From Sulfolobus sp. E5-1-F (lineage in GTDB: Archaea; Thermoproteota; Thermoprotei_A; Sulfolobales; Sulfolobaceae), in NCBI RefSeq assembly GCF_009601705.1, contig NZ_CP045687.1:656630-720629 (forward strand): DNA of 64,000 nucleotides, given 5' to 3'. Positions 1 through 64,000 of the stretch are shown one piece after another. The notes beneath the pieces are model-generated. The model was given only the letters and a program-made list of their open reading frames with translations. It was not told the DNA's origin and did not search any database. A program made the translations under genes and the position numbers. Each line of letters starts with the position of its first letter. Position 1 is the first letter of the stretch.

Positions 1-7
1 TAGGATT

Positions 8-487
8 ATGAAGGATAGAATTGTGGAAATTCTAAGACAAATTTACGATCCAGAGATTCCAATAAATATATATGACTTAGGGTTAGTAAGAGAGATAAAA
101 ATTGAAGGTAAAAAAATTTTTGTTAGACTAATTTTCACTGCAAACAAGGGATGTACGTTAGCTGATCTTGTAGCGGTACAGGTTAAGTATAAACTAATGA
201 AAGTATTTCCAGACTATAACGTGGAGGTAAAGAGTGATTTCAACGAAGAATGGAATATAGGGTATGCGACAGATTCAGGAAGGCTAATGTTAGAGGAAAT
301 ATATGGGAAGGATGCAGTGGAATTATTAGTTAATAAGGCAAAAATAGAAGAGTTAGTGTCGGTCAATAAAGTCAGATTGGAGAATTTCGATCCACGTGAG
401 TATATGAGAAAAGCAGTGGATGAGAGATATAAAAAATTTAAGGAATGGTACGAAAAACATAAGATATTCACGTCTAATTCTATCTAA
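8..487 (+). CDS. MIP18/DUF59 (PaaD-like) family protein
   Basis: A 159-residue protein whose first ~90 residues match the MIP18/DUF59 fold used in Fe-S cluster assembly and in PaaD. The hallmark DPEIP...YDLGLV motif is at residues ~14-26, and the single Cys of the fold (KGCTLAD) is near residue 49. Residues ~95-159 form a charged helical extension not typical of the short family members. Family knowledge suggests a role in Fe-S targeting or maturation; no substrate can be read from the sequence. It is followed about 100 bp later by a TPP-dependent enzyme with its own promoter, so co-transcription is doubtful. The start sits at the window edge, and an upstream partner may lie outside. Confidence 0.8.
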   Translation: MKDRIVEILRQIYDPEIPINIYDLGLVREIKIEGKKIFVRLIFTANKGCTLADLVAVQVKYKLMKVFPDYNVEVKSDFNEEWNIGYATDSGRLMLEEIYGKDAVELLVNKAKIEELVSVNKVRLENFDPREYMRKAVDERYKKFKEWYEKHKIFTSNSI

Positions 488-548
488 AATCGAACCTTTT
501 TAACTTTAATCTCCTAATGAAATGTTCTTTGTATGGAGCGTTAAGTAT

Positions 549-563
549 TAAATATTTTTAAAC
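549..563 (+). promoter_or_regulatory. TATA-box promoter of the TPP enzyme gene
   Basis: An A/T-rich box (AATATTTTTAAA) lies about 25-34 nt before the ATG at 585, the usual spacing for a leaderless archaeal transcript. No Shine-Dalgarno sequence is visible between it and the ATG. Confidence 0.5.
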
Positions 564-584
564 GATTAGAACGATTTAATATTC

Positions 585-2237
585 ATGAATGGTTCAAGTC
601 TTCTCTTTTCCCTTTTAAAGGAGTATGATGTTAAGCATATATTTGGTTTACCGGGTGAATCATCAATATCATTATATGATCAACTTAAAGAAGGTGATAT
701 ACAGCACATACTTACTAGAGATGAAAGGAATGCAGTATATATGGCCGATGCATACGCAAAGCTAACTTATAAACCTGGAGTGGTTGAAGGCCCAAGTGTA
801 GGTTCAGTATATATGCTTCCTGGAGTTGCTGAAGCGTATAAGTCATCTACACCACTAATTATACTGACTACCGATACACCATTATATGGAGAGAAGGAGA
901 ATTATTTAACCGCATTAGATCAAACTTCTCTATTTAGACCAATAACTAAGGACACTATAACAGTATATAAAATTGAGGAATTACCTCACGCTATAAGAAG
1001 AGCATATAGATTAAGTACTAGCGGAAAACCTGGACCAGTCCACGTTAGAATACCCGGAGACGTTTTAGAAGGGACGTTAGAAGATAACGTTGAACTTAAA
1101 GCACAAAAGGAGTTCTCAAGATATCCGTCTCAAAGACCTTTAGCGGATCGTGAAATGATCAAGAAAGCTGTAGATTTGATTTTGAAGAGTGAAAGTCCAG
1201 TAATAATTTGCGGTCAAGGTACATTATATTCGATGGCGTGGGATGAGGTAATTGAATTCGCTGAGTTACTAGGAATTCCAGTAGGAACTACAATAACGGG
1301 AAAGGGTTGTATTCCAGAAACGCATCCATTATCAATAGGCGTAGTTGGCGGTAGAGGAGGTATGAGTTTTTCGAATAGTGTTGTAGAGAAATCAGATCTT
1401 GTAATTCTCATAGGGAGTAATACGGACTCAGCAAATACTTATAACTGGACAATACCATCAAGAGACAAAACCATAATTCACATTGACATAAGCGAGACAG
1501 AAGCAGGGAATAATTACGATAGTATAAACCTTATAGGCGATGCTAAAGCGACACTAAGGGAAATTATTAGTGAAATAAAGGGGAGTGAGAAAGGGATTAG
1601 CAAGAAAAACATTACTTTAGATAGAAGTGTATTCGAAGGTAGGCTTAGTGAGGAGAAAAGAGAAGTAGTAAACCCGTTACGTTTCATAAAGGAACTTTGG
1701 AATCTATCACCAGAAGACGCTATAATAATAGCAGATCCCGGCGTTGGAGCAATTTACGCTGCAGCCTTCTATAAGGCCAAGAGGGCTGGTAGGTATTTCA
1801 TTTTTAACTATGGCTTAGGTGGTCTTGGCTACTCAATTCCAGCATCTGTAGGTGCTTATTTTGCAAAGCCTAACTCTTTAATTATTTCTCTATCTGGAGA
1901 TGGGAGTTTCGGCTTTTCTGTTGGTGAGCTAGAAACTATAAGGAGAGTCAATGCTAACGTGGCTATAATTCTCTTTAATAATGGGGGTTACGGTTGGATA
2001 AGAGCTGAGATGAGGGCTAGGGGTAAGGACATTGTTGGAACTGATTTTTCAAGTCCAGATTACGTTAAGATTGCTGAAGGGTATGGATTATCTGCGTATA
2101 GGATAACCAATGATGACGAGATATCTGATACGTTAAAGAGGGCTATAAAGAATACTCCTTCTTTAGTTGAGGTTATTGTTGAGCCTGAGGATAAGTTTAT
2201 CCCTCCAGTTATGCCTTGGAGTAAGAGATTTCTTTAA
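585..2237 (+). CDS. Thiamine-diphosphate-dependent enzyme, acetolactate synthase/2-oxoacid decarboxylase type
   Basis: A 550-residue protein with the full three-domain layout of the acetolactate synthase, pyruvate oxidase and benzoylformate decarboxylase superfamily. The N-terminal Pyr domain has the ThDP-activating Glu at ~47 (RDERNAV). The central domain has a Rossmann-like nucleotide-binding look. The C-terminal PP domain has the GDG...NN motif (GDG ~438-440, NN ~465). Length matches a catalytic subunit, but no regulatory subunit gene lies nearby, so a non-anabolic 2-oxoacid decarboxylase, oxidase or lyase is as likely as acetohydroxyacid synthase. The gene has its own TATA box. Substrate cannot be decided from sequence. 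Confidence 0.85.
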   Translation: MNGSSLLFSLLKEYDVKHIFGLPGESSISLYDQLKEGDIQHILTRDERNAVYMADAYAKLTYKPGVVEGPSVGSVYMLPGVAEAYKSSTPLIILTTDTPLYGEKENYLTALDQTSLFRPITKDTITVYKIEELPHAIRRAYRLSTSGKPGPVHVRIPGDVLEGTLEDNVELKAQKEFSRYPSQRPLADREMIKKAVDLILKSESPVIICGQGTLYSMAWDEVIEFAELLGIPVGTTITGKGCIPETHPLSIGVVGGRGGMSFSNSVVEKSDLVILIGSNTDSANTYNWTIPSRDKTIIHIDISETEAGNNYDSINLIGDAKATLREIISEIKGSEKGISKKNITLDRSVFEGRLSEEKREVVNPLRFIKELWNLSPEDAIIIADPGVGAIYAAAFYKAKRAGRYFIFNYGLGGLGYSIPASVGAYFAKPNSLIISLSGDGSFGFSVGELETIRRVNANVAIILFNNGGYGWIRAEMRARGKDIVGTDFSSPDYVKIAEGYGLSAYRITNDDEISDTLKRAIKNTPSLVEVIVEPEDKFIPPVMPWSKRFL

Positions 2238-2422
2238 ACTGCATAGTAAAATAAACCCTAAGAATCTTATAGTCGTATTTTCTTTAACAACTTTCATTTA
2301 AAAATTAGGGGAAAGTTCAATCTTATAGGCGATAAAGAGTTAGATACAGCTTTGAATCTTAAGATGTTTATTCTGACGATAGTTACTGATAGCTTTAAAT
2401 ATGTTCCTCAAGAAAATATATC

Positions 2423-3493
2423 ATGGATAAAAAAACATTTGTTATACCTATAATGATAAGTATACTAATTATAATAGCTTCTTCGTTCATCTATTTTGAG
2501 AAAATTCCGCAAACTTCTACATCAGTTACCCAAAGTTTGACGTCTTCTACTTTGTGCTCATCTTCATTCTCTACTTCTCAAACTTCTACATTAATCTCTT
2601 CTTCTCCGCAAACTTCATCAACTTCTACTCAAAGCCCTTTAGTTAACCTATTTCCCACTTTAGCATCTGGGTTCACGTTGATTGGAAGCTACTTAAGTCA
2701 GAGCAGATATGGGATGGCCTTGCTAAATAGTAATGGAACTAGCTTATATGCTTCACCATTTTTATGGAATATTAAATCTGCTCAAGGCCAAGTTGCAATG
2801 ACTTTCAATCCCTATCTCAACGTTCATGTTAACATGTCTAACATAAAGAAGATAACTCCATCCATATCTGTTGATGGATACCCAGGTTTAATGTATGGTC
2901 AAGAGTTATGGTTTCCATTTGCAGGGAAAACTAATGTAAGTCCTTATTTATCTCTTCCAATGATAGTCTCAAACTTGCCAAATTTCATGTCCATTCTCAA
3001 TTTCACTGTGTATGATAACGTAGGAACTATTGATGATTTTTCATATGACATTTGGCTTTCTCAAAACCCGAATATAACATATTTACAGTATGGAGATTTC
3101 GAAGTGATGATATGGATGAATTGGCAAGAGAATATAACTAAGGGAGATCCTTACATAGTCAGTGTAGGCTCATTACAAATTCCTACATTAGTAAATGGTA
3201 CAATAGAGAATTTGACGTGGTCAGTTTATGTTTTGCCTAGAACTGGATCAGCAAATGGTTGGACATCAATTTACTTCCTATCTCCCAGACATCTAGAAGG
3301 CCAAATAGGAATACCAATAGCGTATGTTTTGAAGAATATGGGATCCTATCTAGAAAAGGCTGGAGTTTCGATATATAACCCCAACACATATTATTTGGAT
3401 GCGATACAAGTTGGAATGGAGTTTAATGATACTAATGGCGTCGCTAACCTAGGATATAATTTATATTCATGGTATATAATGATAAATACTTAA
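2423..3493 (+). CDS. Membrane-anchored GH12 endo-beta-glucanase (cellulase/xylanase type)
   Basis: A 356-residue extracellular protein. Residues ~7-24 form an N-terminal membrane segment, followed by a Ser/Thr-rich stalk (~30-75) and then a GH12-like domain. Two acidic residues fit the GH12 catalytic pair: a nucleophile Glu at ~227 in FEVMIW and an acid/base Glu at ~333 in GMEF. Numerous NxS/T sequons suit a glycosylated surface protein. Sulfolobales encode several such secreted GH12 endoglucanases active on cellulose or xylan at acid pH; substrate preference here is inferred. A short A/T-rich promoter precedes a leaderless ATG. It stands alone, with IS debris downstream. Confidence 0.8.
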
Positions 3494-3534
3494 TCTTCGT
3501 TATCTTAAAGGAGGATTCGATATATATTTTTGCT

Positions 3535-4291
3535 GAGTGTGGACAACAATTTAATTAATTTGTAATCAATTGTATAAGTTGCTTTTATTATAGAAGTAAA
3601 TTGTTTTTATTTAGCGTAATACCTTTTTGGGTGAGCACGGGATTTTTATTGGTGAGAACATAATGAACAAGTGGAGTATTCCCGTCCTAATCCAGGTTAT
3701 TTTAACGCTTAGAGCATATTAACCTTAAGCCTAGGTTTCACGTTAGGGAGGAGATAACATTAGGCTTAGCGAGTTATCTAGCTGGCTTATCCTCCTGGAG
3801 GACTACGTTACCACACTCCATCTTGCTCTACTATTATAAGAGGCTTGGTAGTGTTAAGTACGTCGTATCCTTGAAACGCTATTGACGAGGCTTTTGCGTT
3901 AGGGGTAATTATTATTACGTTTTGATTGTTAGGGATGTTGTGTTGAGGGGTGTTTTTCATATGTTGATTGCTAACGTGAGGAGATTACTAGTTAGGAGGG
4001 TTGATCGAGTGATTTACTTGCATGATGGTTTACCAGCTTATAGTGCCTTTGACTGGTTTAATGTTAAGCACAAGAGGGTTTGGTAGGAGGGATTACGCTG
4101 AACAAGGACATTGAAGCATAGGCTCTCCTCTATGAACTTATACTTCTCCTGGAATTTCAATAGGTTCACAAGTCGGCTCTCTACCTTCTTCCTAATCTAC
4201 AACATTCTTTACACTCAAGTGTATTTAGTGGATAGGGAGTAGTAATTATAAATGTAAATATTTCAAATGCACGAAATTGTTGACCACGCTC
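3535..4291 (+). mobile_element. Decayed IS6-family element
   Basis: The ends match those of the intact copy at 55981-56826: GAGTGTGGACAACAATTT on the left, and the complement AAATTGTTGACCACGCTC on the right. The interior carries transposase codons (the HDGLPAY region is recognisable near 4021-4050) but is broken by frameshifts, deletions and stop codons. No target duplication is visible at the ends, which fits an old insertion. Confidence 0.85.
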
Positions 4292-4309
4292 AATAGTTAA
4301 AAACGTCTT

Positions 4310-4377
4310 ATATTTTTAAGGCTTTGTGGAATTCGAGTAAACAATATTTTTAAGGCTTCGTGGAGTCTAAATACACA
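4310..4377 (+). repeat. Imperfect tandem 34-bp duplication with TATA-like boxes
   Basis: Two units (4310-4343 and 4344-4377) both begin ATATTTTTAAGGCTT and end ACA. Each contains a TATA-like box, and the second ends directly before the ATG at 4378. The duplication creates two stacked promoter-like boxes in front of the truncated ATPase gene. Confidence 0.7.
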
Positions 4378-4683
4378 ATGATTGAAGATTATAACCCTTG
4401 GTGGATATCAAAGGATAGGATTAACGACTTGGATATATATAGAAAATTCGAGGAATCAGATGTAAAGTGGATTCCAGATGTAATTGACAAAGTCTCTCTT
4501 TTTCCTTACTCTCTAAATTTCATTTTAGGTCCTAGACAAGTTGGAAAATCCACGGCACTTATACTTCTCGTTAAGAAATTGTTGGAGAAAGTTAATCCGG
4601 GAGTGTTCTCATGCAGTCATCTTATTCGATATATTATTGTAAAAATATATCAGATTAGAAATTTTTATAATTACTCATCTTGA
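4378..4683 (+). pseudogene. Truncated AAA-family (DUF4143-linked type) ATPase
   Basis: The reading frame encodes the N-terminus of an archaeal ATPase. It opens MIEDYNPWW, followed by a Walker A motif (GPRQVGKST) at about residues 53-61. Coherence is lost after ~residue 73 (LLEKVNP), where the DNA turns into a dispersed repeat starting GGGAGTGTTCTC. Walker B, the sensor region and the C-terminal domain are missing, so the protein cannot be a working ATPase. The ATG at 4378 is preferred to an in-frame GTG at 4360, because the MIEDYNPWW start is what full-length relatives look like and the GTG lies inside the tandem duplication. Confidence 0.7.
4599..4676 (+). repeat. Dispersed repeat (family R), copy 1
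   Basis: A ~78-bp segment starting GGGAGTGTTCTC and continuing CAGTCATCTTATTCGAT. It recurs at 50201-50227 and, with a longer match, at 61714-61789. It truncates the upstream ATPase frame. No coding capacity or inverted ends are seen; the parent element was not identified. Confidence 0.6.
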
Positions 4684-4714
4684 CTTTTAGGTAAACACGA
4701 AATTAGAACATACA

Positions 4715-4899
4715 TAGTACTTTACGTAAATTTACCTCAAATCCCTTAAACCTTAAACACTAATATAGATTCTCTTCAAGAAGATTTAAGTAATCGTAAA
4801 TACTTCAAGCGTGTGTAGTATAAATGCACCTTAAATCTTACACTTACATTAGAAAAAATTAAGCGTTATATATTATACGTCGTTTTTAGGAAACTATTA
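4715..4899 (+). mobile_element. SM2-like MITE, copy A
   Basis: A 185-bp non-coding unit with imperfect inverted ends (TAGTACTTTACGTAAA on the left, GGAAACTATTA on the right). It is about 70-80% alike to units at 24355, 50228 and 53218. Its ends resemble those of the ISC1217-like element at 21801-22944, and its length agrees with what I recall for the Sulfolobus MITE class SM2 (~185 bp). Mobilisation in trans by that transposase is inferred. Confidence 0.7.
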
Positions 4900-4940
4900 T
4901 TAGAAAAATCATAAAATTAAATTACACACTACATATATTA

Positions 4941-5819
4941 TTACTCAAATAGTACCTCTCTATGTCTTATGAAAGTACCCTTCCTTAAATCTTCAAATGC
5001 TTCAACTATTTGATCTTCAGTATTCATAACTATTGGTCCATACCAAGCTACTGGCTCATTTAGAGGCCTTCCGGATAATACAATAAAGCTAGCGTTTCCG
5101 CTAATTTTAATCTCATCTCCTTCTCTAGTGAAGATCACTAGATTTCCCTTTCCTATTTCTGGAGAATTAGGAGCGAACCTAGCACTACCATCAACCACAT
5201 AGGCGAGTACAGTATATCCTTCTTTTACCTTTAATTTCATATCTCCATTTAATTTCACGTGAATGTATGATGGATCAACATCGCTCTTCACTTTAACTGG
5301 TCCCTCAATTCCAGCGAATTCTCCCGCAAGAACTGATACTTCTCCAAAGTCAAACTTCTCCTTAGGAACACTTTTTACATCCCTATATACGGGCTGTGTC
5401 ATCTTTTTGTAAGATGGTAAGTTTATCCATAACTGTAATCCTCTTACTAGGAAGGGATCTTGATTGTACTTAGGGATTTCTATACCCTCTAAGGGCTTTG
5501 GCATTTCTTGGTGAAATATTCCACTCCCTGCTGTCATCCACTGAACTTGACCAGGATAAATTGTTCCCTTATTACCTAAACTATCCTGGTGTTCCACCTT
5601 TCCTTCAAATAGTAATGTCACTGTCTCAATTCCCCTATGCGGATGCCAAGGAAATCCATTAATATACTCCTCAACCTTATTTGAACCGAAGAAGTCCAGT
5701 AAAAGGAAGGGATCCGTTAAATCCACAGTATCTGGTCCACCAAACACTCTGTAAAGTTTAACCCCTGCACCATCCATCGTATTTCTTCCTTTAATTACAC
5801 CATCTATTCCTCTTATCAT
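4941..5819 (-). CDS. Pirin-family cupin protein
   Basis: A 292-residue two-cupin protein. The N-terminal cupin carries the pirin metal-binding pattern: HPHRGIETVT near residues 58-67, then a later His (EHQDS) and Glu (FHQEMPKP region). Pirins bind iron and act as quercetinase-like dioxygenases or redox-responsive regulators; which applies here is unknown. The gene is monocistronic, with a TATA-like stretch just upstream of its ATG on the minus strand and a MITE a short way beyond its 3' end. Confidence 0.9.
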   Translation of the reverse strand: MIRGIDGVIKGRNTMDGAGVKLYRVFGGPDTVDLTDPFLLLDFFGSNKVEEYINGFPWHPHRGIETVTLLFEGKVEHQDSLGNKGTIYPGQVQWMTAGSGIFHQEMPKPLEGIEIPKYNQDPFLVRGLQLWINLPSYKKMTQPVYRDVKSVPKEKFDFGEVSVLAGEFAGIEGPVKVKSDVDPSYIHVKLNGDMKLKVKEGYTVLAYVVDGSARFAPNSPEIGKGNLVIFTREGDEIKISGNASFIVLSGRPLNEPVAWYGPIVMNTEDQIVEAFEDLRKGTFIRHREVLFE

Positions 5820-6202
5820 AAATTATATTTTGTATGCCTTTAATAAAAACCTAATCCATCTTGCTTATGGTTATTTTATTAAGAGAATAAAAAGGTTAAG
5901 AATCTCTTATCAAGCTAAGTCGTTAGATAGAAAGTCGTAAGGTTTACGTTAGTTTATCATAAGCTCCTAGTAAGTTATAAAGGAATGTGTTTAGAAATGA
6001 AACATAGGGAGTAAATAAAAACAAAACAGTGCACCAAAAGCTTGAAGAATGAAAACATTTTTCAAGAGGAAGATTAAGAAGAATGAACAGGTTTATCTAT
6101 GACTTCAACAAATCCAAAAACACTTAACGCAAATTATCTTCGCAATGTAGCAAGTTAGTACATATTATGTGAATATACGCACATAACATTAATTTATTAT
6201 CC
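5820..6202. other. Intergenic region, no gene seen
   Basis: This 383-bp stretch holds the pirin promoter near its left end and A/T-rich sequence otherwise. A segment around 6090-6125 weakly resembles 27315-27350 and may be an old element fragment. No open frame of note. Confidence 0.5.
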
Positions 6203-6502
6203 TTAATGTATTTCCTTTTCTAAAACTTCCAATAATTTCTTAAGCTCATCGGCCTTTTTACTATACTCCTCTAATATTTTATGGAATTCAAGGCCTTTAC
6301 TTGTAATATAATAGAACTTATCATCTTTTCTGATTAATCCTAATTTCTCTACAAGTGGCAAATATTTTTCTGCAATATTGTAGCTTATGTTGGCTTTATA
6401 GATTAGCCTAGTCTTCAATACTCGCTCATGAACTACCGCGTTTAATATATCGTAAATGATTTCAAATTGTGTTCTCTTTCTCTTGTTAAACTTAAGAGCC
6501 AT
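6203..6502 (-). CDS. Sso10a-like winged-helix DNA-binding protein
   Basis: A 99-residue basic protein with an N-terminal winged helix-turn-helix (~residues 10-68, including FEIIYDILNAV and NISYNIAEKYL). A C-terminal amphipathic helix (~72-97, heptad pattern ending LKKLLEVLEKEI) is likely to dimerise as an antiparallel coiled coil. This is the architecture of Sso10a chromatin proteins and the related HTH_45 family. It could be a nucleoid protein or a transcription factor. It is monocistronic; the TATA-like box is within ~35 nt upstream of the start on the minus strand. Confidence 0.75.
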   Translation of the reverse strand: MALKFNKRKRTQFEIIYDILNAVVHERVLKTRLIYKANISYNIAEKYLPLVEKLGLIRKDDKFYYITSKGLEFHKILEEYSKKADELKKLLEVLEKEIH

Positions 6503-6779
6503 AAACCTATTTATGCTTGTATTTATATAAGGATTTCCTCGAATATGCTCTTATTAGATATACAAGTTACGTAAAATTTTATCTATATACTTGTTGGGAT
6601 AATACCTTTTTTCCATCTTGTTAAATTTGAATATTTCAATGTAGCAGAAAGACTACCACTTTTATTGGAGGAAAACCCTTAAGTTTAGTCTCCTTCTGAA
6701 CCAATTCGTGTAATGACCAACTTTTCCGCTTATGCGAAAAATTAACGATTCACGCTTAAATACCTTTTCATAGAGAAGT

Positions 6780-7775
6780 TCAGCTAAGTTTATTTATAAT
6801 AATATATACTACCGCACCCACTACTATGCTCATTTCAACACTTTCAGCAATTAAGGGTAATATTGGATTTAGTATGAATAAAAAGTTAAGTATTTGAGGA
6901 GGTAAGAGTTCAAGCAATATTTCAATACTTACTACCTCAGAGTGTAAACCTGGAGAGAAAGTGTAAAGGAGAAAGATTAGATTGAGAGATACATTTTGTA
7001 ATTTGAGGCTAGGTGAATGTAGAATTATCAAGGGTATTTTTAATAAGAAAGGATGATAATTCACGTTAAGAGTTATCGGGATTGTTGAATATGGAGGTAC
7101 AGCTCCCAAATTATTACTGAATTGCCTAGGTATTAATGGAGCATTTGGTACTGAGTTCCACATTATCTCCGTAAATATAACATGAGGGGAAAAGAGAATC
7201 ATGAATGTTATGAAAGAGAGGACTATAAACGCTATTGCAAAAGTTTTAGGATCCGCTACTTTCCTCCTATTTCTCCTTCTAACTGTTAGAACTACTTGAT
7301 TTCTATCATATACTTCACTGATACCATATATGACAAAAATTACTATCATGGCTACTATATAGCCCGTTGTTCCCCTTATTAGACCTATTAAATTGCCCAC
7401 GTAAGGAATAATTATGGGCTGTCCAAATATTTCTGGCACAAATCCCTTAATCCATGAGGATTTTACGATCCAAGGATCTGAAGTAGGGTTATTTATTCCC
7501 TTGACGATGTATCCATTACTGGTTACGTTAATGATTTCATGAACTACGTAATAGTTTAAGAAAGGCGGTTTATATGCTATTATCTCACCAGGAGAAAGCT
7601 TTCCCATAATGGGAAAAACAAAAACTAGATCTCCAGGCTTCAGTAAAGGATACATAGAATTTGTTGCCTCAATATTCCAACCATATGGTAGATGATATAT
7701 CATTTGCGAAATTACAGAAAATATTATACTAACAAGAAAGAGAGAAACTAAAAATATTGCTATTAGTTTGATCAC
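6780..7775 (-). CDS. SipW/Sec11-type signal peptidase with extra C-terminal membrane region
   Basis: A 331-residue membrane protein. TM1 spans ~3-24. The S26B active site follows: Ser40 in NSMYPLLKPGD, His79 in VVHEI, and Asp100 in the GINNPTSDPW region, i.e. the Ser-His-Asp arrangement of archaeal and ER signal peptidases. Further TM segments lie at ~136-152, ~178-198 and ~290-328, with an extracytoplasmic domain of ~90 residues between the last two. The gene lies directly downstream of, and on the same strand as, a small secreted pilin-like gene (7883-8386). That pairing recalls SipW with TasA, so a dedicated pilin-processing role is inferred. Confidence 0.8.
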   Translation of the reverse strand: MIKLIAIFLVSLFLVSIIFSVISQMIYHLPYGWNIEATNSMYPLLKPGDLVFVFPIMGKLSPGEIIAYKPPFLNYYVVHEIINVTSNGYIVKGINNPTSDPWIVKSSWIKGFVPEIFGQPIIIPYVGNLIGLIRGTTGYIVAMIVIFVIYGISEVYDRNQVVLTVRRRNRRKVADPKTFAIAFIVLSFITFMILFSPHVIFTEIMWNSVPNAPLIPRQFSNNLGAVPPYSTIPITLNVNYHPFLLKIPLIILHSPSLKLQNVSLNLIFLLYTFSPGLHSEVVSIEILLELLPPQILNFLFILNPILPLIAESVEMSIVVGAVVYIIINKLS

Positions 7776-7882
7776 GGGTCATCACGTTATTAGCATATTA
7801 TTTTACTTTAAAATTTATTTTATAAAAATATAGAATTAAAAAATAAATTACCTTTATATTACTCACCTACTTTTTTGTGCTA

Positions 7883-8386
7883 TTATGAAGTAGCAGTAAC
7901 TATTATAAGGAACTTAGCGTGTCCTTGAGTTCCACCAGTTGCTAGCCTTAAGCTGATTGATTGTGAGTGTCCCGCAGCTAAAGTGAACATGTAGCTAGTT
8001 GATGGTCCAGATGGTGTTAGTATGTATAGATTTGTTCCGGATGGTACGCTAACCGGCATCACTGTTATTGTTATGGTTGCAGTAGTGTTCAAATCGTTAG
8101 ATACATCAAATGCGTACAATAATGTTTCGTTAGCGTATGTTGCTACGTCACCAAAGTTTATTTGTAGATCTCCAGAACTATTATAGTTTACGAATGGTAT
8201 ACCTGTCGAAGACCAACCGTGTGCTGTATCGTTTGCAACTAAGTTTATATTTGCAGATGGATCCGCTACGACGGTTGCATTTACATCTCTCGCAGCTGTA
8301 TATTGGAATGTTAGTGAAGCTACCATTGATATTAGTAGTATTCCTGCTACTATGCCTATTATTAGGGCTTTAGTTGTGTGTTGCAT
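7883..8386 (-). CDS. Secreted beta-rich pilin-like protein (TasA/AbpA/thread-type candidate)
   Basis: A 167-residue protein with a non-class-III signal sequence. Hydrophobic residues ~7-28 end near QYTAA, and the mature part would begin around RDVNATVVADP. The mature part is rich in Thr, Ser, Val and Asn with alternating hydrophobic residues, no Cys and few charges. It includes an INFGDV...YAFDVSN...TATITITVMP stretch typical of a single Ig-like jelly-roll. This resembles donor-strand-exchange filament subunits (TasA, AbpA of Pyrobaculum, the Sulfolobus thread subunit) in size and layout. It is co-directional with the signal peptidase gene and divergent from three membrane-protein genes. Function is inferred; homology needs structure prediction. 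Confidence 0.6.
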   Translation of the reverse strand: MQHTTKALIIGIVAGILLISMVASLTFQYTAARDVNATVVADPSANINLVANDTAHGWSSTGIPFVNYNSSGDLQINFGDVATYANETLLYAFDVSNDLNTTATITITVMPVSVPSGTNLYILTPSGPSTSYMFTLAAGHSQSISLRLATGGTQGHAKFLIIVTATS

Positions 8387-8579
8387 TGTAGTTCTAAATC
8401 TATGTAAGGAATGGACATTTTTAAATATTTCTCCTAATTCAGCTATTTTAACAATATGATTTTAAAAGATTAAATGTTAAATTTGACATTATTATATGGA
8501 AAAAGACCTTACATTTTATATGTAATTTACGTTAATTATAGGGTTAGATTAAAATGTCTATATAAAGTATGTTGTATAT

Positions 8580-8894
8580 ATGAAGTGGTATTATATCGTA
8601 GCTATCATCATTGTTTCGACTCTAGCTCCGCTTTTCGCTATATATTCTATGAATCTTTCACTAAGTGAAAGCTTTTCAGTTAATGCTAATGTAATTGACT
8701 CTTTTATCACTGTTGATGGAAATTACACCATTATAAGGAACGTCTATAACTTTACTGTAACTGTTTATTATGGAAACTATACTGCAGTCCTATATCCAGG
8801 TGAATTAGTAAGTTTTCCCTATCAACAAGGTAGTAGTGTTATTTTAAAGGCAAATAGTTTTGAGGAGGTAGTTAAGGTAATTGAGGTGAACTAA
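8580..8894 (+). CDS. Small membrane-anchored extracellular protein of the pilus-like locus
   Basis: A 104-residue protein with one N-terminal TM (~4-22) and a ~80-residue extracytoplasmic beta-type domain carrying NxT sequons (GNYTII, YNFTV, GNYTAV). It starts at ATG 8580 and ends one base before the GTG of the next gene, so the two are translationally coupled. No family recognised. It lies divergent to the pilin-like gene with a 193-bp shared promoter region. A minor pilin, an adaptor or an anchor are options. Confidence 0.65.
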   Translation: MKWYYIVAIIIVSTLAPLFAIYSMNLSLSESFSVNANVIDSFITVDGNYTIIRNVYNFTVTVYYGNYTAVLYPGELVSFPYQQGSSVILKANSFEEVVKVIEVN

Positions 8895-8895
8895 T

Positions 8896-10197
8896 GTGAT
8901 TAAGGTAAAGATTAATAAAAATTTAAGAATTGGACTTATTTCTCTCCTAATACTTTTCATTGCGATAGCATCTTATTTCGATTACGAAAGTACTGTTCCT
9001 CATATTGTTTTAGCTGGCTATCAACTCAAAAGTGAGATGACTTTCACATCTCAAGGTTTATTAAAGATTTATCCTGTTGGTGAGAGTAAATTTATAGGTT
9101 ATACCAACGTCTCTAAACCTCTTGCTTACTTAGGTCTTTCTACCTACGCTTATGTCATAAATTCTATCTTGTATAATAACGCTAGCGTGGTTTACAACCA
9201 AACATACTATTTCCTAAAGTTAACGAAAATAATGTTTCTAAAGTTTAACGTTTCCAATCTAAATTACAAGATATATATAACAACACCTTATTATAGTAAG
9301 CTGATTACTCAGAATTTAACGCATTACGGGATAATACCGATAAATATAACCTCGATTTATAATCTATATCGTATTTTGGAGAACGAGACAGAAGTGTATG
9401 TAGAACCCACTATCAACGTAATTATCAACGGTTCAGCGGTTGTTAGTTTAAACATAAATGGAGATGTCATTTCTGTTGATTTTATTAAGAATACTATAAC
9501 GAGTGTTGTGGAGAAACCATCCTATGGTAAGTTGATTAGCCTAGAAGAGTATCCCATGTCTCAACTTATGGTCCTTTACATCTATCCAAACTTCTACCCT
9601 AATCCTCTATCTGAAAACTATTCAATATTACTAAGTGTTGACAATTTTAACTTCACTGTAGAAAAAGGTAGTTCTCAGAATTACATTCCATTAAATATTT
9701 CACAACTCTATTCTATAGCTAAGAATTTTACATATACTTACAATTTAACTCCTACTACACCTATAATCTACTTAAATTTTACAGCGAGATATCCTAACTT
9801 TACCTTCAGACCTTTTATTGAGATAGTAGATAATAACGGTATGATTCAAGTTCAAGCATCTAACAATTCCATAATCTCTCCAGTCTATAAGACGATTGAC
9901 GATCCCATAAACTACCTTAACTTAATGTACATTATACTGCCTTCGGCAATATTAGTTTACCTATTATTATTTTCACAAAGTATTTCTAAGACACCCTTAG
10001 ATATTATTATGAAGAAATATAGGAAGCTAATAGTAAGCGTTAATGATCCATCACCTCATGAAAAGAAGATAATTAGGGTTAACAATTTCGGTGATCTGCT
10101 CAAATTATCACAGATTTTAGCTAAACCTATTTTAGCAAAAGAAAATAAATTGTGGGTAGATAATGAGAATTTAATCTATATATATGAGTTAACGTAA
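8896..10197 (+). CDS. DUF5305-like bitopic membrane protein
   Basis: A 433-residue protein with TM1 at ~10-28, a large N-glycosylation-rich extracellular region (~30-345), TM2 (~350-367) and a cytoplasmic tail. The tail ends in a pattern (IIRVNNFGDLLKLSQIL, then PIL, then a final IYIYEL) that matches the C-terminal signature I know for DUF5305, a family often encoded beside signal peptidases and TasA-like proteins in archaea. The GTG start at 8896 overlaps the preceding stop region. It is likely to act in anchoring, assembly or regulation of the extracellular filament; this is inference from context. Confidence 0.6.
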   Translation: MIKVKINKNLRIGLISLLILFIAIASYFDYESTVPHIVLAGYQLKSEMTFTSQGLLKIYPVGESKFIGYTNVSKPLAYLGLSTYAYVINSILYNNASVVYNQTYYFLKLTKIMFLKFNVSNLNYKIYITTPYYSKLITQNLTHYGIIPINITSIYNLYRILENETEVYVEPTINVIINGSAVVSLNINGDVISVDFIKNTITSVVEKPSYGKLISLEEYPMSQLMVLYIYPNFYPNPLSENYSILLSVDNFNFTVEKGSSQNYIPLNISQLYSIAKNFTYTYNLTPTTPIIYLNFTARYPNFTFRPFIEIVDNNGMIQVQASNNSIISPVYKTIDDPINYLNLMYIILPSAILVYLLLFSQSISKTPLDIIMKKYRKLIVSVNDPSPHEKKIIRVNNFGDLLKLSQILAKPILAKENKLWVDNENLIYIYELT

Positions 10198-10253
10198 AAG
10201 TTTTAAGAAAATATTTTTTATCTACAAAATAAAAGTATTATTAAGTTTGCGAA

Positions 10254-10802
10254 ATGAGTCAATTCTTACAATTAATACTAGTGGGTGTTTTCGCAGTAGG
10301 CTATTTCGATTTTCTTTTCATGATATCGAATTCTATGAGAAAAAGAGTGAAACTGTTGAGAGAGAAATTAAAGGTGGAGTTCCCATTAAGGTTTCTACAG
10401 AAGAGTGTTGACTTCCTTTCCTCGAGCGAGTTCGCTGAGCTGATGAATGAACTTTCTATTATAATGAATATTAGTAAGATTAATAAGAATAATTTAATTA
10501 AGGATTTTTACTCTAGATCTCCCAAGATAGAAAAAGAATTAGAGGATTTATTGATGTTAATAAGCATAGCTAATAAAATTGACAGCTTAGCAAAAGATAT
10601 GGAGAGAAAATCTACATTAGTCAGAGTTGCTGCTATACTTATTTTACTTGATACTATTGCAGTATTTGTTATATTGAATTACTATCCTAGCCTAAACATT
10701 ATGATGTATTTCATTTTAGTTGGGATAATGATAGGACTATTATTCATCATTTTCGAATCACTTATTGTCTACTATAATAGTGAAAGATACATAAAAATTT
10801 AA
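10254..10802 (+). CDS. Three-TM membrane protein of the pilus-like locus
   Basis: A 182-residue protein with one N-terminal TM (~4-24), a ~95-residue basic then acidic cytoplasmic helical region, and two C-terminal TM segments (~124-142, ~147-170). No family recognised. It sits 56 bp after the DUF5305-like gene in the same direction. The TM-helical domain-2TM plan is loosely like platform-type membrane proteins, but it is far shorter than TadC/FlaJ and no motif supports that. Confidence 0.55.
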   Translation: MSQFLQLILVGVFAVGYFDFLFMISNSMRKRVKLLREKLKVEFPLRFLQKSVDFLSSSEFAELMNELSIIMNISKINKNNLIKDFYSRSPKIEKELEDLLMLISIANKIDSLAKDMERKSTLVRVAAILILLDTIAVFVILNYYPSLNIMMYFILVGIMIGLLFIIFESLIVYYNSERYIKI

Positions 10803-11344
10803 TTTTGATATATAAACGAAGGAAATTTTGCTCATTCTGACTTCTCTCATTCTTTAACGATAGAGCTAAAATCTCCATTTAAAAATGAATTTAGTAATCT
10901 AAACTCTGTTTTAGATAAATTTACTTTAAATAGCTTTATATCTTTATTAAATATTTATGTATAGCAGTTATCTTCTAAACTCATAATATTAACTGTTCAT
11001 ATTTTTTACGATCTAATACACAAAGTGTTTCGATATAACGATATGTATCTATAGTAGTTGTATCATTCTTATAGGACGTCTTTATGAAAGTGTTTAAGGT
11101 AAAGCATGTTCGAGGTAAATAAAGTACTACTATCAAAAAGAAGATGATTTGGTAAACTCTATTCTTCTTTGTGTCATACACCGAATCACAAAGTTACAAT
11201 CTTGTAACCAACATTTACGCAACCTAAGATTTTTGTATATTGGACAGTACATTACTTTTTAAATGTTATTAATTTAAGTTTTTGTAAAATATAATAAAGA
11301 ATTTATTAACTTCTAGGCAAATTGTATATTGGTGAGTGTAAAAG
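10803..11344. other. 542-bp intergenic region, no gene seen
   Basis: A/T-rich. Minus-strand frames of up to ~66 codons have no ribosome-binding or composition support. The right end carries the leader of the TusA-like gene, including a GGTGAG ribosome-binding site at about 11332-11337, seven bases before its ATG. Confidence 0.5.
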
Positions 11345-11578
11345 ATGAGTAGTCTTAAGATATATAAGGAGCTTGATTTAACGAGTTCTTCTTGTGCTGG
11401 ACCTATTGGTGAGTTGTCTAGTGTTGTTGATGAGTTAAGAGATGGTGAGGCTGTTAAGGTTATTTTGGGTGATGAGGCAACTAAGAAAGATATCACTCTG
11501 TGGAGTAAGAAGAGGGGTTTGAAGATCGTTCAAGAATCACAAGAGGGAAACAAGTACGTATTACTAATAGCTAAGTGA
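11345..11578 (+). CDS. TusA-like sulfur carrier protein (CAGP variant)
   Basis: A 77-residue protein of TusA/SirA fold: beta strand, the Cys motif on a helix start, then AVKVILGDEATKKDI and a second helix. The active Cys at ~17 sits in CAGP instead of the usual CPxP, and an acidic residue (GELSSVVDEL) follows as in TusA. TusA proteins carry persulfide sulfur for tRNA thiolation, molybdenum cofactor sulfuration or sulfur oxidation. It is convergent with, and overlaps by 15 nt, coxE of the CO dehydrogenase operon. Unlike most genes here it has a leader and a good ribosome-binding site (GGTGAG). Confidence 0.8.
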   Translation: MSSLKIYKELDLTSSSCAGPIGELSSVVDELRDGEAVKVILGDEATKKDITLWSKKRGLKIVQESQEGNKYVLLIAK

Positions 11579-12622
11579 AATTACTTTTTCTTTTTTTCCC
11601 AATTTTATTCTTTTAAGGAGTATGGTAGGAGAAATCATTAGATCAGCGTATTTTAAAGCAATTTTGATACTTTTCGTATCCGGTGTATATGAAGGTTTAT
11701 CCATTAAAGGATTAATCCAGATTATAGATTTACATCTATGTTTTATATTTCTTAACTCTCTTTCTAGTAACTCTAATTCACCTAAATCCCACCCATCGCT
11801 AAATATTATAACACTGCATTTTCTAAATAATAATTCGCCGTGGTTTTTCCTTAAATTGTATAACGCTTCTCCTATTCGCGTTCCGCTTCCGTAAGATACA
11901 ATAGAGATTACTTTTTTTATATCTATTTCATTTATGCCACCTACTTGAAAGAAGTTTGTAACTCTCTTTACGTCAGTGCTAAAATAGAATATTTCAGATT
12001 TGTTAGCAACTCTTTTAATAAAGAAAGAGAGAAGTAATATTTCCTTAATATAATCTTTCATTGAACCTGATATATCGCATAATAAGACTATATCTGACTT
12101 ATTTATTTTTCGTCTGTGTTTAATAAGGTATGGTGATTCTAACGAATATTTTATCTCGTCTTTTATTGTCCTTCTCATATCGAGTTCTCCATTCTTCTTT
12201 ACCTTGAATCTATGTCCTTCATAATTTAGCGTAATCTCCTTAAGTCTCTTTGCTATTTTACTCCATTTTATTATATCGTTATTTTCTATTTGGAATGTAA
12301 CTGTCTTAATTTTTGATTTAGCTGGACTATAGATGTAGAACTCATTTGCTAAATACGGACTATCAGTTACTTTACCCAGAACAGAATACCTATTTTCAAT
12401 CTCTTGACTTCTTTTTTCTTGTTTATCTTCATTTGGCACAAAATCCTTTATCATTGTTGCTCTTAGTATTGCTTTGATGGTCTCAAAATCTCTATCTTCT
12501 ATTAATTTTAGCGCATTTATTGCGTCTATGACCTCATCTACTCCAACTTTCCTCCCTAATCGTCTGAGGATATTAGCTATCTTTATTATTGTTTTCTCTT
12601 CTTCTATTTTCAATCCCCTCAA
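11564..12622 (-). CDS. coxE: CoxE-like von Willebrand factor A protein
   Basis: A 352-residue protein with a C-terminal VWA domain carrying the MIDAS motif DISGSM (~residue 183), then SYGSGTRIGEAL and IIFSDGWD. CoxE works with the AAA ATPase CoxD in maturing the Cu-S-Mo site of aerobic CO dehydrogenase. It is the last gene of the cox operon, starting 50 nt inside the end of coxD. The N-terminal half is a helical domain typical of CoxE. The 3' end overlaps the convergent TusA-like gene. Confidence 0.85.
   Translation of the reverse strand: MRGLKIEEEKTIIKIANILRRLGRKVGVDEVIDAINALKLIEDRDFETIKAILRATMIKDFVPNEDKQEKRSQEIENRYSVLGKVTDSPYLANEFYIYSPAKSKIKTVTFQIENNDIIKWSKIAKRLKEITLNYEGHRFKVKKNGELDMRRTIKDEIKYSLESPYLIKHRRKINKSDIVLLCDISGSMKDYIKEILLLSFFIKRVANKSEIFYFSTDVKRVTNFFQVGGINEIDIKKVISIVSYGSGTRIGEALYNLRKNHGELLFRKCSVIIFSDGWDLGELELLERELRNIKHRCKSIIWINPLMDKPSYTPDTKSIKIALKYADLMISPTILLKRIKLGKKEKVISLSY
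11583..11601 (+). terminator. T-rich terminator after the TusA-like gene
   Basis: A T-dominated run directly after the stop codon (ACTTTTTCTTTTTTTCCC), the usual form of an archaeal intrinsic terminator. It also lies within the 3' end of the convergent coxE gene. Confidence 0.55.
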
Positions 12623-13460
12623 AGTGCTTTATGTCTTCCTCATCTTTAAGTAAAACATTTACCACCAAACTCCTCAAATCCTCTTCAGATTCCACGTCAA
12701 GTAAGTTGATTGCATTAGCTAGATCTATAGTCTCAGCTATTCCAGGTTTATGCAGTATTTCTCCATCTTGCCTAAGACTGTTCACTATTTTAATGGCTTT
12801 TCTAGCTTTCTCAATATCTATTCCTCTAACTTTTCTACTCACTATCTCTAACTCTCTTTCTTCATTTGGATAATTAAGATAAAGGTAAAGACATCTTCTT
12901 TTAAGTGCATCTGAAAGGTCTCTAGTCTTGTTAGATGTTATAAACACAAACGGTTTATGCTTAGCTCTTATGGTGCCTAACTCTGGTATAGTTACTTGAA
13001 ATTCTCCTAAGAATTCTAGTAGAAATCCCTCAAATTCAGGATCAGCTCTATCTATTTCATCAATCAATAAAACTACTCTCCTATCACTTTTTATTGCTTT
13101 TAATAGGGGTCTCTCTATTAGAAATTCCTCACTATATATTCTCTTCTTTGCTTCATTCTCATCAACTTGCATCATCATTTTAATTTCTAATAGTTGTTTC
13201 GGGTAATTCCACTCATAAAGAGCGTGAGAGTAGTCTAGGCCTTCATAGCATTGCAATCTGATTAAGTCTAGGTTTAATATTTTAGCTATAACTTTAGCTA
13301 ACTCCGTTTTTCCACTACCTGGTGGTCCTTCAATTAACAGAGGCTTCTCCAATTTTAAAGCTAGATATACTGCTACGGCTGACTTTCTATCAATTATATA
13401 GTCGTTTTCAGCTAACAGTCTGATTAAATCGTCTATACTGTTAAGCATAATGTATGACAC
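12573..13460 (-). CDS. coxD: CoxD-like MoxR-family AAA+ ATPase
   Basis: A 295-residue AAA+ ATPase with Walker A GPPGSGKTE (~40-48), Walker B VVLLIDEID (~128-136), sensor 1 (FVFITSNKT) and an arginine-rich sensor 2 region (DALKRRCLYLYL), the MoxR subgroup pattern. CoxD is required for sulfur insertion at the Mo site of CO dehydrogenase in Oligotropha. It lies 49 bp after coxL in the operon and overlaps coxE by 50 nt, suggesting translational coupling with its VWA partner. Confidence 0.9.
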   Translation of the reverse strand: MSYIMLNSIDDLIRLLAENDYIIDRKSAVAVYLALKLEKPLLIEGPPGSGKTELAKVIAKILNLDLIRLQCYEGLDYSHALYEWNYPKQLLEIKMMMQVDENEAKKRIYSEEFLIERPLLKAIKSDRRVVLLIDEIDRADPEFEGFLLEFLGEFQVTIPELGTIRAKHKPFVFITSNKTRDLSDALKRRCLYLYLNYPNEERELEIVSRKVRGIDIEKARKAIKIVNSLRQDGEILHKPGIAETIDLANAINLLDVESEEDLRSLVVNVLLKDEEDIKHFEGIENRRRENNNKDS

Positions 13461-13509
13461 CTTAATAAAAATAAAGGAATGAAGTATTAATTAATATATT
13501 TTCCTATTA

Positions 13510-15867
13510 TTATTCATCAGACGCAAATCCCTTCTCTTTAAGAACTTTCCAGACTTTCCATGGCCATATTGGCATATCAATATGTTTAACACCTAAATAC
13601 CATAAAGCATCAACCACTGCATTCACAAACGCCGCTGGAGATCCTACAGTAGCGGATTCTCCAACACCTTTAGCACCTAAAGGATGGTGGGGAGATGGCG
13701 TTATAGTCTTATCTAATTCCCACTTAGGTGTTTCAACTGCAGTAGGTATTAGGTATTCAGCGAAACTTCCACCGTAAATATTTCCGTTCTCATCATAACG
13801 TATCTCCTCCATGAAAGCTGTACCAAAACCCATTGTCAGCGCTCCCATTATTTGCCCATCGACAATCACTGGATTTATTATATTACCACAGTCGTCAACA
13901 GCTACAAATTTCCTTACCTTAACTTGTCCGGTTCCCTTATCTATATCCACTACACAAATATAAGCTCCAAATGGGAATGTCATGTTCGGTGGGTTATAGT
14001 ATGTTACTGCCTCAAGTCCAGCTTCAATGTTAGGAGGTGGGTTAGTATACGCAGCAAGTGCAACATCTTGGATAGTTTTGTATTTATCTGGATATCCCTT
14101 AACGTAAAACTTACCCTTTTCAAATACTATATCTTCTTCTCTAGCTTCAAGTAGATGAGCTGCTATTTTTTTAGCCTTATCTAATATCTTTCTAGAAGCC
14201 ACAGCTGCGGCAGCACCTGCTGTAGGTGTACTACGACTTGCGTAGGTACCTAAACCATAGGGACAAGTATCAGTATCACCCTCTTCTACTATTATGTCTT
14301 CAACTGGAATACCTAGTATTTCAGAGATAATTTGAGCATATGTTGTTTCATGCCCTTGACCTTGTGCTCGTGTTCCAAATCTTGCTATGACTTTTCCGGT
14401 TGGATGTATTCTAATTTCAGCACTATCAAACATCTTAATCCCCACTATATCAAACAGATCAGCTGGACCAGCTCCTACTATTTCCACAAAAGTGCTAATT
14501 CCTATGCCCATGAGCTCTCCCTTCTTTTTCTTCTCCTCTTGCTCCTTTCTTAACTCATAATATCCTATCTTCTCCATTGCTTTCTTTAACGCTGAAGCGT
14601 AGTTTCCACTATCGTAAGTCCAGCCAAGTGCTGATTTATATGGAAACTTCTCTGGAGGGATGAAGTTCTTTAATCTCAACTCTGCAGGATCCATACCTAG
14701 CTCGTGGGCTAGGATATCAACTAATCTTTCTATGGTATAGGAGGCTTCTGTTACCCTGAATGAGCATCTATATGCTATACCACCTGCTGGTTTGTTAGTG
14801 TAAGCTCCAGTAACCTCAACATATGCAGTCTTTATATCATATGCCCCAGTACAAATACTAAATAAGCCTGCTGGGAATTTACTTGGATTCGCATCACCAT
14901 AAAATGCTCCATGATCACTTATTACCTTAATTCTAAGTCCCAAGATAGTACCATCCTTTTTAGCAGCCAACTCACCATGAATGTGAAAGTCTCTTGCAAA
15001 TGCGGTACTTCTCATATCCTCGGACCTAGTATTTATCCACTTAACTGGTCTTCCTAATTTTATTGATGCATAAGCAGATACTACATATCCAGGATAAACG
15101 TAGACTTTGCCACCAAAACCTCCTCCTATATCTGGTGATATTATCCTTATTTTATTTTCGGGAATTTTAGTCACTAGTGAAAATACCGTTCTAACCACAT
15201 GAGGAGCTTGAGTGGTCATCCATAGGGTTAACTTTCCAGAAACCGGATCATAATGTGCTATTGAACCAACTGGTTCCATATAGGCTACATGTAAACGCTG
15301 ATAGTAGAAGTCTTGACTTACTACAACATCCGCTTCTTTAAATACCTTATCAGTTGCTTCTTTGTCACCAGCTTCCCATCTAAATACTAAATTAGATTTC
15401 TTATCTGGCCTAACAATAGGAGAATTAGGCTCTAATGCTTTTTTAGGATCGACTACTGGATCTAACGGTTCATATTCTATTTCTACTTGATTTGCCGCAT
15501 CCATTGCCACATATCTATCCTCTGCTATTATAGCTACTACTTCTTGCCCTTGAAATACTACTTTATCTGTTGGCAGTACCATCATCTTATCTCCCATTAG
15601 TGTTGGGATCCATGATAGTCCTGCCTTATCTAGCTCTTCTCCGGTAATTATATCGATAACTCCCGGTATAGACTTAGCCTTCTCGACATTTATTTTCTTT
15701 ATTTTAGCGTGGGCGTAAGGACTTCTTACGAAAACTAGATACGTCATATTAGGTAGTTTTATATCGTCAACGTATGTCCCTTTACCCATTAAAAATCTGA
15801 TATCCTCTTTACGTCTTATCTTATGTCCCATACCGTGAACTCCTGTTGGTGGTAAAGTTTCTTCCAT
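13510..15867 (-). CDS. coxL: Form I aerobic carbon monoxide dehydrogenase large subunit
   Basis: A 785-residue molybdenum hydroxylase large subunit. The active-site loop reads AYRCSFR (residues 365-371, Cys368), the diagnostic motif of form I CoxL whose Cys holds the Cu of the Mo-S-Cu centre; form II and aldehyde or glyceraldehyde oxidoreductases have other residues there. The catalytic Glu (GVGES, ~737) and molybdopterin-binding glycine-rich stretches (GGGFGGK, GQGHETTYAQI) are present. Length is close to the bacterial enzyme (~809). It starts one base after the coxS stop. Expected reaction: CO + H2O to CO2 with two electrons. The motif is strong evidence, but activity is not shown by sequence. 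Confidence 0.92.
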   Translation of the reverse strand: MEETLPPTGVHGMGHKIRRKEDIRFLMGKGTYVDDIKLPNMTYLVFVRSPYAHAKIKKINVEKAKSIPGVIDIITGEELDKAGLSWIPTLMGDKMMVLPTDKVVFQGQEVVAIIAEDRYVAMDAANQVEIEYEPLDPVVDPKKALEPNSPIVRPDKKSNLVFRWEAGDKEATDKVFKEADVVVSQDFYYQRLHVAYMEPVGSIAHYDPVSGKLTLWMTTQAPHVVRTVFSLVTKIPENKIRIISPDIGGGFGGKVYVYPGYVVSAYASIKLGRPVKWINTRSEDMRSTAFARDFHIHGELAAKKDGTILGLRIKVISDHGAFYGDANPSKFPAGLFSICTGAYDIKTAYVEVTGAYTNKPAGGIAYRCSFRVTEASYTIERLVDILAHELGMDPAELRLKNFIPPEKFPYKSALGWTYDSGNYASALKKAMEKIGYYELRKEQEEKKKKGELMGIGISTFVEIVGAGPADLFDIVGIKMFDSAEIRIHPTGKVIARFGTRAQGQGHETTYAQIISEILGIPVEDIIVEEGDTDTCPYGLGTYASRSTPTAGAAAAVASRKILDKAKKIAAHLLEAREEDIVFEKGKFYVKGYPDKYKTIQDVALAAYTNPPPNIEAGLEAVTYYNPPNMTFPFGAYICVVDIDKGTGQVKVRKFVAVDDCGNIINPVIVDGQIMGALTMGFGTAFMEEIRYDENGNIYGGSFAEYLIPTAVETPKWELDKTITPSPHHPLGAKGVGESATVGSPAAFVNAVVDALWYLGVKHIDMPIWPWKVWKVLKEKGFASDE

Positions 15868-15868
15868 C

Positions 15869-16360
15869 CTAATCCACCTCTCTCATTTTCTCAGCTGCGT
15901 ACTTTATGGCTTCAACTATATTTTGATAACCAGTACATCTGCATAAATTTCCAGAAATACCCCATCTTATTTCTTCCTCCGTAGGATTTGGATTCCTTTT
16001 AAGTAATTGATAAGCAGCCATTATCATCCCGGGAGTACAATAACCACATTGCAATCCATGCTTAACCCAAAATCCTTCTTGTATTGGGTGTAATTTGCCA
16101 TCTTTAGCTAAACCCTCTACAGTTAGTACTTCTTTTCCATTAGCTTGAACTGCGAACATAGTACATGATTTTACAGCTTTACCATTAAGAATTACCGTAC
16201 AAGCACCACAATTCGTTGTGTCACATCCTATATGAGTTCCAGTTAGTCCCGCAATCTCTCTAATAAAATGTACTAATAGTAACCTAGGTTCTACATCAGC
16301 CTCATATGGCTTTCCATTAATTATTATTTTCACGTGAACCTTTTGAACCATTTTAAGCAC
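15869..16360 (-). CDS. coxS: CO dehydrogenase small 2x[2Fe-2S] subunit
   Basis: A 163-residue iron-sulfur subunit. The N-terminal plant-type [2Fe-2S] ligands are in [14 protein letters not shown] plus a later Cys (VKSC). The C-terminal cluster ligands are in QCGYCTPG and LCRCTGY. Together they pass electrons from the Mo site of CoxL to the FAD of CoxM. The start overlaps the coxM stop by 8 nt; a second Met four codons in (MVQKVHV) is an equally good start. The order M-S-L matches bacterial cox operons. Confidence 0.93.
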
Positions 16361-17231
16361 CTCCCAATGCCCTTCTCAGACTATATTTAATTGCCCTTAC
16401 TGTTAGTACTCCAGCCATTGCCTTCTTGTATTCTCCGGGTGGACCAAATGGTTCTTCGACTGGTGTAATCTCTTCAGTAACTACTTTTCCAACATCCTTA
16501 ATCAGACTATCATTTATCTTATTTCCCTTAAGCAACTCCTCAGCCTTAGTTACCTTAACTGGGTTATTAGCAGCTCCTCCTATTGCGATCCCAGCCTCCT
16601 TAACGGTACCATCATAGTCCAAGGATAAGTTAACTGCAGTAGAGACTATAGCGAAATCTCCAACTCTTCTCTCTAATTTTATATAATGACCTCCGTTTCT
16701 AGGTTGAGGAATTGGGATTCTTACCTCAGTCAAAATCTCATCTGGTCTTAGTGCAGTTTGGAAGGGGCCTAAAAAGAAATCCTTCGCTTTAATAACCCTA
16801 TTCCCAGACAGACTAGTAGCTACAAACTCAGCGTTGTATGCTAGCATTACGGCGGGTAAATTATTTCCTGGGTGATTATAGCACACATTTCCTCCAACTG
16901 TTCCCCAATTCCTAACTATTGGATCAGCTATATGCTTAACAGCTTCGTGAAGTAATGGATACTTAGATTTTATCAAATCTGAAAACTCTAAATCGGAATA
17001 CCTAGTAAGAGCACCTATTTTTAAATACCCATCAGATTCATTAATATACGAGAGATTAGGAATATTATTCACATCAATTATGTACTTAGGAGAGACTATT
17101 CTCAATTTCATTGCTATTATCAAGCTCTGCCCCCCAGCTAATACCTTAGCCTCTTCACTATACTTAGAAAGAAGTTCTAATGCTTCCTTAAGTTCACTCG
17201 GAGCATAATAGTCAAACGGCGCAGGATACAC
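16353..17231 (-). CDS. coxM: CO dehydrogenase medium FAD-binding subunit
   Basis: A 292-residue FAD_binding_5 protein with the two flavin motifs of CoxM: AGGQSLI (~32-38) and [13 protein letters not shown] (~111-123). The C-terminal CODH_FAD_C domain follows. It passes electrons from the small subunit onward to the quinone pool or a soluble acceptor. First of the three structural genes, 68 bp after the XdhC-YHS gene, with an A/T-rich stretch in between that could hold an internal promoter. Confidence 0.93.
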
Positions 17232-17299
17232 TTATCTCACTGTTTAATAATCAGTGTATCAGCATAAAAAGGTAATTATATCTAATAATACATATTTCA

Positions 17300-18184
17300 T
17301 TATTTAACATATATTTCAGGATTGTTATCAAATTTATCCTTACAATATTTACTACAGAAATAGTATGTTTTATCTCTAAAAATTGAATAATAAGGAACTG
17401 ACTTAGAGATAGTCATCCCACATACAGGATCAACAACTTCCTCAGTTTCCTCTTTCTTACTAGTCGTATCTTTAGTATTTGAAATCTTAACTATTTCAGC
17501 TAATACACTTAACGCTATTTCTTCAGGTGAAATAGCGCGTATATCTATTCCTGCAGGAACTTTAATTCTGGTAAGAAACTCTTCTTTATAGCCCTTATGA
17601 CGTAAATACGAAAGTAAATCCTCTCCCCTTCTCTTTCCAGCTACAACTCCAATATACCTTATCCCGGTATTTAGAAGACTTTCCGCAAATTCATGATCTT
17701 TCTCACCCATAGTAGCTACTACAGCAAAGGTATTTCTGGTTATTTTTACCTTTACTAGTTCATTTGTACTTTCTAACTTTATTATAGTGAAACCAAGCAT
17801 CTCACCTAATTTCTGAATATAATACGTGATGGGATTATTTCCTACCAAAATAAGCTTTTTCTTAGATATTACTGGTTCTATATATAGATAGACAATTCCT
17901 CCATGGCAAGTATTTAAATTCACATATATGCTTTGGCCATTTTCCATGGCCTCTAACGAGTACCTTATTATCTCATCCTTAGTACAGAATCCTCCTATCC
18001 ATCCCTCAAAGCTTCCATCACTCTTAACTATTAATTTATTACCGGGCTTTAATGAACTAGGACCTTCTGTTTTTATTACTTCAACTATTGCAAACTCCTC
18101 ATCGTTTTCAATCAAATCCCTAACTCTATTTATAAACTTATAAGAATGACCAAAGTAACTACTACTCTTTTCTTCATAGATCAT
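17300..18184 (-). CDS. CoxI/XdhC-family maturation factor fused to a YHS/TRASH metal-binding domain
   Basis: A 294-residue fusion. Residues ~25-110 are an XdhC_CoxI domain (EGPSSLKPGNKLIV, DGSFEGWIGGFC, TCHGGIVYLYI). Residues ~115-235 are a Rossmann-like XdhC C-terminal domain. Residues ~250-294 are a YHS/TRASH domain with DPVCGM, then YYFCSKYCKDKF, giving a Cys...Cys-x3-Cys metal site. XdhC/CoxI proteins bind and sulfurate molybdenum cofactor before insertion. The YHS domain is known from heavy-metal (often copper) handling. The combination, at the head of a Cu-Mo CO dehydrogenase operon, suggests delivery of metal and sulfur to the active site (inference). Confidence 0.85.
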   Translation of the reverse strand: MIYEEKSSSYFGHSYKFINRVRDLIENDEEFAIVEVIKTEGPSSLKPGNKLIVKSDGSFEGWIGGFCTKDEIIRYSLEAMENGQSIYVNLNTCHGGIVYLYIEPVISKKKLILVGNNPITYYIQKLGEMLGFTIIKLESTNELVKVKITRNTFAVVATMGEKDHEFAESLLNTGIRYIGVVAGKRRGEDLLSYLRHKGYKEEFLTRIKVPAGIDIRAISPEEIALSVLAEIVKISNTKDTTSKKEETEEVVDPVCGMTISKSVPYYSIFRDKTYYFCSKYCKDKFDNNPEIYVK

Positions 18185-18267
18185 TATAAGTTAATATAAA
18201 AATAAGACTATTTAAATTTAATCGCACTATATTTGAAAATAATAAAGGAGATTCTACTCTCTTTATT

Positions 18268-19089
18268 TTAGCTAGTCATTGTTAAGTATACTCCTATTAG
18301 CGTTATTGCAGAACCAATAATTTGAATCAGTGTTGGAATTTCTCTGAAGAAAGCAAAAGACAATACATAAGCCATAATTGGAACCAACAACGAACCTGAG
18401 CTAGCCTTGACACTTCCCAAGTATTTGACCGCGTTAAACCAGAAATAAAATCCCCCAACTTGGGCAATTAAGCCTAACGCTATCAGTAATCCTATGTTTA
18501 TTACGCTAAGCGAGAAATGATACCCTAAGGGCGTTAGGAGTAATAGAATCGGCAATGATGCAATACTCATAAATGCGTTCAATTTCCCCAAATTTTCTTT
18601 CACTAAATTCCTCCTATAATATACTGTACCAATCGCCCATACTATACCTCCTAATATACCGAATAATAATCCTAAGTCAAATGATAGGAAAGCTGATGCT
18701 GTTACTCCTATTACACCTAAAATTATTCCAATTATTCCTTTAATCTTAACTCTAGTTCCCATGAACATCTCTATTAAAAGGATAAATAGAGGTTGAGTAT
18801 ATATCATAACTGCAACTAGGCCAGGATTTGATGAAAAATAAACGCCTAAATTTAAAAAGGTTAACAATCCCACGAAATTGAACAAACCATTAATAAATTG
18901 CTTCACACCTATTGAAAGACCTCTGCCTAATATAATGAAGAACATACTTGCTATTGCAACTCTAACAACGCTCACTATCATTGGTGATGAATAATATGTA
19001 ATCAGTTTAGTTAGAGGATACGAAAGGCCCCAAACTATTGCCACTGGAATCATCCACTTTATAAAGAGATACGTGGTACTGGACGACAT
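18268..19089 (-). CDS. EamA/DMT-superfamily transporter, 10 TM
   Basis: A 273-residue hydrophobic protein with two repeated five-TM EamA halves. The N-terminal WGLSYPLTKLI and mid-protein GGIVWAIGTVYYRR stretches are typical of drug/metabolite transporters. Substrate unknown. It is co-directional with the cox genes and 83 bp upstream of the CoxI-YHS gene, and 72 bp downstream of the FAD reductase, so it may share a transcript, but no functional tie is evident. Confidence 0.85.
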   Translation of the reverse strand: MSSSTTYLFIKWMIPVAIVWGLSYPLTKLITYYSSPMIVSVVRVAIASMFFIILGRGLSIGVKQFINGLFNFVGLLTFLNLGVYFSSNPGLVAVMIYTQPLFILLIEMFMGTRVKIKGIIGIILGVIGVTASAFLSFDLGLLFGILGGIVWAIGTVYYRRNLVKENLGKLNAFMSIASLPILLLLTPLGYHFSLSVINIGLLIALGLIAQVGGFYFWFNAVKYLGSVKASSGSLLVPIMAYVLSFAFFREIPTLIQIIGSAITLIGVYLTMTS

Positions 19090-19161
19090 AATGTAAGATT
19101 ACATGAGTAAGTAAAAAAGTTTACTGTTAACTATTAAACAACTTCGCAAAACACGGAAAAA

Positions 19162-20385
<1,224 letters not shown>

Positions 20386-20695
20386 AATAATGAATTCGTA
20401 AAGGATAATATAAACCTTAAATTTAGAGTTCCTTAGTGAATCTGTTGAATTTTTATAAAGAGATAAGAGACATTATAAACCTAAATTGTACATTTTGAGA
20501 TAAATTGATAAGGAAGATAATATTATTCCGAAAATTCCTACTCTTTAGTGGGTTAGTGGAAAAACATTCAATAGTTCAGTAAAAGCAATTTAGATACCTA
20601 TTTTCTCCTCTATAAAAAGCTCGCAAGCATTATTATTGCAAGATGGTGAAAGTATTTTGGGAAAGTTTTATTATTTAACGATCCTTCCTTACTAT

Positions 20696-21097
20696 ATGCA
20701 AGATCCCGTTTGTAAGATGGAAGTTGAGAACACTACACCATACAGGATAAACTATAAAGGTATAACGTATTACTTCTGTTCTAAGGGGTGTTTAGAAGAG
20801 TTTAAGAAAGATCCTACAAAATATGTCTCTCCAGCCGATCTGAATAAGAAAATTAATGTTAAGATAGTTTACTGCAGACCTTGTAAGTATATGGATAGAG
20901 CGTTAAATCTAGCGAGGGATATTTTATCCTACTTTGAAGAGGCTAATGTAGAATTAGTCCAAGGTGATAAAGGAATTATGGATATATACGTTAATGATGA
21001 ATTAGTGTTTTCTAGATATATAGAAAAAAGGTTCCCAGAAAGTGAGGAGATTCTAAAAAGTATAGGTGAAAAATTACAACTTGCCAGACAATCTTAG
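20696..21097 (+). CDS. YHS/TRASH domain fused to a SelW/Rdx-type thioredoxin-like domain
   Basis: A ~133-residue fusion. Residues 1-45 are a YHS domain ([16 protein letters not shown]). Residues ~55-130 match the SelT/SelW/Rdx family: [11 protein letters not shown] with a CxxC redox pair, [18 protein letters not shown] and RFPESEEIL. The ATG at 20696 is chosen over a TTG at 20636 because the YHS domain begins exactly there and a TATA-like ATTATTTAA box lies ~25 nt upstream. It is divergent from the FAD reductase and may be a redox-active metal chaperone. Its 3' end overlaps the convergent next gene by 24 nt. Confidence 0.8.
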
Positions 21098-21334
21098 GAT
21101 ATCCTCTATAATATTCTCAATGTTTTCAACGTTACTGTAATTCTTTTTTATGTCCTCTATTGTCATCTTCTTTTCCGTAAGGTGTTTAACTAGGACGTCA
21201 GTAGCTATTTTAGTCAAGGTATCTACGTCAATCTTATATTTATCTTTCAATTGCCTTACTGCATCATCTACTGTACAAGTTTTAACATTAGTAGGAGCTG
21301 ATAACCCTTTAAGGTCCTTTAATTTCCAACTCAT
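21074..21334 (-). CDS. Small helical protein of unknown function
   Basis: An 86-residue protein starting [15 protein letters not shown] longer start (21355) is rejected because it falls inside the TATA-like box TATAAATATT. It has one Cys (KTCTVDDAV), a predominantly helical composition, and a charged middle ([17 protein letters not shown]). No family recognised. Convergent with the YHS-SelW gene; the C-terminal codons overlap. Confidence 0.55.
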
Positions 21335-21794
21335 TAATAATGAATATTTATACAAGCTAAAAATCCTTTTCTTCTAGAAGTGGTTTTACGGATCGCTGTA
21401 GGGATAGGATTTTCCTAAAAGTAGTGCTATATTTTACTTCCTAATGGTAGCTCTAGTTTTTCCTAATAGTCGGTTTTTAAGAAGAGGCAATTAGTCTAGC
21501 CAAGTATACTCGTATCTGGAATTTCTACCCATTACTGTCAAGTTGACAACATTTGCTCATTCATCTCAAAGCATAATCCTAGTTGATTGAATATTTAGCA
21601 AGTAATGTAGTGTACTTGAGGAAGATATATCATTTGTCTCATTCTTTCAGCCTTATATCTATAGTTTTGAGGATTTGAAATGTGAATGGTTTATGCTCTA
21701 GCCAACTTAAAAGACAAGTTGTAATCTAGGTGCTATTACTGGAGTTATTTTAGTCATAGCGATGTTATACCCTACTTACCTTTCTTTACTAATT

Positions 21795-22950
21795 CTAGTA
21801 TAGTAGTTTCCTGAAAATGACGTCAATTTGAAATACCTTAAAAACTTTTTAGGATGATAATACCAAGACTAAACAATGAAAATAACGAGTCTCTTCAACA
21901 GACGATTTGCAAGGGTAAGGAAGTACCTAGAGAAAGTGAAGAAGACGCTAGGCAGTAAATCCCTAGTGAAGTTACTGGGCGCATCTCTGATCGAAGATGG
22001 ATCAATGAGGACCAAGTGCACCACGGCTGGAATTGACTACGAATACGCCTTGAGGAAGTTAGAGGAGGTCGCTAAGGTCGATCTAATCGAAGTAGTGAAG
22101 GAATTAGTAGGGGAACACAAGGTCCAGCTCTCAATAGACGACACACTAAACGAGAAATACTACGCTGAAGCCGCGTGGGTCTCAGCTCACATGACCCAAT
22201 TCTTCTACTCCAGGAAGGATAAAACCTACATCCCAGCACACCAAATCCTTGTAGCCACAATAAGGGACTTGGAAACCAACGAGGTCTACTTGATCCACCT
22301 CGAGATCTACCTACCACAAAAAGTCGTGAATATCTTGAAACAAGAAGGGAAGCCAGTCCAGTTCAGAACGAAGATCGAAATCGCAATTGAGCTGATAGAG
22401 AAAGTGAGGAGGAGGCTTAACGTTAGTTCAATAGCGTTCGATTCGTGGTACGTGAACAGGAGAACTCTTCTGCCCGGTGTTGTTTCGGAACTTAAGGCGA
22501 GCGCGCGGGTTACCGAGGGAGGTAGATCCGTGCCGGTCGCCGAGTTCCCCGAGGGAGAGTTCTCCGTCACGTACCTCGGCGTTCCTATTAAATTAATTGT
22601 AGTTAATAATTATAAAGGTTGCGGGAGGAGGTACTTCTTCACGACCGACCTAACCATGACCTCTGAGGAGGTAATAACGACTTGGGAGAATAGGTGGGAT
22701 GTTGAAACTGTGATAAGGGATTTGAAGGTCCTAGGCCTTAGGAGCAGTTCGTTCAAGAGCGTAGTCAAGATCCTCGGATACATGAAGCTTGTTGGCCTAG
22801 TTGTGAACTTCCTCCACATCTTGAAGTATGAGCTCGGTTCCCACCTTGGTGTAAAGGCTCTCTCAAGGTACTTGAAAAACGTTTATGGATACTTCCTTGA
22901 CTATAAGAAACTATTCAGACTACGATAAAATCTATAAAGTACTACTAGTA
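21795..22950 (+). mobile_element. Intact ISC1217-like insertion sequence with 6-bp target duplication
   Basis: An element of 1144 bp (21801-22944) begins TAGTAGTTTCCTGAAAATG and ends ATAAAGTACTA (imperfect inverted ends, TAGTA shared). It is flanked on both sides by CTAGTA (21795-21800 and 22945-22950). Length, 6-bp duplication and a ~350-residue transposase agree with what I remember of ISC1217; the exact name needs an ISfinder match. Its outer ends resemble those of the SM2-like MITEs in this window. Confidence 0.85.
21876..22928 (+). CDS. IS4-like DDE transposase
   Basis: A 350-residue intact transposase. Catalytic residues are visible: first Asp in LSIDDTLN (~89-90), second Asp in AFDSWY (~189), and Glu in the WENRWDVETVIRDLK signature (~275), the Y-(2)-R-(3)-E-(6)-K type motif of IS4-like enzymes. 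Base composition is clearly more G/C-rich than the neighbours. The frame is complete from ATG to TAA, and the element's target duplication is perfect, so it may be recently active. Confidence 0.9.
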   Translation: MKITSLFNRRFARVRKYLEKVKKTLGSKSLVKLLGASLIEDGSMRTKCTTAGIDYEYALRKLEEVAKVDLIEVVKELVGEHKVQLSIDDTLNEKYYAEAAWVSAHMTQFFYSRKDKTYIPAHQILVATIRDLETNEVYLIHLEIYLPQKVVNILKQEGKPVQFRTKIEIAIELIEKVRRRLNVSSIAFDSWYVNRRTLLPGVVSELKASARVTEGGRSVPVAEFPEGEFSVTYLGVPIKLIVVNNYKGCGRRYFFTTDLTMTSEEVITTWENRWDVETVIRDLKVLGLRSSSFKSVVKILGYMKLVGLVVNFLHILKYELGSHLGVKALSRYLKNVYGYFLDYKKLFRLR

Positions 22951-23061
22951 GGTAATGCTGGTGAACACTTAATGGAGCTACTATTAGGTTTTACTTTTTT
23001 AGGAGCTCTCACATTTTCCTTTATAAAGAAGATTAGTCAGAACCTAGGACTGCTTATATAA

Positions 23062-23452
23062 CATCATTTTTTAGGAATAGTAGCTGAAGGAATTGAGGTA
23101 GAGCTCTTTTCAGTGGATTTTCTTATGACTCCTAAATCTTCATGATATTTTAGGCTCGAGTTCTTAGTTTTTGTTCACTCTCTTTTAAGGAATTATTTTC
23201 GGGAGTTTCGAGAGAGAATATGAAATATGTCACTGTAGGATTCCTTTATACTGTAAGGTTTCGTTATATTAAATATTGCTATAGTGTGAGTTATCCTTAT
23301 GATGTTATCTACAACAAGAGACTTAATGGCTATAAAGGTTAAATTTCTCATCTAGTGAAGGAACTAATACTCAAGAGTAAAATATGATGATTTTACAACC
23401 TTGGTGTTAAATTCTAGGACAGTGTTCAAGAGTAGCGTGGCACCTCAACAAC
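23062..23452. other. Intergenic, no gene seen
   Basis: About 390 bp between the IS-split fragment and the decayed toxin gene. Short frames only, with frequent stops on both strands; probably decayed sequence. Confidence 0.4.
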
Positions 23453-23903
23453 CTAAACCATTATAATATCCTTTACAACAAATCCCTTTTTATTTAAGAA
23501 CTCATAAAACGATCTATCCATAGTAAGTAGTGGAATTTTAGTACTTTTGTGTGCGGTATATAGTATTGCATCAAATATGTCATTCCAACCACTCTTTATT
23601 ATATCATATATTAGTTCAATATCTATTTGTTCTAATGTGATTAATCTTACATTTCCTATAATATATAACAAGCCTTTAATATATAAAAGCCTTCTATCGC
23701 CTCCTCAGGCAATTGCTTTAGTTTAAGTTTCTTTGCCTCTTTAATAATTACTGCAAGAAGTTCAGTTAGCATAAGTGATGGATAATATATGGTTTTTCAT
23801 CAAGCACCTCGCCTTCAATACCTCTAATCTTGATACCCGTAAATGGAAGTAAAAACGTTGTATCAACTATTAATTCCGAGAGATTTGCTAATCTCTTCTC
23901 CAA
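23453..23903 (-). pseudogene. Frameshifted VapC (PIN-domain) toxin
   Basis: Three successive frames together spell a PIN protein. The first, from a TTG at 23903, contains LIVDTTFLLP (first catalytic Asp). The second has a PSLMLTELLAVIIKEAKKL segment (conserved Glu). The third (from 23671) has NDIFDAILYTAHK and LLTMDRSFYEF (remaining acidic residues). Two frameshifts separate them, so the toxin is inactive unless these are sequence errors. The start lies inside the end of the intact vapB gene, the usual overlap for this pair. Confidence 0.75.
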
Positions 23904-24090
23904 CCTCCTCTATCTCTTCAGCCTCTATATCAGCCCAATACTTAGATGACCTTCCAAGTGGTATTAGTTCTATTTTGCTTCCCTCCTCAATTAATTCAAG
24001 CTCTTCACCCTCCTTCAAATTTAGGACCTTAGCTACATCTTTTGGAATATAAATTGCATTCCTTTTCCCTATTCTTACTATCCTTCTCAC
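23863..24090 (-). CDS. vapB: VapB antitoxin, AbrB/MazE-type
   Basis: A 75-residue protein with an N-terminal SpoVT/AbrB swapped-hairpin DNA-binding domain (KRNAIYIPKDVAKVLNLKEG, then LELIEEGSKIELIPL). An acidic C-terminal tail (EIEEVGEEI) would bind the toxin. The partner vapC directly downstream is frameshifted, leaving this antitoxin orphaned. Confidence 0.8.
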   Translation of the reverse strand: MRRIVRIGKRNAIYIPKDVAKVLNLKEGEELELIEEGSKIELIPLGRSSKYWADIEAEEIEEVGEEISKSLGINS

Positions 24091-24161
24091 ACATTTTTAT
24101 CTGATTATTATTATTAATAAGTTTATTCTGATTACACTTAAATATGTTACTAGAACAATAT

Positions 24162-24354
24162 GAGTGTAGCCAACAATTTAATTAATTCGAAAGTAATTGT
24201 ATAAGTTGCTTCTATTATAGAAGTAAAATTGTTTTTATTTAGCGTAATATCTTTTTGGGTGAGCACTGAATTTTTATTGGTGAGCACTTGATGAACGGAT
24301 GGACTATCCCCGTCTAACCCAGGTTATTTTAATCCTATTGGAGTATATATTAGT
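24162..24354 (+). mobile_element. 5' fragment of an IS6-family element
   Basis: Starts GAGTGTAGCCAACAATTT, matching the left end of the intact copy at 55981, and follows it through the transposase N-terminus. It breaks off where an SM2-like MITE begins; the right part of the IS is absent. Confidence 0.8.
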
Positions 24355-24532
24355 TAGTACTTTACGTAAATTTACCTCAAATTCCTTAAACCTTAAATAT
24401 TAACATAAATTCTCTTCAAAAAGATTTAAGTAATCGTAAATAGTTTAAGCGTATATAGTATAAATACACCTTAAATTCTACATTGAAAAAACTAAACATT
24501 ATCTACTATGCGTCATTTTCAGGAAACTACTA
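24355..24532 (+). mobile_element. SM2-like MITE, copy B
   Basis: A 178-bp unit beginning TAGTACTTTACGTAAATTT and ending TTTTCAGGAAACTACTA. It is related to copies at 4715, 50228 and 53218. The right end is nearly the exact complement of the left end of the ISC1217-like element. No target duplication seen. Confidence 0.75.
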
Positions 24533-25134
24533 AAAGATAAATTTAAAGAAAGATCTCTGAAAATTCTTAAGAAGATACATTTAAGGATTAGACTTTTAAC
24601 TTCATGGGGGAGGAGTGAAAGCCCCTTCTTGGATGGATAACCTCTTGTAGAAAAGTTTCTATTAAGAGAAAAAGTAAGAAGCGTTATACTTTGGCTGGAA
24701 TAGCTAAGCCTACCTTTCGACAAGGATTTTAAGCCTATGAAGAGTAAGCTCTCCGAGCCCTCTTCCACACAAGGAATTGCAGAATAGTTACGTTCAATTT
24801 GATTTAGGAGGATCAAGGTTGCCTTTAGAAGCAGGAAATCCTCCTCGTGAGGTGGAGATAGTCCCTCAGTAATGGTAAGTAGTTGACTCATTCATTGAAA
24901 CAGTTATCCAATGCGAAAGATAGTATTGAAGAAAGGAGAGAAGTATTCATTAATTGATCTAATTTATAGTATTTTAACTAAATAAATTCGTTCCATCACA
25001 TTATTAACATTTCCATGTTATGTTATATCACTTTCAACCTTTATCAAGTGTCAATAGATCAATTCTGATCTCTTTAAAGGTAAAGATCATCTAATTGTAG
25101 GAAACTTTTTAATGAGGAATAAAAACTTACTTTC
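24533..25134. other. 602-bp degenerate region with IS remnants
   Basis: Contains a weak copy (about 24595-24630, CATGGGGGAGG...GAAAGCCCC) of the GAAA-loop hairpin repeat found at 29315 and 50739. It also has a short palindromic stretch near 24838 (ATCCTCCTCGTGAGGTGGAG), of the sort found near the right ends of IS200/IS605 elements. A 130-codon minus-strand frame here looks fortuitous. The last ~40 bp hold the promoter of the thioesterase gene. Confidence 0.4.
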
Positions 25135-25563
25135 ATGCTTTCGGAAAGAGAAGTAAATGAAATACTTACACAAGAGGAAATTTTCAATTTTATAGGTATT
25201 AAATTTGAGAAACTTGAGAGAGGTTATTCTAGACTAAAATTCAACTTTGATGAAAAGTTGACTAGAATAGGTGGGATTTTACATGGTGGAATAATATTTA
25301 CAGCAGTTGACTATGCGGGCAGTTACGCCGTGAGAACTCTGGAAAACGTAAAGGATGGGGTCACAGTGGAACTTAAAATAAACTTTTTGAAACCAATGAA
25401 GGATGGCCCATTTACAGTTGAGGCAAAGGTTATAAGCGAAGGGAAAAGACTAATAGTAGTTGACATATTAGCATATGATGGAAATGGTAACTTATGTGCT
25501 AAGGCTTTAGGAACGTGGGTCGTTTATAGGGATACTAGCTCTGAAACTCAAATATCCTCTTAG
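25135..25563 (+). CDS. PaaI-family hotdog thioesterase
   Basis: A 142-residue hotdog-fold protein with the PaaI/4HBT core: GGILHGGIIFTAVDYAGSYA (~43-62), where the conserved Asp lies in the central helix, and VTVELKINFLKPMKDGPF. Such enzymes hydrolyse acyl-CoA thioesters. Its end overlaps the convergent CitE-like gene by 29 nt. Together they could process acyl-CoA intermediates, but the exact substrate is unknown. Confidence 0.88.
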   Translation: MLSEREVNEILTQEEIFNFIGIKFEKLERGYSRLKFNFDEKLTRIGGILHGGIIFTAVDYAGSYAVRTLENVKDGVTVELKINFLKPMKDGPFTVEAKVISEGKRLIVVDILAYDGNGNLCAKALGTWVVYRDTSSETQISS

Positions 25564-26344
25564 CAATCTTATAGTGTACGTAATCGACTAATTTATCGTC
25601 TAACCTTATAGCCCCTCTACCCTGAGCTTTAGCTTTTTCATAAGCCTCTATAACCCTTTTCGCCCACTCGATTTCCTCCTTGCTCGGAGAAAATACCTCA
25701 TTAGCAATATCAATCTGAGAAGGATGAATAACTTGCTTTCCCACGTATCCTAATTTCTTTGCTTCTTCACATTCTCTTCTAAAACCATCTAGGTTCTTCA
25801 AATCGAAGTAAACTTTATCTATGGCATCAACATCGTAGGCCCTAGCGACACTAACAATTAAAGTCTTCACGTATTCGTTCTTTTCATAGAAATTGTAATC
25901 TCCACCAAGGGATAACGAAAGGTCAGCTGCACCATAACTTACAGCTACAACACCTTCAGACCTAACTATATCCTCAATCTTAACTAAACCCTTCGCAGTC
26001 TCTATTAACGGTATTAAGTGTTTCCCAGTCGCCTTGTGGAGAAATGAAAGGTCATTTTCAGCCTTAGGCACAACAATGCATGTGATCTTATCTTCCCTAG
26101 AAATTGTCGTAATATCCTTGTATGAGTCAAGTAGTTGTAGGGAATTAACTCTAACGCATAATTCTCTCTTATCCCAATCCAATTCCTTTACGAGTTTAAT
26201 TAACAATTCTCTTGCTCTTTCCTTATCCTCTGGAGGTACTGCGTCTTCAAGATCAAAAATTATTGAGTCAGCTTTCAGTTCAACCGATTTCCTTATCATC
26301 TTTTCGGAAATTGCGGGGACGTATAACTGAGATCTCCTTATCAT
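25535..26344 (-). CDS. HpcH/HpaI-type CitE-like lyase
   Basis: A 269-residue TIM-barrel protein of the CitE/malyl-CoA lyase family. It has SQLYVPA at the N-terminus and DSIIFDLEDAVPPEDK (~28-43) with metal-binding acidic residues. CVRVNS supplies a substrate Arg, then VPLIETAKG and ISYGAADLSL-like segments follow, with KQVIHPSQI near the C-terminus. It probably cleaves malyl-, citramalyl- or similar CoA thioesters, or acts as the free-standing CitE type. It is 32 bp downstream of a GntR regulator on the same strand and probably co-transcribed with it. Confidence 0.85.
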   Translation of the reverse strand: MIRRSQLYVPAISEKMIRKSVELKADSIIFDLEDAVPPEDKERARELLIKLVKELDWDKRELCVRVNSLQLLDSYKDITTISREDKITCIVVPKAENDLSFLHKATGKHLIPLIETAKGLVKIEDIVRSEGVVAVSYGAADLSLSLGGDYNFYEKNEYVKTLIVSVARAYDVDAIDKVYFDLKNLDGFRRECEEAKKLGYVGKQVIHPSQIDIANEVFSPSKEEIEWAKRVIEAYEKAKAQGRGAIRLDDKLVDYVHYKIAKRIFEFQS

Positions 26345-26376
26345 AAGTTAATATAGTAAGAATTTAGCATTAAATT

Positions 26377-27015
26377 TTATCTAAACAACACTGGCAATAT
26401 ATTTTGCTTTACATAATCTAAAACTTTCTCCTCATGCATTCTCATCATGTCATAAGCCAAATCCGGACTACGGTTCTTTATGGCTATTACTATACTCTCG
26501 TGTTCCCTAAGCTCGTCATCCCTTCTCTGAAAGCCGGTAAACAAGGTTATTCTAACAATTTTTAGCTTCAATCTAATACTATCCAAAATATCTACAATGT
26601 ATTTATTATGTGATGCCTCAGCTATTGCCCTATGTAAGTTACCGTTTAAATTTGCTAAGGTTAATGGGTCAGCGTTTACTGACTCCTTTATCTCGTTTAA
26701 AACATTTATGATCTTGTTAATTTCATCTTGGCTAGCTCTTATTGCAGCTAGTTTAGCTGACAGAGACTCTAAGTTTATTCTAACTTCGTAGAGTTGAAGA
26801 ATATCGCTTTCTGTTAACGGTATTACGGTGAATGATTTACCATTCTTTATTATTACTCCCTCTTTTTCTAACCTAACAAGGGCTTCCCTAATTGGTGTTC
26901 TACTAATCTTAAGTAGTGACGCAAGCTCCTCTTCTTTCAGAGTGCTCCCGGGTTTATATTTGCCAGTAATTATGTATTCCAGAATTTTCTCGTAAGCTAT
27001 TTGTGATAATGACAT
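26377..27015 (-). CDS. GntR-family (FCD) transcriptional regulator
   Basis: A 212-residue regulator with an N-terminal winged helix (LKEEELASLLKISRTPIREALVRLEKEG, shown in part: ISRTPIREAL ~40-49) and a C-terminal all-helical FCD ligand domain with the conserved His residues (NLHRAIAEASHN, EHESIV). FCD regulators sense organic acids and related metabolites. It lies directly upstream of the CitE-like gene, so it likely regulates that transcript and itself. An 11-bp sequence near its start recurs in the divergent promoter at ~34020. Confidence 0.88.
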   Translation of the reverse strand: MSLSQIAYEKILEYIITGKYKPGSTLKEEELASLLKISRTPIREALVRLEKEGVIIKNGKSFTVIPLTESDILQLYEVRINLESLSAKLAAIRASQDEINKIINVLNEIKESVNADPLTLANLNGNLHRAIAEASHNKYIVDILDSIRLKLKIVRITLFTGFQRRDDELREHESIVIAIKNRSPDLAYDMMRMHEEKVLDYVKQNILPVLFR

Positions 27016-27391
27016 ATGAAATGTTTCTGTAGTAAACTTATAAGTGTTACCATCTGAGTCACTTTAAGTATACACGCAAGAAATATTTTTTATTGAATAG
27101 TCAATGCAAATTACATAAGCATGAATTGTTAAAGAGTCCAGTAGTAAAATCTTTTGGAAAAAAAGAAATAATTAACGGATAAATAGAATAATTTTCCTGA
27201 GGTAAGGGACTTCTAGTTAAGTACCTCTCTTTCCTGTGGTTAAAGCAATTATAACAAGATTTGTCTCTTACTGGTCATTTGTATCTTCAAGAGAGATGAA
27301 GATATTTACGTAAGGTTTGTCTATAACTTCAATGAATTCCAAAGTTCGAAGATTGATATAAAATGGCATGAAATTCCTAATTCCAAAATTT
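27016..27391. other. Intergenic region with the GntR gene promoter
   Basis: 376 bp. The left ~70 bp contain the minus-strand promoter of the GntR gene and the ATGTTTCTGTA motif (27021-27031). The remainder is A/T-rich, with a weak similarity around 27315-27350 to 6090-6125. No gene. Confidence 0.45.
27021..27031 (+). promoter_or_regulatory. Possible shared operator half (ATGTTTCTGTA)
   Basis: The 11-mer lies immediately upstream of the GntR gene start. Its exact complement occurs at 34023-34033 in the divergent promoter between the UxaA-small and Ldh_2 genes, next to the palindrome CTGTATACAG. It could be a shared regulator site; only two sites are seen. Confidence 0.25.
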
Positions 27392-27763
27392 TCACTCCCA
27401 CGACCAAAGCTTTCCTTCCCTTCTAAACTTTTTCCTTACTTCTTTATAAATCTCTAGAACTTGTTTTATGAAATTCGCATCTCCACATAGTATTTTACCA
27501 TCTTCAATAACTTCTAGTAAAAACGTGCTTCCCTCTTTTAAACGGGCCAGAAACACTTCCGTATTCATAACTGTAGGGATGACTTTATCTCTTGAAAGTT
27601 TAAAGGCTGACGCAAATGCCTCTTTGGGATCTTTTGGCAAGATGTCAGAAACAATTAGAACATCAATGTCACTCTTATTAGTATAATCCCCTCTAGCATA
27701 AGAACCAAACAAAATAACTAAAAGAGGTTTTAAACTACTAAACATTTCACATAAATCCAACAA
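27392..27763 (-). CDS. MNT-type minimal nucleotidyltransferase (antitoxin of HEPN/MNT pair)
   Basis: A 123-residue protein of the polymerase-beta superfamily. It carries the GSYARGDYTNKSDIDVLI pattern: Gly-Ser at 20-21 and the metal Asp pair at 33 and 35. In MntA-HepT systems this protein silences the HEPN RNase by AMPylation. It starts 17 nt inside the end of the upstream HEPN gene. Confidence 0.88.
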   Translation of the reverse strand: MLDLCEMFSSLKPLLVILFGSYARGDYTNKSDIDVLIVSDILPKDPKEAFASAFKLSRDKVIPTVMNTEVFLARLKEGSTFLLEVIEDGKILCGDANFIKQVLEIYKEVRKKFRREGKLWSWE

Positions 27764-28136
27764 TACTCTTCACCCATGACAGAATTTTTTTAGCACATGA
27801 AATACACCTTTCAGCATCACTCTTGTTATAGTAATCAGCTGGAGCTCCCTCTGCATATGCATCAGGGTACCTAGAAGGAATATAATGTTTATCAAGTTCT
27901 TGTGCGCAACTGATAATATCATCTGGGACTGAGATATATGTAGATCTCAGCAAAAGCGTAATTGAATGTCCTCTTTCCTCCTTATGAAGAAAATTGAGAA
28001 GACCCTTTACTGATTTCTCAGCTACCTGCTGAGATTCGTAACAAGATTCCTCATAAAGTGAGTTAGCGTAGTTAACCTCAGCAGATATTAGATTCCTTTC
28101 TGCTTGTCTTAACCAGTCCTTAACTCTACTAACCAT
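27747..28136 (-). CDS. HEPN-domain protein (toxin-like partner)
   Basis: A 129-residue all-helical HEPN protein. The segment YEESCYESQQVAEKSVKG (~28-45) and the tail KHYIPSRYPDAYAEGAP with YYNKSDAERC are typical of the archaeal HEPN group paired with MNT proteins. I cannot point with certainty to the catalytic R-x4-6-H motif of RNase HEPNs, so toxicity is uncertain. First gene of the pair; overlaps MNT by 17 nt. Confidence 0.85.
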   Translation of the reverse strand: MVSRVKDWLRQAERNLISAEVNYANSLYEESCYESQQVAEKSVKGLLNFLHKEERGHSITLLLRSTYISVPDDIISCAQELDKHYIPSRYPDAYAEGAPADYYNKSDAERCISCAKKILSWVKSIVGFM

Positions 28137-28456
28137 ATAAGTATCTTTTATTCCTCTTTTAAAAAGAATAGAGACAGATCCTAATGACTTTTCCTCACAA
28201 TTTTTTCTACTTATTGATACTCTTCAATAAATTTCTATATATAGAATCATATCATAGAGCAACAATTTTTTTGTCGAGAATAAATTTTATGGCATTTTGT
28301 TAGTATAACCCTTAACCTCAACTCACAATGAAGTAGTGACATTATCTTACTACTTACGCTAATCTCTTCCTCTTACCTATAAGTAATGCTTAACACAATT
28401 AATTACGAACTTTCGTGTAATTCTGGAGTGGTCCATAAAGGACTTACTAGAGGATT
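28137..28456. other. 320-bp intergenic, no gene seen
   Basis: Holds the promoter of the HEPN gene at its left end (A/T-rich TTAAAAGAGG region on the minus strand). The rest shows no coherent frame or repeat. Confidence 0.4.
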
Positions 28457-29125
28457 TTACAACCACCTTATTTTCCTTAGGTAAATCACTAGAAGGATTG
28501 TTAATATTAAAACGGGAGATAAGAAGATCAAGCTCTGCCAGTTTATAAGTGTATTATATACATTTGTAAAGTCAACTGCATAAATACTGGCAACCGCGGT
28601 TATGGGCATAAATATAAAGGATATTGAGGTGAGCTTTTTAATTATCTCATTTAAGTCATTTTGGACTTCTGTGAGATAGAAGTTGTACAGATCACCAGAT
28701 CTAGTAACTAACAATTCAGCTCTTTCGTAATTGAACTTAACGTCCTTTACACTCTCAGCCGAGAGGAACTTGCTCAACCTCCTACTAACGTAGTATATTA
28801 CTGTTGAGTCCGAATAATTCGTCAATATCATCTTTCTCAACAATACTATACGTTTTGAGTCCTTTACCTTTCCAGACGTTATGAGATCGAAAAGGTTATC
28901 GAATTCTAAGAAGAGTTTGGTCCTTCTAGTACCCAATTGATATAAAATAACATAGAAGATTTCTTCCAAAATACTTAATGGGGAACAATCGTCAATCTCC
29001 TCTCTTGAGACCAATTCAGATAGTTCCTTTGAGTGCAAAACTATTTCGCTGGTACTAAAGGTAAAGTACATCGGTTTGCCATCAAGCTCAAGTCTAATAT
29101 AATATTTGCCATCCTCTTCTAACAC
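28457..29125 (-). CDS. CorA-like membrane protein without the GMN motif
   Basis: A 222-residue protein with an alpha-helical cytoplasmic part and two C-terminal TM segments (~165-185 and ~195-215) in CorA order, ending in a basic tail (RKIRWL). The end of TM1 reads FMPITAVASIYAVDF; in CorA the equivalent is IYGMNF, so the GMN selectivity motif is replaced by AVD. The N-terminal part is shorter than in CorA (usual total ~310-350). In-frame codons continue upstream of the GTG start to a stop near 29190 without an ATG, so the true N-terminus is unclear. Ion transport ability is doubtful. Confidence 0.6.
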   Translation of the reverse strand: MLEEDGKYYIRLELDGKPMYFTFSTSEIVLHSKELSELVSREEIDDCSPLSILEEIFYVILYQLGTRRTKLFLEFDNLFDLITSGKVKDSKRIVLLRKMILTNYSDSTVIYYVSRRLSKFLSAESVKDVKFNYERAELLVTRSGDLYNFYLTEVQNDLNEIIKKLTSISFIFMPITAVASIYAVDFTNVYNTLINWQSLIFLSPVLILTILLVIYLRKIRWL

Positions 29126-30026
29126 TCTATAAACATCTACATCAGATTTAGGAAAAGTATCCGGTAACTCGACATAATGGTAGCTGGCATTTCATATTTT
29201 AACCATAAATCTACACCTATTTTTAAGTTAATAGGAACTTCCAGAGTGGCATAAAATCTATATTTTTTATCCATTTTTATGATATTGCGTTATTGCGATC
29301 TTCCTCTTACACTTTAACTTTATGGGGGTTAAGGGGCGAAAGTCCCCTTCCGTGACGGTAGACCCAAAATCACTTCCTTAAAAATAAATCTAACAAGGTA
29401 AAACTCTTAGCTATGGTATTTAGTTCCTCACCGATTACGGCAAGATTTCCCAACTAGAGCGAATTCTTCATCAAGTCCCCATTAGCATAGTCCTACTTGC
29501 TTTACTTCCTCCTCTTGAAGATGAGATTAGAGAGAATTTTAAATTTGATTGACCTGCTAAGAAAGGTTCAGTATGCTTATCTTCTCCACTTACTCAAGGT
29601 GTCTTCTCTATTTTATGTTTTTCGTAAAGTATTAATTTTCTTCTCAAAAATAATCGGCTTAGATATTTTTGTAAAATGAATTTGAAGTCTACTAGCTACG
29701 GTTAATAAGAAATTGCTAAGTAAGATAAAAAGACTTTGATTTAATTCTTCGTATATAACGATTATCCATTATTTAGTATCATATAATCATGACTATTAAA
29801 CATTATTCGAATTGCATTAGATAAGTAACTTGACACAAGCTACAACTAGGGTTATATTTTAATATGAGGTAAAAGCTAGTAATCTGTTCCATACGTTGAA
29901 AAGAGATAGTTAAACTATTCGGAGTTTAATATTACAATAAGAGTAAAATAATTAACGTTCTTGATATTAATTCTATAAACTTTTCACCCAAAAATTTAAA
30001 TACTCTAAATTTGAGAAGGAATTGAT
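29126..30026. other. 901-bp region with a hairpin repeat and no clear gene
   Basis: Contains the GAAA-loop repeat at 29315-29356 and otherwise decayed A/T-rich sequence. A 60-codon plus-strand frame around 29497 has no supporting signal. The promoter of the coiled-coil gene (A/T-rich, with AAATTTAAATACT near 29991-30003) is at the right end. Confidence 0.4.
29315..29356 (+). repeat. GAAA-loop hairpin repeat, copy 1
   Basis: A 42-bp unit including TTATGGGGGTTAAGGGGC, then GAAAG, then TCCCCTTCCGTGAC. AAGGGG pairs with CCCCTT around a CGAAAGT loop. The same unit occurs in reverse orientation at 50739-50781 and degenerately near 24595. It resembles a structured end of an IS200/IS605-type element, though no tnpA or tnpB frame remains nearby. 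Confidence 0.6.
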
Positions 30027-31085
30027 ATGCTAAAGGAGGACATCATAAAACTACTAAAGGAGGATACAGAGTTCAGAAAACAAGTAGAGGAGATACTAGG
30101 CATTTCGTTTATAAACATAACTCTAGCTGATTTAAAGGATATATTGAAAGGATTATTAGCATCAATGGACAAACTAAGGAGTTCTGTAGATCAGCTTGTG
30201 GATGCTCAAAGAAGGGCGGAGGAAAGGATATCTAAACTTGAAAATGCGGTTGAGCAACTTATTGAGGGTCAGAAAAAACATGATGAAAGAATAGCGAAAT
30301 TGGAGGAGAGTACGAGGAAGTTGGAGCAAGCTGTACAAGAACTTATTGAGGGTCAGAAAAAACATGATGAAAGAATAGCGAAATTGGAGGAATCAATACA
30401 AAAATTAGTGGATGCTCAAAGAAGGGCGGAGGAAAGGATATCTAAACTTGAAAATGCGGTTGAGCAACTTATTGAGGGTCAGAAAAAACATGATGAAAGA
30501 ATAGCGAAATTGGAGGAGAGTACGAGGAAGTTGGAGCAAGCTGTACAAGAACTTATTGAGGCCCAAAAGAGAAGTGATGAAAGATTGAGTAAATTAGAGG
30601 AGGTAACTATGAAGTTAGTTGAATCCCAACTGGCTATGCAAAATGAGATTAGAGAATTAAGAAAAGCTTTGGGGAGTATGGGTAAGAGGTGGGGAAGAGA
30701 TTTTGAAAAACTAATAATTGAAATAGTCGACGAATTAGCTAAGCAAGAAGGACTAGATCTAAAGTACGTTAATAAGTTTACTTACAAGGATGATAATGGA
30801 TTATTTGGTCTTAAAGGTGTTGAATATGATGTTGATCTCTTAATAAAGGACACTAAAGTGTATTTAATAGAGATTAAGTCCTATGTGGAGAAGGACGACG
30901 TCAACTGGGCAGCACATAAATTCAATGTGGTAGAAAAGGCTTTAGGTCTAAAGAATACTATCAAAATGATATTTGCAGTTGATGCTACAAATTTAGCAAT
31001 AAAGAAGGGTGAAGAGTTGGGAATTAAAGTTGTATACGGAAGTCAATCCGAGGAGGAAGAGAAAGGAGAAGTAAAGGTAGGTTAA
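30027..31085 (+). CDS. Coiled-coil rod with C-terminal PD-(D/E)xK nuclease-like domain
   Basis: A 352-residue protein. Residues ~1-35 are a small helical head (EDIIKLLKEDTEFRKQVEEIL). Residues ~45-215 are a continuous heptad coiled coil with internal 70-residue duplications. Residues ~220-340 form a nuclease-like domain with acidic residues at ~266-270 (EYDVDLL) and EIK at ~282-284, the PD-(D/E)xK arrangement (DUF3782-like). Paralogous designs occur at 52046 and 60661. Function unknown: restriction, repair or structural roles are possible. The leaderless or short-leader start follows a TATA-like box. Confidence 0.75.
   Translation: MLKEDIIKLLKEDTEFRKQVEEILGISFINITLADLKDILKGLLASMDKLRSSVDQLVDAQRRAEERISKLENAVEQLIEGQKKHDERIAKLEESTRKLEQAVQELIEGQKKHDERIAKLEESIQKLVDAQRRAEERISKLENAVEQLIEGQKKHDERIAKLEESTRKLEQAVQELIEAQKRSDERLSKLEEVTMKLVESQLAMQNEIRELRKALGSMGKRWGRDFEKLIIEIVDELAKQEGLDLKYVNKFTYKDDNGLFGLKGVEYDVDLLIKDTKVYLIEIKSYVEKDDVNWAAHKFNVVEKALGLKNTIKMIFAVDATNLAIKKGEELGIKVVYGSQSEEEEKGEVKVG
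30198..30560 (+). repeat. 210-bp-period in-frame duplication inside the coiled coil
   Basis: The ~152 bp at 30198-30350 recur without visible change at 30408-30560, a 210-bp shift equal to 70 residues or ten heptads. A ~50-bp core (encoding IEGQKKHDERIAKLEE) appears three times. The sequence identity implies recent duplication or gene conversion. Confidence 0.85.
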
Positions 31086-31396
31086 GCTTACTCTTGTCTT
31101 ATTTCTGAGAGAGATTCTGTATATCATAGTTTTCACCCAAAATTTTGTTTAGGCTTAATTTTCACGTGTTATATGGACCTGATTACCTTAAACATTACTC
31201 TTCTAAATTATTTTCAAGGGAAATGAATGAATGAATAATATTCTCATTTTAAGATTGATATATTCTATGTCTGAGACAAGTTAATTTCGTAGGCAGTTAA
31301 ATCTGCGAGTGTAATAAATGTGTAATTGTAATTTCTGAATCACCTATTCCGCATAGTTGACAACTTTTCCATGCACTAGCGTTTTCTCGTAATTTC
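31086..31396. other. 311-bp convergent intergenic region
   Basis: Lies between the 3' ends of the coiled-coil gene and the enolase-superfamily gene. No frame, repeat or strong terminator is evident. Confidence 0.4.
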
Positions 31397-32533
31397 CTAC
31401 GCTATTTTTCCTCTTAACTTGTTCTCCAAATCACTGAAATGTAATATTCTGAGCCTATTTTTGTAACTATATTTTTCTATATTTCTCTCTACAACTTCGA
31501 GATTTTCTGGTGGAGATATATAACCACCTTTGAATTTAGGTAAGGAATAAAATAGGTCATTAGGAAAATCTGCAATGGTATATTCCACCATCTCTATTTG
31601 GCTATTTACTAGTCCGAGATTTAACGTATATATTAAGGATAGTGGAGAAGCGTCTGGTCTATCGTGAGGCAATACTCTCACTTTATACTTAGACGCCAGA
31701 TCTAATATTTCGAGAAATTTACTCACCCCTCCAACCTTAGCAATATCTGGTTGTAGATACGTTATACCGCTTTCAATCAATTTCCTAAAACCATATAAAG
31801 AATATTCGTTCTCCCCAGCAGCTATAGGTATAGGAGAAAATTCAGTCAGCTTAGAGAGTAGATCATAATCATTAGGAGGCCATAACGGTTCCTCAATCCA
31901 TTCAATTTCATATTTGTGAACCTTATCTACGAATTCCTTAGCTACATCCAGATCATCGAAAGGAGAATTAAGGTCAATCGCTATTTTAACTTCCTTGTAA
32001 TTTTCTCTTATAGCTTTTACCGCATCTAAAACACTTAAAGGAGATTGGTGAAGTTTAATTAAATCGAAACCTCTGTCCAAAGATTTCCTTGTAGCAATCA
32101 CAACATCGTTAATTCTACCAAATCTGGGAAAACTAGCATATACTTTTACTGAATCTCTAATTTTACTTCCAATTAATCTATACAATTCTACATTACTTTT
32201 CCTGGCTTTCAAACCCCATAATGCCATTTCCACAGCACTTATGGCCCCAGAAACTACTCCACAGTTTCCAGCACTAAAAAGAATTTTCTCTAAAATAGTC
32301 CTAACATCTATAGGTTCGCTTAATTCTACTCTAGACAAAAGTGGCACTACAATATCATTTATAATCGAGAGATAAGCGTTTATAATTCCACTTCCCGCTA
32401 CTAATGCCTCCCCCCAACCGTAATCTTCTCCATCTTCCACTTTAACGTAGAGCTGTACATCCCACGTGTCCTTCCATTCAGAGGGAGGTTCAGTATTAAA
32501 GGGAATGGATAAAGGAAAAGGTTTAACTTTCAT
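31397..32533 (-). CDS. Enolase-superfamily (mandelate racemase/MLE-type) sugar-acid dehydratase
   Basis: A 378-residue enolase-superfamily enzyme. It has a KxH catalytic motif (IKLHQSP, ~158-166) and metal ligands Asp in IAIDLNS (~190), Glu in EWIEEP (~216) and Glu in AAGENE (~241). A general-base His sits in VLPHDRPDA (~292). Members of this subgroup dehydrate aldonic or aldaric acids. It is the last gene of a minus-strand operon after the UxaA/SuyB-like pair (2-bp gap). The specific acid (galactonate, gluconate, fuconate, arabinonate or other) cannot be told. Confidence 0.85.
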   Translation of the reverse strand: MKVKPFPLSIPFNTEPPSEWKDTWDVQLYVKVEDGEDYGWGEALVAGSGIINAYLSIINDIVVPLLSRVELSEPIDVRTILEKILFSAGNCGVVSGAISAVEMALWGLKARKSNVELYRLIGSKIRDSVKVYASFPRFGRINDVVIATRKSLDRGFDLIKLHQSPLSVLDAVKAIRENYKEVKIAIDLNSPFDDLDVAKEFVDKVHKYEIEWIEEPLWPPNDYDLLSKLTEFSPIPIAAGENEYSLYGFRKLIESGITYLQPDIAKVGGVSKFLEILDLASKYKVRVLPHDRPDASPLSLIYTLNLGLVNSQIEMVEYTIADFPNDLFYSLPKFKGGYISPPENLEVVERNIEKYSYKNRLRILHFSDLENKLRGKIA

Positions 32534-32535
32534 AG

Positions 32536-33708
32536 TTAAGCACTTATGTAAAGCTTTATTGGAGAGAACTCCTCATGCTGTAATATCTCAGCTGAAGTTA
32601 ACCTACCATTGGCAACCCTAATCGTATAGTTGAATATTCTCTCCCCTGCTTCTTTTAAGCTAACCTTCAATTGAAGTAAGTCAGAAACGTCAACGTCAAT
32701 ATGCTCACTCATTGTCGAAATAGTCTTTGGATTTGCGGAAATTTTCACTACGGGAATTATCGGATGCCCAACTACATTCCCTTGCCCAGTTGTAAACAAG
32801 TGAAGTACTGAACCCTTAGCTGCGAATAGTGTAACTGCCTCTGCTGCAGCAGATGAAGTATTAACGAAACATAGCCTAGAAGAACCTTTCCCTAATGGGT
32901 CTAAATAGTCTAATACGCAATTAATTGGTTTAGTACCTAACTTTTGAATATTGCCTAAAGCCTTTTCTTCTATAGTTGATAATCCTCCTTTAATGTTTCC
33001 CTCAGTAGGTTGTGAACCTAGTAGATCTACTCCTTGGCTCTCAATGAATTTAACGTACTCCTTATAAATCCTCATGAACTTCTCCCTTAAAACCGGATCT
33101 TGTATCCTACTAGCAACTAAATCCTCAGCACCAGTCAACTCTGACGTTTCTCCAAACATCACTGTTGAACCATAATCTATCAATTTATCCACAGCATAAC
33201 CAGTAGCTGGATTTGACGCTAAACCAGATGTAGTATCGCTTTCCCCACATTTAATGCTTAAAACTAAAGATGATAGGTCTACTTCAGTCCTCTGCTTCTC
33301 ACTAGCTTCTTGAACGAATTCCTTTGCTTTTCTGCTAGCTTTCTCTATTACTTTCAAATCTCCATTTCCCTCAATAGAGAATACCTCTACTGGCTTTCCA
33401 GTCTCAGCTATCTTATCAGCTACTCTATTTGCCCAGTTCTCCTCAATTCCAATAACTATTGCCCCCGCTACGTTTGGATTTGCCCCAGTTCCAGACAGTA
33501 TGTGAAAGAGTAAATCTAAGTCTTTACCAAATTGCAATCTACCATAGGGGTGAGGAATAGCAACAGTACCCCTAATTATTTTCGATACTCCTAATGAAGC
33601 ATTGTTTGATAAGTCATCTACTGGTATAATCGCTACGTAATTTCTAACCCCAACGCTACCGTTTTCCCTAATATAACCCTTTATTATTGGTTTCTCCATT
33701 TTCCCCAC
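32536..33708 (-). CDS. UxaA/SuyB-type lyase, large subunit
   Basis: A 390-residue protein of the UxaA (altronate/galactarate dehydratase C-terminal) family. Motifs: GYIRENGSVGVRNY (N-terminus), IPVDDLSNNASLGV, IPHPYGRLQFG, IKCGESDTTSGLASNP (~170) with the family's conserved Cys, GETSELTGAED, and SQPTEGNIKGGLSTIEEKA. TTGQGNVVGHP and TMSEHIDVDVSDLL near the C-terminus look closer to the SuyB (2R)-sulfolactate sulfo-lyase branch than to UxaA proper, from memory of those sequences. It overlaps the small-subunit gene by 25 nt. Substrate is unresolved. Confidence 0.8.
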   Translation of the reverse strand: MGKMEKPIIKGYIRENGSVGVRNYVAIIPVDDLSNNASLGVSKIIRGTVAIPHPYGRLQFGKDLDLLFHILSGTGANPNVAGAIVIGIEENWANRVADKIAETGKPVEVFSIEGNGDLKVIEKASRKAKEFVQEASEKQRTEVDLSSLVLSIKCGESDTTSGLASNPATGYAVDKLIDYGSTVMFGETSELTGAEDLVASRIQDPVLREKFMRIYKEYVKFIESQGVDLLGSQPTEGNIKGGLSTIEEKALGNIQKLGTKPINCVLDYLDPLGKGSSRLCFVNTSSAAAEAVTLFAAKGSVLHLFTTGQGNVVGHPIIPVVKISANPKTISTMSEHIDVDVSDLLQLKVSLKEAGERIFNYTIRVANGRLTSAEILQHEEFSPIKLYISA

Positions 33709-33983
33709 CTATTAGATCTTATATTATGTACATGTACGTGTTCTCCTACTTTAATTTCCTTTATAGCAGACCCTATTGGTCTACCATACTTTATGACGAG
33801 ATCACCCTGCTTAAGATTCTTTAATGCTATCTTATGACCTAAGGGTATATCGCTAATTGCCTTAATTTTAGGTCCTTTAGTCATGTCCTCAATATAAACT
33901 CCTTCCACTTCCTCCCCAGCTTTAATGTCAGTTACGGCAACTCCAACGTTGTCTTCCTTGTTATGAATCAGATAATGTGGCAT
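33684..33983 (-). CDS. UxaA/SuyA-type SAF-domain small subunit
   Basis: A 99-residue SAF-fold protein (residues 1-90), the N-terminal domain of altronate dehydratases encoded as a separate subunit, as in SuyA. Typical stretches: LIHNKEDNVGVAV, DIPLGHKIALKNL, GDLVIKYGRPIG and a C-terminal GEHVHVHN with paired His. It is the first gene of the three-gene minus-strand operon, divergent from the Ldh_2 gene over a 97-bp promoter region. Confidence 0.85.
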   Translation of the reverse strand: MPHYLIHNKEDNVGVAVTDIKAGEEVEGVYIEDMTKGPKIKAISDIPLGHKIALKNLKQGDLVIKYGRPIGSAIKEIKVGEHVHVHNIRSNRWGKWRNQ

Positions 33984-34017
33984 GTCTTATATTATGTAAG
34001 AAGACATATATACTTAA

Positions 34018-34033
34018 CTGTATACAGAAACAT
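34018..34033. promoter_or_regulatory. Palindrome in the divergent promoter
   Basis: CTGTATACAG (34018-34027) is a perfect 10-bp palindrome between the UxaA-small and Ldh_2 genes. It is extended rightward by TACAGAAACAT (34023-34033), whose complement is found by the GntR gene at 27021. Its position suits an operator controlling both directions. Confidence 0.35.
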
Positions 34034-34080
34034 TCTTTCCAATTACTCTTAAATTGGCCTGGTCGTAAAATACTTTATAC

Positions 34081-35034
34081 ATGAAAAAGGTAGGAGTATA
34101 TGAGTTGAGAAACTTAATTATTAAAATACTTAATGAAAGAGATGTAGAGAGCTGTGAGATAATAGCTGATCACTTAGTTGAAGCAGAACTTAGAGGTCAC
34201 TCATCTCATGGCGTTCAGAGATTAATTCCCTTAGTTAAGGGAATAGAACTAGGAACGATTAGGAGAAGGTTAAGATATGAAATCATAAGACAAAGCGGAA
34301 ATAGTATGTGGATAGACGGAATGAGGAGTATAGGTATTGTGTTATGGACTAAACTGATAGAAAGGGAATTTACTAGCGATCCCATCTCAATAATAGCGAT
34401 TAAAAACTCATCCCACATTGGATTCCTAGGATATTATACTGAAAGATTAGCTAGGAGAAGACTGGTCGGAATAATGGTAGGTAATGCTGAGCCAGCTGTA
34501 GTAATGCCCGGGAGTTCAAGGAAAGTGCTATCTACTACTCCGATTTCAATTAGTATTCCACCTTCAATAGTCCTAGATATGGCACTTTCACAAACTTCAA
34601 GAGGGAAGATAGTAGAAGCCCTTAGAAGAAAGGAGAAGATCCCATTGGGTTTAGCTGTTGACGAGAATGGGAATCTTACAGACGATCCGGAAAAGGCGTT
34701 AAAAGGTGGTATATTACCGATTGGCGGGATGAAGGGATTCTTTCTGATGTTAGTTTTGGAAAGTCTAGTGAGTTTCTTAACTGGTTCAGCGTTAGGACCT
34801 AACGTTAAGGGTGTATTAAACACTGAGAATCCCCCAAATAAGGGAGAAGTGTTGATAGTTATTAATCCCTCATTTTTTGTAGGCTATAGAGAAGAAATAG
34901 AAAGATTGAGAGAGATTTTAGGAATTGAGTTCCCTGGTGAACACGGGTTAAAGGTTAAGGCTAAAAAGCTTATTGAAGGAATAGCTATTGATGAAGAGTT
35001 ATGGAATACCTTACAAAAGCTTAGCCGAAATTAG
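34081..35034 (+). CDS. Ldh_2-family NAD(P)-dependent 2-hydroxyacid dehydrogenase
   Basis: A 317-residue malate/L-lactate/L-sulfolactate dehydrogenase family enzyme. It has AELRGHSSHGVQRL (~40-53, catalytic His), NSSHIGFLGYYTERLA (~116-131), LDMALSQTSRGK (~160) and a GGMKGFFLMLVLE core (~218-230). The leaderless ATG follows a TATA-like TACTTTATAC. It is divergent from the UxaA/SuyAB-like operon, so it probably oxidises or reduces a hydroxyacid in the same pathway. In sulfolactate metabolism the ComC dehydrogenase belongs to this family. Confidence 0.88.
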   Translation: MKKVGVYELRNLIIKILNERDVESCEIIADHLVEAELRGHSSHGVQRLIPLVKGIELGTIRRRLRYEIIRQSGNSMWIDGMRSIGIVLWTKLIEREFTSDPISIIAIKNSSHIGFLGYYTERLARRRLVGIMVGNAEPAVVMPGSSRKVLSTTPISISIPPSIVLDMALSQTSRGKIVEALRRKEKIPLGLAVDENGNLTDDPEKALKGGILPIGGMKGFFLMLVLESLVSFLTGSALGPNVKGVLNTENPPNKGEVLIVINPSFFVGYREEIERLREILGIEFPGEHGLKVKAKKLIEGIAIDEELWNTLQKLSRN

Positions 35035-35549
35035 TTTCCTTTCCTTTTACCTTCCCACTACAAATCTCCTTAGACATTTCCTCCAGATCATTAAAGTACC
35101 TTATCTTAATAACTCTTCTATCATCAATATATTCTGGAAATGCTTTAGCGAACTGATCAGTACTTAATCCAGTATTAGTTAACGCGTATATAGGCTTACC
35201 CATTGCGTAAGCTAACATTATCTCTATTTCCGTTCCAACACCTCCGCCCAGTGAAACTAAGATATCCCCTGATCTGACTAGGAATCACTGATCTACACCT
35301 AAACTCACAACCAGACTTTATTGGAATTACATCTCTTGGAATTTCGATGTCTTCCCTCTCGATCGGTAATATTAAAACTGTTTTTATGCTCTCTTTTAAC
35401 GCCTCATCAACTATAATTTTCATTAGTCCCCAATATCCTCCTAGAAGCAATGTGGGATTACAAGTTTTAATTGACCTTACGAATTTTCTCGCCTTGTCAG
35501 CTAACTCGTGATTTGGTTCTTCACTATGGGCAGCTATGGAAATAATCAT
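35021..35549 (-). pseudogene. LOG/SLOG-family protein with a frameshift
   Basis: Two overlapping minus-strand frames together make one LOG-like Rossmann protein. The first (from 35549) has IISIAAHSEEP and LLLGGYWGLMKIIVDEA. After a shift near 35280 the other frame continues VRSGDILVSLGGGVGTEIE and ends at 35021. The phosphate-binding GGGVGTE is thus out of frame with the N-terminus. LOG proteins release cytokinin-type bases or bind nucleotides. Either a genuine frameshift or a sequencing slip. Ends overlap the convergent Ldh_2 gene by 14 nt. Confidence 0.75.
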
Positions 35550-35564
35550 GAATGATTGATAATT

Positions 35565-36113
35565 TTATCTGTATTTATGATTATCTCTCATATTAAAACC
35601 CCATAAGACGATATCAATAAATATTAGAATTACACTAAGAATTTCAGCTACTGTCTTATATTGAAATATGTTAACTTTATAGATTGTTATTTCGAGAGTA
35701 ATAGGATAAGTCCCATTTTTAGTTGTCACTATCTCTTGATATTTCTCTATTTTTTGATATTCATAAACGTATACTATACCATCTGACTTATTAACAACAG
35801 TAGCGTTTATCACTTTCGTTAAAGTTATAGGGAACGTCTCATTATATATAGAAAACTCCCATGTCCCTGGTGTTAATTCTAGAAAATAAGGTAATTTAAC
35901 AATATTTTCTACTTGTCCATCGTGAAAGAGCTTAACGTAAACTGTAACGTTACTATTATTCTCGAGAAGCCTAACAGTAGCATAAGCTATTTTAGGTATC
36001 GTGATGGTATACAGGTTTGAAATACTTACGTATGAGTAAATTGGCGAATTAATGGATAATAGAGATAGAACTAATAAGGAGAAGCCTATAATGGTAAGGA
36101 GTCCGAATTTCAT
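35565..36113 (-). CDS. Membrane-anchored accessory protein of an ABC exporter
   Basis: About 182 residues from the ATG at 36113. An alternative upstream start would overlap the previous gene by 50 nt and adds an unlikely hydrophilic leader. TM1 is at ~2-20, an extracytoplasmic beta-rich domain with NxT sequons follows (~25-150), and a C-terminal TM (~155-175) precedes a short basic tail. No family recognised. It starts 4 nt after the permease stop, so it probably belongs to the exporter. Confidence 0.65.
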   Translation of the reverse strand: MKFGLLTIIGFSLLVLSLLSINSPIYSYVSISNLYTITIPKIAYATVRLLENNSNVTVYVKLFHDGQVENIVKLPYFLELTPGTWEFSIYNETFPITLTKVINATVVNKSDGIVYVYEYQKIEKYQEIVTTKNGTYPITLEITIYKVNIFQYKTVAEILSVILIFIDIVLWGFNMRDNHKYR

Positions 36114-36117
36114 CTCA

Positions 36118-36855
36118 TTAAACCTCCATTTTCTTGAACTTGAGTAACGATACGGAGAATAGTACAACTGATATTAAAGCTTCACTGTAAATTCCAACAT
36201 TCAAGTAAGCTACTTGTTTTTGGCTTATCGCTTCATAAATTAAAAACACGTAGGGATTCGAAATAGTGGCTATTGGTGCTATTGGTGAGTTTGTTATTAT
36301 TCCATAATATCCCGCAATACCTCCAAAGATAAATAAAATCCCTATTATTGTCCCGGAAAGGAGTGTCACTATACCTCCACTCCTAAACGACAGTGCCGTT
36401 AAAAGTACAATGTTTTCAGTAAAGTAATACCCTACAGTGTAGACTAGGACTAAATATTGAGGAACTGGAATTCCGGAGAGAAAGATATAAAGCTCCGTTG
36501 TGGATAACCAATATAAATAAGGTAATATTATATCGCAAAAGTAGGTGAAGAAGAATAGATTAATTCTCTTTATAGGCATCATTAGGAAGGATATTATGGA
36601 ACCCCTATAGATGTGATCTCCGGTAACGAAAATGATATTCCTCAAAGCTAAGGCAAAGGCTAAGGTTTCCGAAACGCTTATTAAAGGCACGAATGCTAGT
36701 ACTAAACCATAAATGTTAAACACTCCCCTAGCGTAAAATGCAGTGATAAAAACGTTTGAAACTAACATTGTTGGTATAACTAGCTCGAGTGTGGGTTGTC
36801 TGTATCTCTCTTTAAATATAAGTCTAAATATTTGAAAACTTCTTGAACGCATCAT
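36118..36855 (-). CDS. ABC-2-type exporter permease
   Basis: A 245-residue protein with about six TM segments and a hydrophilic N-terminal helix ([20 protein letters not shown]), typical of ABC-2 permeases paired with a CcmA-type ATPase. The start overlaps the end of the ATPase gene by 32 nt. The transported compound is unknown. Confidence 0.7.
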
Positions 36856-37684
36856 CTAGTGAAGACCTCCTAATGCTTATTATCTCAATTCCATTATCAT
36901 CTAACCTATCAACTATTTCTCTTAGCCTACCTTTGACCTTAATATACGGTCCTTCCAATATTCCTCCCAATATTTTTAAAGCTCTTTCAGTTTCGTTTAC
37001 CATTACGTAAATCTCTTCCTCTTCAACGTTAGCTAATGCTTGGTTCATCCTGCCAGTGTATGATATTCTTCCGTCGTTAATAAATACTACATCAGTTACA
37101 ACTTTCTCAAGTTCTGAAAGAATATGAGATGAAATGAAAAACGTCACACCGTTTTCCCTATTCAGCTTCTTCACTAACTCATAAAACTCCATTCTAAAGG
37201 AAGGATCTAAATTTGTAGTTGGTTCGTCAGCTATTATCAACTCTGCCTCTTTAATAAGAGCGGCAACTAATTGAACTCTTTGGGCTAAACCAGAAGACAA
37301 CTGATAAAGTTTCTTACTGATATGAGAAGTTAACTTAAATTCCTGAATGAGAGATTCAACCATCTCCCTCTTTTTTCCATAGACGTTTCCTAGATCTCTT
37401 AAATATTCTCCTACCGTATTTTCCTGAGGATGAATTAAGTTAGTAAAAATCACTGAAACCATTCCCATAACTTTTGGGTTATCCCAAGGATCTTCTCCAA
37501 ACACCCTAACTTCTCCTCCATCCTTTCTTAGCAGTCCAGAAAGTATTTTTATTGTAGTCGTTTTTCCGGCACCATTTGGTCCAATAAAACCTGTAATTGA
37601 ACCCTTTCTGACTGTAAAACTAACACCTTTAAGCACCTCTTTACCATTAAACTTCTTCTGTAAGTTGTCAACTTCGATTGTCAT
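36824..37684 (-). CDS. ABC-2-type exporter ATPase
   Basis: A 286-residue ATPase: Walker [10 protein letters not shown] (~35-43), Q-loop region, signature [11 protein letters not shown] (~133-143), Walker [15 protein letters not shown] (~153-166), and H-loop His in [10 protein letters not shown]-terminal regulatory extension follows (~215-286). First gene of a three-gene exporter operon; leaderless-looking start with an A/T-rich box upstream. Confidence 0.9.
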
Positions 37685-37719
37685 GATGTAGAGTTGGAAA
37701 AAGAATAATTTATTATTTT

Positions 37720-39474
37720 TTAAACTATGACAGCCTTTACTAGTCCCGGAGGAGTGTCTATTGGTAAGCCTCTTCTAACTCCTAGTTTATAAGCTAATAG
37801 CTGTAAAGGTATAACATTGCTTATGGGAGTTAAGTCCCTAGTTGTTTTAACACTCTTTATATCACCGTCTTCAGAAATGGTTATAATAACATCCCTCCTT
37901 TCCTTTATAGACTTAACAACCTTGTTGTATAAATCCTCAGCCTCTGCGGGTTTTATCAAAATTACGGGATAGCCTTTATTTGTGAGAACTATTGGACCAT
38001 GCAAGAGTTCACCTAACTGCATACCCTCTGCGTGAATCATTGAGGCTTCCTTAAACTTCAACGCTCCTTCCAAGGCTACAGGATAATTTATCCCACTACT
38101 TGAGACGTATAAGCTTTCCTTATCCAATTTAGTAGCCAGTTTCTCTGCTTCCTTCTCTATCTCCGGTAAACTTACAGTAAGTTGCTTAGCCAATTCCTCA
38201 ATCTCAGTTTTTAATGAATTAATATCACTCCTGCTATTTCTCCCAGAGTGGAGCCCAGTATACAGCGAAAGTACTTTTAATACTACAATGGTCGAAGTAA
38301 AAGTTTTGGTTGCAGGCACTGCCATTTCTGGTCCAGCTGTTATTGGCAAATACACATTAGATTCTAATGCTAATCTTGAACCTACAGAGTTGGTAACGCC
38401 TAATATTACAGCCCCTCTCTGCTTAGCCATTTTAACACTCCTTATAACGTCGCTCGTCTCTCCGCTTTGACTTATTGCAATAATTACTGAACCGGTAGTT
38501 ACGTTTTCCAGTGCGTAATATGGAAACTCTGCCGCACTTACAACGTTAACGTTAAGACCGACTTCAGAAAAGTAGTAAGTGGAGATTAGTCCAGCGTGAA
38601 GACTAGTTCCATTACCTATCACGTAAACGTTTTTGGCACCATATAATATCATTGAGGCTAAGGAAAGGTACTTTTCCATTAAAGAATTATATGAGTTTAT
38701 CAATGCTTGAGGAACGTCATATATTTCCTTTAACATAAAATGTGGAAATCCACCCTTTTCCGCTATCTCCTCCTTGTATTTAACCCTCTTAATTTCCGGT
38801 TTTACCTCATTACCTTCAGTGTTATACACCTTAATCTCATTCCAAGAGATCACTGCAATAGTATTCTCTGGCATTACTATTGCATTTTCTGCAATGCCAC
38901 TCAAAGATGGTAAATCACTAGAAACGTACTTGCACTCGGGCGTGAGACCTATCATCAAGGGTTGGCCAGAATTTATTCCAAATATTTTATCAATGCCCAC
39001 GATCACGAATACTAGAGAGTATATCCCTCTTATCCTTTTCAGAACGTTTAATGAGGAGTCTAGGTAATCCTTTGAATTCTCAAGTAAGTGTGGTATTACC
39101 TCAGTATCCGTAGTAGAGACGAATTTGTGCCCCTTTGCTATCAGATCATCCCTTATTTTCTCGTAATTATCCAAAATCCCGTCCATTACAAGTGCTATTT
39201 TCCCATTACAATCAGTTAGTGGGTGAGCATTTTCTAAAGTTGGCCAACCTCTACTTGCATATCTAGTGTGACCTATTGCGACCTTTGCCTTATCATTGAC
39301 GTTTATCTCATTCTTTGATATATTCCCTACAATTTTATTTATCACCAAATTATCATCCTTGAGATAACCAATACCAGCACTGTCATATCCCCTATAAATT
39401 AATTTCTTTAGCCCCCTAGTGATAATTGAAACTTCATTTGGATCCTTGCATACAAAACCGAAAATTCCTCCCAT
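37720..39474 (-). CDS. GlmS paralogue with an inactivated glutaminase domain
   Basis: A 584-residue protein with a class II amidotransferase-like N-domain (~1-210) and two SIS domains (~270-560). The nucleophile Cys after the initiator Met is Gly (MGGIFGF instead of MCGI), and the oxyanion Asn (VHNGI) is Asp98 (VMDGI), so glutamine hydrolysis should be lost. The SIS isomerase part is intact ([49 protein letters not shown]-terminal Lys in GLVKAV). It may use ammonia, or run in the deaminase direction on glucosamine-6-phosphate. Monocistronic, 36 bp from the exporter ATPase. Confidence 0.88.
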
Positions 39475-39508
39475 AATTAAATATTAGTTTGGGTATAAAA
39501 AAGGAGTT

Positions 39509-40003
39509 CTAACCATCATTCCCTTGCTCGATCGAAGCAAACGTAGCTAAAATTATACTGTAAACTTCTGGATGAACTAGGGATAAATTGCTGAACAATT
39601 TTCTAATCTGTATAGGTTCAACATTATTATTTAATATTTTCATAATGGTTTCTGTTGGAATGTTAATCTCCCTTAGCTTCTTTTCAATAATTCTCTTCAT
39701 ATCTTCTTTAATCTCAAATGACTTTAACGTATTATAAGTTGTAGCACTTCTAAGGCTCCTAGCCTTCCATAGATCTCTATAGTTAATAATTGCGAAAATA
39801 ATTGGAATTCCTAGATCAATATCGCCCAATTCCTCGTATATATGGTAAAGATAATATCCAGTAAATACCTCATTTTGTATAGCGTTTTGTAAGATTATAG
39901 CTAGCTCAATATATTTTTTAACCTTCCCCTCATCCCTCTTAACCCTATTTGCTATTATAGGGACAACGTAATAATATTCTTCCATAAATTTCTCTAAATC
40001 CAT
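39509..40003 (-). CDS. Helical protein, possible dead Cas3''-like HD domain
   Basis: A 164-residue helical protein. The stretch YIELAIILQNAIQNEVFTGYY lines up loosely with the LLHDiGK...FxGHE region of Cas3'' HD nucleases, and IIFAIINYRDLWKARSL with the HHE...R region, but all metal-binding His and Asp are absent. The N-terminus overlaps the Cas3'-like helicase gene by 10 nt. The resemblance is faint and rests partly on that neighbour. If true, this is a pseudo-nuclease; otherwise it is an unknown helical protein. Confidence 0.35.
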   Translation of the reverse strand: MDLEKFMEEYYYVVPIIANRVKRDEGKVKKYIELAIILQNAIQNEVFTGYYLYHIYEELGDIDLGIPIIFAIINYRDLWKARSLRSATTYNTLKSFEIKEDMKRIIEKKLREINIPTETIMKILNNNVEPIQIRKLFSNLSLVHPEVYSIILATFASIEQGNDG

Positions 40004-41388
40004 TCTCTCACGTCCTTAGCCTTTAATCCTAAAAATATCTCCTTTTTTCCCTCTTCCTCAATGGGATTCTTATAAGCCTTTGCTAAATTCCTCTTAAACC
40101 ATGAAATACCTCCACCTTCTAACCAATTATAAACTATTTTAGAACATTTTTCTCCATCTGAAAAGTACGTGTAAACACAGTCATTTCCGTAATATAATAT
40201 CTTCTTTCTGTTGTCATATACAAACTCTGGAGGAACGGCGCTGATCTTTACCTTATCAGTAAATAGATCTACTGTTACAAAATCGCCCAAGAGTTCGGTA
40301 GTCTTTTCGAATTCCCTCTTATCCATTAAGTGACTTATTTCACCTAACCTTTTTATAAGCCTTTCATCAATATTAGGCTTTAGGATCATCTTATTAACAT
40401 ATCCCATCTTTCCATTACAGCCAAAGGGATGTTTCAAGCATATCTTAATATTTGAAAGTAAATTAAGAGTACTTTCAGTCATTTTATCGTAATTATCCCT
40501 ATCTACCCAGATGTAAATTTTATCCCCCTCATTAACCATTCCACTTCTAGCTATTACTGTTGATAATGGTGAAATTTCACTCACTACGTTATATCTAGTA
40601 GGCATGATCTTTGTTGTGATAGTTACTTTACATTCATCACTATTATTAAGGAGACATACCTCAACGTTTCTCTCCTCCCTTAGTTTTCTGTATAATCTCA
40701 ACGCCTTTTCCCAAGAATTTACAAAAAGTGTAAATGGTTCCTTTACCTTAAATATATCTTCACCTTTAATGATCTCATAATCCAAATCCCTAATGTTAAA
40801 ATCCTCGATTAGCTCTATAACTTCGTAATTACCTTTACACTGATAATATCCCTCACCTTTCTTTACACAATCTCTACCCTCTACTGCTTGCGCATATTCA
40901 TTTACTATCGAAATAGATACTACTCTTCTATTTCTAAATCTATTCACTATCTCCTCTTCGAAGAATACCGAAGGTGTTGAAGTCGAGAAGATTACGTTAA
41001 CACCACTCCTTGATAATTCGTCAGCTGCAGCAATTAACGCTTTATCTGGCATCATTTGGTATTCATCAAAGATAACTAGTGAGGTGAGAATGTTAAACCT
41101 TGGGATTTCAGAAAACGCACTACTATAAAGGTTTAAAAAGAATCTACTAAAATGAAGTTGTGAACTCTCATAATCATTAGGAACTACGTAAGTTAATCTT
41201 GAAAAGTTATTAGTCGTATGTTTCGATAAATAATTTTCAAGTGGTAAAATTAGGTCTTTTAGATAACCGATAGGTAGATTTAAGATGAAGTTAACATCAT
41301 TGCATACTGAAAACTTTCTGCCGTTGAGTTCCCTTTCAGTCTCCTTACAGTTTAAAAGCTCAAGAACTTTATCTATCATTCTAAACAC
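39994..41388 (-). CDS. Cas3'-like SF2 helicase with degenerate motifs
   Basis: A 464-residue protein that follows the Cas3' helicase motif order. Motif I is degraded (LPIGYLKD at 38-45 for PTGYGKT). Motif Ia is RLTYVVPN (~64-71). Motif II is intact as DEYQ (108-111). Motif III is STSTP (135-139 for SATxP). A second RecA-like domain has [16 protein letters not shown] and [16 protein letters not shown], the place of the RaGRvnR motif VI, also degraded. ATP hydrolysis is therefore unlikely. It overlaps AlaX upstream (13 nt) and the 164-residue gene downstream (10 nt), so it is one operon. No cas genes or CRISPR array are in the window. Confidence 0.55.
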
Positions 41389-41834
41389 TTTATGTCAAAT
41401 GATATCTCAAGCAATTGTTTACTATTCCTATATCTCCAATAGTCCTTAATTATTTCTCCAATCTCAGAGGTAGTCTTAGTATGTTGCTTATTGCACGCGT
41501 TTATATTCCAATCTGGTATTATTACAATACTTAACTCCCTAACCTCCGCTGGAACGGGAAAGAGGTCATAAATTTCATCTCCATATTTCTTTTCAGCTTC
41601 TTCCCTATCTAAAACCTCAACTATTATTGGAAGGTTTTCCCTAACCTTCTCATTGGCTAATACAAAAACCTTATCGATCTCCTCATCACTAGGTTTTCTC
41701 TCAAACTTCACCGTTAATCTTCCATGGTTACCATTAACGTAAGTGCTTGCAGTCCATTTAGCATTTAACACCTTTCTCACAGCTCCCTTGACCAAGTGTA
41801 AGGCTGTGTGAGTACGAATCTCAATGCTATCCAT
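41376..41834 (-). CDS. AlaX-type alanyl-tRNA editing protein
   Basis: A 152-residue protein of the tRNA SAD/AlaX family. The zinc-binding HxxxH (His9, His13 in RTHTALHLV) and CxxxH (Cys114, His118 in NACNKQH) pairs are intact, and the stretch [16 protein letters not shown] matches the editing-site core. AlaX proteins hydrolyse mischarged Ser/Gly-tRNA-Ala. First gene of an operon with the Cas3-like helicase, divergent from the DUF871 gene by 35 bp. Confidence 0.85.
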
Positions 41835-41869
41835 GTCAAATATATTATCCTCAAAGCCTTTTATATAAT

Positions 41870-42883
41870 ATGACTAAGAGGAGAAGCATTGGTTTCTCAA
41901 TCTTCCCAGGCTGGAAGGAGATAAAAGATGAGCAAATTAGTTTATTGAAAAAAGGTAGAGATCTGGGATTTTCCGAAATATTTATGGGTATTGGCCCCGG
42001 AACGCATTGGAGTACTTCAGTGACCGAAGCACTTGTCATTGCTGAGGATATCTTAAGGGAGGCCAATAAACTGGACTATTATACCTTTGTAGATATAAAC
42101 CCCCAGATTCTTAAAGAGTTAAACGCATCACCAAGGGATTTATCACCGATTATGGAGATAGGCTTTAAGGGAGTGAGGGTTGACTATGGATTTAGTAAAG
42201 AGGAAATTGTTGAAATGAGCAAACAGATGACTGTTGAGTTAAACCCATTTGAAATAAATGAGGAGGAGCTAGATTTTATTGTTAAGAATGCAAATCTTGA
42301 AAGGATTAAGGCTTGTCATAACTATTACCCAGTACCGTACAGTGGAATATCAAAAGAGATCTTTCTGGAAAAGAATAGAATGTTTAAGGAAAGGGGTATA
42401 GAGATAGGTGCATTTATCGCTCATCCAAAATTTAATCTTCGAACCACATTAGAGGTTTTAAGGTATGTGGAACCGTTCGATTCTGCTAATTATCTGTTTA
42501 AACTTGTTGATAGGGTCTTGATAGGAGACCCTATTCCAGATTACGAAAGTTTAAGTCAAGTATCAGAAGTTTTCAAATCTGATATTACGAAGATAAGGAT
42601 TAAAGTATATGATGGAAGTATGGGTAAAACATTAGATAATAGAAAATTTGTTGTTGAAAAGTATAGAGAGTATGCTATAGTATGTTATACTAAGGATAAT
42701 ATATCTCAAGGGGAAGTTTGTTATACTAAAATATTTAAGAATGCGGTGACAGTTAGGGGTAAAGAGGTTTGGATATTTACTGAGGATTTGGGAGTTGGCC
42801 CTTATAGGTTAATAGGAAAGATAGATGATATTAATCTTGAGATTCTCAAAATGTCGAAGGAGGTTATATTCACTAATAAATAA
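41870..42883 (+). CDS. DUF871/MupG-like TIM-barrel protein
   Basis: A 337-residue protein of the DUF871 family (N-terminal TIM barrel ~1-235, C-terminal cyclophilin-like domain). Signature segments: GFSIFPGWK (~8-16), DVNPxxL-type stretch at [19 protein letters not shown], AxHNYYPxPYSG at [11 protein letters not shown] (~149) and GDP near 215. A family member, MupG, is a 6-phospho-N-acetylmuramidase. Archaea lack murein, so another phosphoglycoside is expected. Leaderless ATG with TATA-like TTATATAAT just upstream. The Opp-type transporter follows 60 bp later. Confidence 0.8.
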
Positions 42884-42942
42884 TCAATATTCAACGATCG
42901 TATGCATAAGATTTTTATATAGCGCCTTCCTAACTATATTCG

Positions 42943-45636
42943 GTGTACAGTGTGTTAAAGATAAAAAGTAAAAAAACTATTTCACTCTTAATATTAGTGG
43001 CAACCATTATCAGCCCTATTTTTGCCACTGCACAATCTGTCAGTTCATCACCCGCTTCTACAGCAATAACAATAATTTCATATAATGGTAATGACGCTAA
43101 CGGTATATTGGCTTTTGAGCATGGACAAATAGCTTTTTACGCTTACGCCGTGCCTCCATCAGAATACACCAGTTTGCCTCCTGGGGCTAAAGCCTATTTG
43201 CTACCGAGTACTTATTACGACATTCTAGTAAATCCATTAAATACTACTTTTGGTTTTAACCCATTCCAATTCCAAGAAGTTAGATTCGCACTGAACTATA
43301 TAGTAAATAGAACCTATTTTGTAGATAGTATACTTCACGGATATGGTATCCCGGCAATCTCTCTGTATGCTGGAGAACCCGATGTGATTCATCTTCAACC
43401 AACGCTATCTAAGTACGCTAATGTCCATTATAATTTCACTTATGCAAATGAAACTATTTATAAAGTTCTAACTGCTCATGGAGCTCAATACATAAACGGA
43501 AAATGGTATTATGATGGAAAACCCATAACTGTTTACGTATTTGTCAGAACTGATAGTACCGTAAGAAGAGAATACGCCGAATATTTCATAACTCAGTTAC
43601 AGAAGTTAGGTTTCACTGTTCAACAAATCCAAGGTAATTTACAGAAAGAAATTTCCGTAGTATATGGTAGTGATCCAGCAAACACTACGTGGGACATACT
43701 GATTGAAGCTTGGGGTGGTACTTATGGGTATTATGATTCTAGTCTAGCAATAGGTCTTTACAGTACCTTAGGAGCTTCAGATCCATATTCTTCATATTAC
43801 GGCTTAAGTATGGGTACGTATAACGATACGAAGTATGAATCTCCATTATTACTCAAAGAAGCTAATGAGCTTGACAATTTGTCATTGATAATAGCCCAAA
43901 GTCAGTTCACTAGCGCCCAAGAATATTACCAATTATATAATGAGATTGTAAACTTAGGTATTAACATGTCAGTAAGAATAGGACTTGGGATGAGTCTAAC
44001 TCCAATATACGCACTATCTAACATTAACGGAATCTATCCAAGTTTTGCCCAGAGTACACTACTAAGCTTCCAAACGTACTATTCCATAACCAATGGAAGT
44101 TATCCCAATGTTACGATAGGCGTTAGACACTTAAGTCAAGGTTCAGCTAATCCTGGAGCTGGTTTCACTGATGCATATACAGACGAAATAGGAAGTGCTT
44201 TATTCACTCCATCATCTTTAACAGTACCAGGTTCAGGATACCCAGTACCCTTTATTTACACCTATAAGATAGTTAACATAACTCCACATGCTGTAGTACC
44301 AGTACCTTCAAATGCATTGTGGTGGAATCCAACAACACAACAGATAACTAAGGTACCTCCTAATACTACCGCACAAATGGCTGTAATATACAACTTGGCC
44401 CCACTATTCAATAACGATAAATGGGCTGATGGTCAAAATATAACTCTTGCTGATATAATATATCAATATATAATTGCATCCGAGATGTCTTTAAATTCTA
44501 GTAATCCAATTTATGACTCCACAGCATCATCAGTTTACGCTCCAGCATTACAAACAATTAAAGGATTTAAGGTAATTAACTCCACTGCTATAGAAATATG
44601 GGGCAATGATTGGTTCTTCGATCCTACTGAGGCTGTGGTAAGCTTATTTGGATCTTTCAATCCACTAGGTTATGCGTTAGCTGGAGGAGGTTACTTCCCG
44701 TGGCAAATGTATGTTGGTATGAAAGATGTTGTTGCACAAGGTAAAGCAGCGTGGTCTGAAGGAGCAGCTCAGTCTAAGGGAGTTGATTGGCTAAATCTAG
44801 TTAGTCCAACTGATGTTGGCTACATAATTTCGGCGTTACAGAATGCCTCAGCTACTGGATATGTACCTAAGAGTTTACAAATAGTAGAGAACTTAAGTGG
44901 CATAACTCTAGTAACTCCACAAGAAGCAAAAGCTGGTTATCAGGCAGCAATTAACTTCATGAAGACCTATGGAAATGGATTAATTGGGGATGGTCCATAT
45001 ATCTTGGTAGCGTGGAATCCAAGCGCTTCACCACCATATGCAAAACTGATTAGGAATCCCTACTTCCATCTGGTTCCTCCATCTAATGCATTAGCATCCC
45101 CAACAATGTATTCAGTTTCTCTAAGTGTCCCGTCTACAGTTTCACCTGGTCAAACCTTAACTGGCACTGTTATGGGAACTCCTGCCGGAAGCACTACTGC
45201 AGTACCTACTCCAAATGCCATAGTTAATATAGAATTATTGTATCCAAACGGCTCTATAATATCAGGATATAAATTAATGACCAATGCTAGTGGTCAATTT
45301 ACCTTCTCCGTTCCATCTTCATTACTGCCCGGATCATACCTAATAACAGTATCAGCGTATAGCAATACTTCAATATTGATAAATCCAGTAACTTATACTC
45401 TTGTAGTATTGCCATCCATAACAACTACTACGAGCACAACGACAAGTACTACTACCACATCTACGTCAGTCAGTACGTCTGTATCTACAACTACAATTAC
45501 TTCCGTTAGCACTGTAGTTAGCACCTTGTTAAGTACTGTAGTATCCAGTGGCTCCAATATTGGTTATATAGCTGTAATAATAGTCCTAATAATTATAATA
45601 ATAGCTTTAGCAGTATTGTTGTTCAGAAGAAGATAA
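42943..45636 (+). CDS. Opp/Dpp-family extracellular solute-binding protein with C-terminal membrane anchor
   Basis: An 897-residue SBP_bac_5 protein. Signal segment ~10-30 (TISLLILVATIISPIFATAQ), two-lobed binding domain (~45-715), Ig-like linker (~720-830), a Ser/Thr-rich stalk (~830-870) and a C-terminal TM (~872-892) with RRR end. That layout is typical of Sulfolobales Opp-type binding proteins, which often take up oligosaccharides as well as peptides. GTG start; a second GTG three codons in is possible. First gene of a five-gene ABC importer. Confidence 0.88.
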   Translation: MYSVLKIKSKKTISLLILVATIISPIFATAQSVSSSPASTAITIISYNGNDANGILAFEHGQIAFYAYAVPPSEYTSLPPGAKAYLLPSTYYDILVNPLNTTFGFNPFQFQEVRFALNYIVNRTYFVDSILHGYGIPAISLYAGEPDVIHLQPTLSKYANVHYNFTYANETIYKVLTAHGAQYINGKWYYDGKPITVYVFVRTDSTVRREYAEYFITQLQKLGFTVQQIQGNLQKEISVVYGSDPANTTWDILIEAWGGTYGYYDSSLAIGLYSTLGASDPYSSYYGLSMGTYNDTKYESPLLLKEANELDNLSLIIAQSQFTSAQEYYQLYNEIVNLGINMSVRIGLGMSLTPIYALSNINGIYPSFAQSTLLSFQTYYSITNGSYPNVTIGVRHLSQGSANPGAGFTDAYTDEIGSALFTPSSLTVPGSGYPVPFIYTYKIVNITPHAVVPVPSNALWWNPTTQQITKVPPNTTAQMAVIYNLAPLFNNDKWADGQNITLADIIYQYIIASEMSLNSSNPIYDSTASSVYAPALQTIKGFKVINSTAIEIWGNDWFFDPTEAVVSLFGSFNPLGYALAGGGYFPWQMYVGMKDVVAQGKAAWSEGAAQSKGVDWLNLVSPTDVGYIISALQNASATGYVPKSLQIVENLSGITLVTPQEAKAGYQAAINFMKTYGNGLIGDGPYILVAWNPSASPPYAKLIRNPYFHLVPPSNALASPTMYSVSLSVPSTVSPGQTLTGTVMGTPAGSTTAVPTPNAIVNIELLYPNGSIISGYKLMTNASGQFTFSVPSSLLPGSYLITVSAYSNTSILINPVTYTLVVLPSITTTTSTTTSTTTTSTSVSTSVSTTTITSVSTVVSTLLSTVVSSGSNIGYIAVIIVLIIIIIALAVLLFRRR

Positions 45637-45646
45637 TGAAGAGTGG

Positions 45647-46699
45647 ATGGTAATGGGTTTTACCACATATATAATAAAAAAGGTACTTATTTATTTTTCA
45701 GTTCTTCTCGCAACTCTAACTATACTTTATATTTTCACTTTTCCCATATTGCAGGAGGTTATAGCTAAGAGTATAAATTTTCAAGTTGCACAATTCTCTC
45801 AAACCCTGTTTAAAAATGCTCATAATTTGAACTCTACCCAAATTCAGATTGCAGTAGAGAAGTATAGGGAATCTTTAATTATTGCTTACGGCCTTAACCA
45901 GCCAATTATCGACAAGTATTTTATTCAGATGTATAATTTAATACGTTTCGATTTCGGTACAGCCTACTTTTTACAAGCCCCATCTGGTTCTAGGGAAGTT
46001 GGTGCAATCATTGCCTATTATTTACCCAATACTATCCTCTTATTCACTACTGCTACTATAATATTCATAGTCGTAGGGACCATTATAGGTTTACTTTCTG
46101 CAAAATCTAAATTCTGGGAGAAAATTATCGCAATAATAGCTGTAATACATTCTAGTATCCCTACATGGTGGTTAGGTTTTGTCTTAATTGCAGCATTAGC
46201 ATATGCGGTTAAAGTTTTCCCTCCTGGAGGAATGACCTCAGTCCCACCGCCAAAGAATCCCTTTGATTATGGAATAAGTGTCTTATATCATATGTCATTA
46301 CCATTAATTACCATCTTTATAGTAAACGTAGGAGGATTCGCATATATTGTTAGAAGTTTAGTTACATCTATAATGAAGGAGGATTTCGTGATTACAGCAA
46401 AGGCTAGAGGATTACCAGATTCCAGAATATTGTATAGGCATGTTTTACGTTCTGCCTCCCCATCAATTGCTACCCAAGCTATTTTGGCATTAGCTGGATC
46501 GTTAGGAGGTAGTTTAACTACGGAAGTTGTATTCGAATGGCCTGGGGTTGGTTTATTAACTTATGTTGCCATATCCTTGAACGATTTGCCTGTGATATTA
46601 GGAATAGCATACGTTTTGACAGTTGTGTTACTTGTTGGGTTGTTTTTAGGGGAATTAGTTTATGGATTACTGGATCCTAGAATAAAGGTGGGTGAATAA
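45647..46699 (+). CDS. Opp/Dpp-type ABC transporter permease (DppB-like)
   Basis: A 350-residue inner-membrane permease with six TM segments. The EAA loop (VITAKARGLPDSRILYRHVLRSASPS, in part: ARGLPDSRILYRHVL ~260) and the DppB-type N-terminal TM followed by a long extracytoplasmic loop are visible. It lies 10 bp after the binding protein and 2 bp before the second permease. Confidence 0.9.
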   Translation: MVMGFTTYIIKKVLIYFSVLLATLTILYIFTFPILQEVIAKSINFQVAQFSQTLFKNAHNLNSTQIQIAVEKYRESLIIAYGLNQPIIDKYFIQMYNLIRFDFGTAYFLQAPSGSREVGAIIAYYLPNTILLFTTATIIFIVVGTIIGLLSAKSKFWEKIIAIIAVIHSSIPTWWLGFVLIAALAYAVKVFPPGGMTSVPPPKNPFDYGISVLYHMSLPLITIFIVNVGGFAYIVRSLVTSIMKEDFVITAKARGLPDSRILYRHVLRSASPSIATQAILALAGSLGGSLTTEVVFEWPGVGLLTYVAISLNDLPVILGIAYVLTVVLLVGLFLGELVYGLLDPRIKVGE

Positions 46700-46701
46700 G
46701 A

Positions 46702-48054
46702 TTGAGTAAAAGGAATGTAGGTTTTTCCTCTTATCTTAGAGATTTTTTGTCTAGTAAAATTGGATTAGCAGGTCTTATAATTCTAATTATTTTACTTATA
46801 TTCACTGGGATAGCCCTATCTATCCCCGCAAAAGTTTACGCATCTTGGAATAATCCAGCATCATGGAATGAATATCCTGAACATGTACCTCCATCGTGGT
46901 TATCTATCTTTTATCCTAATGAGTATTTTACAACAAAGGAGTTATCTCCAACAAATATATCTTTATATTCTCTTGCTAAGAACATATATGTAGCTGTAAT
47001 AACATATCAATTTAATTGGTCTAAAGCCTTACCGGCTTATAACGTATATTTCATAGCTTCAACCAATGTTACCCCTATTGAGGAAGTAATATATTGGAGT
47101 AAACCAGATGGTTATACTCTACAAATAAATGTACCAAGTGGGGTATTTAATGTACCGTTTGACCTTACAAGTATTAGAGGTAGCATTTTGAGCTATATAT
47201 CGTCAGTCACCGGAAAGACACCAAATATAGTTAATAGCACTGTGTTATCATCAGCTTTATTCAACTCTCCAAAAACCAATTTCACAGTTACTGAACAAGG
47301 GAGTTATGTAGTCAAGATAGAAATTGTATCCTCATTACCTATGAACATTACAAAGTCAAGTTTGCTTCTATTAGGAAATTCCTATGGTTTGATGGGAACT
47401 GACTATTTTGGAAGACCATTAGATCTGGGAGTTCTTTTAGGACTGCCCAACGCATTAGAAATAGGCGCATTAACTTCACTAGTAGCAGTAGTCGTGGGAG
47501 TTTTCGTGGGAGGTATTTCAGGTTATTTAGGGGGAAATAAGGATTCTGCAATACAGTGGGTTACCTTAGTATTTTTAGCATTACCAGCTCTTCCCTTTCT
47601 AGTTGCAGTATCATTTGTAACACAGCCAAATCTGGAAATTGAAGCCCTACTAATAGCGTTCTTATCTTGGCCATTTTACGCTATAATAGCAAGGTCAATG
47701 GCTTTATCAATAAAGTCAAATAGTTATGTTGAGGCCGATAAACTACTCGGAATACCATCATACAGGGTATTCTTCACACACTTTATGCCTAGGTTAATAC
47801 CAATAACAGTAGCTTATATGGCCCTTGGTGTCCCAGCTGGTATACTTTTAGCTCAAACGTTAGCCTTTTTAGGAATAGCCCCAGCCAATATAGTAACCTG
47901 GGGAGGAATTTTAGATGCTGCAGAGACTTATCAAGCACAAGTTAATGGATGGTGGTGGTGGGTTGTGTTCCCTGGAGCGATGATTGTAATCGTAGCAATA
48001 CCTTTCGTGTTAATAGGTTTCGCAATAGAGAGGGTTACATTAGGTGAGAGGTAA
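46702..48054 (+). CDS. Opp/Dpp-type ABC transporter permease (DppC-like)
   Basis: A 450-residue permease with one N-terminal TM (~18-38), an unusually long extracytoplasmic insertion (~40-235) and five C-terminal TM segments with the EAA loop (VEADKLLGIPSYRVFFTH). DppC proteins are normally ~300 residues; the insertion probably contacts the large binding protein. TTG start right after the upstream gene; the end overlaps the ATPase gene by 11 nt. Confidence 0.88.
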   Translation: MSKRNVGFSSYLRDFLSSKIGLAGLIILIILLIFTGIALSIPAKVYASWNNPASWNEYPEHVPPSWLSIFYPNEYFTTKELSPTNISLYSLAKNIYVAVITYQFNWSKALPAYNVYFIASTNVTPIEEVIYWSKPDGYTLQINVPSGVFNVPFDLTSIRGSILSYISSVTGKTPNIVNSTVLSSALFNSPKTNFTVTEQGSYVVKIEIVSSLPMNITKSSLLLLGNSYGLMGTDYFGRPLDLGVLLGLPNALEIGALTSLVAVVVGVFVGGISGYLGGNKDSAIQWVTLVFLALPALPFLVAVSFVTQPNLEIEALLIAFLSWPFYAIIARSMALSIKSNSYVEADKLLGIPSYRVFFTHFMPRLIPITVAYMALGVPAGILLAQTLAFLGIAPANIVTWGGILDAAETYQAQVNGWWWWVVFPGAMIVIVAIPFVLIGFAIERVTLGER

Positions 48055-48994
48055 AATGCTACTTGAAGTAAGAAATTTAAAGATTTACTTTTACACGAAG
48101 AGAGGTATTGTAAAGGCTGTTGATAACGTTAACCTTTATTTGGATAAGGGAGAAATTGTTGGACTTGCTGGAGAAAGCGGATCCGGAAAGAGTACAATAG
48201 GCTATGGCATTATGAGACTTGTGCCTTTTCCGGGAAAAATTGAGGGTGGTGAGATACTATTTAAAGGTGAGGATATACTTAAACTAGACGAAGATACTTT
48301 TAGGAAAAAGTATAGGTGGAAAAAAATAGCTATGGTTTTTCAAGGCTCAATGTCTGGGTTTACTCCTGTTTTTAAGATAAAGGATCAAATAATTGAGGTT
48401 TTACGCATCCATGGTTGGACTGGAGATTACGATGAGAGAGTAAAGGAGTTATTCAAAATGGTTAACATGGACCCACAGCTAGCTGAAAAGTACCCCCATG
48501 AACTTTCTGGAGGACAAAAACAAAGGGCCTTTATAGCCATGGCCCTAGCCTTAAATCCAGAGATTCTAATAGCGGATGAACCTACAACGGCCTTAGACGT
48601 AATGGTTCAAGAACACATTCTTAACCTATTGAAGAAATTAAGGAAAGATCTAAACTTGTCCATAATTTTCATAACTCACGATTTAGCCTTACTTTCCGAG
48701 ATTTCAGATAGGGATTATATGCTATATGCGGGTAAAGTTATGGAGAGTGGACCATCAGAAGTTATATTCAAAAAACCCAGACATCCCTATACTTCACTAC
48801 TTATTGAATCAATAGCTACATTAGATAAAGATATAATAAAGGGGATTCCAGGATCCATGCCAGACCTCTCAAATCCTCCACTAGGTTGTAGATTCAATAC
48901 TCGATGTCCCTTCGCAAGGGATATCTGTTTTAAGGAAGAACCTAAAATGAAAACGTTCTCAGATGGTGATGAGGTTGCCTGTTGGCTCTATTAG
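48044..48994 (+). CDS. OppD-type ABC transporter ATPase
   Basis: A 316-residue ATPase: Walker A GESGSGKST, signature LSGGQKQRA, Walker B ILIADEPTTALD, then the C-terminal oligo_HPY domain (KPRHPYTSLL) with the Cys-rich pattern GCRFNTRCPFARDIC that often binds an Fe-S cluster in this family. It ends in CWLY, identical to the end of the partner OppF. Overlaps both neighbours. Confidence 0.92.
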   Translation: MRGKMLLEVRNLKIYFYTKRGIVKAVDNVNLYLDKGEIVGLAGESGSGKSTIGYGIMRLVPFPGKIEGGEILFKGEDILKLDEDTFRKKYRWKKIAMVFQGSMSGFTPVFKIKDQIIEVLRIHGWTGDYDERVKELFKMVNMDPQLAEKYPHELSGGQKQRAFIAMALALNPEILIADEPTTALDVMVQEHILNLLKKLRKDLNLSIIFITHDLALLSEISDRDYMLYAGKVMESGPSEVIFKKPRHPYTSLLIESIATLDKDIIKGIPGSMPDLSNPPLGCRFNTRCPFARDICFKEEPKMKTFSDGDEVACWLY

Positions 48995-49940
48995 TAATTA
49001 TATTGTAAAAGTAGAAAACCTAAAAGTATATTTCACTAAAGGAGGAATATTTAGTAAGAAGTATATAGTTAAGGCTCTAGATGGTGTAACATTAGGAATA
49101 AAAGAAAGGGAAGTTATGGGAGTTGTAGGTGAAAGCGGATCTGGCAAAACCACATTAGGTAGAGTCACAATAGGTCTCCAAAAACCAACTTCTGGTAATA
49201 TCTATATTAAGGTCGATAATAGGGAAATTAATGTAAATAAGGCAAAGTTAAGAGATATTAGTAAATACGTTCAAATGGTATATCAAGATCCATACTCATC
49301 TATAGATCCTATAATGAGAGTTTATGACGTTTTAGCAATGCCATTGAAGTACAGAAAAGAGAGTGACATAGATAAAAAAATAGAGGAAGCAATGAGGTTA
49401 GTTGACCTTCCGCTTGAACTTTTGGAAAATAGGGTATATCAGTTATCTGGTGGACAAAGACAGAGGTTAAGTATAGCTAGGGCTATAGTTGTAAATCCAA
49501 AATACATTGTTGCTGACGAACCTACCACAATGTTAGACGCTTCATTAAAGGGAGAGATACTAAAGATAATAAAGGACGCTAGGGAAAGTAAAGGTTTTTC
49601 GTTTATGCTTATAACCCACGAGCTACCAATAGCTAAAATAATTTCAGATAGAATTGCAGTGCTGTATTTAGGGAAGGTAGTAGAATTAGGAAACTCAAAT
49701 GAGATTATTAAAAACCCATTACATCCATATACACAAGGGCTAATTGAGGTATATCCTAGAATAGACCCTTCACTAAGGGACAAGATGAAGGAGATAAAGA
49801 TCAAGGTTGATATAGTTAGGCCAGAGAAGGGGTGCGTATTCTATCCAAGATGTCCATTTGCCATGCCTAAGTGTAAGGAACAAGAACCAGAGCTAAAGGA
49901 AATTTCTCAAGGTCATTACGTAGCATGTTGGCTTTACTAA
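48963..49940 (+). CDS. OppF-type ABC transporter ATPase
   Basis: A 325-residue ATPase: Walker A GESGSGKTT, signature LSGGQRQRL, Walker B YIVADEPTTMLD, H-loop in LITHELP, and an oligo_HPY tail (NPLHPYTQGL) with GCVFYPRCPFAMPKC. The start overlaps OppD by 32 nt; an ATG two codons downstream is also possible. Completes the importer with the small membrane protein gene behind it. Confidence 0.92.
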   Translation: MVMRLPVGSISNYIVKVENLKVYFTKGGIFSKKYIVKALDGVTLGIKEREVMGVVGESGSGKTTLGRVTIGLQKPTSGNIYIKVDNREINVNKAKLRDISKYVQMVYQDPYSSIDPIMRVYDVLAMPLKYRKESDIDKKIEEAMRLVDLPLELLENRVYQLSGGQRQRLSIARAIVVNPKYIVADEPTTMLDASLKGEILKIIKDARESKGFSFMLITHELPIAKIISDRIAVLYLGKVVELGNSNEIIKNPLHPYTQGLIEVYPRIDPSLRDKMKEIKIKVDIVRPEKGCVFYPRCPFAMPKCKEQEPELKEISQGHYVACWLY

Positions 49941-49955
49941 GGAGGGTTAAATGGA

Positions 49956-50135
49956 ATGAGATCAATACTAAAGATAATAGTTGGTCTTGGAATGTTAGGC
50001 GGAGCTATCGGATTAGACTACGTAGGAGCCTCATTTCAAAGTTTATCCGTTTTGATACTATCCATGATACTTGCAATAGCTGGAGCAATGGTAGGTATAA
50101 GAGGTTTAATGGAGTTTTTAGGAGAGAGATTTTAA
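49956..50135 (+). CDS. Small two-TM membrane protein after the Opp operon
   Basis: A 59-residue frame (ATG 49956, TAA 50133-50135). A GGAGGG ribosome-binding site lies at 49941-49946 directly after the oppF stop, with correct spacing. The protein is hydrophobic with two short TM segments (~5-22 and ~30-50) and charged ends (MRSILK, EFLGERF). The strong site and tight spacing mark it as a real last gene of the operon. A subunit-like helper for the transporter is possible. Confidence 0.65.
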   Translation: MRSILKIIVGLGMLGGAIGLDYVGASFQSLSVLILSMILAIAGAMVGIRGLMEFLGERF

Positions 50136-50200
50136 GGAACAAACAGAGCCCTATCTTTTTTAAATATCTTGATGATTTTCTAAACATATATACACTGAAA

Positions 50201-50227
50201 GTGTCTCATGCAGTCATCTTATTCGAT
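50201..50227 (+). repeat. Dispersed repeat (family R), copy 2
   Basis: A short copy: GTGTCTCATGCAGTCATC, then TTATTCGAT, matching 4603-4633. It runs directly into an SM2-like MITE fragment, as copy 1 also precedes an SM2-like copy. Confidence 0.55.
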
Positions 50228-50345
50228 TGGTACTTTGCGTGAATTTACCTCAAATCACTTAAATCTTAAATACTAGTATAGATTCTCTTCAAGAAGATTT
50301 AAATACTCGTAAATACATCAACCGTACATAATATAAATGCCTTAG
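50228..50345 (+). mobile_element. SM2-like MITE, 5' fragment (copy C)
   Basis: Matches the first ~115 bp of the MITEs at 4715, 24355 and 53218 (TACTTTGCGTGAATTTACC start). The right end is missing, replaced by a 32-bp tandem duplication. Confidence 0.7.
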
Positions 50346-50398
50346 ATTTTGTCCGCAATTCCCTTTAAATGCCTTAGATTTTGTCCGCAATTCCCTTC
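50335..50398. repeat. 32-bp direct tandem duplication
   Basis: Two virtually identical 32-bp units (50335-50366 and 50367-50398), each containing CTTAGATTTTGTCCGCAATT. The second runs into a decayed minus-strand transposase fragment. Confidence 0.8.
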
Positions 50399-50738
50399 CT
50401 TTTCCAAGTAGTTTCTTATTGTTTGTGGCGAGACGATGTATATCTTAACCTTGTTCTCTATTGAGTCGTTCTACAAGGTTGCTGAGATAAGTCTTCTAAC
50501 TTTCTCTCCCTTTTTTCTCTTGAAGTTTATCGTGGAAGGTAATTTATACCTTATCTGCTGAATGGGTGAGGGAGACCCGTATTACTATCTTGAATTCGCC
50601 TTCGATAATAAGGTTTCCCTCACCTTAATTCTTTTTCCAATTTGTTGACTGCTTTATACTGTAATTAATTCTGTTTCTTCGATAGATTCAATATTAGACA
50701 AGTAGTATTATTTTTTATAAAATGATTTTAGATCTATT
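50399..50738 (-). pseudogene. Decayed transposase remnant (helix-turn-helix region)
   Basis: On the minus strand a short frame reads IENKVKIYIVSPQTIRNYLEKEG, in part SPQTIRNYLEKEG, like the DNA-binding N-terminus of an IS630-type transposase. The flanking sequence has frequent stops. Only a fragment is left. Confidence 0.4.
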
Positions 50739-50781
50739 GTCACGGAAGGGGACTTTCGCCCCCTTAACCCCCATAAAGTTA
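50739..50781 (-). repeat. GAAA-loop hairpin repeat, copy 2 (reverse)
   Basis: The complement of this 43-bp stretch matches 29315-29356 almost exactly, including TTATGGGGGTTAAGG and CGAAAGTCCCCTTCCGTGAC. One extra G is inserted in the stem. Confidence 0.65.
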
Positions 50782-50831
50782 AATAGGATATATAAAGACG
50801 AAGGTTCTGCAACTACTAGACTTGGAAAAAC

Positions 50832-51920
<1,089 letters not shown>

Positions 51921-52045
51921 AAAGTATTATTATCCAATTTTTATCTTTCTTATATCAAAATATTAGGGAGATGATATAAGCTTTCTAACGCTAAACATTA
52001 TATAGAGTAGATAACAATTTATTGTACCAAATATAAAAGTATCTT

Positions 52046-52975
52046 GTGAGCAACGAAGAGATAATTAATACTATAATCAAGAACCCCCAGCTAATATCAG
52101 CGTTGGCTGAGAAAGTCTATGATAAACTTAAGGACGAAATAGTAATAAAAAAGCTTGAAGAGAACACTCAAGCAATAAAAGAATTACAAATAGTAATAGT
52201 TGAATTACAAAAAAATGTTAATGAACACAATAGGATTTTAGGAGAACATTCGAAGGCTATACAAGATTTGCAAAAGGCTGTTAATGAGCATTCTGAAGCA
52301 ATAAGGGGTCTTCAAATTGCCGTAAATGAAAACACGAAAGCTATACAAGATTTGCAAAAGACAGTCGATGAGCACACAAAGGCAATACAAGAGCTACAGA
52401 AATCTGTAAACGAGCATACGAAGGCTATACAAGATTTGCAGAAGGCAGTTATCGAGCACTCAAAGGCTATACAAGATTTGCAGAAAGCGGTGAATGAACA
52501 TTCTGAAGCAATAAGGGGATTGCAGAATGCGGTAAACGAGCATTCGAAAGTAATACAAGAACTGGTTTACGAACAAAGGAAGCTCTCGGTAGAAATAGGG
52601 AGTTTTACTAACAGGGCTGGTAGAAATATGGAGAAGACTATACTAATGCTCTATAAGAAGGCTCTAGAACTACATGGAGTAAATGCAGATAAGGTAATTC
52701 ACGGAAACATAATTGATACTTTAGGGGTTATAGAAAAGGACAGAGTTTTTGAGGTAGACTTTTATGAGACTAACGATTACATATACGTTTTTGAAATAAA
52801 GAACTTTGCAGATGAGGGGGCATATGAACAAATGCTAAATAGGAAAAAGTTGTTCTCTGCACTTTATAATAAACCTCTAAAGTTATTCCTAGTAGCTAAT
52901 TATGTTAGAAAAGATATAAGGGAACTTCTAGAGAAGGAAGGAGTAATAGTAATATCGTCTGTAGATGTTGAGTAA
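52046..52975 (+). CDS. Coiled-coil rod with C-terminal PD-(D/E)xK nuclease-like domain
   Basis: A 309-residue protein. The N-terminal head (NEEIINTIIKNPQLISALAEKVYDKLKDE) is almost the same as in the gene at 60661. Residues ~50-180 are a 14-residue-repeat coiled coil (EHSKAIQDLQKAVN type). The C-terminal domain has EVDFYET (~236) and VFEIKNF (E250-K252), the PD-(D/E)xK pattern, then FLVANYVRKDI. Leaderless GTG start with TATAAAAG upstream. It follows the AAA ATPase gene, and the two may cooperate; this is unproven. Confidence 0.75.
   Translation: MSNEEIINTIIKNPQLISALAEKVYDKLKDEIVIKKLEENTQAIKELQIVIVELQKNVNEHNRILGEHSKAIQDLQKAVNEHSEAIRGLQIAVNENTKAIQDLQKTVDEHTKAIQELQKSVNEHTKAIQDLQKAVIEHSKAIQDLQKAVNEHSEAIRGLQNAVNEHSKVIQELVYEQRKLSVEIGSFTNRAGRNMEKTILMLYKKALELHGVNADKVIHGNIIDTLGVIEKDRVFEVDFYETNDYIYVFEIKNFADEGAYEQMLNRKKLFSALYNKPLKLFLVANYVRKDIRELLEKEGVIVISSVDVE
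52240..52560 (+). repeat. 42-bp coding repeats of the coiled coil
   Basis: Successive units encode EHSKAIQDLQKAVN-like 14-residue blocks (two heptads). Units vary at a few positions (HTKAIQELQKSV, HSEAIRGLQNAV), indicating repeated duplication with drift. Confidence 0.8.
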
Positions 52976-53211
52976 TTGTGTTCTCTTAATATAATATGAC
53001 GAGATAGTATGTTAAGGGGATATTTGAGTTTCCTTTGTAAATTATGAATGTATACAATAATTTAGTTAATTAAAAGTTAAGTTGGATAATTTGCTCTTAT
53101 TATAGAAATAAATCGTTTTTATTTAGCTTTAGCTGAACATGGAATTTTTCTTGATGAGCATATGTTAAACATGGAGTATCCAGTGCTCATCAAATGGATT
53201 ATATTAATAAT

Positions 53212-53400
53212 CTTAAGTAGTACTTTGCGTAAATTTACCTCTAATCACTTAAACCTTAAATACTAAGACAGACTCTCCTCAAGGAGATTTAAATAATCAT
53301 AAATACACTAAGCGTATATAATATAGACACTCTTAAATTTTGCATTGTAAAAATTAAACGTTATACACTATACGTCGTTTTCAAGAAACTACTACTTAAG
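53212..53400 (+). mobile_element. SM2-like MITE copy D with CTTAAG target duplication
   Basis: The 177-bp MITE (53218-53394: TAGTACTTTGCGTAAATTT start, CAAGAAACTACTA end) sits in the IS6 copy. It is flanked by CTTAAG at 53212-53217 and 53395-53400. The intact IS6 sequence has a single CTTAAG at this point (56172-56177), so the duplication dates the insertion after the IS6 element arrived. Confidence 0.9.
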
Positions 53401-53511
53401 CCCAGATAGAGAGGGTAGCGTTAAGTTTAGCAAATTATCTTGCTGGTTTATCCTCTTGGTGTATACCTCACTTCATCTTGCTCTACTATTATAGGAGGCT
53501 TAGGGTTAAGT

Positions 53512-54898
53512 ACGTCAGTATGGGGATTTCATTTTTAGCGAAAATTACGCAGTAAATAAAATACAATAAGGCTAAATTTCGGATTTTAAAATAGAAGAAA
53601 AGTTTGTATATAAGGAAGGCGAACCTAACGTATGACCAGAAGCGGAAATCCTACCAGAACTTACGTTAGGTCCGCCTTCAAGAATTTATTATCCCTTTTC
53701 TCCCTAATATTCCTTTCTCTCCCAGATGAGAAGGTAAAAAAGATCTTGAGAACACTCTTGAAAGCTAGAGGAAGATACTTAAGCGAGCTTGGAAACGAGG
53801 GAAAATACACACTCAACGCCCTAAACTCGGTGAAAGCTGAGAACGTGATAAACGCAATAGAGGAACAGGCTAAAAAACTCCTCAAGAGACAAGAGGGTAG
53901 CGGTGGACTTCCACGCAATGCCACAATACCACAAATCGAAGAACTTACTAGCGAGAATAAAACCAACCAAGGGCACAACCTATGGACTAGTCCAAATAGC
54001 GATCTACCTCATGGGAAGAGTTAAGGGATTCATAAGCGTCCAACCCGTTACCGAGAAGAACGTAACAAAGAACTTCAAGGAAATCTTCACAAACCTAGAG
54101 AGACAAGTCAAGGAGCTGGGATTCAAGCTAACAATTGTCTTCGATAGGGAGTTCGCCGTGAACGAGGTACTCTCGTTCCTCGTGGAGAGGGGAGTTGACT
54201 TTGTCATAGCAGCTAGGTTGAACATGTATAAGAATTACCTCAAGGAGTTGGAGGAGATTAATGTAACCTACGCTGGGGTAACCTATACGGGTTTCTTGGT
54301 TAAGAGGCATCGCTCTGGAGCTTATTTGGTTATCTTGAGGGAGGGAGATAGGGTGATCTCATTTTTTGGTGAGGAGTAGGGTTTCGGAGTACGAGGCCAT
54401 TTTCTTGGCTGAGATGTATAGGAGGAGGTGGGGGATAGAGACCGCATTTCGTTCCCTTGAGGGCTTTAGGATAAGGACGAGGACTTGTGATGTGAGGAAG
54501 GAGTTGGTTATCGTCCTCATCTCGTATCTCATAGTTAACGCTTGGTTTATTCTCTCATCTCGTCGGAGGATCAGGTTGAGGGAGTTCGCTGACGAGATGA
54601 TCTCTCTTTCCTCGACTGAGATGAGGGGAGAGGGATCTCAAACGAGTTCTAAATCTTACTTGGACTACCCAGTTTGTTTGTATACTCGTTTACTTGTTTA
54701 CTTGAATTGACTCACTCTCGCTTTCCCTTTATCTCACGTGCAATAAATTCTATATTCCTCTTCATTTAATTAGGAAAAGTGTTATTTTTCTTCTACTTTA
54801 GCACAATATAATATATTTTTATGAAGTGAATGTTAGCTTAATACTATTCTAGTATTTTTTAGTTTATATCAAGATTAAAGAAATCCCCATACTGACGT
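53512..54898 (+). mobile_element. ISH3-like insertion sequence (1379 bp) with 4-bp target duplication
   Basis: Perfect 15-bp inverted ends: CAGTATGGGGATTTC (53516-53530) and GAAATCCCCATACTG (54880-54894). Flanking ACGT on both sides (53512-53515, 54895-54898) is a 4-bp duplication. It is inserted inside the decayed IS6 copy. The transposase is frameshifted twice, so the element cannot move by itself. Exact name (ISC1359- or ISC1439-like) is not certain. Confidence 0.85.
53632..54710 (+). pseudogene. Frameshifted DDE transposase of the ISH3-like element
   Basis: Three consecutive plus frames together encode one transposase. The N-terminus (53632 on) runs to ~53890. A middle part with VDFHAMPQYHK (first Asp) and IVFDREFAV (second Asp) ends at 54379. 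A C-terminal part has YRRRWGIETAFRSLE (catalytic Glu). The second shift is at a run of six T near 54361-54366; deleting one T gives VISFLVRSRV in frame. Both shifts are consistent with inactivation. Confidence 0.85.
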
Positions 54899-55335
54899 TA
54901 CCTCTCTAAGCCTTTACGCTATTGACGAGAATAAGGTTATGTGTTAAGCTATTATCAAATTTGTTAGGGATGTTGTGACTATTCCTTTCTTCATGACTTG
55001 AGGAGTGGTCTTCACGTGTTGATTGTCCTAATTAACATGATTGTGAGTGAGTACTTTTGGGAGGGTTGATCGAGTTTATTTGTATTACTGACTATTAGCA
55101 TATAATGCTCTGGTTTAATGCACATGAGGGTTTGTGAGAGAGATTACGCTGAACAAGGGTTTAGGGCCTTGAAGCTCCTCTCTATAACTTCCGTCAGAAT
55201 TAGAATAGGCTAACGAGCCAGCTCTCAGCTTTCTTCCTAATTTACAACATCCTTTACCCTCAATTGCATTTAGTCGATGAAGAAGTAATAATAAATTCAA
55301 ATATTTCAAATGCATGAAATTGTTGTTCATCTTCT

Positions 55336-55586
55336 CTATATTCGTGTATACTTTCATAATGTTCAGTTCGAAAGTAGGGATTTGTCCCGTTCCTCAATTG
55401 AAGATTTTCCTTCATTTCCCTTACCATTTTTCCCCAGCTGAAGAGAGTTACTCCCTTCAGCTAATTAACCTATATAGGTTTGCCCGTGATTTTGGTGAAG
55501 TTCAAGGGCAGAGAATTGGATACATTTAATGAAGCCCAAGCTATATATATCATTCACTTATAAATAAAATCTAAAAATTCAACAAT
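55336..55586. other. 251-bp region between IS debris and the broken deacetylase gene
   Basis: Only short frames; no repeat identified. Confidence 0.35.
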
Positions 55587-55972
55587 TCAAACCTTAGTCC
55601 AAAAAACCTCATAGTCTCCAGTAAACTTATCTAAAGGAAGACCTCCAATCTGACTTTTATACTCATTTATAGCCTTAATCTTAACCTCCTTGTACTTTCT
55701 GATATCAAACACTACTTTCTTCCAATGAACTTCATTAGAGCCCCATATTAAGTAGAAGTAAGCCTTTGGATACAACTTCTCTATCACTTTACCTATCTTA
55801 GCGTGGTCTGGATGACTATCAAAGGGTATTGGGGAAAAGACTAAATCTTTTCCTCGTAAAAAGTCGACTAAGGCATTTTCAACATCACTTTAGTTAACCT
55901 TAGAATCCTCGAAGTTCAGAAATGTAATCTCAACTATACCTAAAATCTTACTAGCCTTTAATGCCTCTTGCC

Positions 55973-56834
55973 TCCTAATCGAGTGTGGTCAACAATTTAA
56001 TTAATTTGAAATTAATCGTATAAGTTGCTTCTATTATAGAAATAAATCCTTTTATTTAGCGTAATACCTTTTTGGGTGAGCACGGGATTTTTATTGGTGA
56101 GCACTTGATGAACAGATGGAACATCCCCGTGCTCACCCAAGTTATTTTAATCCTAATGGAGTATATTAATCTTAAGCCAAGATTTCACGTTAGGGAGGAG
56201 GTCGCGTTAGGCTTAGCGAGTTATCTAGCTGGCTTATCCTCTTGGAGGACTACGTTACCACATTCCACCTTGCTTTACTATTACAAGAGGCTTGGTAGGG
56301 TTAAGTACGTTGTGTCCTTGAGTGGTCTTTACGCTATTGACGAGACTAAGGTTGTTTGCGTTAGGGGTAATTATTATTACGTTTGGATCGTTAGGGATGT
56401 TGTGACTAAGGCTATTCCTTTCTTCATGGTCACTAGCTTGAGGAGTGGTCTTCACGTGTTAATTGTCCTAGTTAACATGAGGGGGATTGAGGAGATCGCG
56501 AGTAGGTACTTTAAGAAGGTTGATCGAGTGGTTTACTTGCATGATGGTTTACCAGCTTATAATGCATTTGACTGGTTTAATGTTGGGCACAAGTGGGTTA
56601 CGTTTGGTAGGAGGGATTACGCTGAGCAGGGGTTTAGGACATTGAAGCATAGGCTCTCCTCTATGGACTTTCATTTCCCTTGGAGTTCAAATAGGTTGAC
56701 GATTACGAGTTGGCTCTCTACCTTCTTCCTAATCTACAACATTCTTTACACTCAAGTGTATTTAGTGGATAGGAGAGTGATAATAAATGCAAATATTTCA
56801 AATGCATGAAATTGTTGACCACACTCTCCTAATC
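55973..56834 (+). mobile_element. Intact IS6-family element with 8-bp target duplication
   Basis: The 846-bp element (55981-56826) has perfect 18-bp inverted ends (GAGTGTGGTCAACAATTT and its complement). The flanking TCCTAATC (55973-55980 and 56827-56834) is an 8-bp duplication, the normal size for IS6. It is the reference for three degraded copies in this window. It lies opposite in orientation to the gene it disrupts. Confidence 0.92.
56108..56809 (+). CDS. IS6-family DDE transposase
   Basis: A 233-residue complete transposase from the ATG at 56108. A TTG at 56072 would add 12 residues with no support. DDE residues: Asp in YAIDETKV (~77), Asp in YLHDGLPAY (~149) and Glu in DYAEQGFRTLKHRL (~180), the IS6 signature. 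No stops; the element looks active. It contains a preserved CTTAAG site that is the MITE target in the older copy at 53212. Confidence 0.9.
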   Translation: MNRWNIPVLTQVILILMEYINLKPRFHVREEVALGLASYLAGLSSWRTTLPHSTLLYYYKRLGRVKYVVSLSGLYAIDETKVVCVRGNYYYVWIVRDVVTKAIPFFMVTSLRSGLHVLIVLVNMRGIEEIASRYFKKVDRVVYLHDGLPAYNAFDWFNVGHKWVTFGRRDYAEQGFRTLKHRLSSMDFHFPWSSNRLTITSWLSTFFLIYNILYTQVYLVDRRVIINANISNA

Positions 56835-57005
56835 TCAACTAACTCCTTACTCCCCTTTAGCTTCTCATCTGGAGAACCGTATCTTCCATCAGTTACTATA
56901 ACTACACTTACATTATAACCCCTTTCCTTAAAGCTCTGAATAACCCCACCACAGCATAAGGTCTCGTCATCTGGATGAGGCGCAACAATCAAAACTTTCA
57001 TATGG

Positions 57006-58151
57006 TTATCTCTTAGCAAAGGCTTTTATATCTTCTAACTCGGCTTTAACTACTTTATCCCACGAGGAATATTCCTCTGGAATAGGTACCTCTTCTCCTT
57101 TGAAATTCGATATTAAATCCGCTAATCCCTTTATGTCATTCTCTCTTGCCAAATGAACTCCCTTAACCTTTCCATATATTTCCCTCAATGCTAGAGTATC
57201 GTAAGCAAACACTGGAGTTCCCACTGCTAAAGACTCAAGTACAACAAGGGAAAAACTATCGTAATGTGAAGGGTAGACTGTGAACATGGCTTTCGCTACA
57301 GTACTATAAAGTTCCTCATTTTCCTTAAAGCCTAAATATTCAATGTTTACGTCAAGCCTCTTAACTAAAGAAAGGAAATCTTCCTTATCCCTCTCATCTA
57401 CGAATTGGCCCATAACGTAGAGCTTAACATCTCTCCTTAATTTTTTCCAGATCAAGGGAATTTCAAAAAGTCCCTTTTCAGGCATGAGTCTCGTAAAGTA
57501 AACAGCGTAATCTTCCTTGTTCTCCTCTCTCCTAAACTTCAGTAAATCCTCATCGAAAGCATTTCCCGGTTTAGTCACCCTATAACTTATGAGCCTATCT
57601 AAACCGGAATTTACTAAAGGTACCTTGCTTACAGAAATTGCGAAGTTTAAATCGCCTCTTTCTATCAATCCCTTCCATTTTACTTCTTCTCTCTTTGACT
57701 CCTCCATCGCTTTCTTAAACTTTTCAACAGCTCTACCAGTTACTCCTCTAAACTTTATTTTGAAAATTGTTTTCACATCTTGATAAAATGGTTCCAATTG
57801 TAGTTGAACCCCTATAGGCGCAGAAGTTATTCTTCTAGCTAGCTCAACGTTTTCAGAGGAATTATTATAAACAACCGCAATATCATATCTTTTTTCCGTT
57901 TTAAGTCCCTCCAAGAATTCCTCAACACTACTGCTCTTTTCCAATAGTTCAATGACGTAGTCTGGAGTAGAGTTCAAGCTCACTAGTAGGGAGATTAGAT
58001 CTTTCCTAAATGAGTAAAGCCTAACGTTTCGTAAAGATGGTATTATATCTACGTTAACCATTTTCGGTAATCGCTTCATGATCTCAAGGTTTCTCTTGTA
58101 TCCCCCAGTCTTTTCGTTAAGTCCAAAGTCAACAATCGCCAAAAAGTTCAT
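57006..58151 (-). CDS. GT4-type glycosyltransferase
   Basis: A 381-residue GT-B enzyme. The C-terminal donor-binding domain holds YFTRLMPEKGLFEI (~218-231), KLYVMGQF and the E-x7-E type motif region (SFSLVVLESLAVGTPV, ~302-317). The N-terminal domain begins FLAIVDFGLNEKTGGY. It is 4 nt upstream of the LmbE-type deacetylase pseudogene on the same strand. Glycosyltransferase plus LmbE pairs usually make GlcN-type glycoconjugates; loss of the deacetylase should leave the product N-acetylated, if the pathway was real. Confidence 0.85.
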   Translation of the reverse strand: MNFLAIVDFGLNEKTGGYKRNLEIMKRLPKMVNVDIIPSLRNVRLYSFRKDLISLLVSLNSTPDYVIELLEKSSSVEEFLEGLKTEKRYDIAVVYNNSSENVELARRITSAPIGVQLQLEPFYQDVKTIFKIKFRGVTGRAVEKFKKAMEESKREEVKWKGLIERGDLNFAISVSKVPLVNSGLDRLISYRVTKPGNAFDEDLLKFRREENKEDYAVYFTRLMPEKGLFEIPLIWKKLRRDVKLYVMGQFVDERDKEDFLSLVKRLDVNIEYLGFKENEELYSTVAKAMFTVYPSHYDSFSLVVLESLAVGTPVFAYDTLALREIYGKVKGVHLARENDIKGLADLISNFKGEEVPIPEEYSSWDKVVKAELEDIKAFAKR

Positions 58152-58259
58152 TGTCTAATGATTAGCGAAATAGCCTTTTAAAATTAATATTAACGTGGTC
58201 TTTAACACTAAGGATTGAAATATGAGAATCTTATTTTAGGGACTTAGGAAGATTATAAA

Positions 58260-58817
58260 GTGCAAAAATGGAATAATGTAATTATGTACAAGAACCCATA
58301 CGGTCTCGAGATTCACTTAATTAAAGGTGATATAACGGAAATTGAAGCAGATGCAATAGTTAACGCAGCTAATTCCTATCTGCAACATGGTGGTGGAGTA
58401 GCCTATGCAATAGTGAAAAAAGGAGGTTACGTAATTCAAAAGGAAAGTAACGAATACGTTGAAAAACACGGTCCAGTTCCAGTTGGAGAAGTAGCAGTTA
58501 CTGGTGCAGGGAAGTTAAAAGCAAAATACGTTATTCATGCAGTAGGCCCAAGGTATGGGATTGAGGGAGAAGATAAGTTAGAATCAGCGATTTTCAAATC
58601 ACTATTAAAGGCTGAGGAGCTTTCATTAACCTCAATAGCCTTACCTGCAATCTCAACTGGAATTTACGGCTATCCGTATGAAATATGCGCCAGAGTTATG
58701 GCGAATATACTAAAAAATTATAAGCCTAAAACCTTGAAAAAGGTTATAGTCTGCCTCTACTCCCAAGACGCATATGACGTTTTTAAAAACATTTTTGATA
58801 CAGTTTTGAAAAGCTAA
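58260..58817 (+). CDS. Macro-domain (ADP-ribose-binding) protein
   Basis: A 185-residue macro domain: LIKGDITEIEADAIVNAANSYLQHGGGVAYAI (key Asp in GDIT at ~24, AIVNAAN at ~33-39, HGGGVA loop), VTGAGKLKAKYVIHAVGP (~81-98) and PAISTGIYGYPYE (~139). This is the AF1521-like set of ADP-ribose contacts. It likely binds or hydrolyses ADP-ribose or O-acetyl-ADP-ribose derivatives. Stand-alone gene with start GTG/ATG near a short leader. Confidence 0.9.
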   Translation: MQKWNNVIMYKNPYGLEIHLIKGDITEIEADAIVNAANSYLQHGGGVAYAIVKKGGYVIQKESNEYVEKHGPVPVGEVAVTGAGKLKAKYVIHAVGPRYGIEGEDKLESAIFKSLLKAEELSLTSIALPAISTGIYGYPYEICARVMANILKNYKPKTLKKVIVCLYSQDAYDVFKNIFDTVLKS

Positions 58818-58838
58818 TCGATTTCTCCTTTTTTTAGT
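58818..58838 (+). terminator. T-rich terminator after the macro gene
   Basis: A TTTCTCCTTTTTTTAGTTA run directly after the stop, typical of archaeal termination. Confidence 0.45.
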
Positions 58839-58917
58839 TATTTTAGATATATCCTAATCATCAGCTAATTTAGGTCAGATATATCCATTTACTAAGCTCT
58901 CAGAAATACTATACAAG

Positions 58918-60504
58918 TTAATAATGTATAAAAATAAAATTTATAAAAGATAAATACTTTATTATAAATATTGTAATAACAGCTAATAGTAGAAGTGATA
59001 TAATACCCAATCGTTTCCTTAACGAGTAAAATGGTATCGCCAAAATCGGTAATGGGAATGAGACTGCTAAATAGGATATTAGCTGAATAACATCACTATC
59101 CTCAACACTCTTACTTCTCGTAATTAGAAATACAACGATCAAAAGAAGTGATATACTTGAAAACACTATCACGCTCATTAAATAGCCTGTTGCAAATAAG
59201 TATAAGGAATACACGAAATAGATTAGTGACGCGATCAACATTATCAAGTTAGATCTCAACTTTTTCTTATTCTTCTTATTAATACCTATTATTAGATATA
59301 TTAAAACCCCAATTGCGTAAAAAATCCACGATGTTATTGAGTAATGATAGTAAATATATCCGATCAAGGGGATTATGAGAAAAACGTAAGAGAAATTACC
59401 AATAACGGAGGATAGCCCCGCGAGTGGATTTATCAGACTTAGGACTCCAATGAATAACCCTGTAGGGTTAACTCTAACTGGAAAACTTATTGCTATTGCT
59501 GACAAACTCAACAGAGTAAAGTCAAATACGTTAAGATAGTAGAAATAGAAAGCGAGAAATAACAGACCTATAGACACGATATAAGGTGAAAAAGAGATCA
59601 ACGCATTCTTTACCCTTAATAAATACCTCCAGAACCTCAATCCAACTAGAAATGTTGCAGAAAGAGACAAGAATTCAGAAGCGCCATAATTACCTATGAT
59701 AATGAAATACAGCGAGAACACGAAAGGGAGAGTATAGTATAAAATTGATTGGAATAACTTCCTTTTTTCATTGTTATTACTATTTATCACATCATAAGAT
59801 GAAGATAAACTGAGTGGTGGGTAGAGAAAAGATAATATTGTTGGTACGATGTTCAATAACTTCCAATTAAATCGTTTCGCAATATACTTTACACTAATTA
59901 ACCCAAGGAATGGGTAAAAAGGTGAGAAGAGTAAAGATGCCAATGGCGAAAAGGATAGAAGGAAGGGAACTAGATAAGGAATTTTATAGAAAATTAGGAG
60001 TGATGAAAGGTATACTGCTGTCGAAGTTTTAGTGTCTATTTTAATTTTCGTCTCAACCAAGGTTGAAATTACACCAGCAACTATTAGGAAAAATGCAATA
60101 TTACCATAATCAACGTTCATGAAAACACCTCCTAATATTAGGAAAAATATGCCAGAGGAAATCAGCCCCTTCTTATCTAATGCGAATCCCAATAACAATA
60201 TAAGGTAGTTCTCCGTGAGCATTGCGAAGAATGTTGAAAGTAGGAACGATATTGAAAATTTTTTATCCAGGTATAAAAGAGGATAAGGTAATAATACAAG
60301 GAAAGCGTGAATTGGTGAAAAAATCAACAGAATTGAAGAGACAAACACAGGGAAATATTTTAAGCCAAGATAAGAGGCTAAGGCATAAACTAACAAGATA
60401 GATAAGTAGAAGAAATACTGATCTTTGAGTAAGAATGAGGAAAGTAAAAGTAGTGTTCCAAGAATTGCTTCTTCCCTAAATTTCTCCATTCCATCTACTA
60501 CCAA
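58918..60504 (-). CDS. Large polytopic membrane protein of unknown function
   Basis: A 528-residue protein with about 14 predicted TM helices along its whole length and very few polar loops; there is one basic loop around ~230-250 ([14 protein letters not shown]). No recognisable catalytic motif, transporter signature or domain. It could be a polyisoprenoid-linked glycosyltransferase-like or polymerase-like membrane protein. The neighbouring glycosyltransferase and deacetylase pseudogene hint at surface polysaccharide, but no motif supports this. Confidence 0.5.
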
Positions 60505-60660
60505 TCCAAAGTTGCTTTAAAATTTTATTGACGAGAATTATAACGGTAAGATTCGTAATTTAACCTTATCGACCATCTCTAGCTTAAAAATAAGTTAAGA
60601 CCATAAATGGTTTCATAACCAATAGAATGATAAACGCTGAATATTTCTGGTAATAAGATC

Positions 60661-61653
60661 TTAATCGACAACATAAGAGGCTATAATCTCAACTCCCTCT
60701 TTCTCAAGCTTCTCTTTAACTTCCTTTTCTATATAGTTAGTGACTACAAATACTTTTAAAGGTTTGTTGTAAAGTGCTGAGAATAACTTCTTCCTTATGA
60801 AAACTTGATCAATAACGCCCTTATCGGAGAAGTTCTTTATCTCGAAAACGTAGATGTAGTCATTAGTCTCATAGAAGTCCACCTCAAAGGACCTACCCTT
60901 CTCTATAACACCAACAGTATCAACTATTGTGCCATGTTCAACCCTTTTAGGATCTACACCATGAAGTTCTAAAGCCTTCCTATAAAGTTTTAACATTGTC
61001 CTTTCAAACCCTTTACCAGCCCTCGAAGTAAAACTACCCAACTCGACTGAGAACTTCTTTTGACTCCTAACTAGTCTAAGAATTATTCTGGAATGTCTTT
61101 CAATTTCTTTTTGGAGAGAGACTATTGCTTCTCCTTGTTTTTTCACCTCTTGTTGTAGCGATGTTATTGCTTCTCCGTGTCTCTTGACTTCCTCTTGTAG
61201 CGATGTTATTGCTTCTCCGTGTCTCTTAACTTCTTGTTGTAATGATACAATTGCTTCTCCTTGTTTTTTCACCTCTTCTTGTAAAGATTTTACTGCCTCT
61301 TGTAGCGATGTTATTGCTTCTCCATGCCTCTTGACTTCTTCTTGTAAAGATTTTACTGCCTCTTGTAGCGATACAATTGCTTCTCCTTGTTTTTTCACCT
61401 CTTGTTGTAGCGATGTTATTGCTTCTCCGTGTCTCTTAACTTCTTGTTGTAATGATACAATTGCTTCTCCTTGTTTTTTCACCTCTTCTTGTAAAGATTT
61501 TACTGCCTCTTGTAAAATCTGAATACTTCTAGTATTTTCTTCCAATCTCTTTATAACGATTTCATCCTTTAATTTTTCATAAACTCTATCAGCTATTGCG
61601 GAAATTAACTGTGGGTTTCTAAGGATTTCATCAACGACTTTCTCACTACTCAT
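60661..61653 (-). CDS. Coiled-coil rod with C-terminal PD-(D/E)xK nuclease-like domain
   Basis: A 330-residue protein. The head (SSEKVVDEILRNPQLISAI) is like that at 52046. A coiled coil built of 14-residue repeats (EVKKQGEAIVSLQQ and EVKRHGEAITSLQE types) spans ~40-205. The nuclease-like domain at ~215-330 has FEVDFYETNDY and VFEIKNFSDKG (Glu-x-Lys), then VVTNYIEKEVKEKLEKEG. Third member of this design in the window. Function unknown; the acidic and Lys residues suggest a metal-dependent nuclease fold. Confidence 0.75.
   Translation of the reverse strand: MSSEKVVDEILRNPQLISAIADRVYEKLKDEIVIKRLEENTRSIQILQEAVKSLQEEVKKQGEAIVSLQQEVKRHGEAITSLQQEVKKQGEAIVSLQEAVKSLQEEVKRHGEAITSLQEAVKSLQEEVKKQGEAIVSLQQEVKRHGEAITSLQEEVKRHGEAITSLQQEVKKQGEAIVSLQKEIERHSRIILRLVRSQKKFSVELGSFTSRAGKGFERTMLKLYRKALELHGVDPKRVEHGTIVDTVGVIEKGRSFEVDFYETNDYIYVFEIKNFSDKGVIDQVFIRKKLFSALYNKPLKVFVVTNYIEKEVKEKLEKEGVEIIASYVVD
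61100..61515 (-). repeat. 42-bp coding repeats of the coiled coil
   Basis: Alternating 42-bp units (encoding KKQGEAIVSLQQEV and KRHGEAITSLQEEV) recur many times with some blocks perfect at DNA level. Long stretches are nearly identical, which suits slippage or recombination-driven length change. Confidence 0.85.
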
Positions 61654-62067
61654 ATGTTTTTGTATATATAGAGGAGTTTAAAAATCAATCTTAGACAAAT
61701 GAGTATTACTACCGGGAGTGTTCTCATACAGTCATCTTATTTGGTATATAATAGTAAGGTCGTATCATACTAGAAATTTTCACAATTAATCACCTTTATG
61801 TGGCTAAGAGGTTAGATTATGCAGATGTTTCATGAAAGGTTTATATGAAACTTCATTATCTTTGTATAATTAATGTTTTTTTCCTAATGTAGAAATTTAA
61901 ATCTTAAGTAGAGCTGGCTTAATGGGGTTTAGTAAAATTATTTATTCTTCATAAAAAGATGATTATTACATTATAACATTCTATTGAAAATCTATTGAAG
62001 AACTTCGCAACGTACTTTATATCGAAAGAAAAAGGGAAAAATCTCACTTTTTAACCCTTTCGATCTT
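61654..62067. other. 414-bp intergenic with dispersed repeat copy
   Basis: Contains family R copy 3 at 61714-61789 and A/T-rich sequence. No gene seen. Confidence 0.45.
61714..61789 (+). repeat. Dispersed repeat (family R), copy 3
   Basis: Begins GGGAGTGTTCTCATACAG and continues through TACTAGAAATTTTCACAATT, aligned over ~75 bp with 4599-4676. Here no coding gene is interrupted. Confidence 0.6.
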
Positions 62068-63213
62068 TTAGAAACTTGAATTCGGTCTGTGCGGATTTGA
62101 AAACCCATCGTAGTTAAATAAATAGTTAGGAGGAATTCTTTTAGCAACATCTTCTTTGTTTATTAGTAACAACTCCGGTTGAATTATGGATAGAAGGATT
62201 CTTCCCTCTTCTCCATACTTAACTAGATCTCCATCATCACTTATTACTTGTGTATATGTGAAAGGTCTTGGAGAATAATAATGGATGTCATCTCCATTTA
62301 CAAATCCAATTGAAGATTTACCTGCAAAGTGACCAAACATGGGTATAATTTTAACCCCGTAATAATTCTCTGCCTCTATAATAGACCTAGCATCAACTTC
62401 AACCCCCGAAACTTTTAAAACGGGCTTACGTTTCTTTATAAGCTCATTAAGCGGAGGACGACTAATTGTAGATAAAGTAGAAGTCATTAAACCAACTTCT
62501 GATTTATTAAGTAAATCGATTGCAGAAGACAGAGAATTACCTATTCTTTTTTGAACTTCTTCTTGAGGCAACAGTTTTAGTCCAGTAGTATCGAAACTCA
62601 GATCTCTATATTGCATATTCAGAAGATCTGCCAAATATTGATGCTCCCTAACAAAAGCACCTTGAGGACCTAATATTAAGAGGAGTTTGTCTTTTAATTT
62701 TTCATTATCAACAGTTGCGCTAATACCCGTATATTCATTTAACGCAGAGAATAACAAGGGCACTAGACCGTGGTAAACTGTCTTAGGTTTACCAGTAGTC
62801 CCTGATGAGCTAGACTTAAATAATGAGTAATCTTTTTTTGTTTTTAGTGAATTGGGAAGGAAGTAATTAAAATAACCATCTTGCTGATATAGTAACGAAT
62901 AATTAGCCTCTCCCAAAAGCTGATATAAAGTTGTAGGTGCAGTTGGATCATTTTCGAGAGCTTCTACATCTTTCTTATATATTCCCTTCTTTTGAGCTAC
63001 TTCCTTCCAAAAAGGAGCACCGTGATCAGGGTCAATATGTAAGGAAACTACTCTAGCTAGAAATGGAAATTTATTTTTCGATTTTAATTGTTCATATATT
63101 TCATCAAATGCCTCTTCAGGGTTTGAGTATCCTAAAACGTCTAAGAATGGTTTAGAAAAAGTAGTTAATACTAATTGTTTGTTATTGTTTATGTTTTCTA
63201 TATACTCTCCCAT
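62068..63213 (-). CDS. ANL-superfamily (acyl-/aryl-CoA ligase-like) protein
   Basis: A 381-residue adenylate-forming-type protein. The P-loop-like SSSSGTTGKPKTVYH (~135-149) is diagnostic of the ANL superfamily (phenylacetate-CoA ligase/coenzyme F390 synthetase branch). The C-terminal part has IPMFGHF and EEGRILLSII, but the protein is shorter than normal (~430-550) and the final small C-terminal domain with its catalytic Lys is not obvious. Substrate unknown. Stand-alone gene, with A/T-rich promoter to its right. Confidence 0.65.
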   Translation of the reverse strand: MGEYIENINNNKQLVLTTFSKPFLDVLGYSNPEEAFDEIYEQLKSKNKFPFLARVVSLHIDPDHGAPFWKEVAQKKGIYKKDVEALENDPTAPTTLYQLLGEANYSLLYQQDGYFNYFLPNSLKTKKDYSLFKSSSSGTTGKPKTVYHGLVPLLFSALNEYTGISATVDNEKLKDKLLLILGPQGAFVREHQYLADLLNMQYRDLSFDTTGLKLLPQEEVQKRIGNSLSSAIDLLNKSEVGLMTSTLSTISRPPLNELIKKRKPVLKVSGVEVDARSIIEAENYYGVKIIPMFGHFAGKSSIGFVNGDDIHYYSPRPFTYTQVISDDGDLVKYGEEGRILLSIIQPELLLINKEDVAKRIPPNYLFNYDGFSNPHRPNSSF

Positions 63214-63520
63214 ATTAATAACCTTTATAGGATATTTATCCTTTTAATATTTAAGCTTATTATTGATAGGTTTAATACTTTCTTAAAGACTAAAATTTCT
63301 GTTAAAGTCTTGAATGGAAGAAAAAGGTCCAATTCCTAATGGTCTACAGTAAATGTGGAAACTCCTTTATGAAAAGGAACGGACAGATAGTCCTTTAGAA
63401 GATTGAAGATATATACACACTAAAGGAGATCCCAAGAGCAGAGACTCATTGAAATTTCAATAAAGCCCAAAGTGTGCATACTCTTTTTATTAATATGTCC
63501 AATTTTATCCCCTTGCAATA
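63214..63520. other. 307-bp intergenic, no gene seen
   Basis: Holds the minus-strand promoter of the ANL gene near 63214-63260. The remaining sequence has no obvious repeat. Confidence 0.4.
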
Positions 63521-63892
63521 TCATATAAGCTTCAATCCGTATTCCTCCAATCTCTCGAAGTGTTTCTTATTGTTAGTTCTTAAAGGTAAGTTATTTGCTA
63601 TACATATAGAAGCTATAAGTAAGTCTGGATCTTGTATCAAATTTCCTTTCTTCCTCAATTCAGCATAAATCTTTGAGGCAACCTTTAGGGAGACATTATC
63701 TATACACACTACTTTAAGGTTAGTCTCTATCCAGACCTTGAACTCCTCTATGTTTCTCCCTATAAACGCTAGACCTCTTAAAAACTCATAGAGGTTTATA
63801 CACGTAGTAAAATAACCTTTAATCTCGGTCGGATTACCTTTAAAATAGTCGATTATAACGTCAGTATCTAAGCAAACTCCCTTGCTTTCCAA
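63521..63892 (-). CDS. vapC: PIN-domain VapC toxin
   Basis: A 123-residue PIN-domain RNase with the acidic set in place: Asp9 (CLDTDVIIDYF), Glu36 (NLYEFLRG), Asp88/Asp90 (IQDPDLLIAS) and the TNNKKHF region near 107-112. TTG start, overlapping the upstream vapB by 25 nt. Unlike the vapC at 23453, it is complete. Confidence 0.88.
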   Translation of the reverse strand: MESKGVCLDTDVIIDYFKGNPTEIKGYFTTCINLYEFLRGLAFIGRNIEEFKVWIETNLKVVCIDNVSLKVASKIYAELRKKGNLIQDPDLLIASICIANNLPLRTNNKKHFERLEEYGLKLI

Positions 63893-64000
63893 TTCTTCCT
63901 ATCCTCCAATACAAGCTTTTTCAACATTTCAGCTTCCTTCTCTGTTAATCTTGGTACACTTTCCTCCTTAAATACTTCTTGAAAGAACTCATCCCAAGTT
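63868..64000 (-). CDS. vapB: VapB antitoxin, C-terminal part, cut by the window edge
   Basis: The frame reads TWDEFFQEVFKEESVP, then LTEKEAEMLKKLV up to REFA and stop at 63868. The acidic/helical C-terminus fits a VapB antitoxin. The start lies beyond 64000. Confidence 0.65.
   Translation of the reverse strand, partial: TWDEFFQEVFKEESVPRLTEKEAEMLKKLVLEDRKNWKAREFA

Follow-up and report, generated by a model that had tools for sequence, protein, structure and literature searches.

The question raised by this locus of Sulfolobus sp. E5-1-F, an archaeon of hot acidic springs, is whether a few neighbouring genes encode a filament system of their own and, if so, which known filament it resembles. 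Overall, we consider it probable that the locus encodes a donor-strand pilus of the AbpA/TasA type.

Genes of the locus and their inheritance

The initial annotation had proposed a five-gene locus. An ORF check of the window (the whole 64,000-nucleotide stretch of DNA that was analysed) recovered all five open reading frames with their coordinates and strands, but the set proved to be larger, as the winged-helix gene at 6203–6502 belongs to it as well. The features are as follows:

6203..6502, minus strand: HTH, Sso10a-type winged-helix DNA-binding protein, 99 aa; probable local regulator
6780..7775, minus strand: PEP, dedicated Sec11/SipW-type signal peptidase, 331 aa; TM1, catalytic domain (S40, H79, D100), two TM helices, extracytoplasmic beta-sandwich 199–288, TM 306–330
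7883..8386, minus strand: PIL, pilin, 167 aa; signal helix 3–23, proposed cleavage after V22-A-S24, candidate free donor-strand segment ~25–43, beta-sandwich 47–166, five N-X-S/T sequons
8420..8431, minus strand: pilin promoter core GAAATATTTAAA (BRE/TATA-like), ~40 nt upstream of the PIL start codon; the same in four genomes
8580..8894, plus strand: SML, small pilin-like protein, 104 aa; begins with a signal/TM helix and an alternating strand resembling that of PIL, the rest small and rich in beta structure; may be an initiator, cap or base subunit
8896..10197, plus strand: D53, DUF5305-like membrane protein, 433 aa; TM helix at the N-terminus, ectodomain duplicated and carrying 16 sequons, TM ~343–361, conserved tail (cytosolic by topology)
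10254..10802, plus strand: MEM, membrane protein, 182 aa; one TM helix at the N-terminus and two at the C-terminus, with a polar, probably helical stretch between them; found in most loci

The strands confirm the annotated layout, in which three membrane-protein genes (SML, D53 and MEM, plus strand) diverge from the pilin/peptidase pair (PIL and PEP, minus strand), with the intergenic region at 8387–8579. Two other genomes carry homologues in this order, with identities of 65–73% for PIL and PEP, 66–67% for D53 and about 50% for SML; the five reading frames are therefore genes and not chance ORFs. Conservation of the gene order had been named as a check, and the arrangement of peptidase and pilin on one side and small protein and DUF5305 protein on the other is kept in G119, G078, G141 and G090.

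Of the 31 Sulfolobaceae genomes, 9 contain the cassette as a block; among the seven congeners, six lack it. A second version, with secreted proteins of 233/259 aa, occurs in Metallosphaera. In all nine genomes with PIL the set co-occurs, as far as the contigs reach, and in all nine a dedicated Sec11-type peptidase accompanies the pilin. Wherever the flanks of a locus can be read, an HTH gene is there. The distances of PIL, PEP, SML and D53 correlate with each other (r = 0.88–0.97; Mantel ≤3/5000, four pairs tested). The gene set, its co-inheritance and the conserved promoter core are thus direct results of computation. A contig scan with the peptidase alone as query gave no match, and a search for insertion-marking repeats at the cassette ends found only short repeats at chance level.

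Taken as a whole, the six-gene block looks like a self-contained kit for a string-like surface pilus, with its own pilin, its own cutting enzyme and membrane partners, and such a kit appears to be undescribed in this archaeal group.

The proposed pilin, its signal peptide and its fold

PIL was annotated as a secreted-type, Cys-free protein, and it indeed contains no Cys; the model shows a signal helix, predicted to be cleaved, followed by a beta-sandwich. The model (pLDDT 77, built from 11 sequences) was compared with 350,542 PDB chains by Foldseek, and rank 1 was 7UEG (E = 6.5e-4, prob 1.00), the sole match with E < 1e-3 among the best 50 matches listed. This structure is AbpA, the archaeal bundling pilus subunit of Pyrobaculum calidifontis (Wang et al. 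2022, as cited in PMC9674648). VIA-align also placed 7UEG first (125 residues, 3.4 Å). Its Z of 7.2 lies among values that the tool describes as common, but the agreement of the two methods on rank 1, one of them re-aligning the matches of the other, and the kind of runners-up lend it some weight. Among the matches listed, the VIA-align runners-up were mainly pilins of the donor-strand type, such as the PapG pilin domain and CsuA/B, and chaperones of the same type. The fold check therefore did not refute the annotation, the model having a beta-sandwich and a free N-terminal segment, with AbpA as the best PDB match and chaperone-usher pilins after it. Solved TasA structures and the thread subunit (7PNB) were not among the best 50 matches listed, where absence is no proof of a different fold.

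At the sequence level, identity between PIL and AbpA is about 7% over the aligned residues, and no significant link of PIL to AbpA or TasA was found. A single-sequence search of the PDB with PIL gave no match. The PIL profile reached the class 5 pilin CfaB (8e-4) through a triple fusion only, with single-domain chains at 0.06 or above, and this match is therefore taken as suggestive only. DUF1102 matches one member of the pilin family (E = 0.01), and a TasA model search with the family gave no match. Against DUF5305-linked TasA-type proteins the pilin profile scored above all 60 shuffles, yet with a probability of only ~5%. Sequence comparison of PIL with the D53 ectodomain was no better than with the reversed sequence. 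It should be noted that a distant pilin match in genome G145 (E = 5e-4) was rejected as an Ig-like repeat protein.

The segment after the signal helix is a candidate donor strand. Residues 33–43 are the only stretch of the monomer model with pLDDT < 50, and the post-signal segment alternates hydrophobic and polar residues, with 35 of 5000 joint column shuffles equally strong. In the alignment of 11 pilins, V-x-S at −3/−1 is conserved.

The signal peptide had been annotated as not of class III (PibD) type. The conserved V-x-S site and the fold favour this assignment, but a PibD-like K-A-L string is present at the PIL N-terminus, so that the assignment is made because of the conserved site and the fold and not because the motif is missing. 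Indeed, a class III-like K/R-A-hydrophobic string occurs near the N-terminus in 9 of the 11 pilins, and Sulfolobales commonly have class III pilins (PMC9715654); PIL might accordingly resemble type IV pilins, with PibD cutting ahead of a hydrophobic helix that then packs into a helical core and PEP processing something else. We regard this as distinctly unlikely. The motif is missing from two family members, the V-x-S conserved after the helix is not required by class III cleavage, the modelled fold matches donor-strand pilins, and the dedicated peptidase stays with PIL in every genome that has it; moreover, no gene for an assembly ATPase or platform protein was found at the window locus or the related loci examined. 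We predict instead that PIL is a beta-sandwich subunit of the AbpA/TasA kind whose signal peptide would be removed by a type I peptidase.

The peptidase and its membrane partners

PEP is a Ser-His signal peptidase of the Sec11/SipW type. It matches TIGR02228 (E = 1.7e-12, 47.5 bits against a cut-off of 51.85), the SipW model (E = 5.9e-5) and SEC11C (4e-6); its structural model aligns with SEC11A at Z 10.1, and S40, H79 and D100, aligned with SEC11, are invariant in 13 sequences. Its computed layout, with an N-terminal TM helix, two central ones, a beta-rich region at 199–288 and a C-terminal TM helix, bears out the annotated extra extracytoplasmic domain and additional TM segments. The enzyme is not the housekeeping peptidase, as had also been proposed, since the housekeeping copy is another gene, of 141 aa, which occurs throughout the family.

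The extracytoplasmic part of PEP is a predicted seven-strand sandwich anchored on both sides by TM helices. The pilin profile scores 21.8 against the profile of this ectodomain, above all 60 column shuffles (mean 10.1), with an hhalign probability of only ~6%. It is a tentative and rather doubtful idea that PEP is also an assembly machine, its ectodomain being a pilin-like acceptor that takes the donor strand at cleavage and hands the subunit to the growing pilus; if true, PEP would be a one-protein substitute for the bacterial chaperone and usher.

SML carries the post-signal strand of PIL on a much smaller body. For D53, the annotated DUF5305 C-terminal pattern is real in the family, where 9 of 12 members match DUF5305 (PF17231; best 5.4e-9), but it is weak for the window protein alone (E = 6e-4, 19.7 bits, below the curated cut-off of 29). 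The Sulfolobaceae family profile finds accepted DUF5305 members at 2e-19, so that the family is homologous and we use the name DUF5305-like. Computation shows the ectodomain to be duplicated; the DUF5305 tail is divergent. HTH passes the cut-off of NF053610, the Sso10a winged-helix family (76.4 bits, cut-off 60).

These partners bear on a second reading, in which PIL is a non-polymerising secreted or membrane-bound surface glycoprotein (an adhesin or S-layer accessory) and PEP its maturation enzyme. Extracellular proteins commonly have beta-sandwich folds, some aligned members of the pilin family contain polyproline inserts, and the window system is known from genes and models, the filament itself being predicted. 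Against this stand AbpA as the first of all the PDB chains compared, the free alternating N-terminal strand of PIL, the same strand in a second small protein and the DUF5305 and SipW context, and we judge the glycoprotein unlikely.

Proposed assembly and comparison with known filaments

For the donor-strand pilus we infer the following route. PIL would be exported by Sec and cut by PEP after V22-A-S24; such cleavage would therefore free the N-terminal strand (~25–43). The freed strand would complete the open beta-sandwich of the subunit that follows, and the subunits would thereby be joined head to tail into a filament that is probably glycosylated. A cleavage and strand region of this kind is also present in SML, which probably serves as initiator, cap or base of the filament. 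The additional beta-sandwich of PEP probably keeps hold of each subunit between cleavage and strand exchange. The membrane base would consist of D53 and MEM, and HTH may control expression.

The cassette is compact, discrete and dispensable at the genus level, and it offers named candidates for each assembly step, namely a subunit, a dedicated peptidase with an extra domain, a possible initiator, a membrane base and a regulator. Sulfolobales is an order with good genetics, and the question of donor-strand assembly is therefore directly testable there. Besides the thread, Sulfolobales thereby gains another candidate donor-strand filament; for the thread itself, no chaperone or usher was found and assembly was left unexplained (PMC9715654).

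Like PIL as modelled, AbpA is a beta-sandwich with an N-terminal extension after the signal helix, and the likeness of the window locus to it lies in the predicted pilin fold, given the low sequence identity. With the TasA/TapA/SipW locus of Bacillus subtilis (PMC9674648, PMC10151520) it shares, besides the donor-strand logic of the proposed system, the grouping of three genes, for a dedicated Ser-His signal peptidase, the major pilin and a further small protein that bears a strand. In contrast to SipW, PEP has the extracytoplasmic beta-sandwich and more TM helices, and the window locus adds the DUF5305-like, MEM and winged-helix partners; PIL and TasA have no significant sequence similarity that we could find.

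The thread of S. acidocaldarius (Saci_0406/0405; PMC9715654) is a donor-strand filament from the same order, with a proposed small cap protein that resembles the subunit. A version of the thread system at the window locus would fit the shared order, the donor-strand idea and a similar number of N-glycosylation sequons (five in the thread, PMC9715654; five in PIL). However, mature thread subunits begin with Asp and have a YYY motif, neither of which occurs in the 11 aligned pilins, and for the genes that the paper discusses no dedicated peptidase is reported (PMC9715654), whereas the window locus has one; we consider this identity highly improbable. Of the annotated "thread- or bundling-type" filament, the thread half is not supported, as Asp-YYY is missing; a bundling type is the candidate that remains, with AbpA as the best fold match.

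The preferred AbpA/TasA-type reading has a parallel in other Thermoproteota: of 16 loci there, 8 have DUF5305 beside TasA-type secreted proteins and a long peptidase of the SipW type, in line with the neighbourhood named in the initial annotation. None of the papers searched names DUF5305. These other loci resemble the window locus in this combination, but in their secreted proteins another motif follows the signal peptide (A-M/L-W ... NTG), and their peptidases mostly have more TM helices than PEP.

Gene set and limits of the cassette

The best-supported account of the locus is a donor-strand pilus of the AbpA/TasA type (AbpA being the Pyrobaculum bundling pilin), a putative filament whose assembly would depend on membrane partners and a peptidase specific to the locus. 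The fold of the pilin, the peptidase class, the gene set and the co-inheritance of the genes are computed results; we infer strand exchange, the cleavage site and what the accessory proteins do. The window covers bases 656630–720629 of a 2.54 Mb, single-contig genome, and the five ORFs and divergent layout described in the initial annotation are all present:

8386 to 7883, leftward: PIL, 167-aa pilin-like protein
7775 to 6780, leftward: PEP, 331-aa Sec11/SipW-type peptidase (GTG start, 107 bases past PIL)
8580–8894, rightward: SML, 104-aa small pilin-like protein
8896–10197, rightward: D53, 433-aa DUF5305-like membrane protein
10254–10802, rightward: MEM, 182-aa membrane protein

A 193-base intergenic region separates the leftward PIL and PEP from the rightward SML, D53 and MEM, and none of the five proteins contains cysteine.

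In the congener G146, the flanking genes match those of the window (protein identity of 97% for pirin and 84% for the vWA gene), the DNA on either side of the site aligns at about 90%, and 5.3 kb (window 5890–11189) is swapped for 1.1 kb (4246–5336 of locus L086) carrying an unrelated 362-aa ATPase gene. Because other DNA lies between matching flanks, the whole kit together with a winged-helix gene (6203–6502, minus strand) is one replaceable cassette, and the unrelated ATPase gene indicates that its site is variable. A search for repeats marking the cassette ends found none. To the left of the pirin gene, a 107-aa ORF at 4360–4683 resembles the beginning of an AAA-type ATPase and is probably a truncated gene.

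Pilin fold and putative donor strand

In the PIL model (AlphaFold2, 11 sequences, pLDDT 76.7), a signal helix comes first, residues 33–43 are unordered, and residues 47–166 form a beta-sandwich. The only PDB match found by Foldseek with E below 1e-3 was 7UEG, the AbpA bundling pilus, which also ranked first when VIA-align re-aligned the Foldseek matches (Z 7.2, 125 residues, 3.4 A). Next in that ranking came the PapG pilin domain, Vpr (a protease fibre that self-assembles), CsuA/B, and chaperone domains of the PapD-like and Caf1M types. Taken by itself, a Z of 7 would be weak; the clear first rank and the accompanying matches make the predicted likeness to AbpA useful.

The conserved V22-x-S24 obeys the −3,−1 rule, and F27, Y29, R33 and D42 are invariant. 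A donor strand must alternate hydrophobic and polar residues; from F27 to D42 such alternation is present, and it was equally strong in 35 of 5000 joint column shuffles. That PIL is a type IV pilin remains a rival explanation, since a K/R-A-hydrophobic string near the start of 9 of the 11 members could read as a class III signal. The aromatics just after the putative cleavage site recall TasA, whose P2' phenylalanine impedes ordinary peptidases and is coped with by SipW (PMC10269814).

Locus L016 (genome G125) holds three PIL paralogues (7167–7694, 10502–11032 and 16735–17289), one with a run of about 17 prolines. Their signal and donor-strand region is 96–100% shared and the head only 48–70%; in these sequences the joining part seems fixed and the surface variable.

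Peptidase and small protein

PEP matches the NCBIfam models for archaeal signal peptidase I (1.7e-12) and SipW (5.9e-5), its profile finds human SEC11C (4e-6), and its model aligns with SEC11A/C (Z 10.1) and with Streptococcus SipA (Z 9.4), which is needed for pilus polymerisation. All 13 sequences compared share S40, H79 and D100. The extra domain and additional TM segments noted initially reappear in the model: two TM helices lead into a seven-strand beta-rich domain (199–288), which precedes a final TM helix. Against the PIL profile this domain scored 21.8, higher than any of 60 column shuffles (10.1, s.d. 2.1; reversed, 13.5); because the hhalign probability is only 6%, a pilin-like docking domain is offered as a hypothesis.

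In a profile comparison, PIL residues 20–43 align with the stretch after the SML TM helix (score 24.2; shuffles 10.0, s.d. 2.0, maximum 18.2), and the likeness is visible by eye in two relatives (SML FTYTTQIPVYVNI and FTYTTDISVRAHV versus PIL FSYSATRIVSINV and FTYTATRSFTVNV). Because of this resemblance, SML is probably cut by the same enzyme as PIL and able to offer a strand. The other 60 residues of SML seem too few to make a complete acceptor. A cap, initiator or base subunit would need just this combination, and we liken the putative role of SML to those proposed for Saci_0405, of the S. acidocaldarius thread (PMC9715654), and TapA (PMC10151520).

Distribution, neighbourhoods and regulation

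PIL occurs in 9 of 31 Sulfolobaceae genomes and, across the family, order and class samples searched, is confined to this family: the order-level sample gave matches in 7 of 147 (one weak) and the class sample in 10 of 229, the tenth being spurious. The long form of PEP that accompanies PIL is found in exactly the same nine genomes. It is distinct from a short peptidase of about 140 aa, a separate gene that almost all genomes of the family carry, the window's among them. D53 accompanies PIL and PEP wherever contigs reach far enough. The pairwise distances of PIL, PEP, SML and D53 correlate (r 0.88–0.97), indicating that the four are inherited together. By genus the kit is patchy: one of seven genomes in the window's own genus, three of four in that of the cassette's closest relatives and none in several others. 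No description of a comparable Sulfolobales locus was found in the literature searched; the AbpA paper's survey of relatives may include some.

Three genomes of the Metallosphaera group and G146 have no PIL and carry a long peptidase of PEP architecture (L021, L022, L023, L024). Its neighbours are a single-TM protein of about 140 aa, a shorter DUF5305-like protein, a protein resembling MEM, winged-helix genes and a secreted protein of 233/259 aa. We read these loci as the same kit with another, putative pilin, the secreted protein replacing PIL.

The assignment of D53 to DUF5305 holds as a family relationship (reciprocal profile matches to 2e-19), but the window protein itself scores under the cut-off. 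Its ectodomain is duplicated (N half versus C half, probability 96%, E 2.6e-9) and carries 16 N-glycosylation sequons. The association of DUF5305 with TasA/SipW named in the initial annotation was recovered in other Thermoproteota: among 16 loci of accepted or near-accepted DUF5305 genes, eight have in their neighbourhood both a peptidase of SipW type and secreted proteins whose starts are TasA-type. Of the remaining eight, several stop at a contig edge.

The winged-helix gene, of Sso10a type, is present in the window cassette and in every related non-truncated locus; only nine such genes exceed the cut-off in the window's genome. The PIL promoter core, GAAATATTTAAA, about 40 nt upstream of the start, is invariant in four genomes. 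In L013 and L014, winged-helix and MEM genes are scattered over several kb to the right of D53; each locus has two winged-helix genes and L013 also has MEM twice, so the regulator seems to move together with MEM. On L015, 2.8 kb from the G141 pilus locus, a surface protein of 578 aa with N- and C-terminal TM helices (12937–14673) is a possible adhesin.
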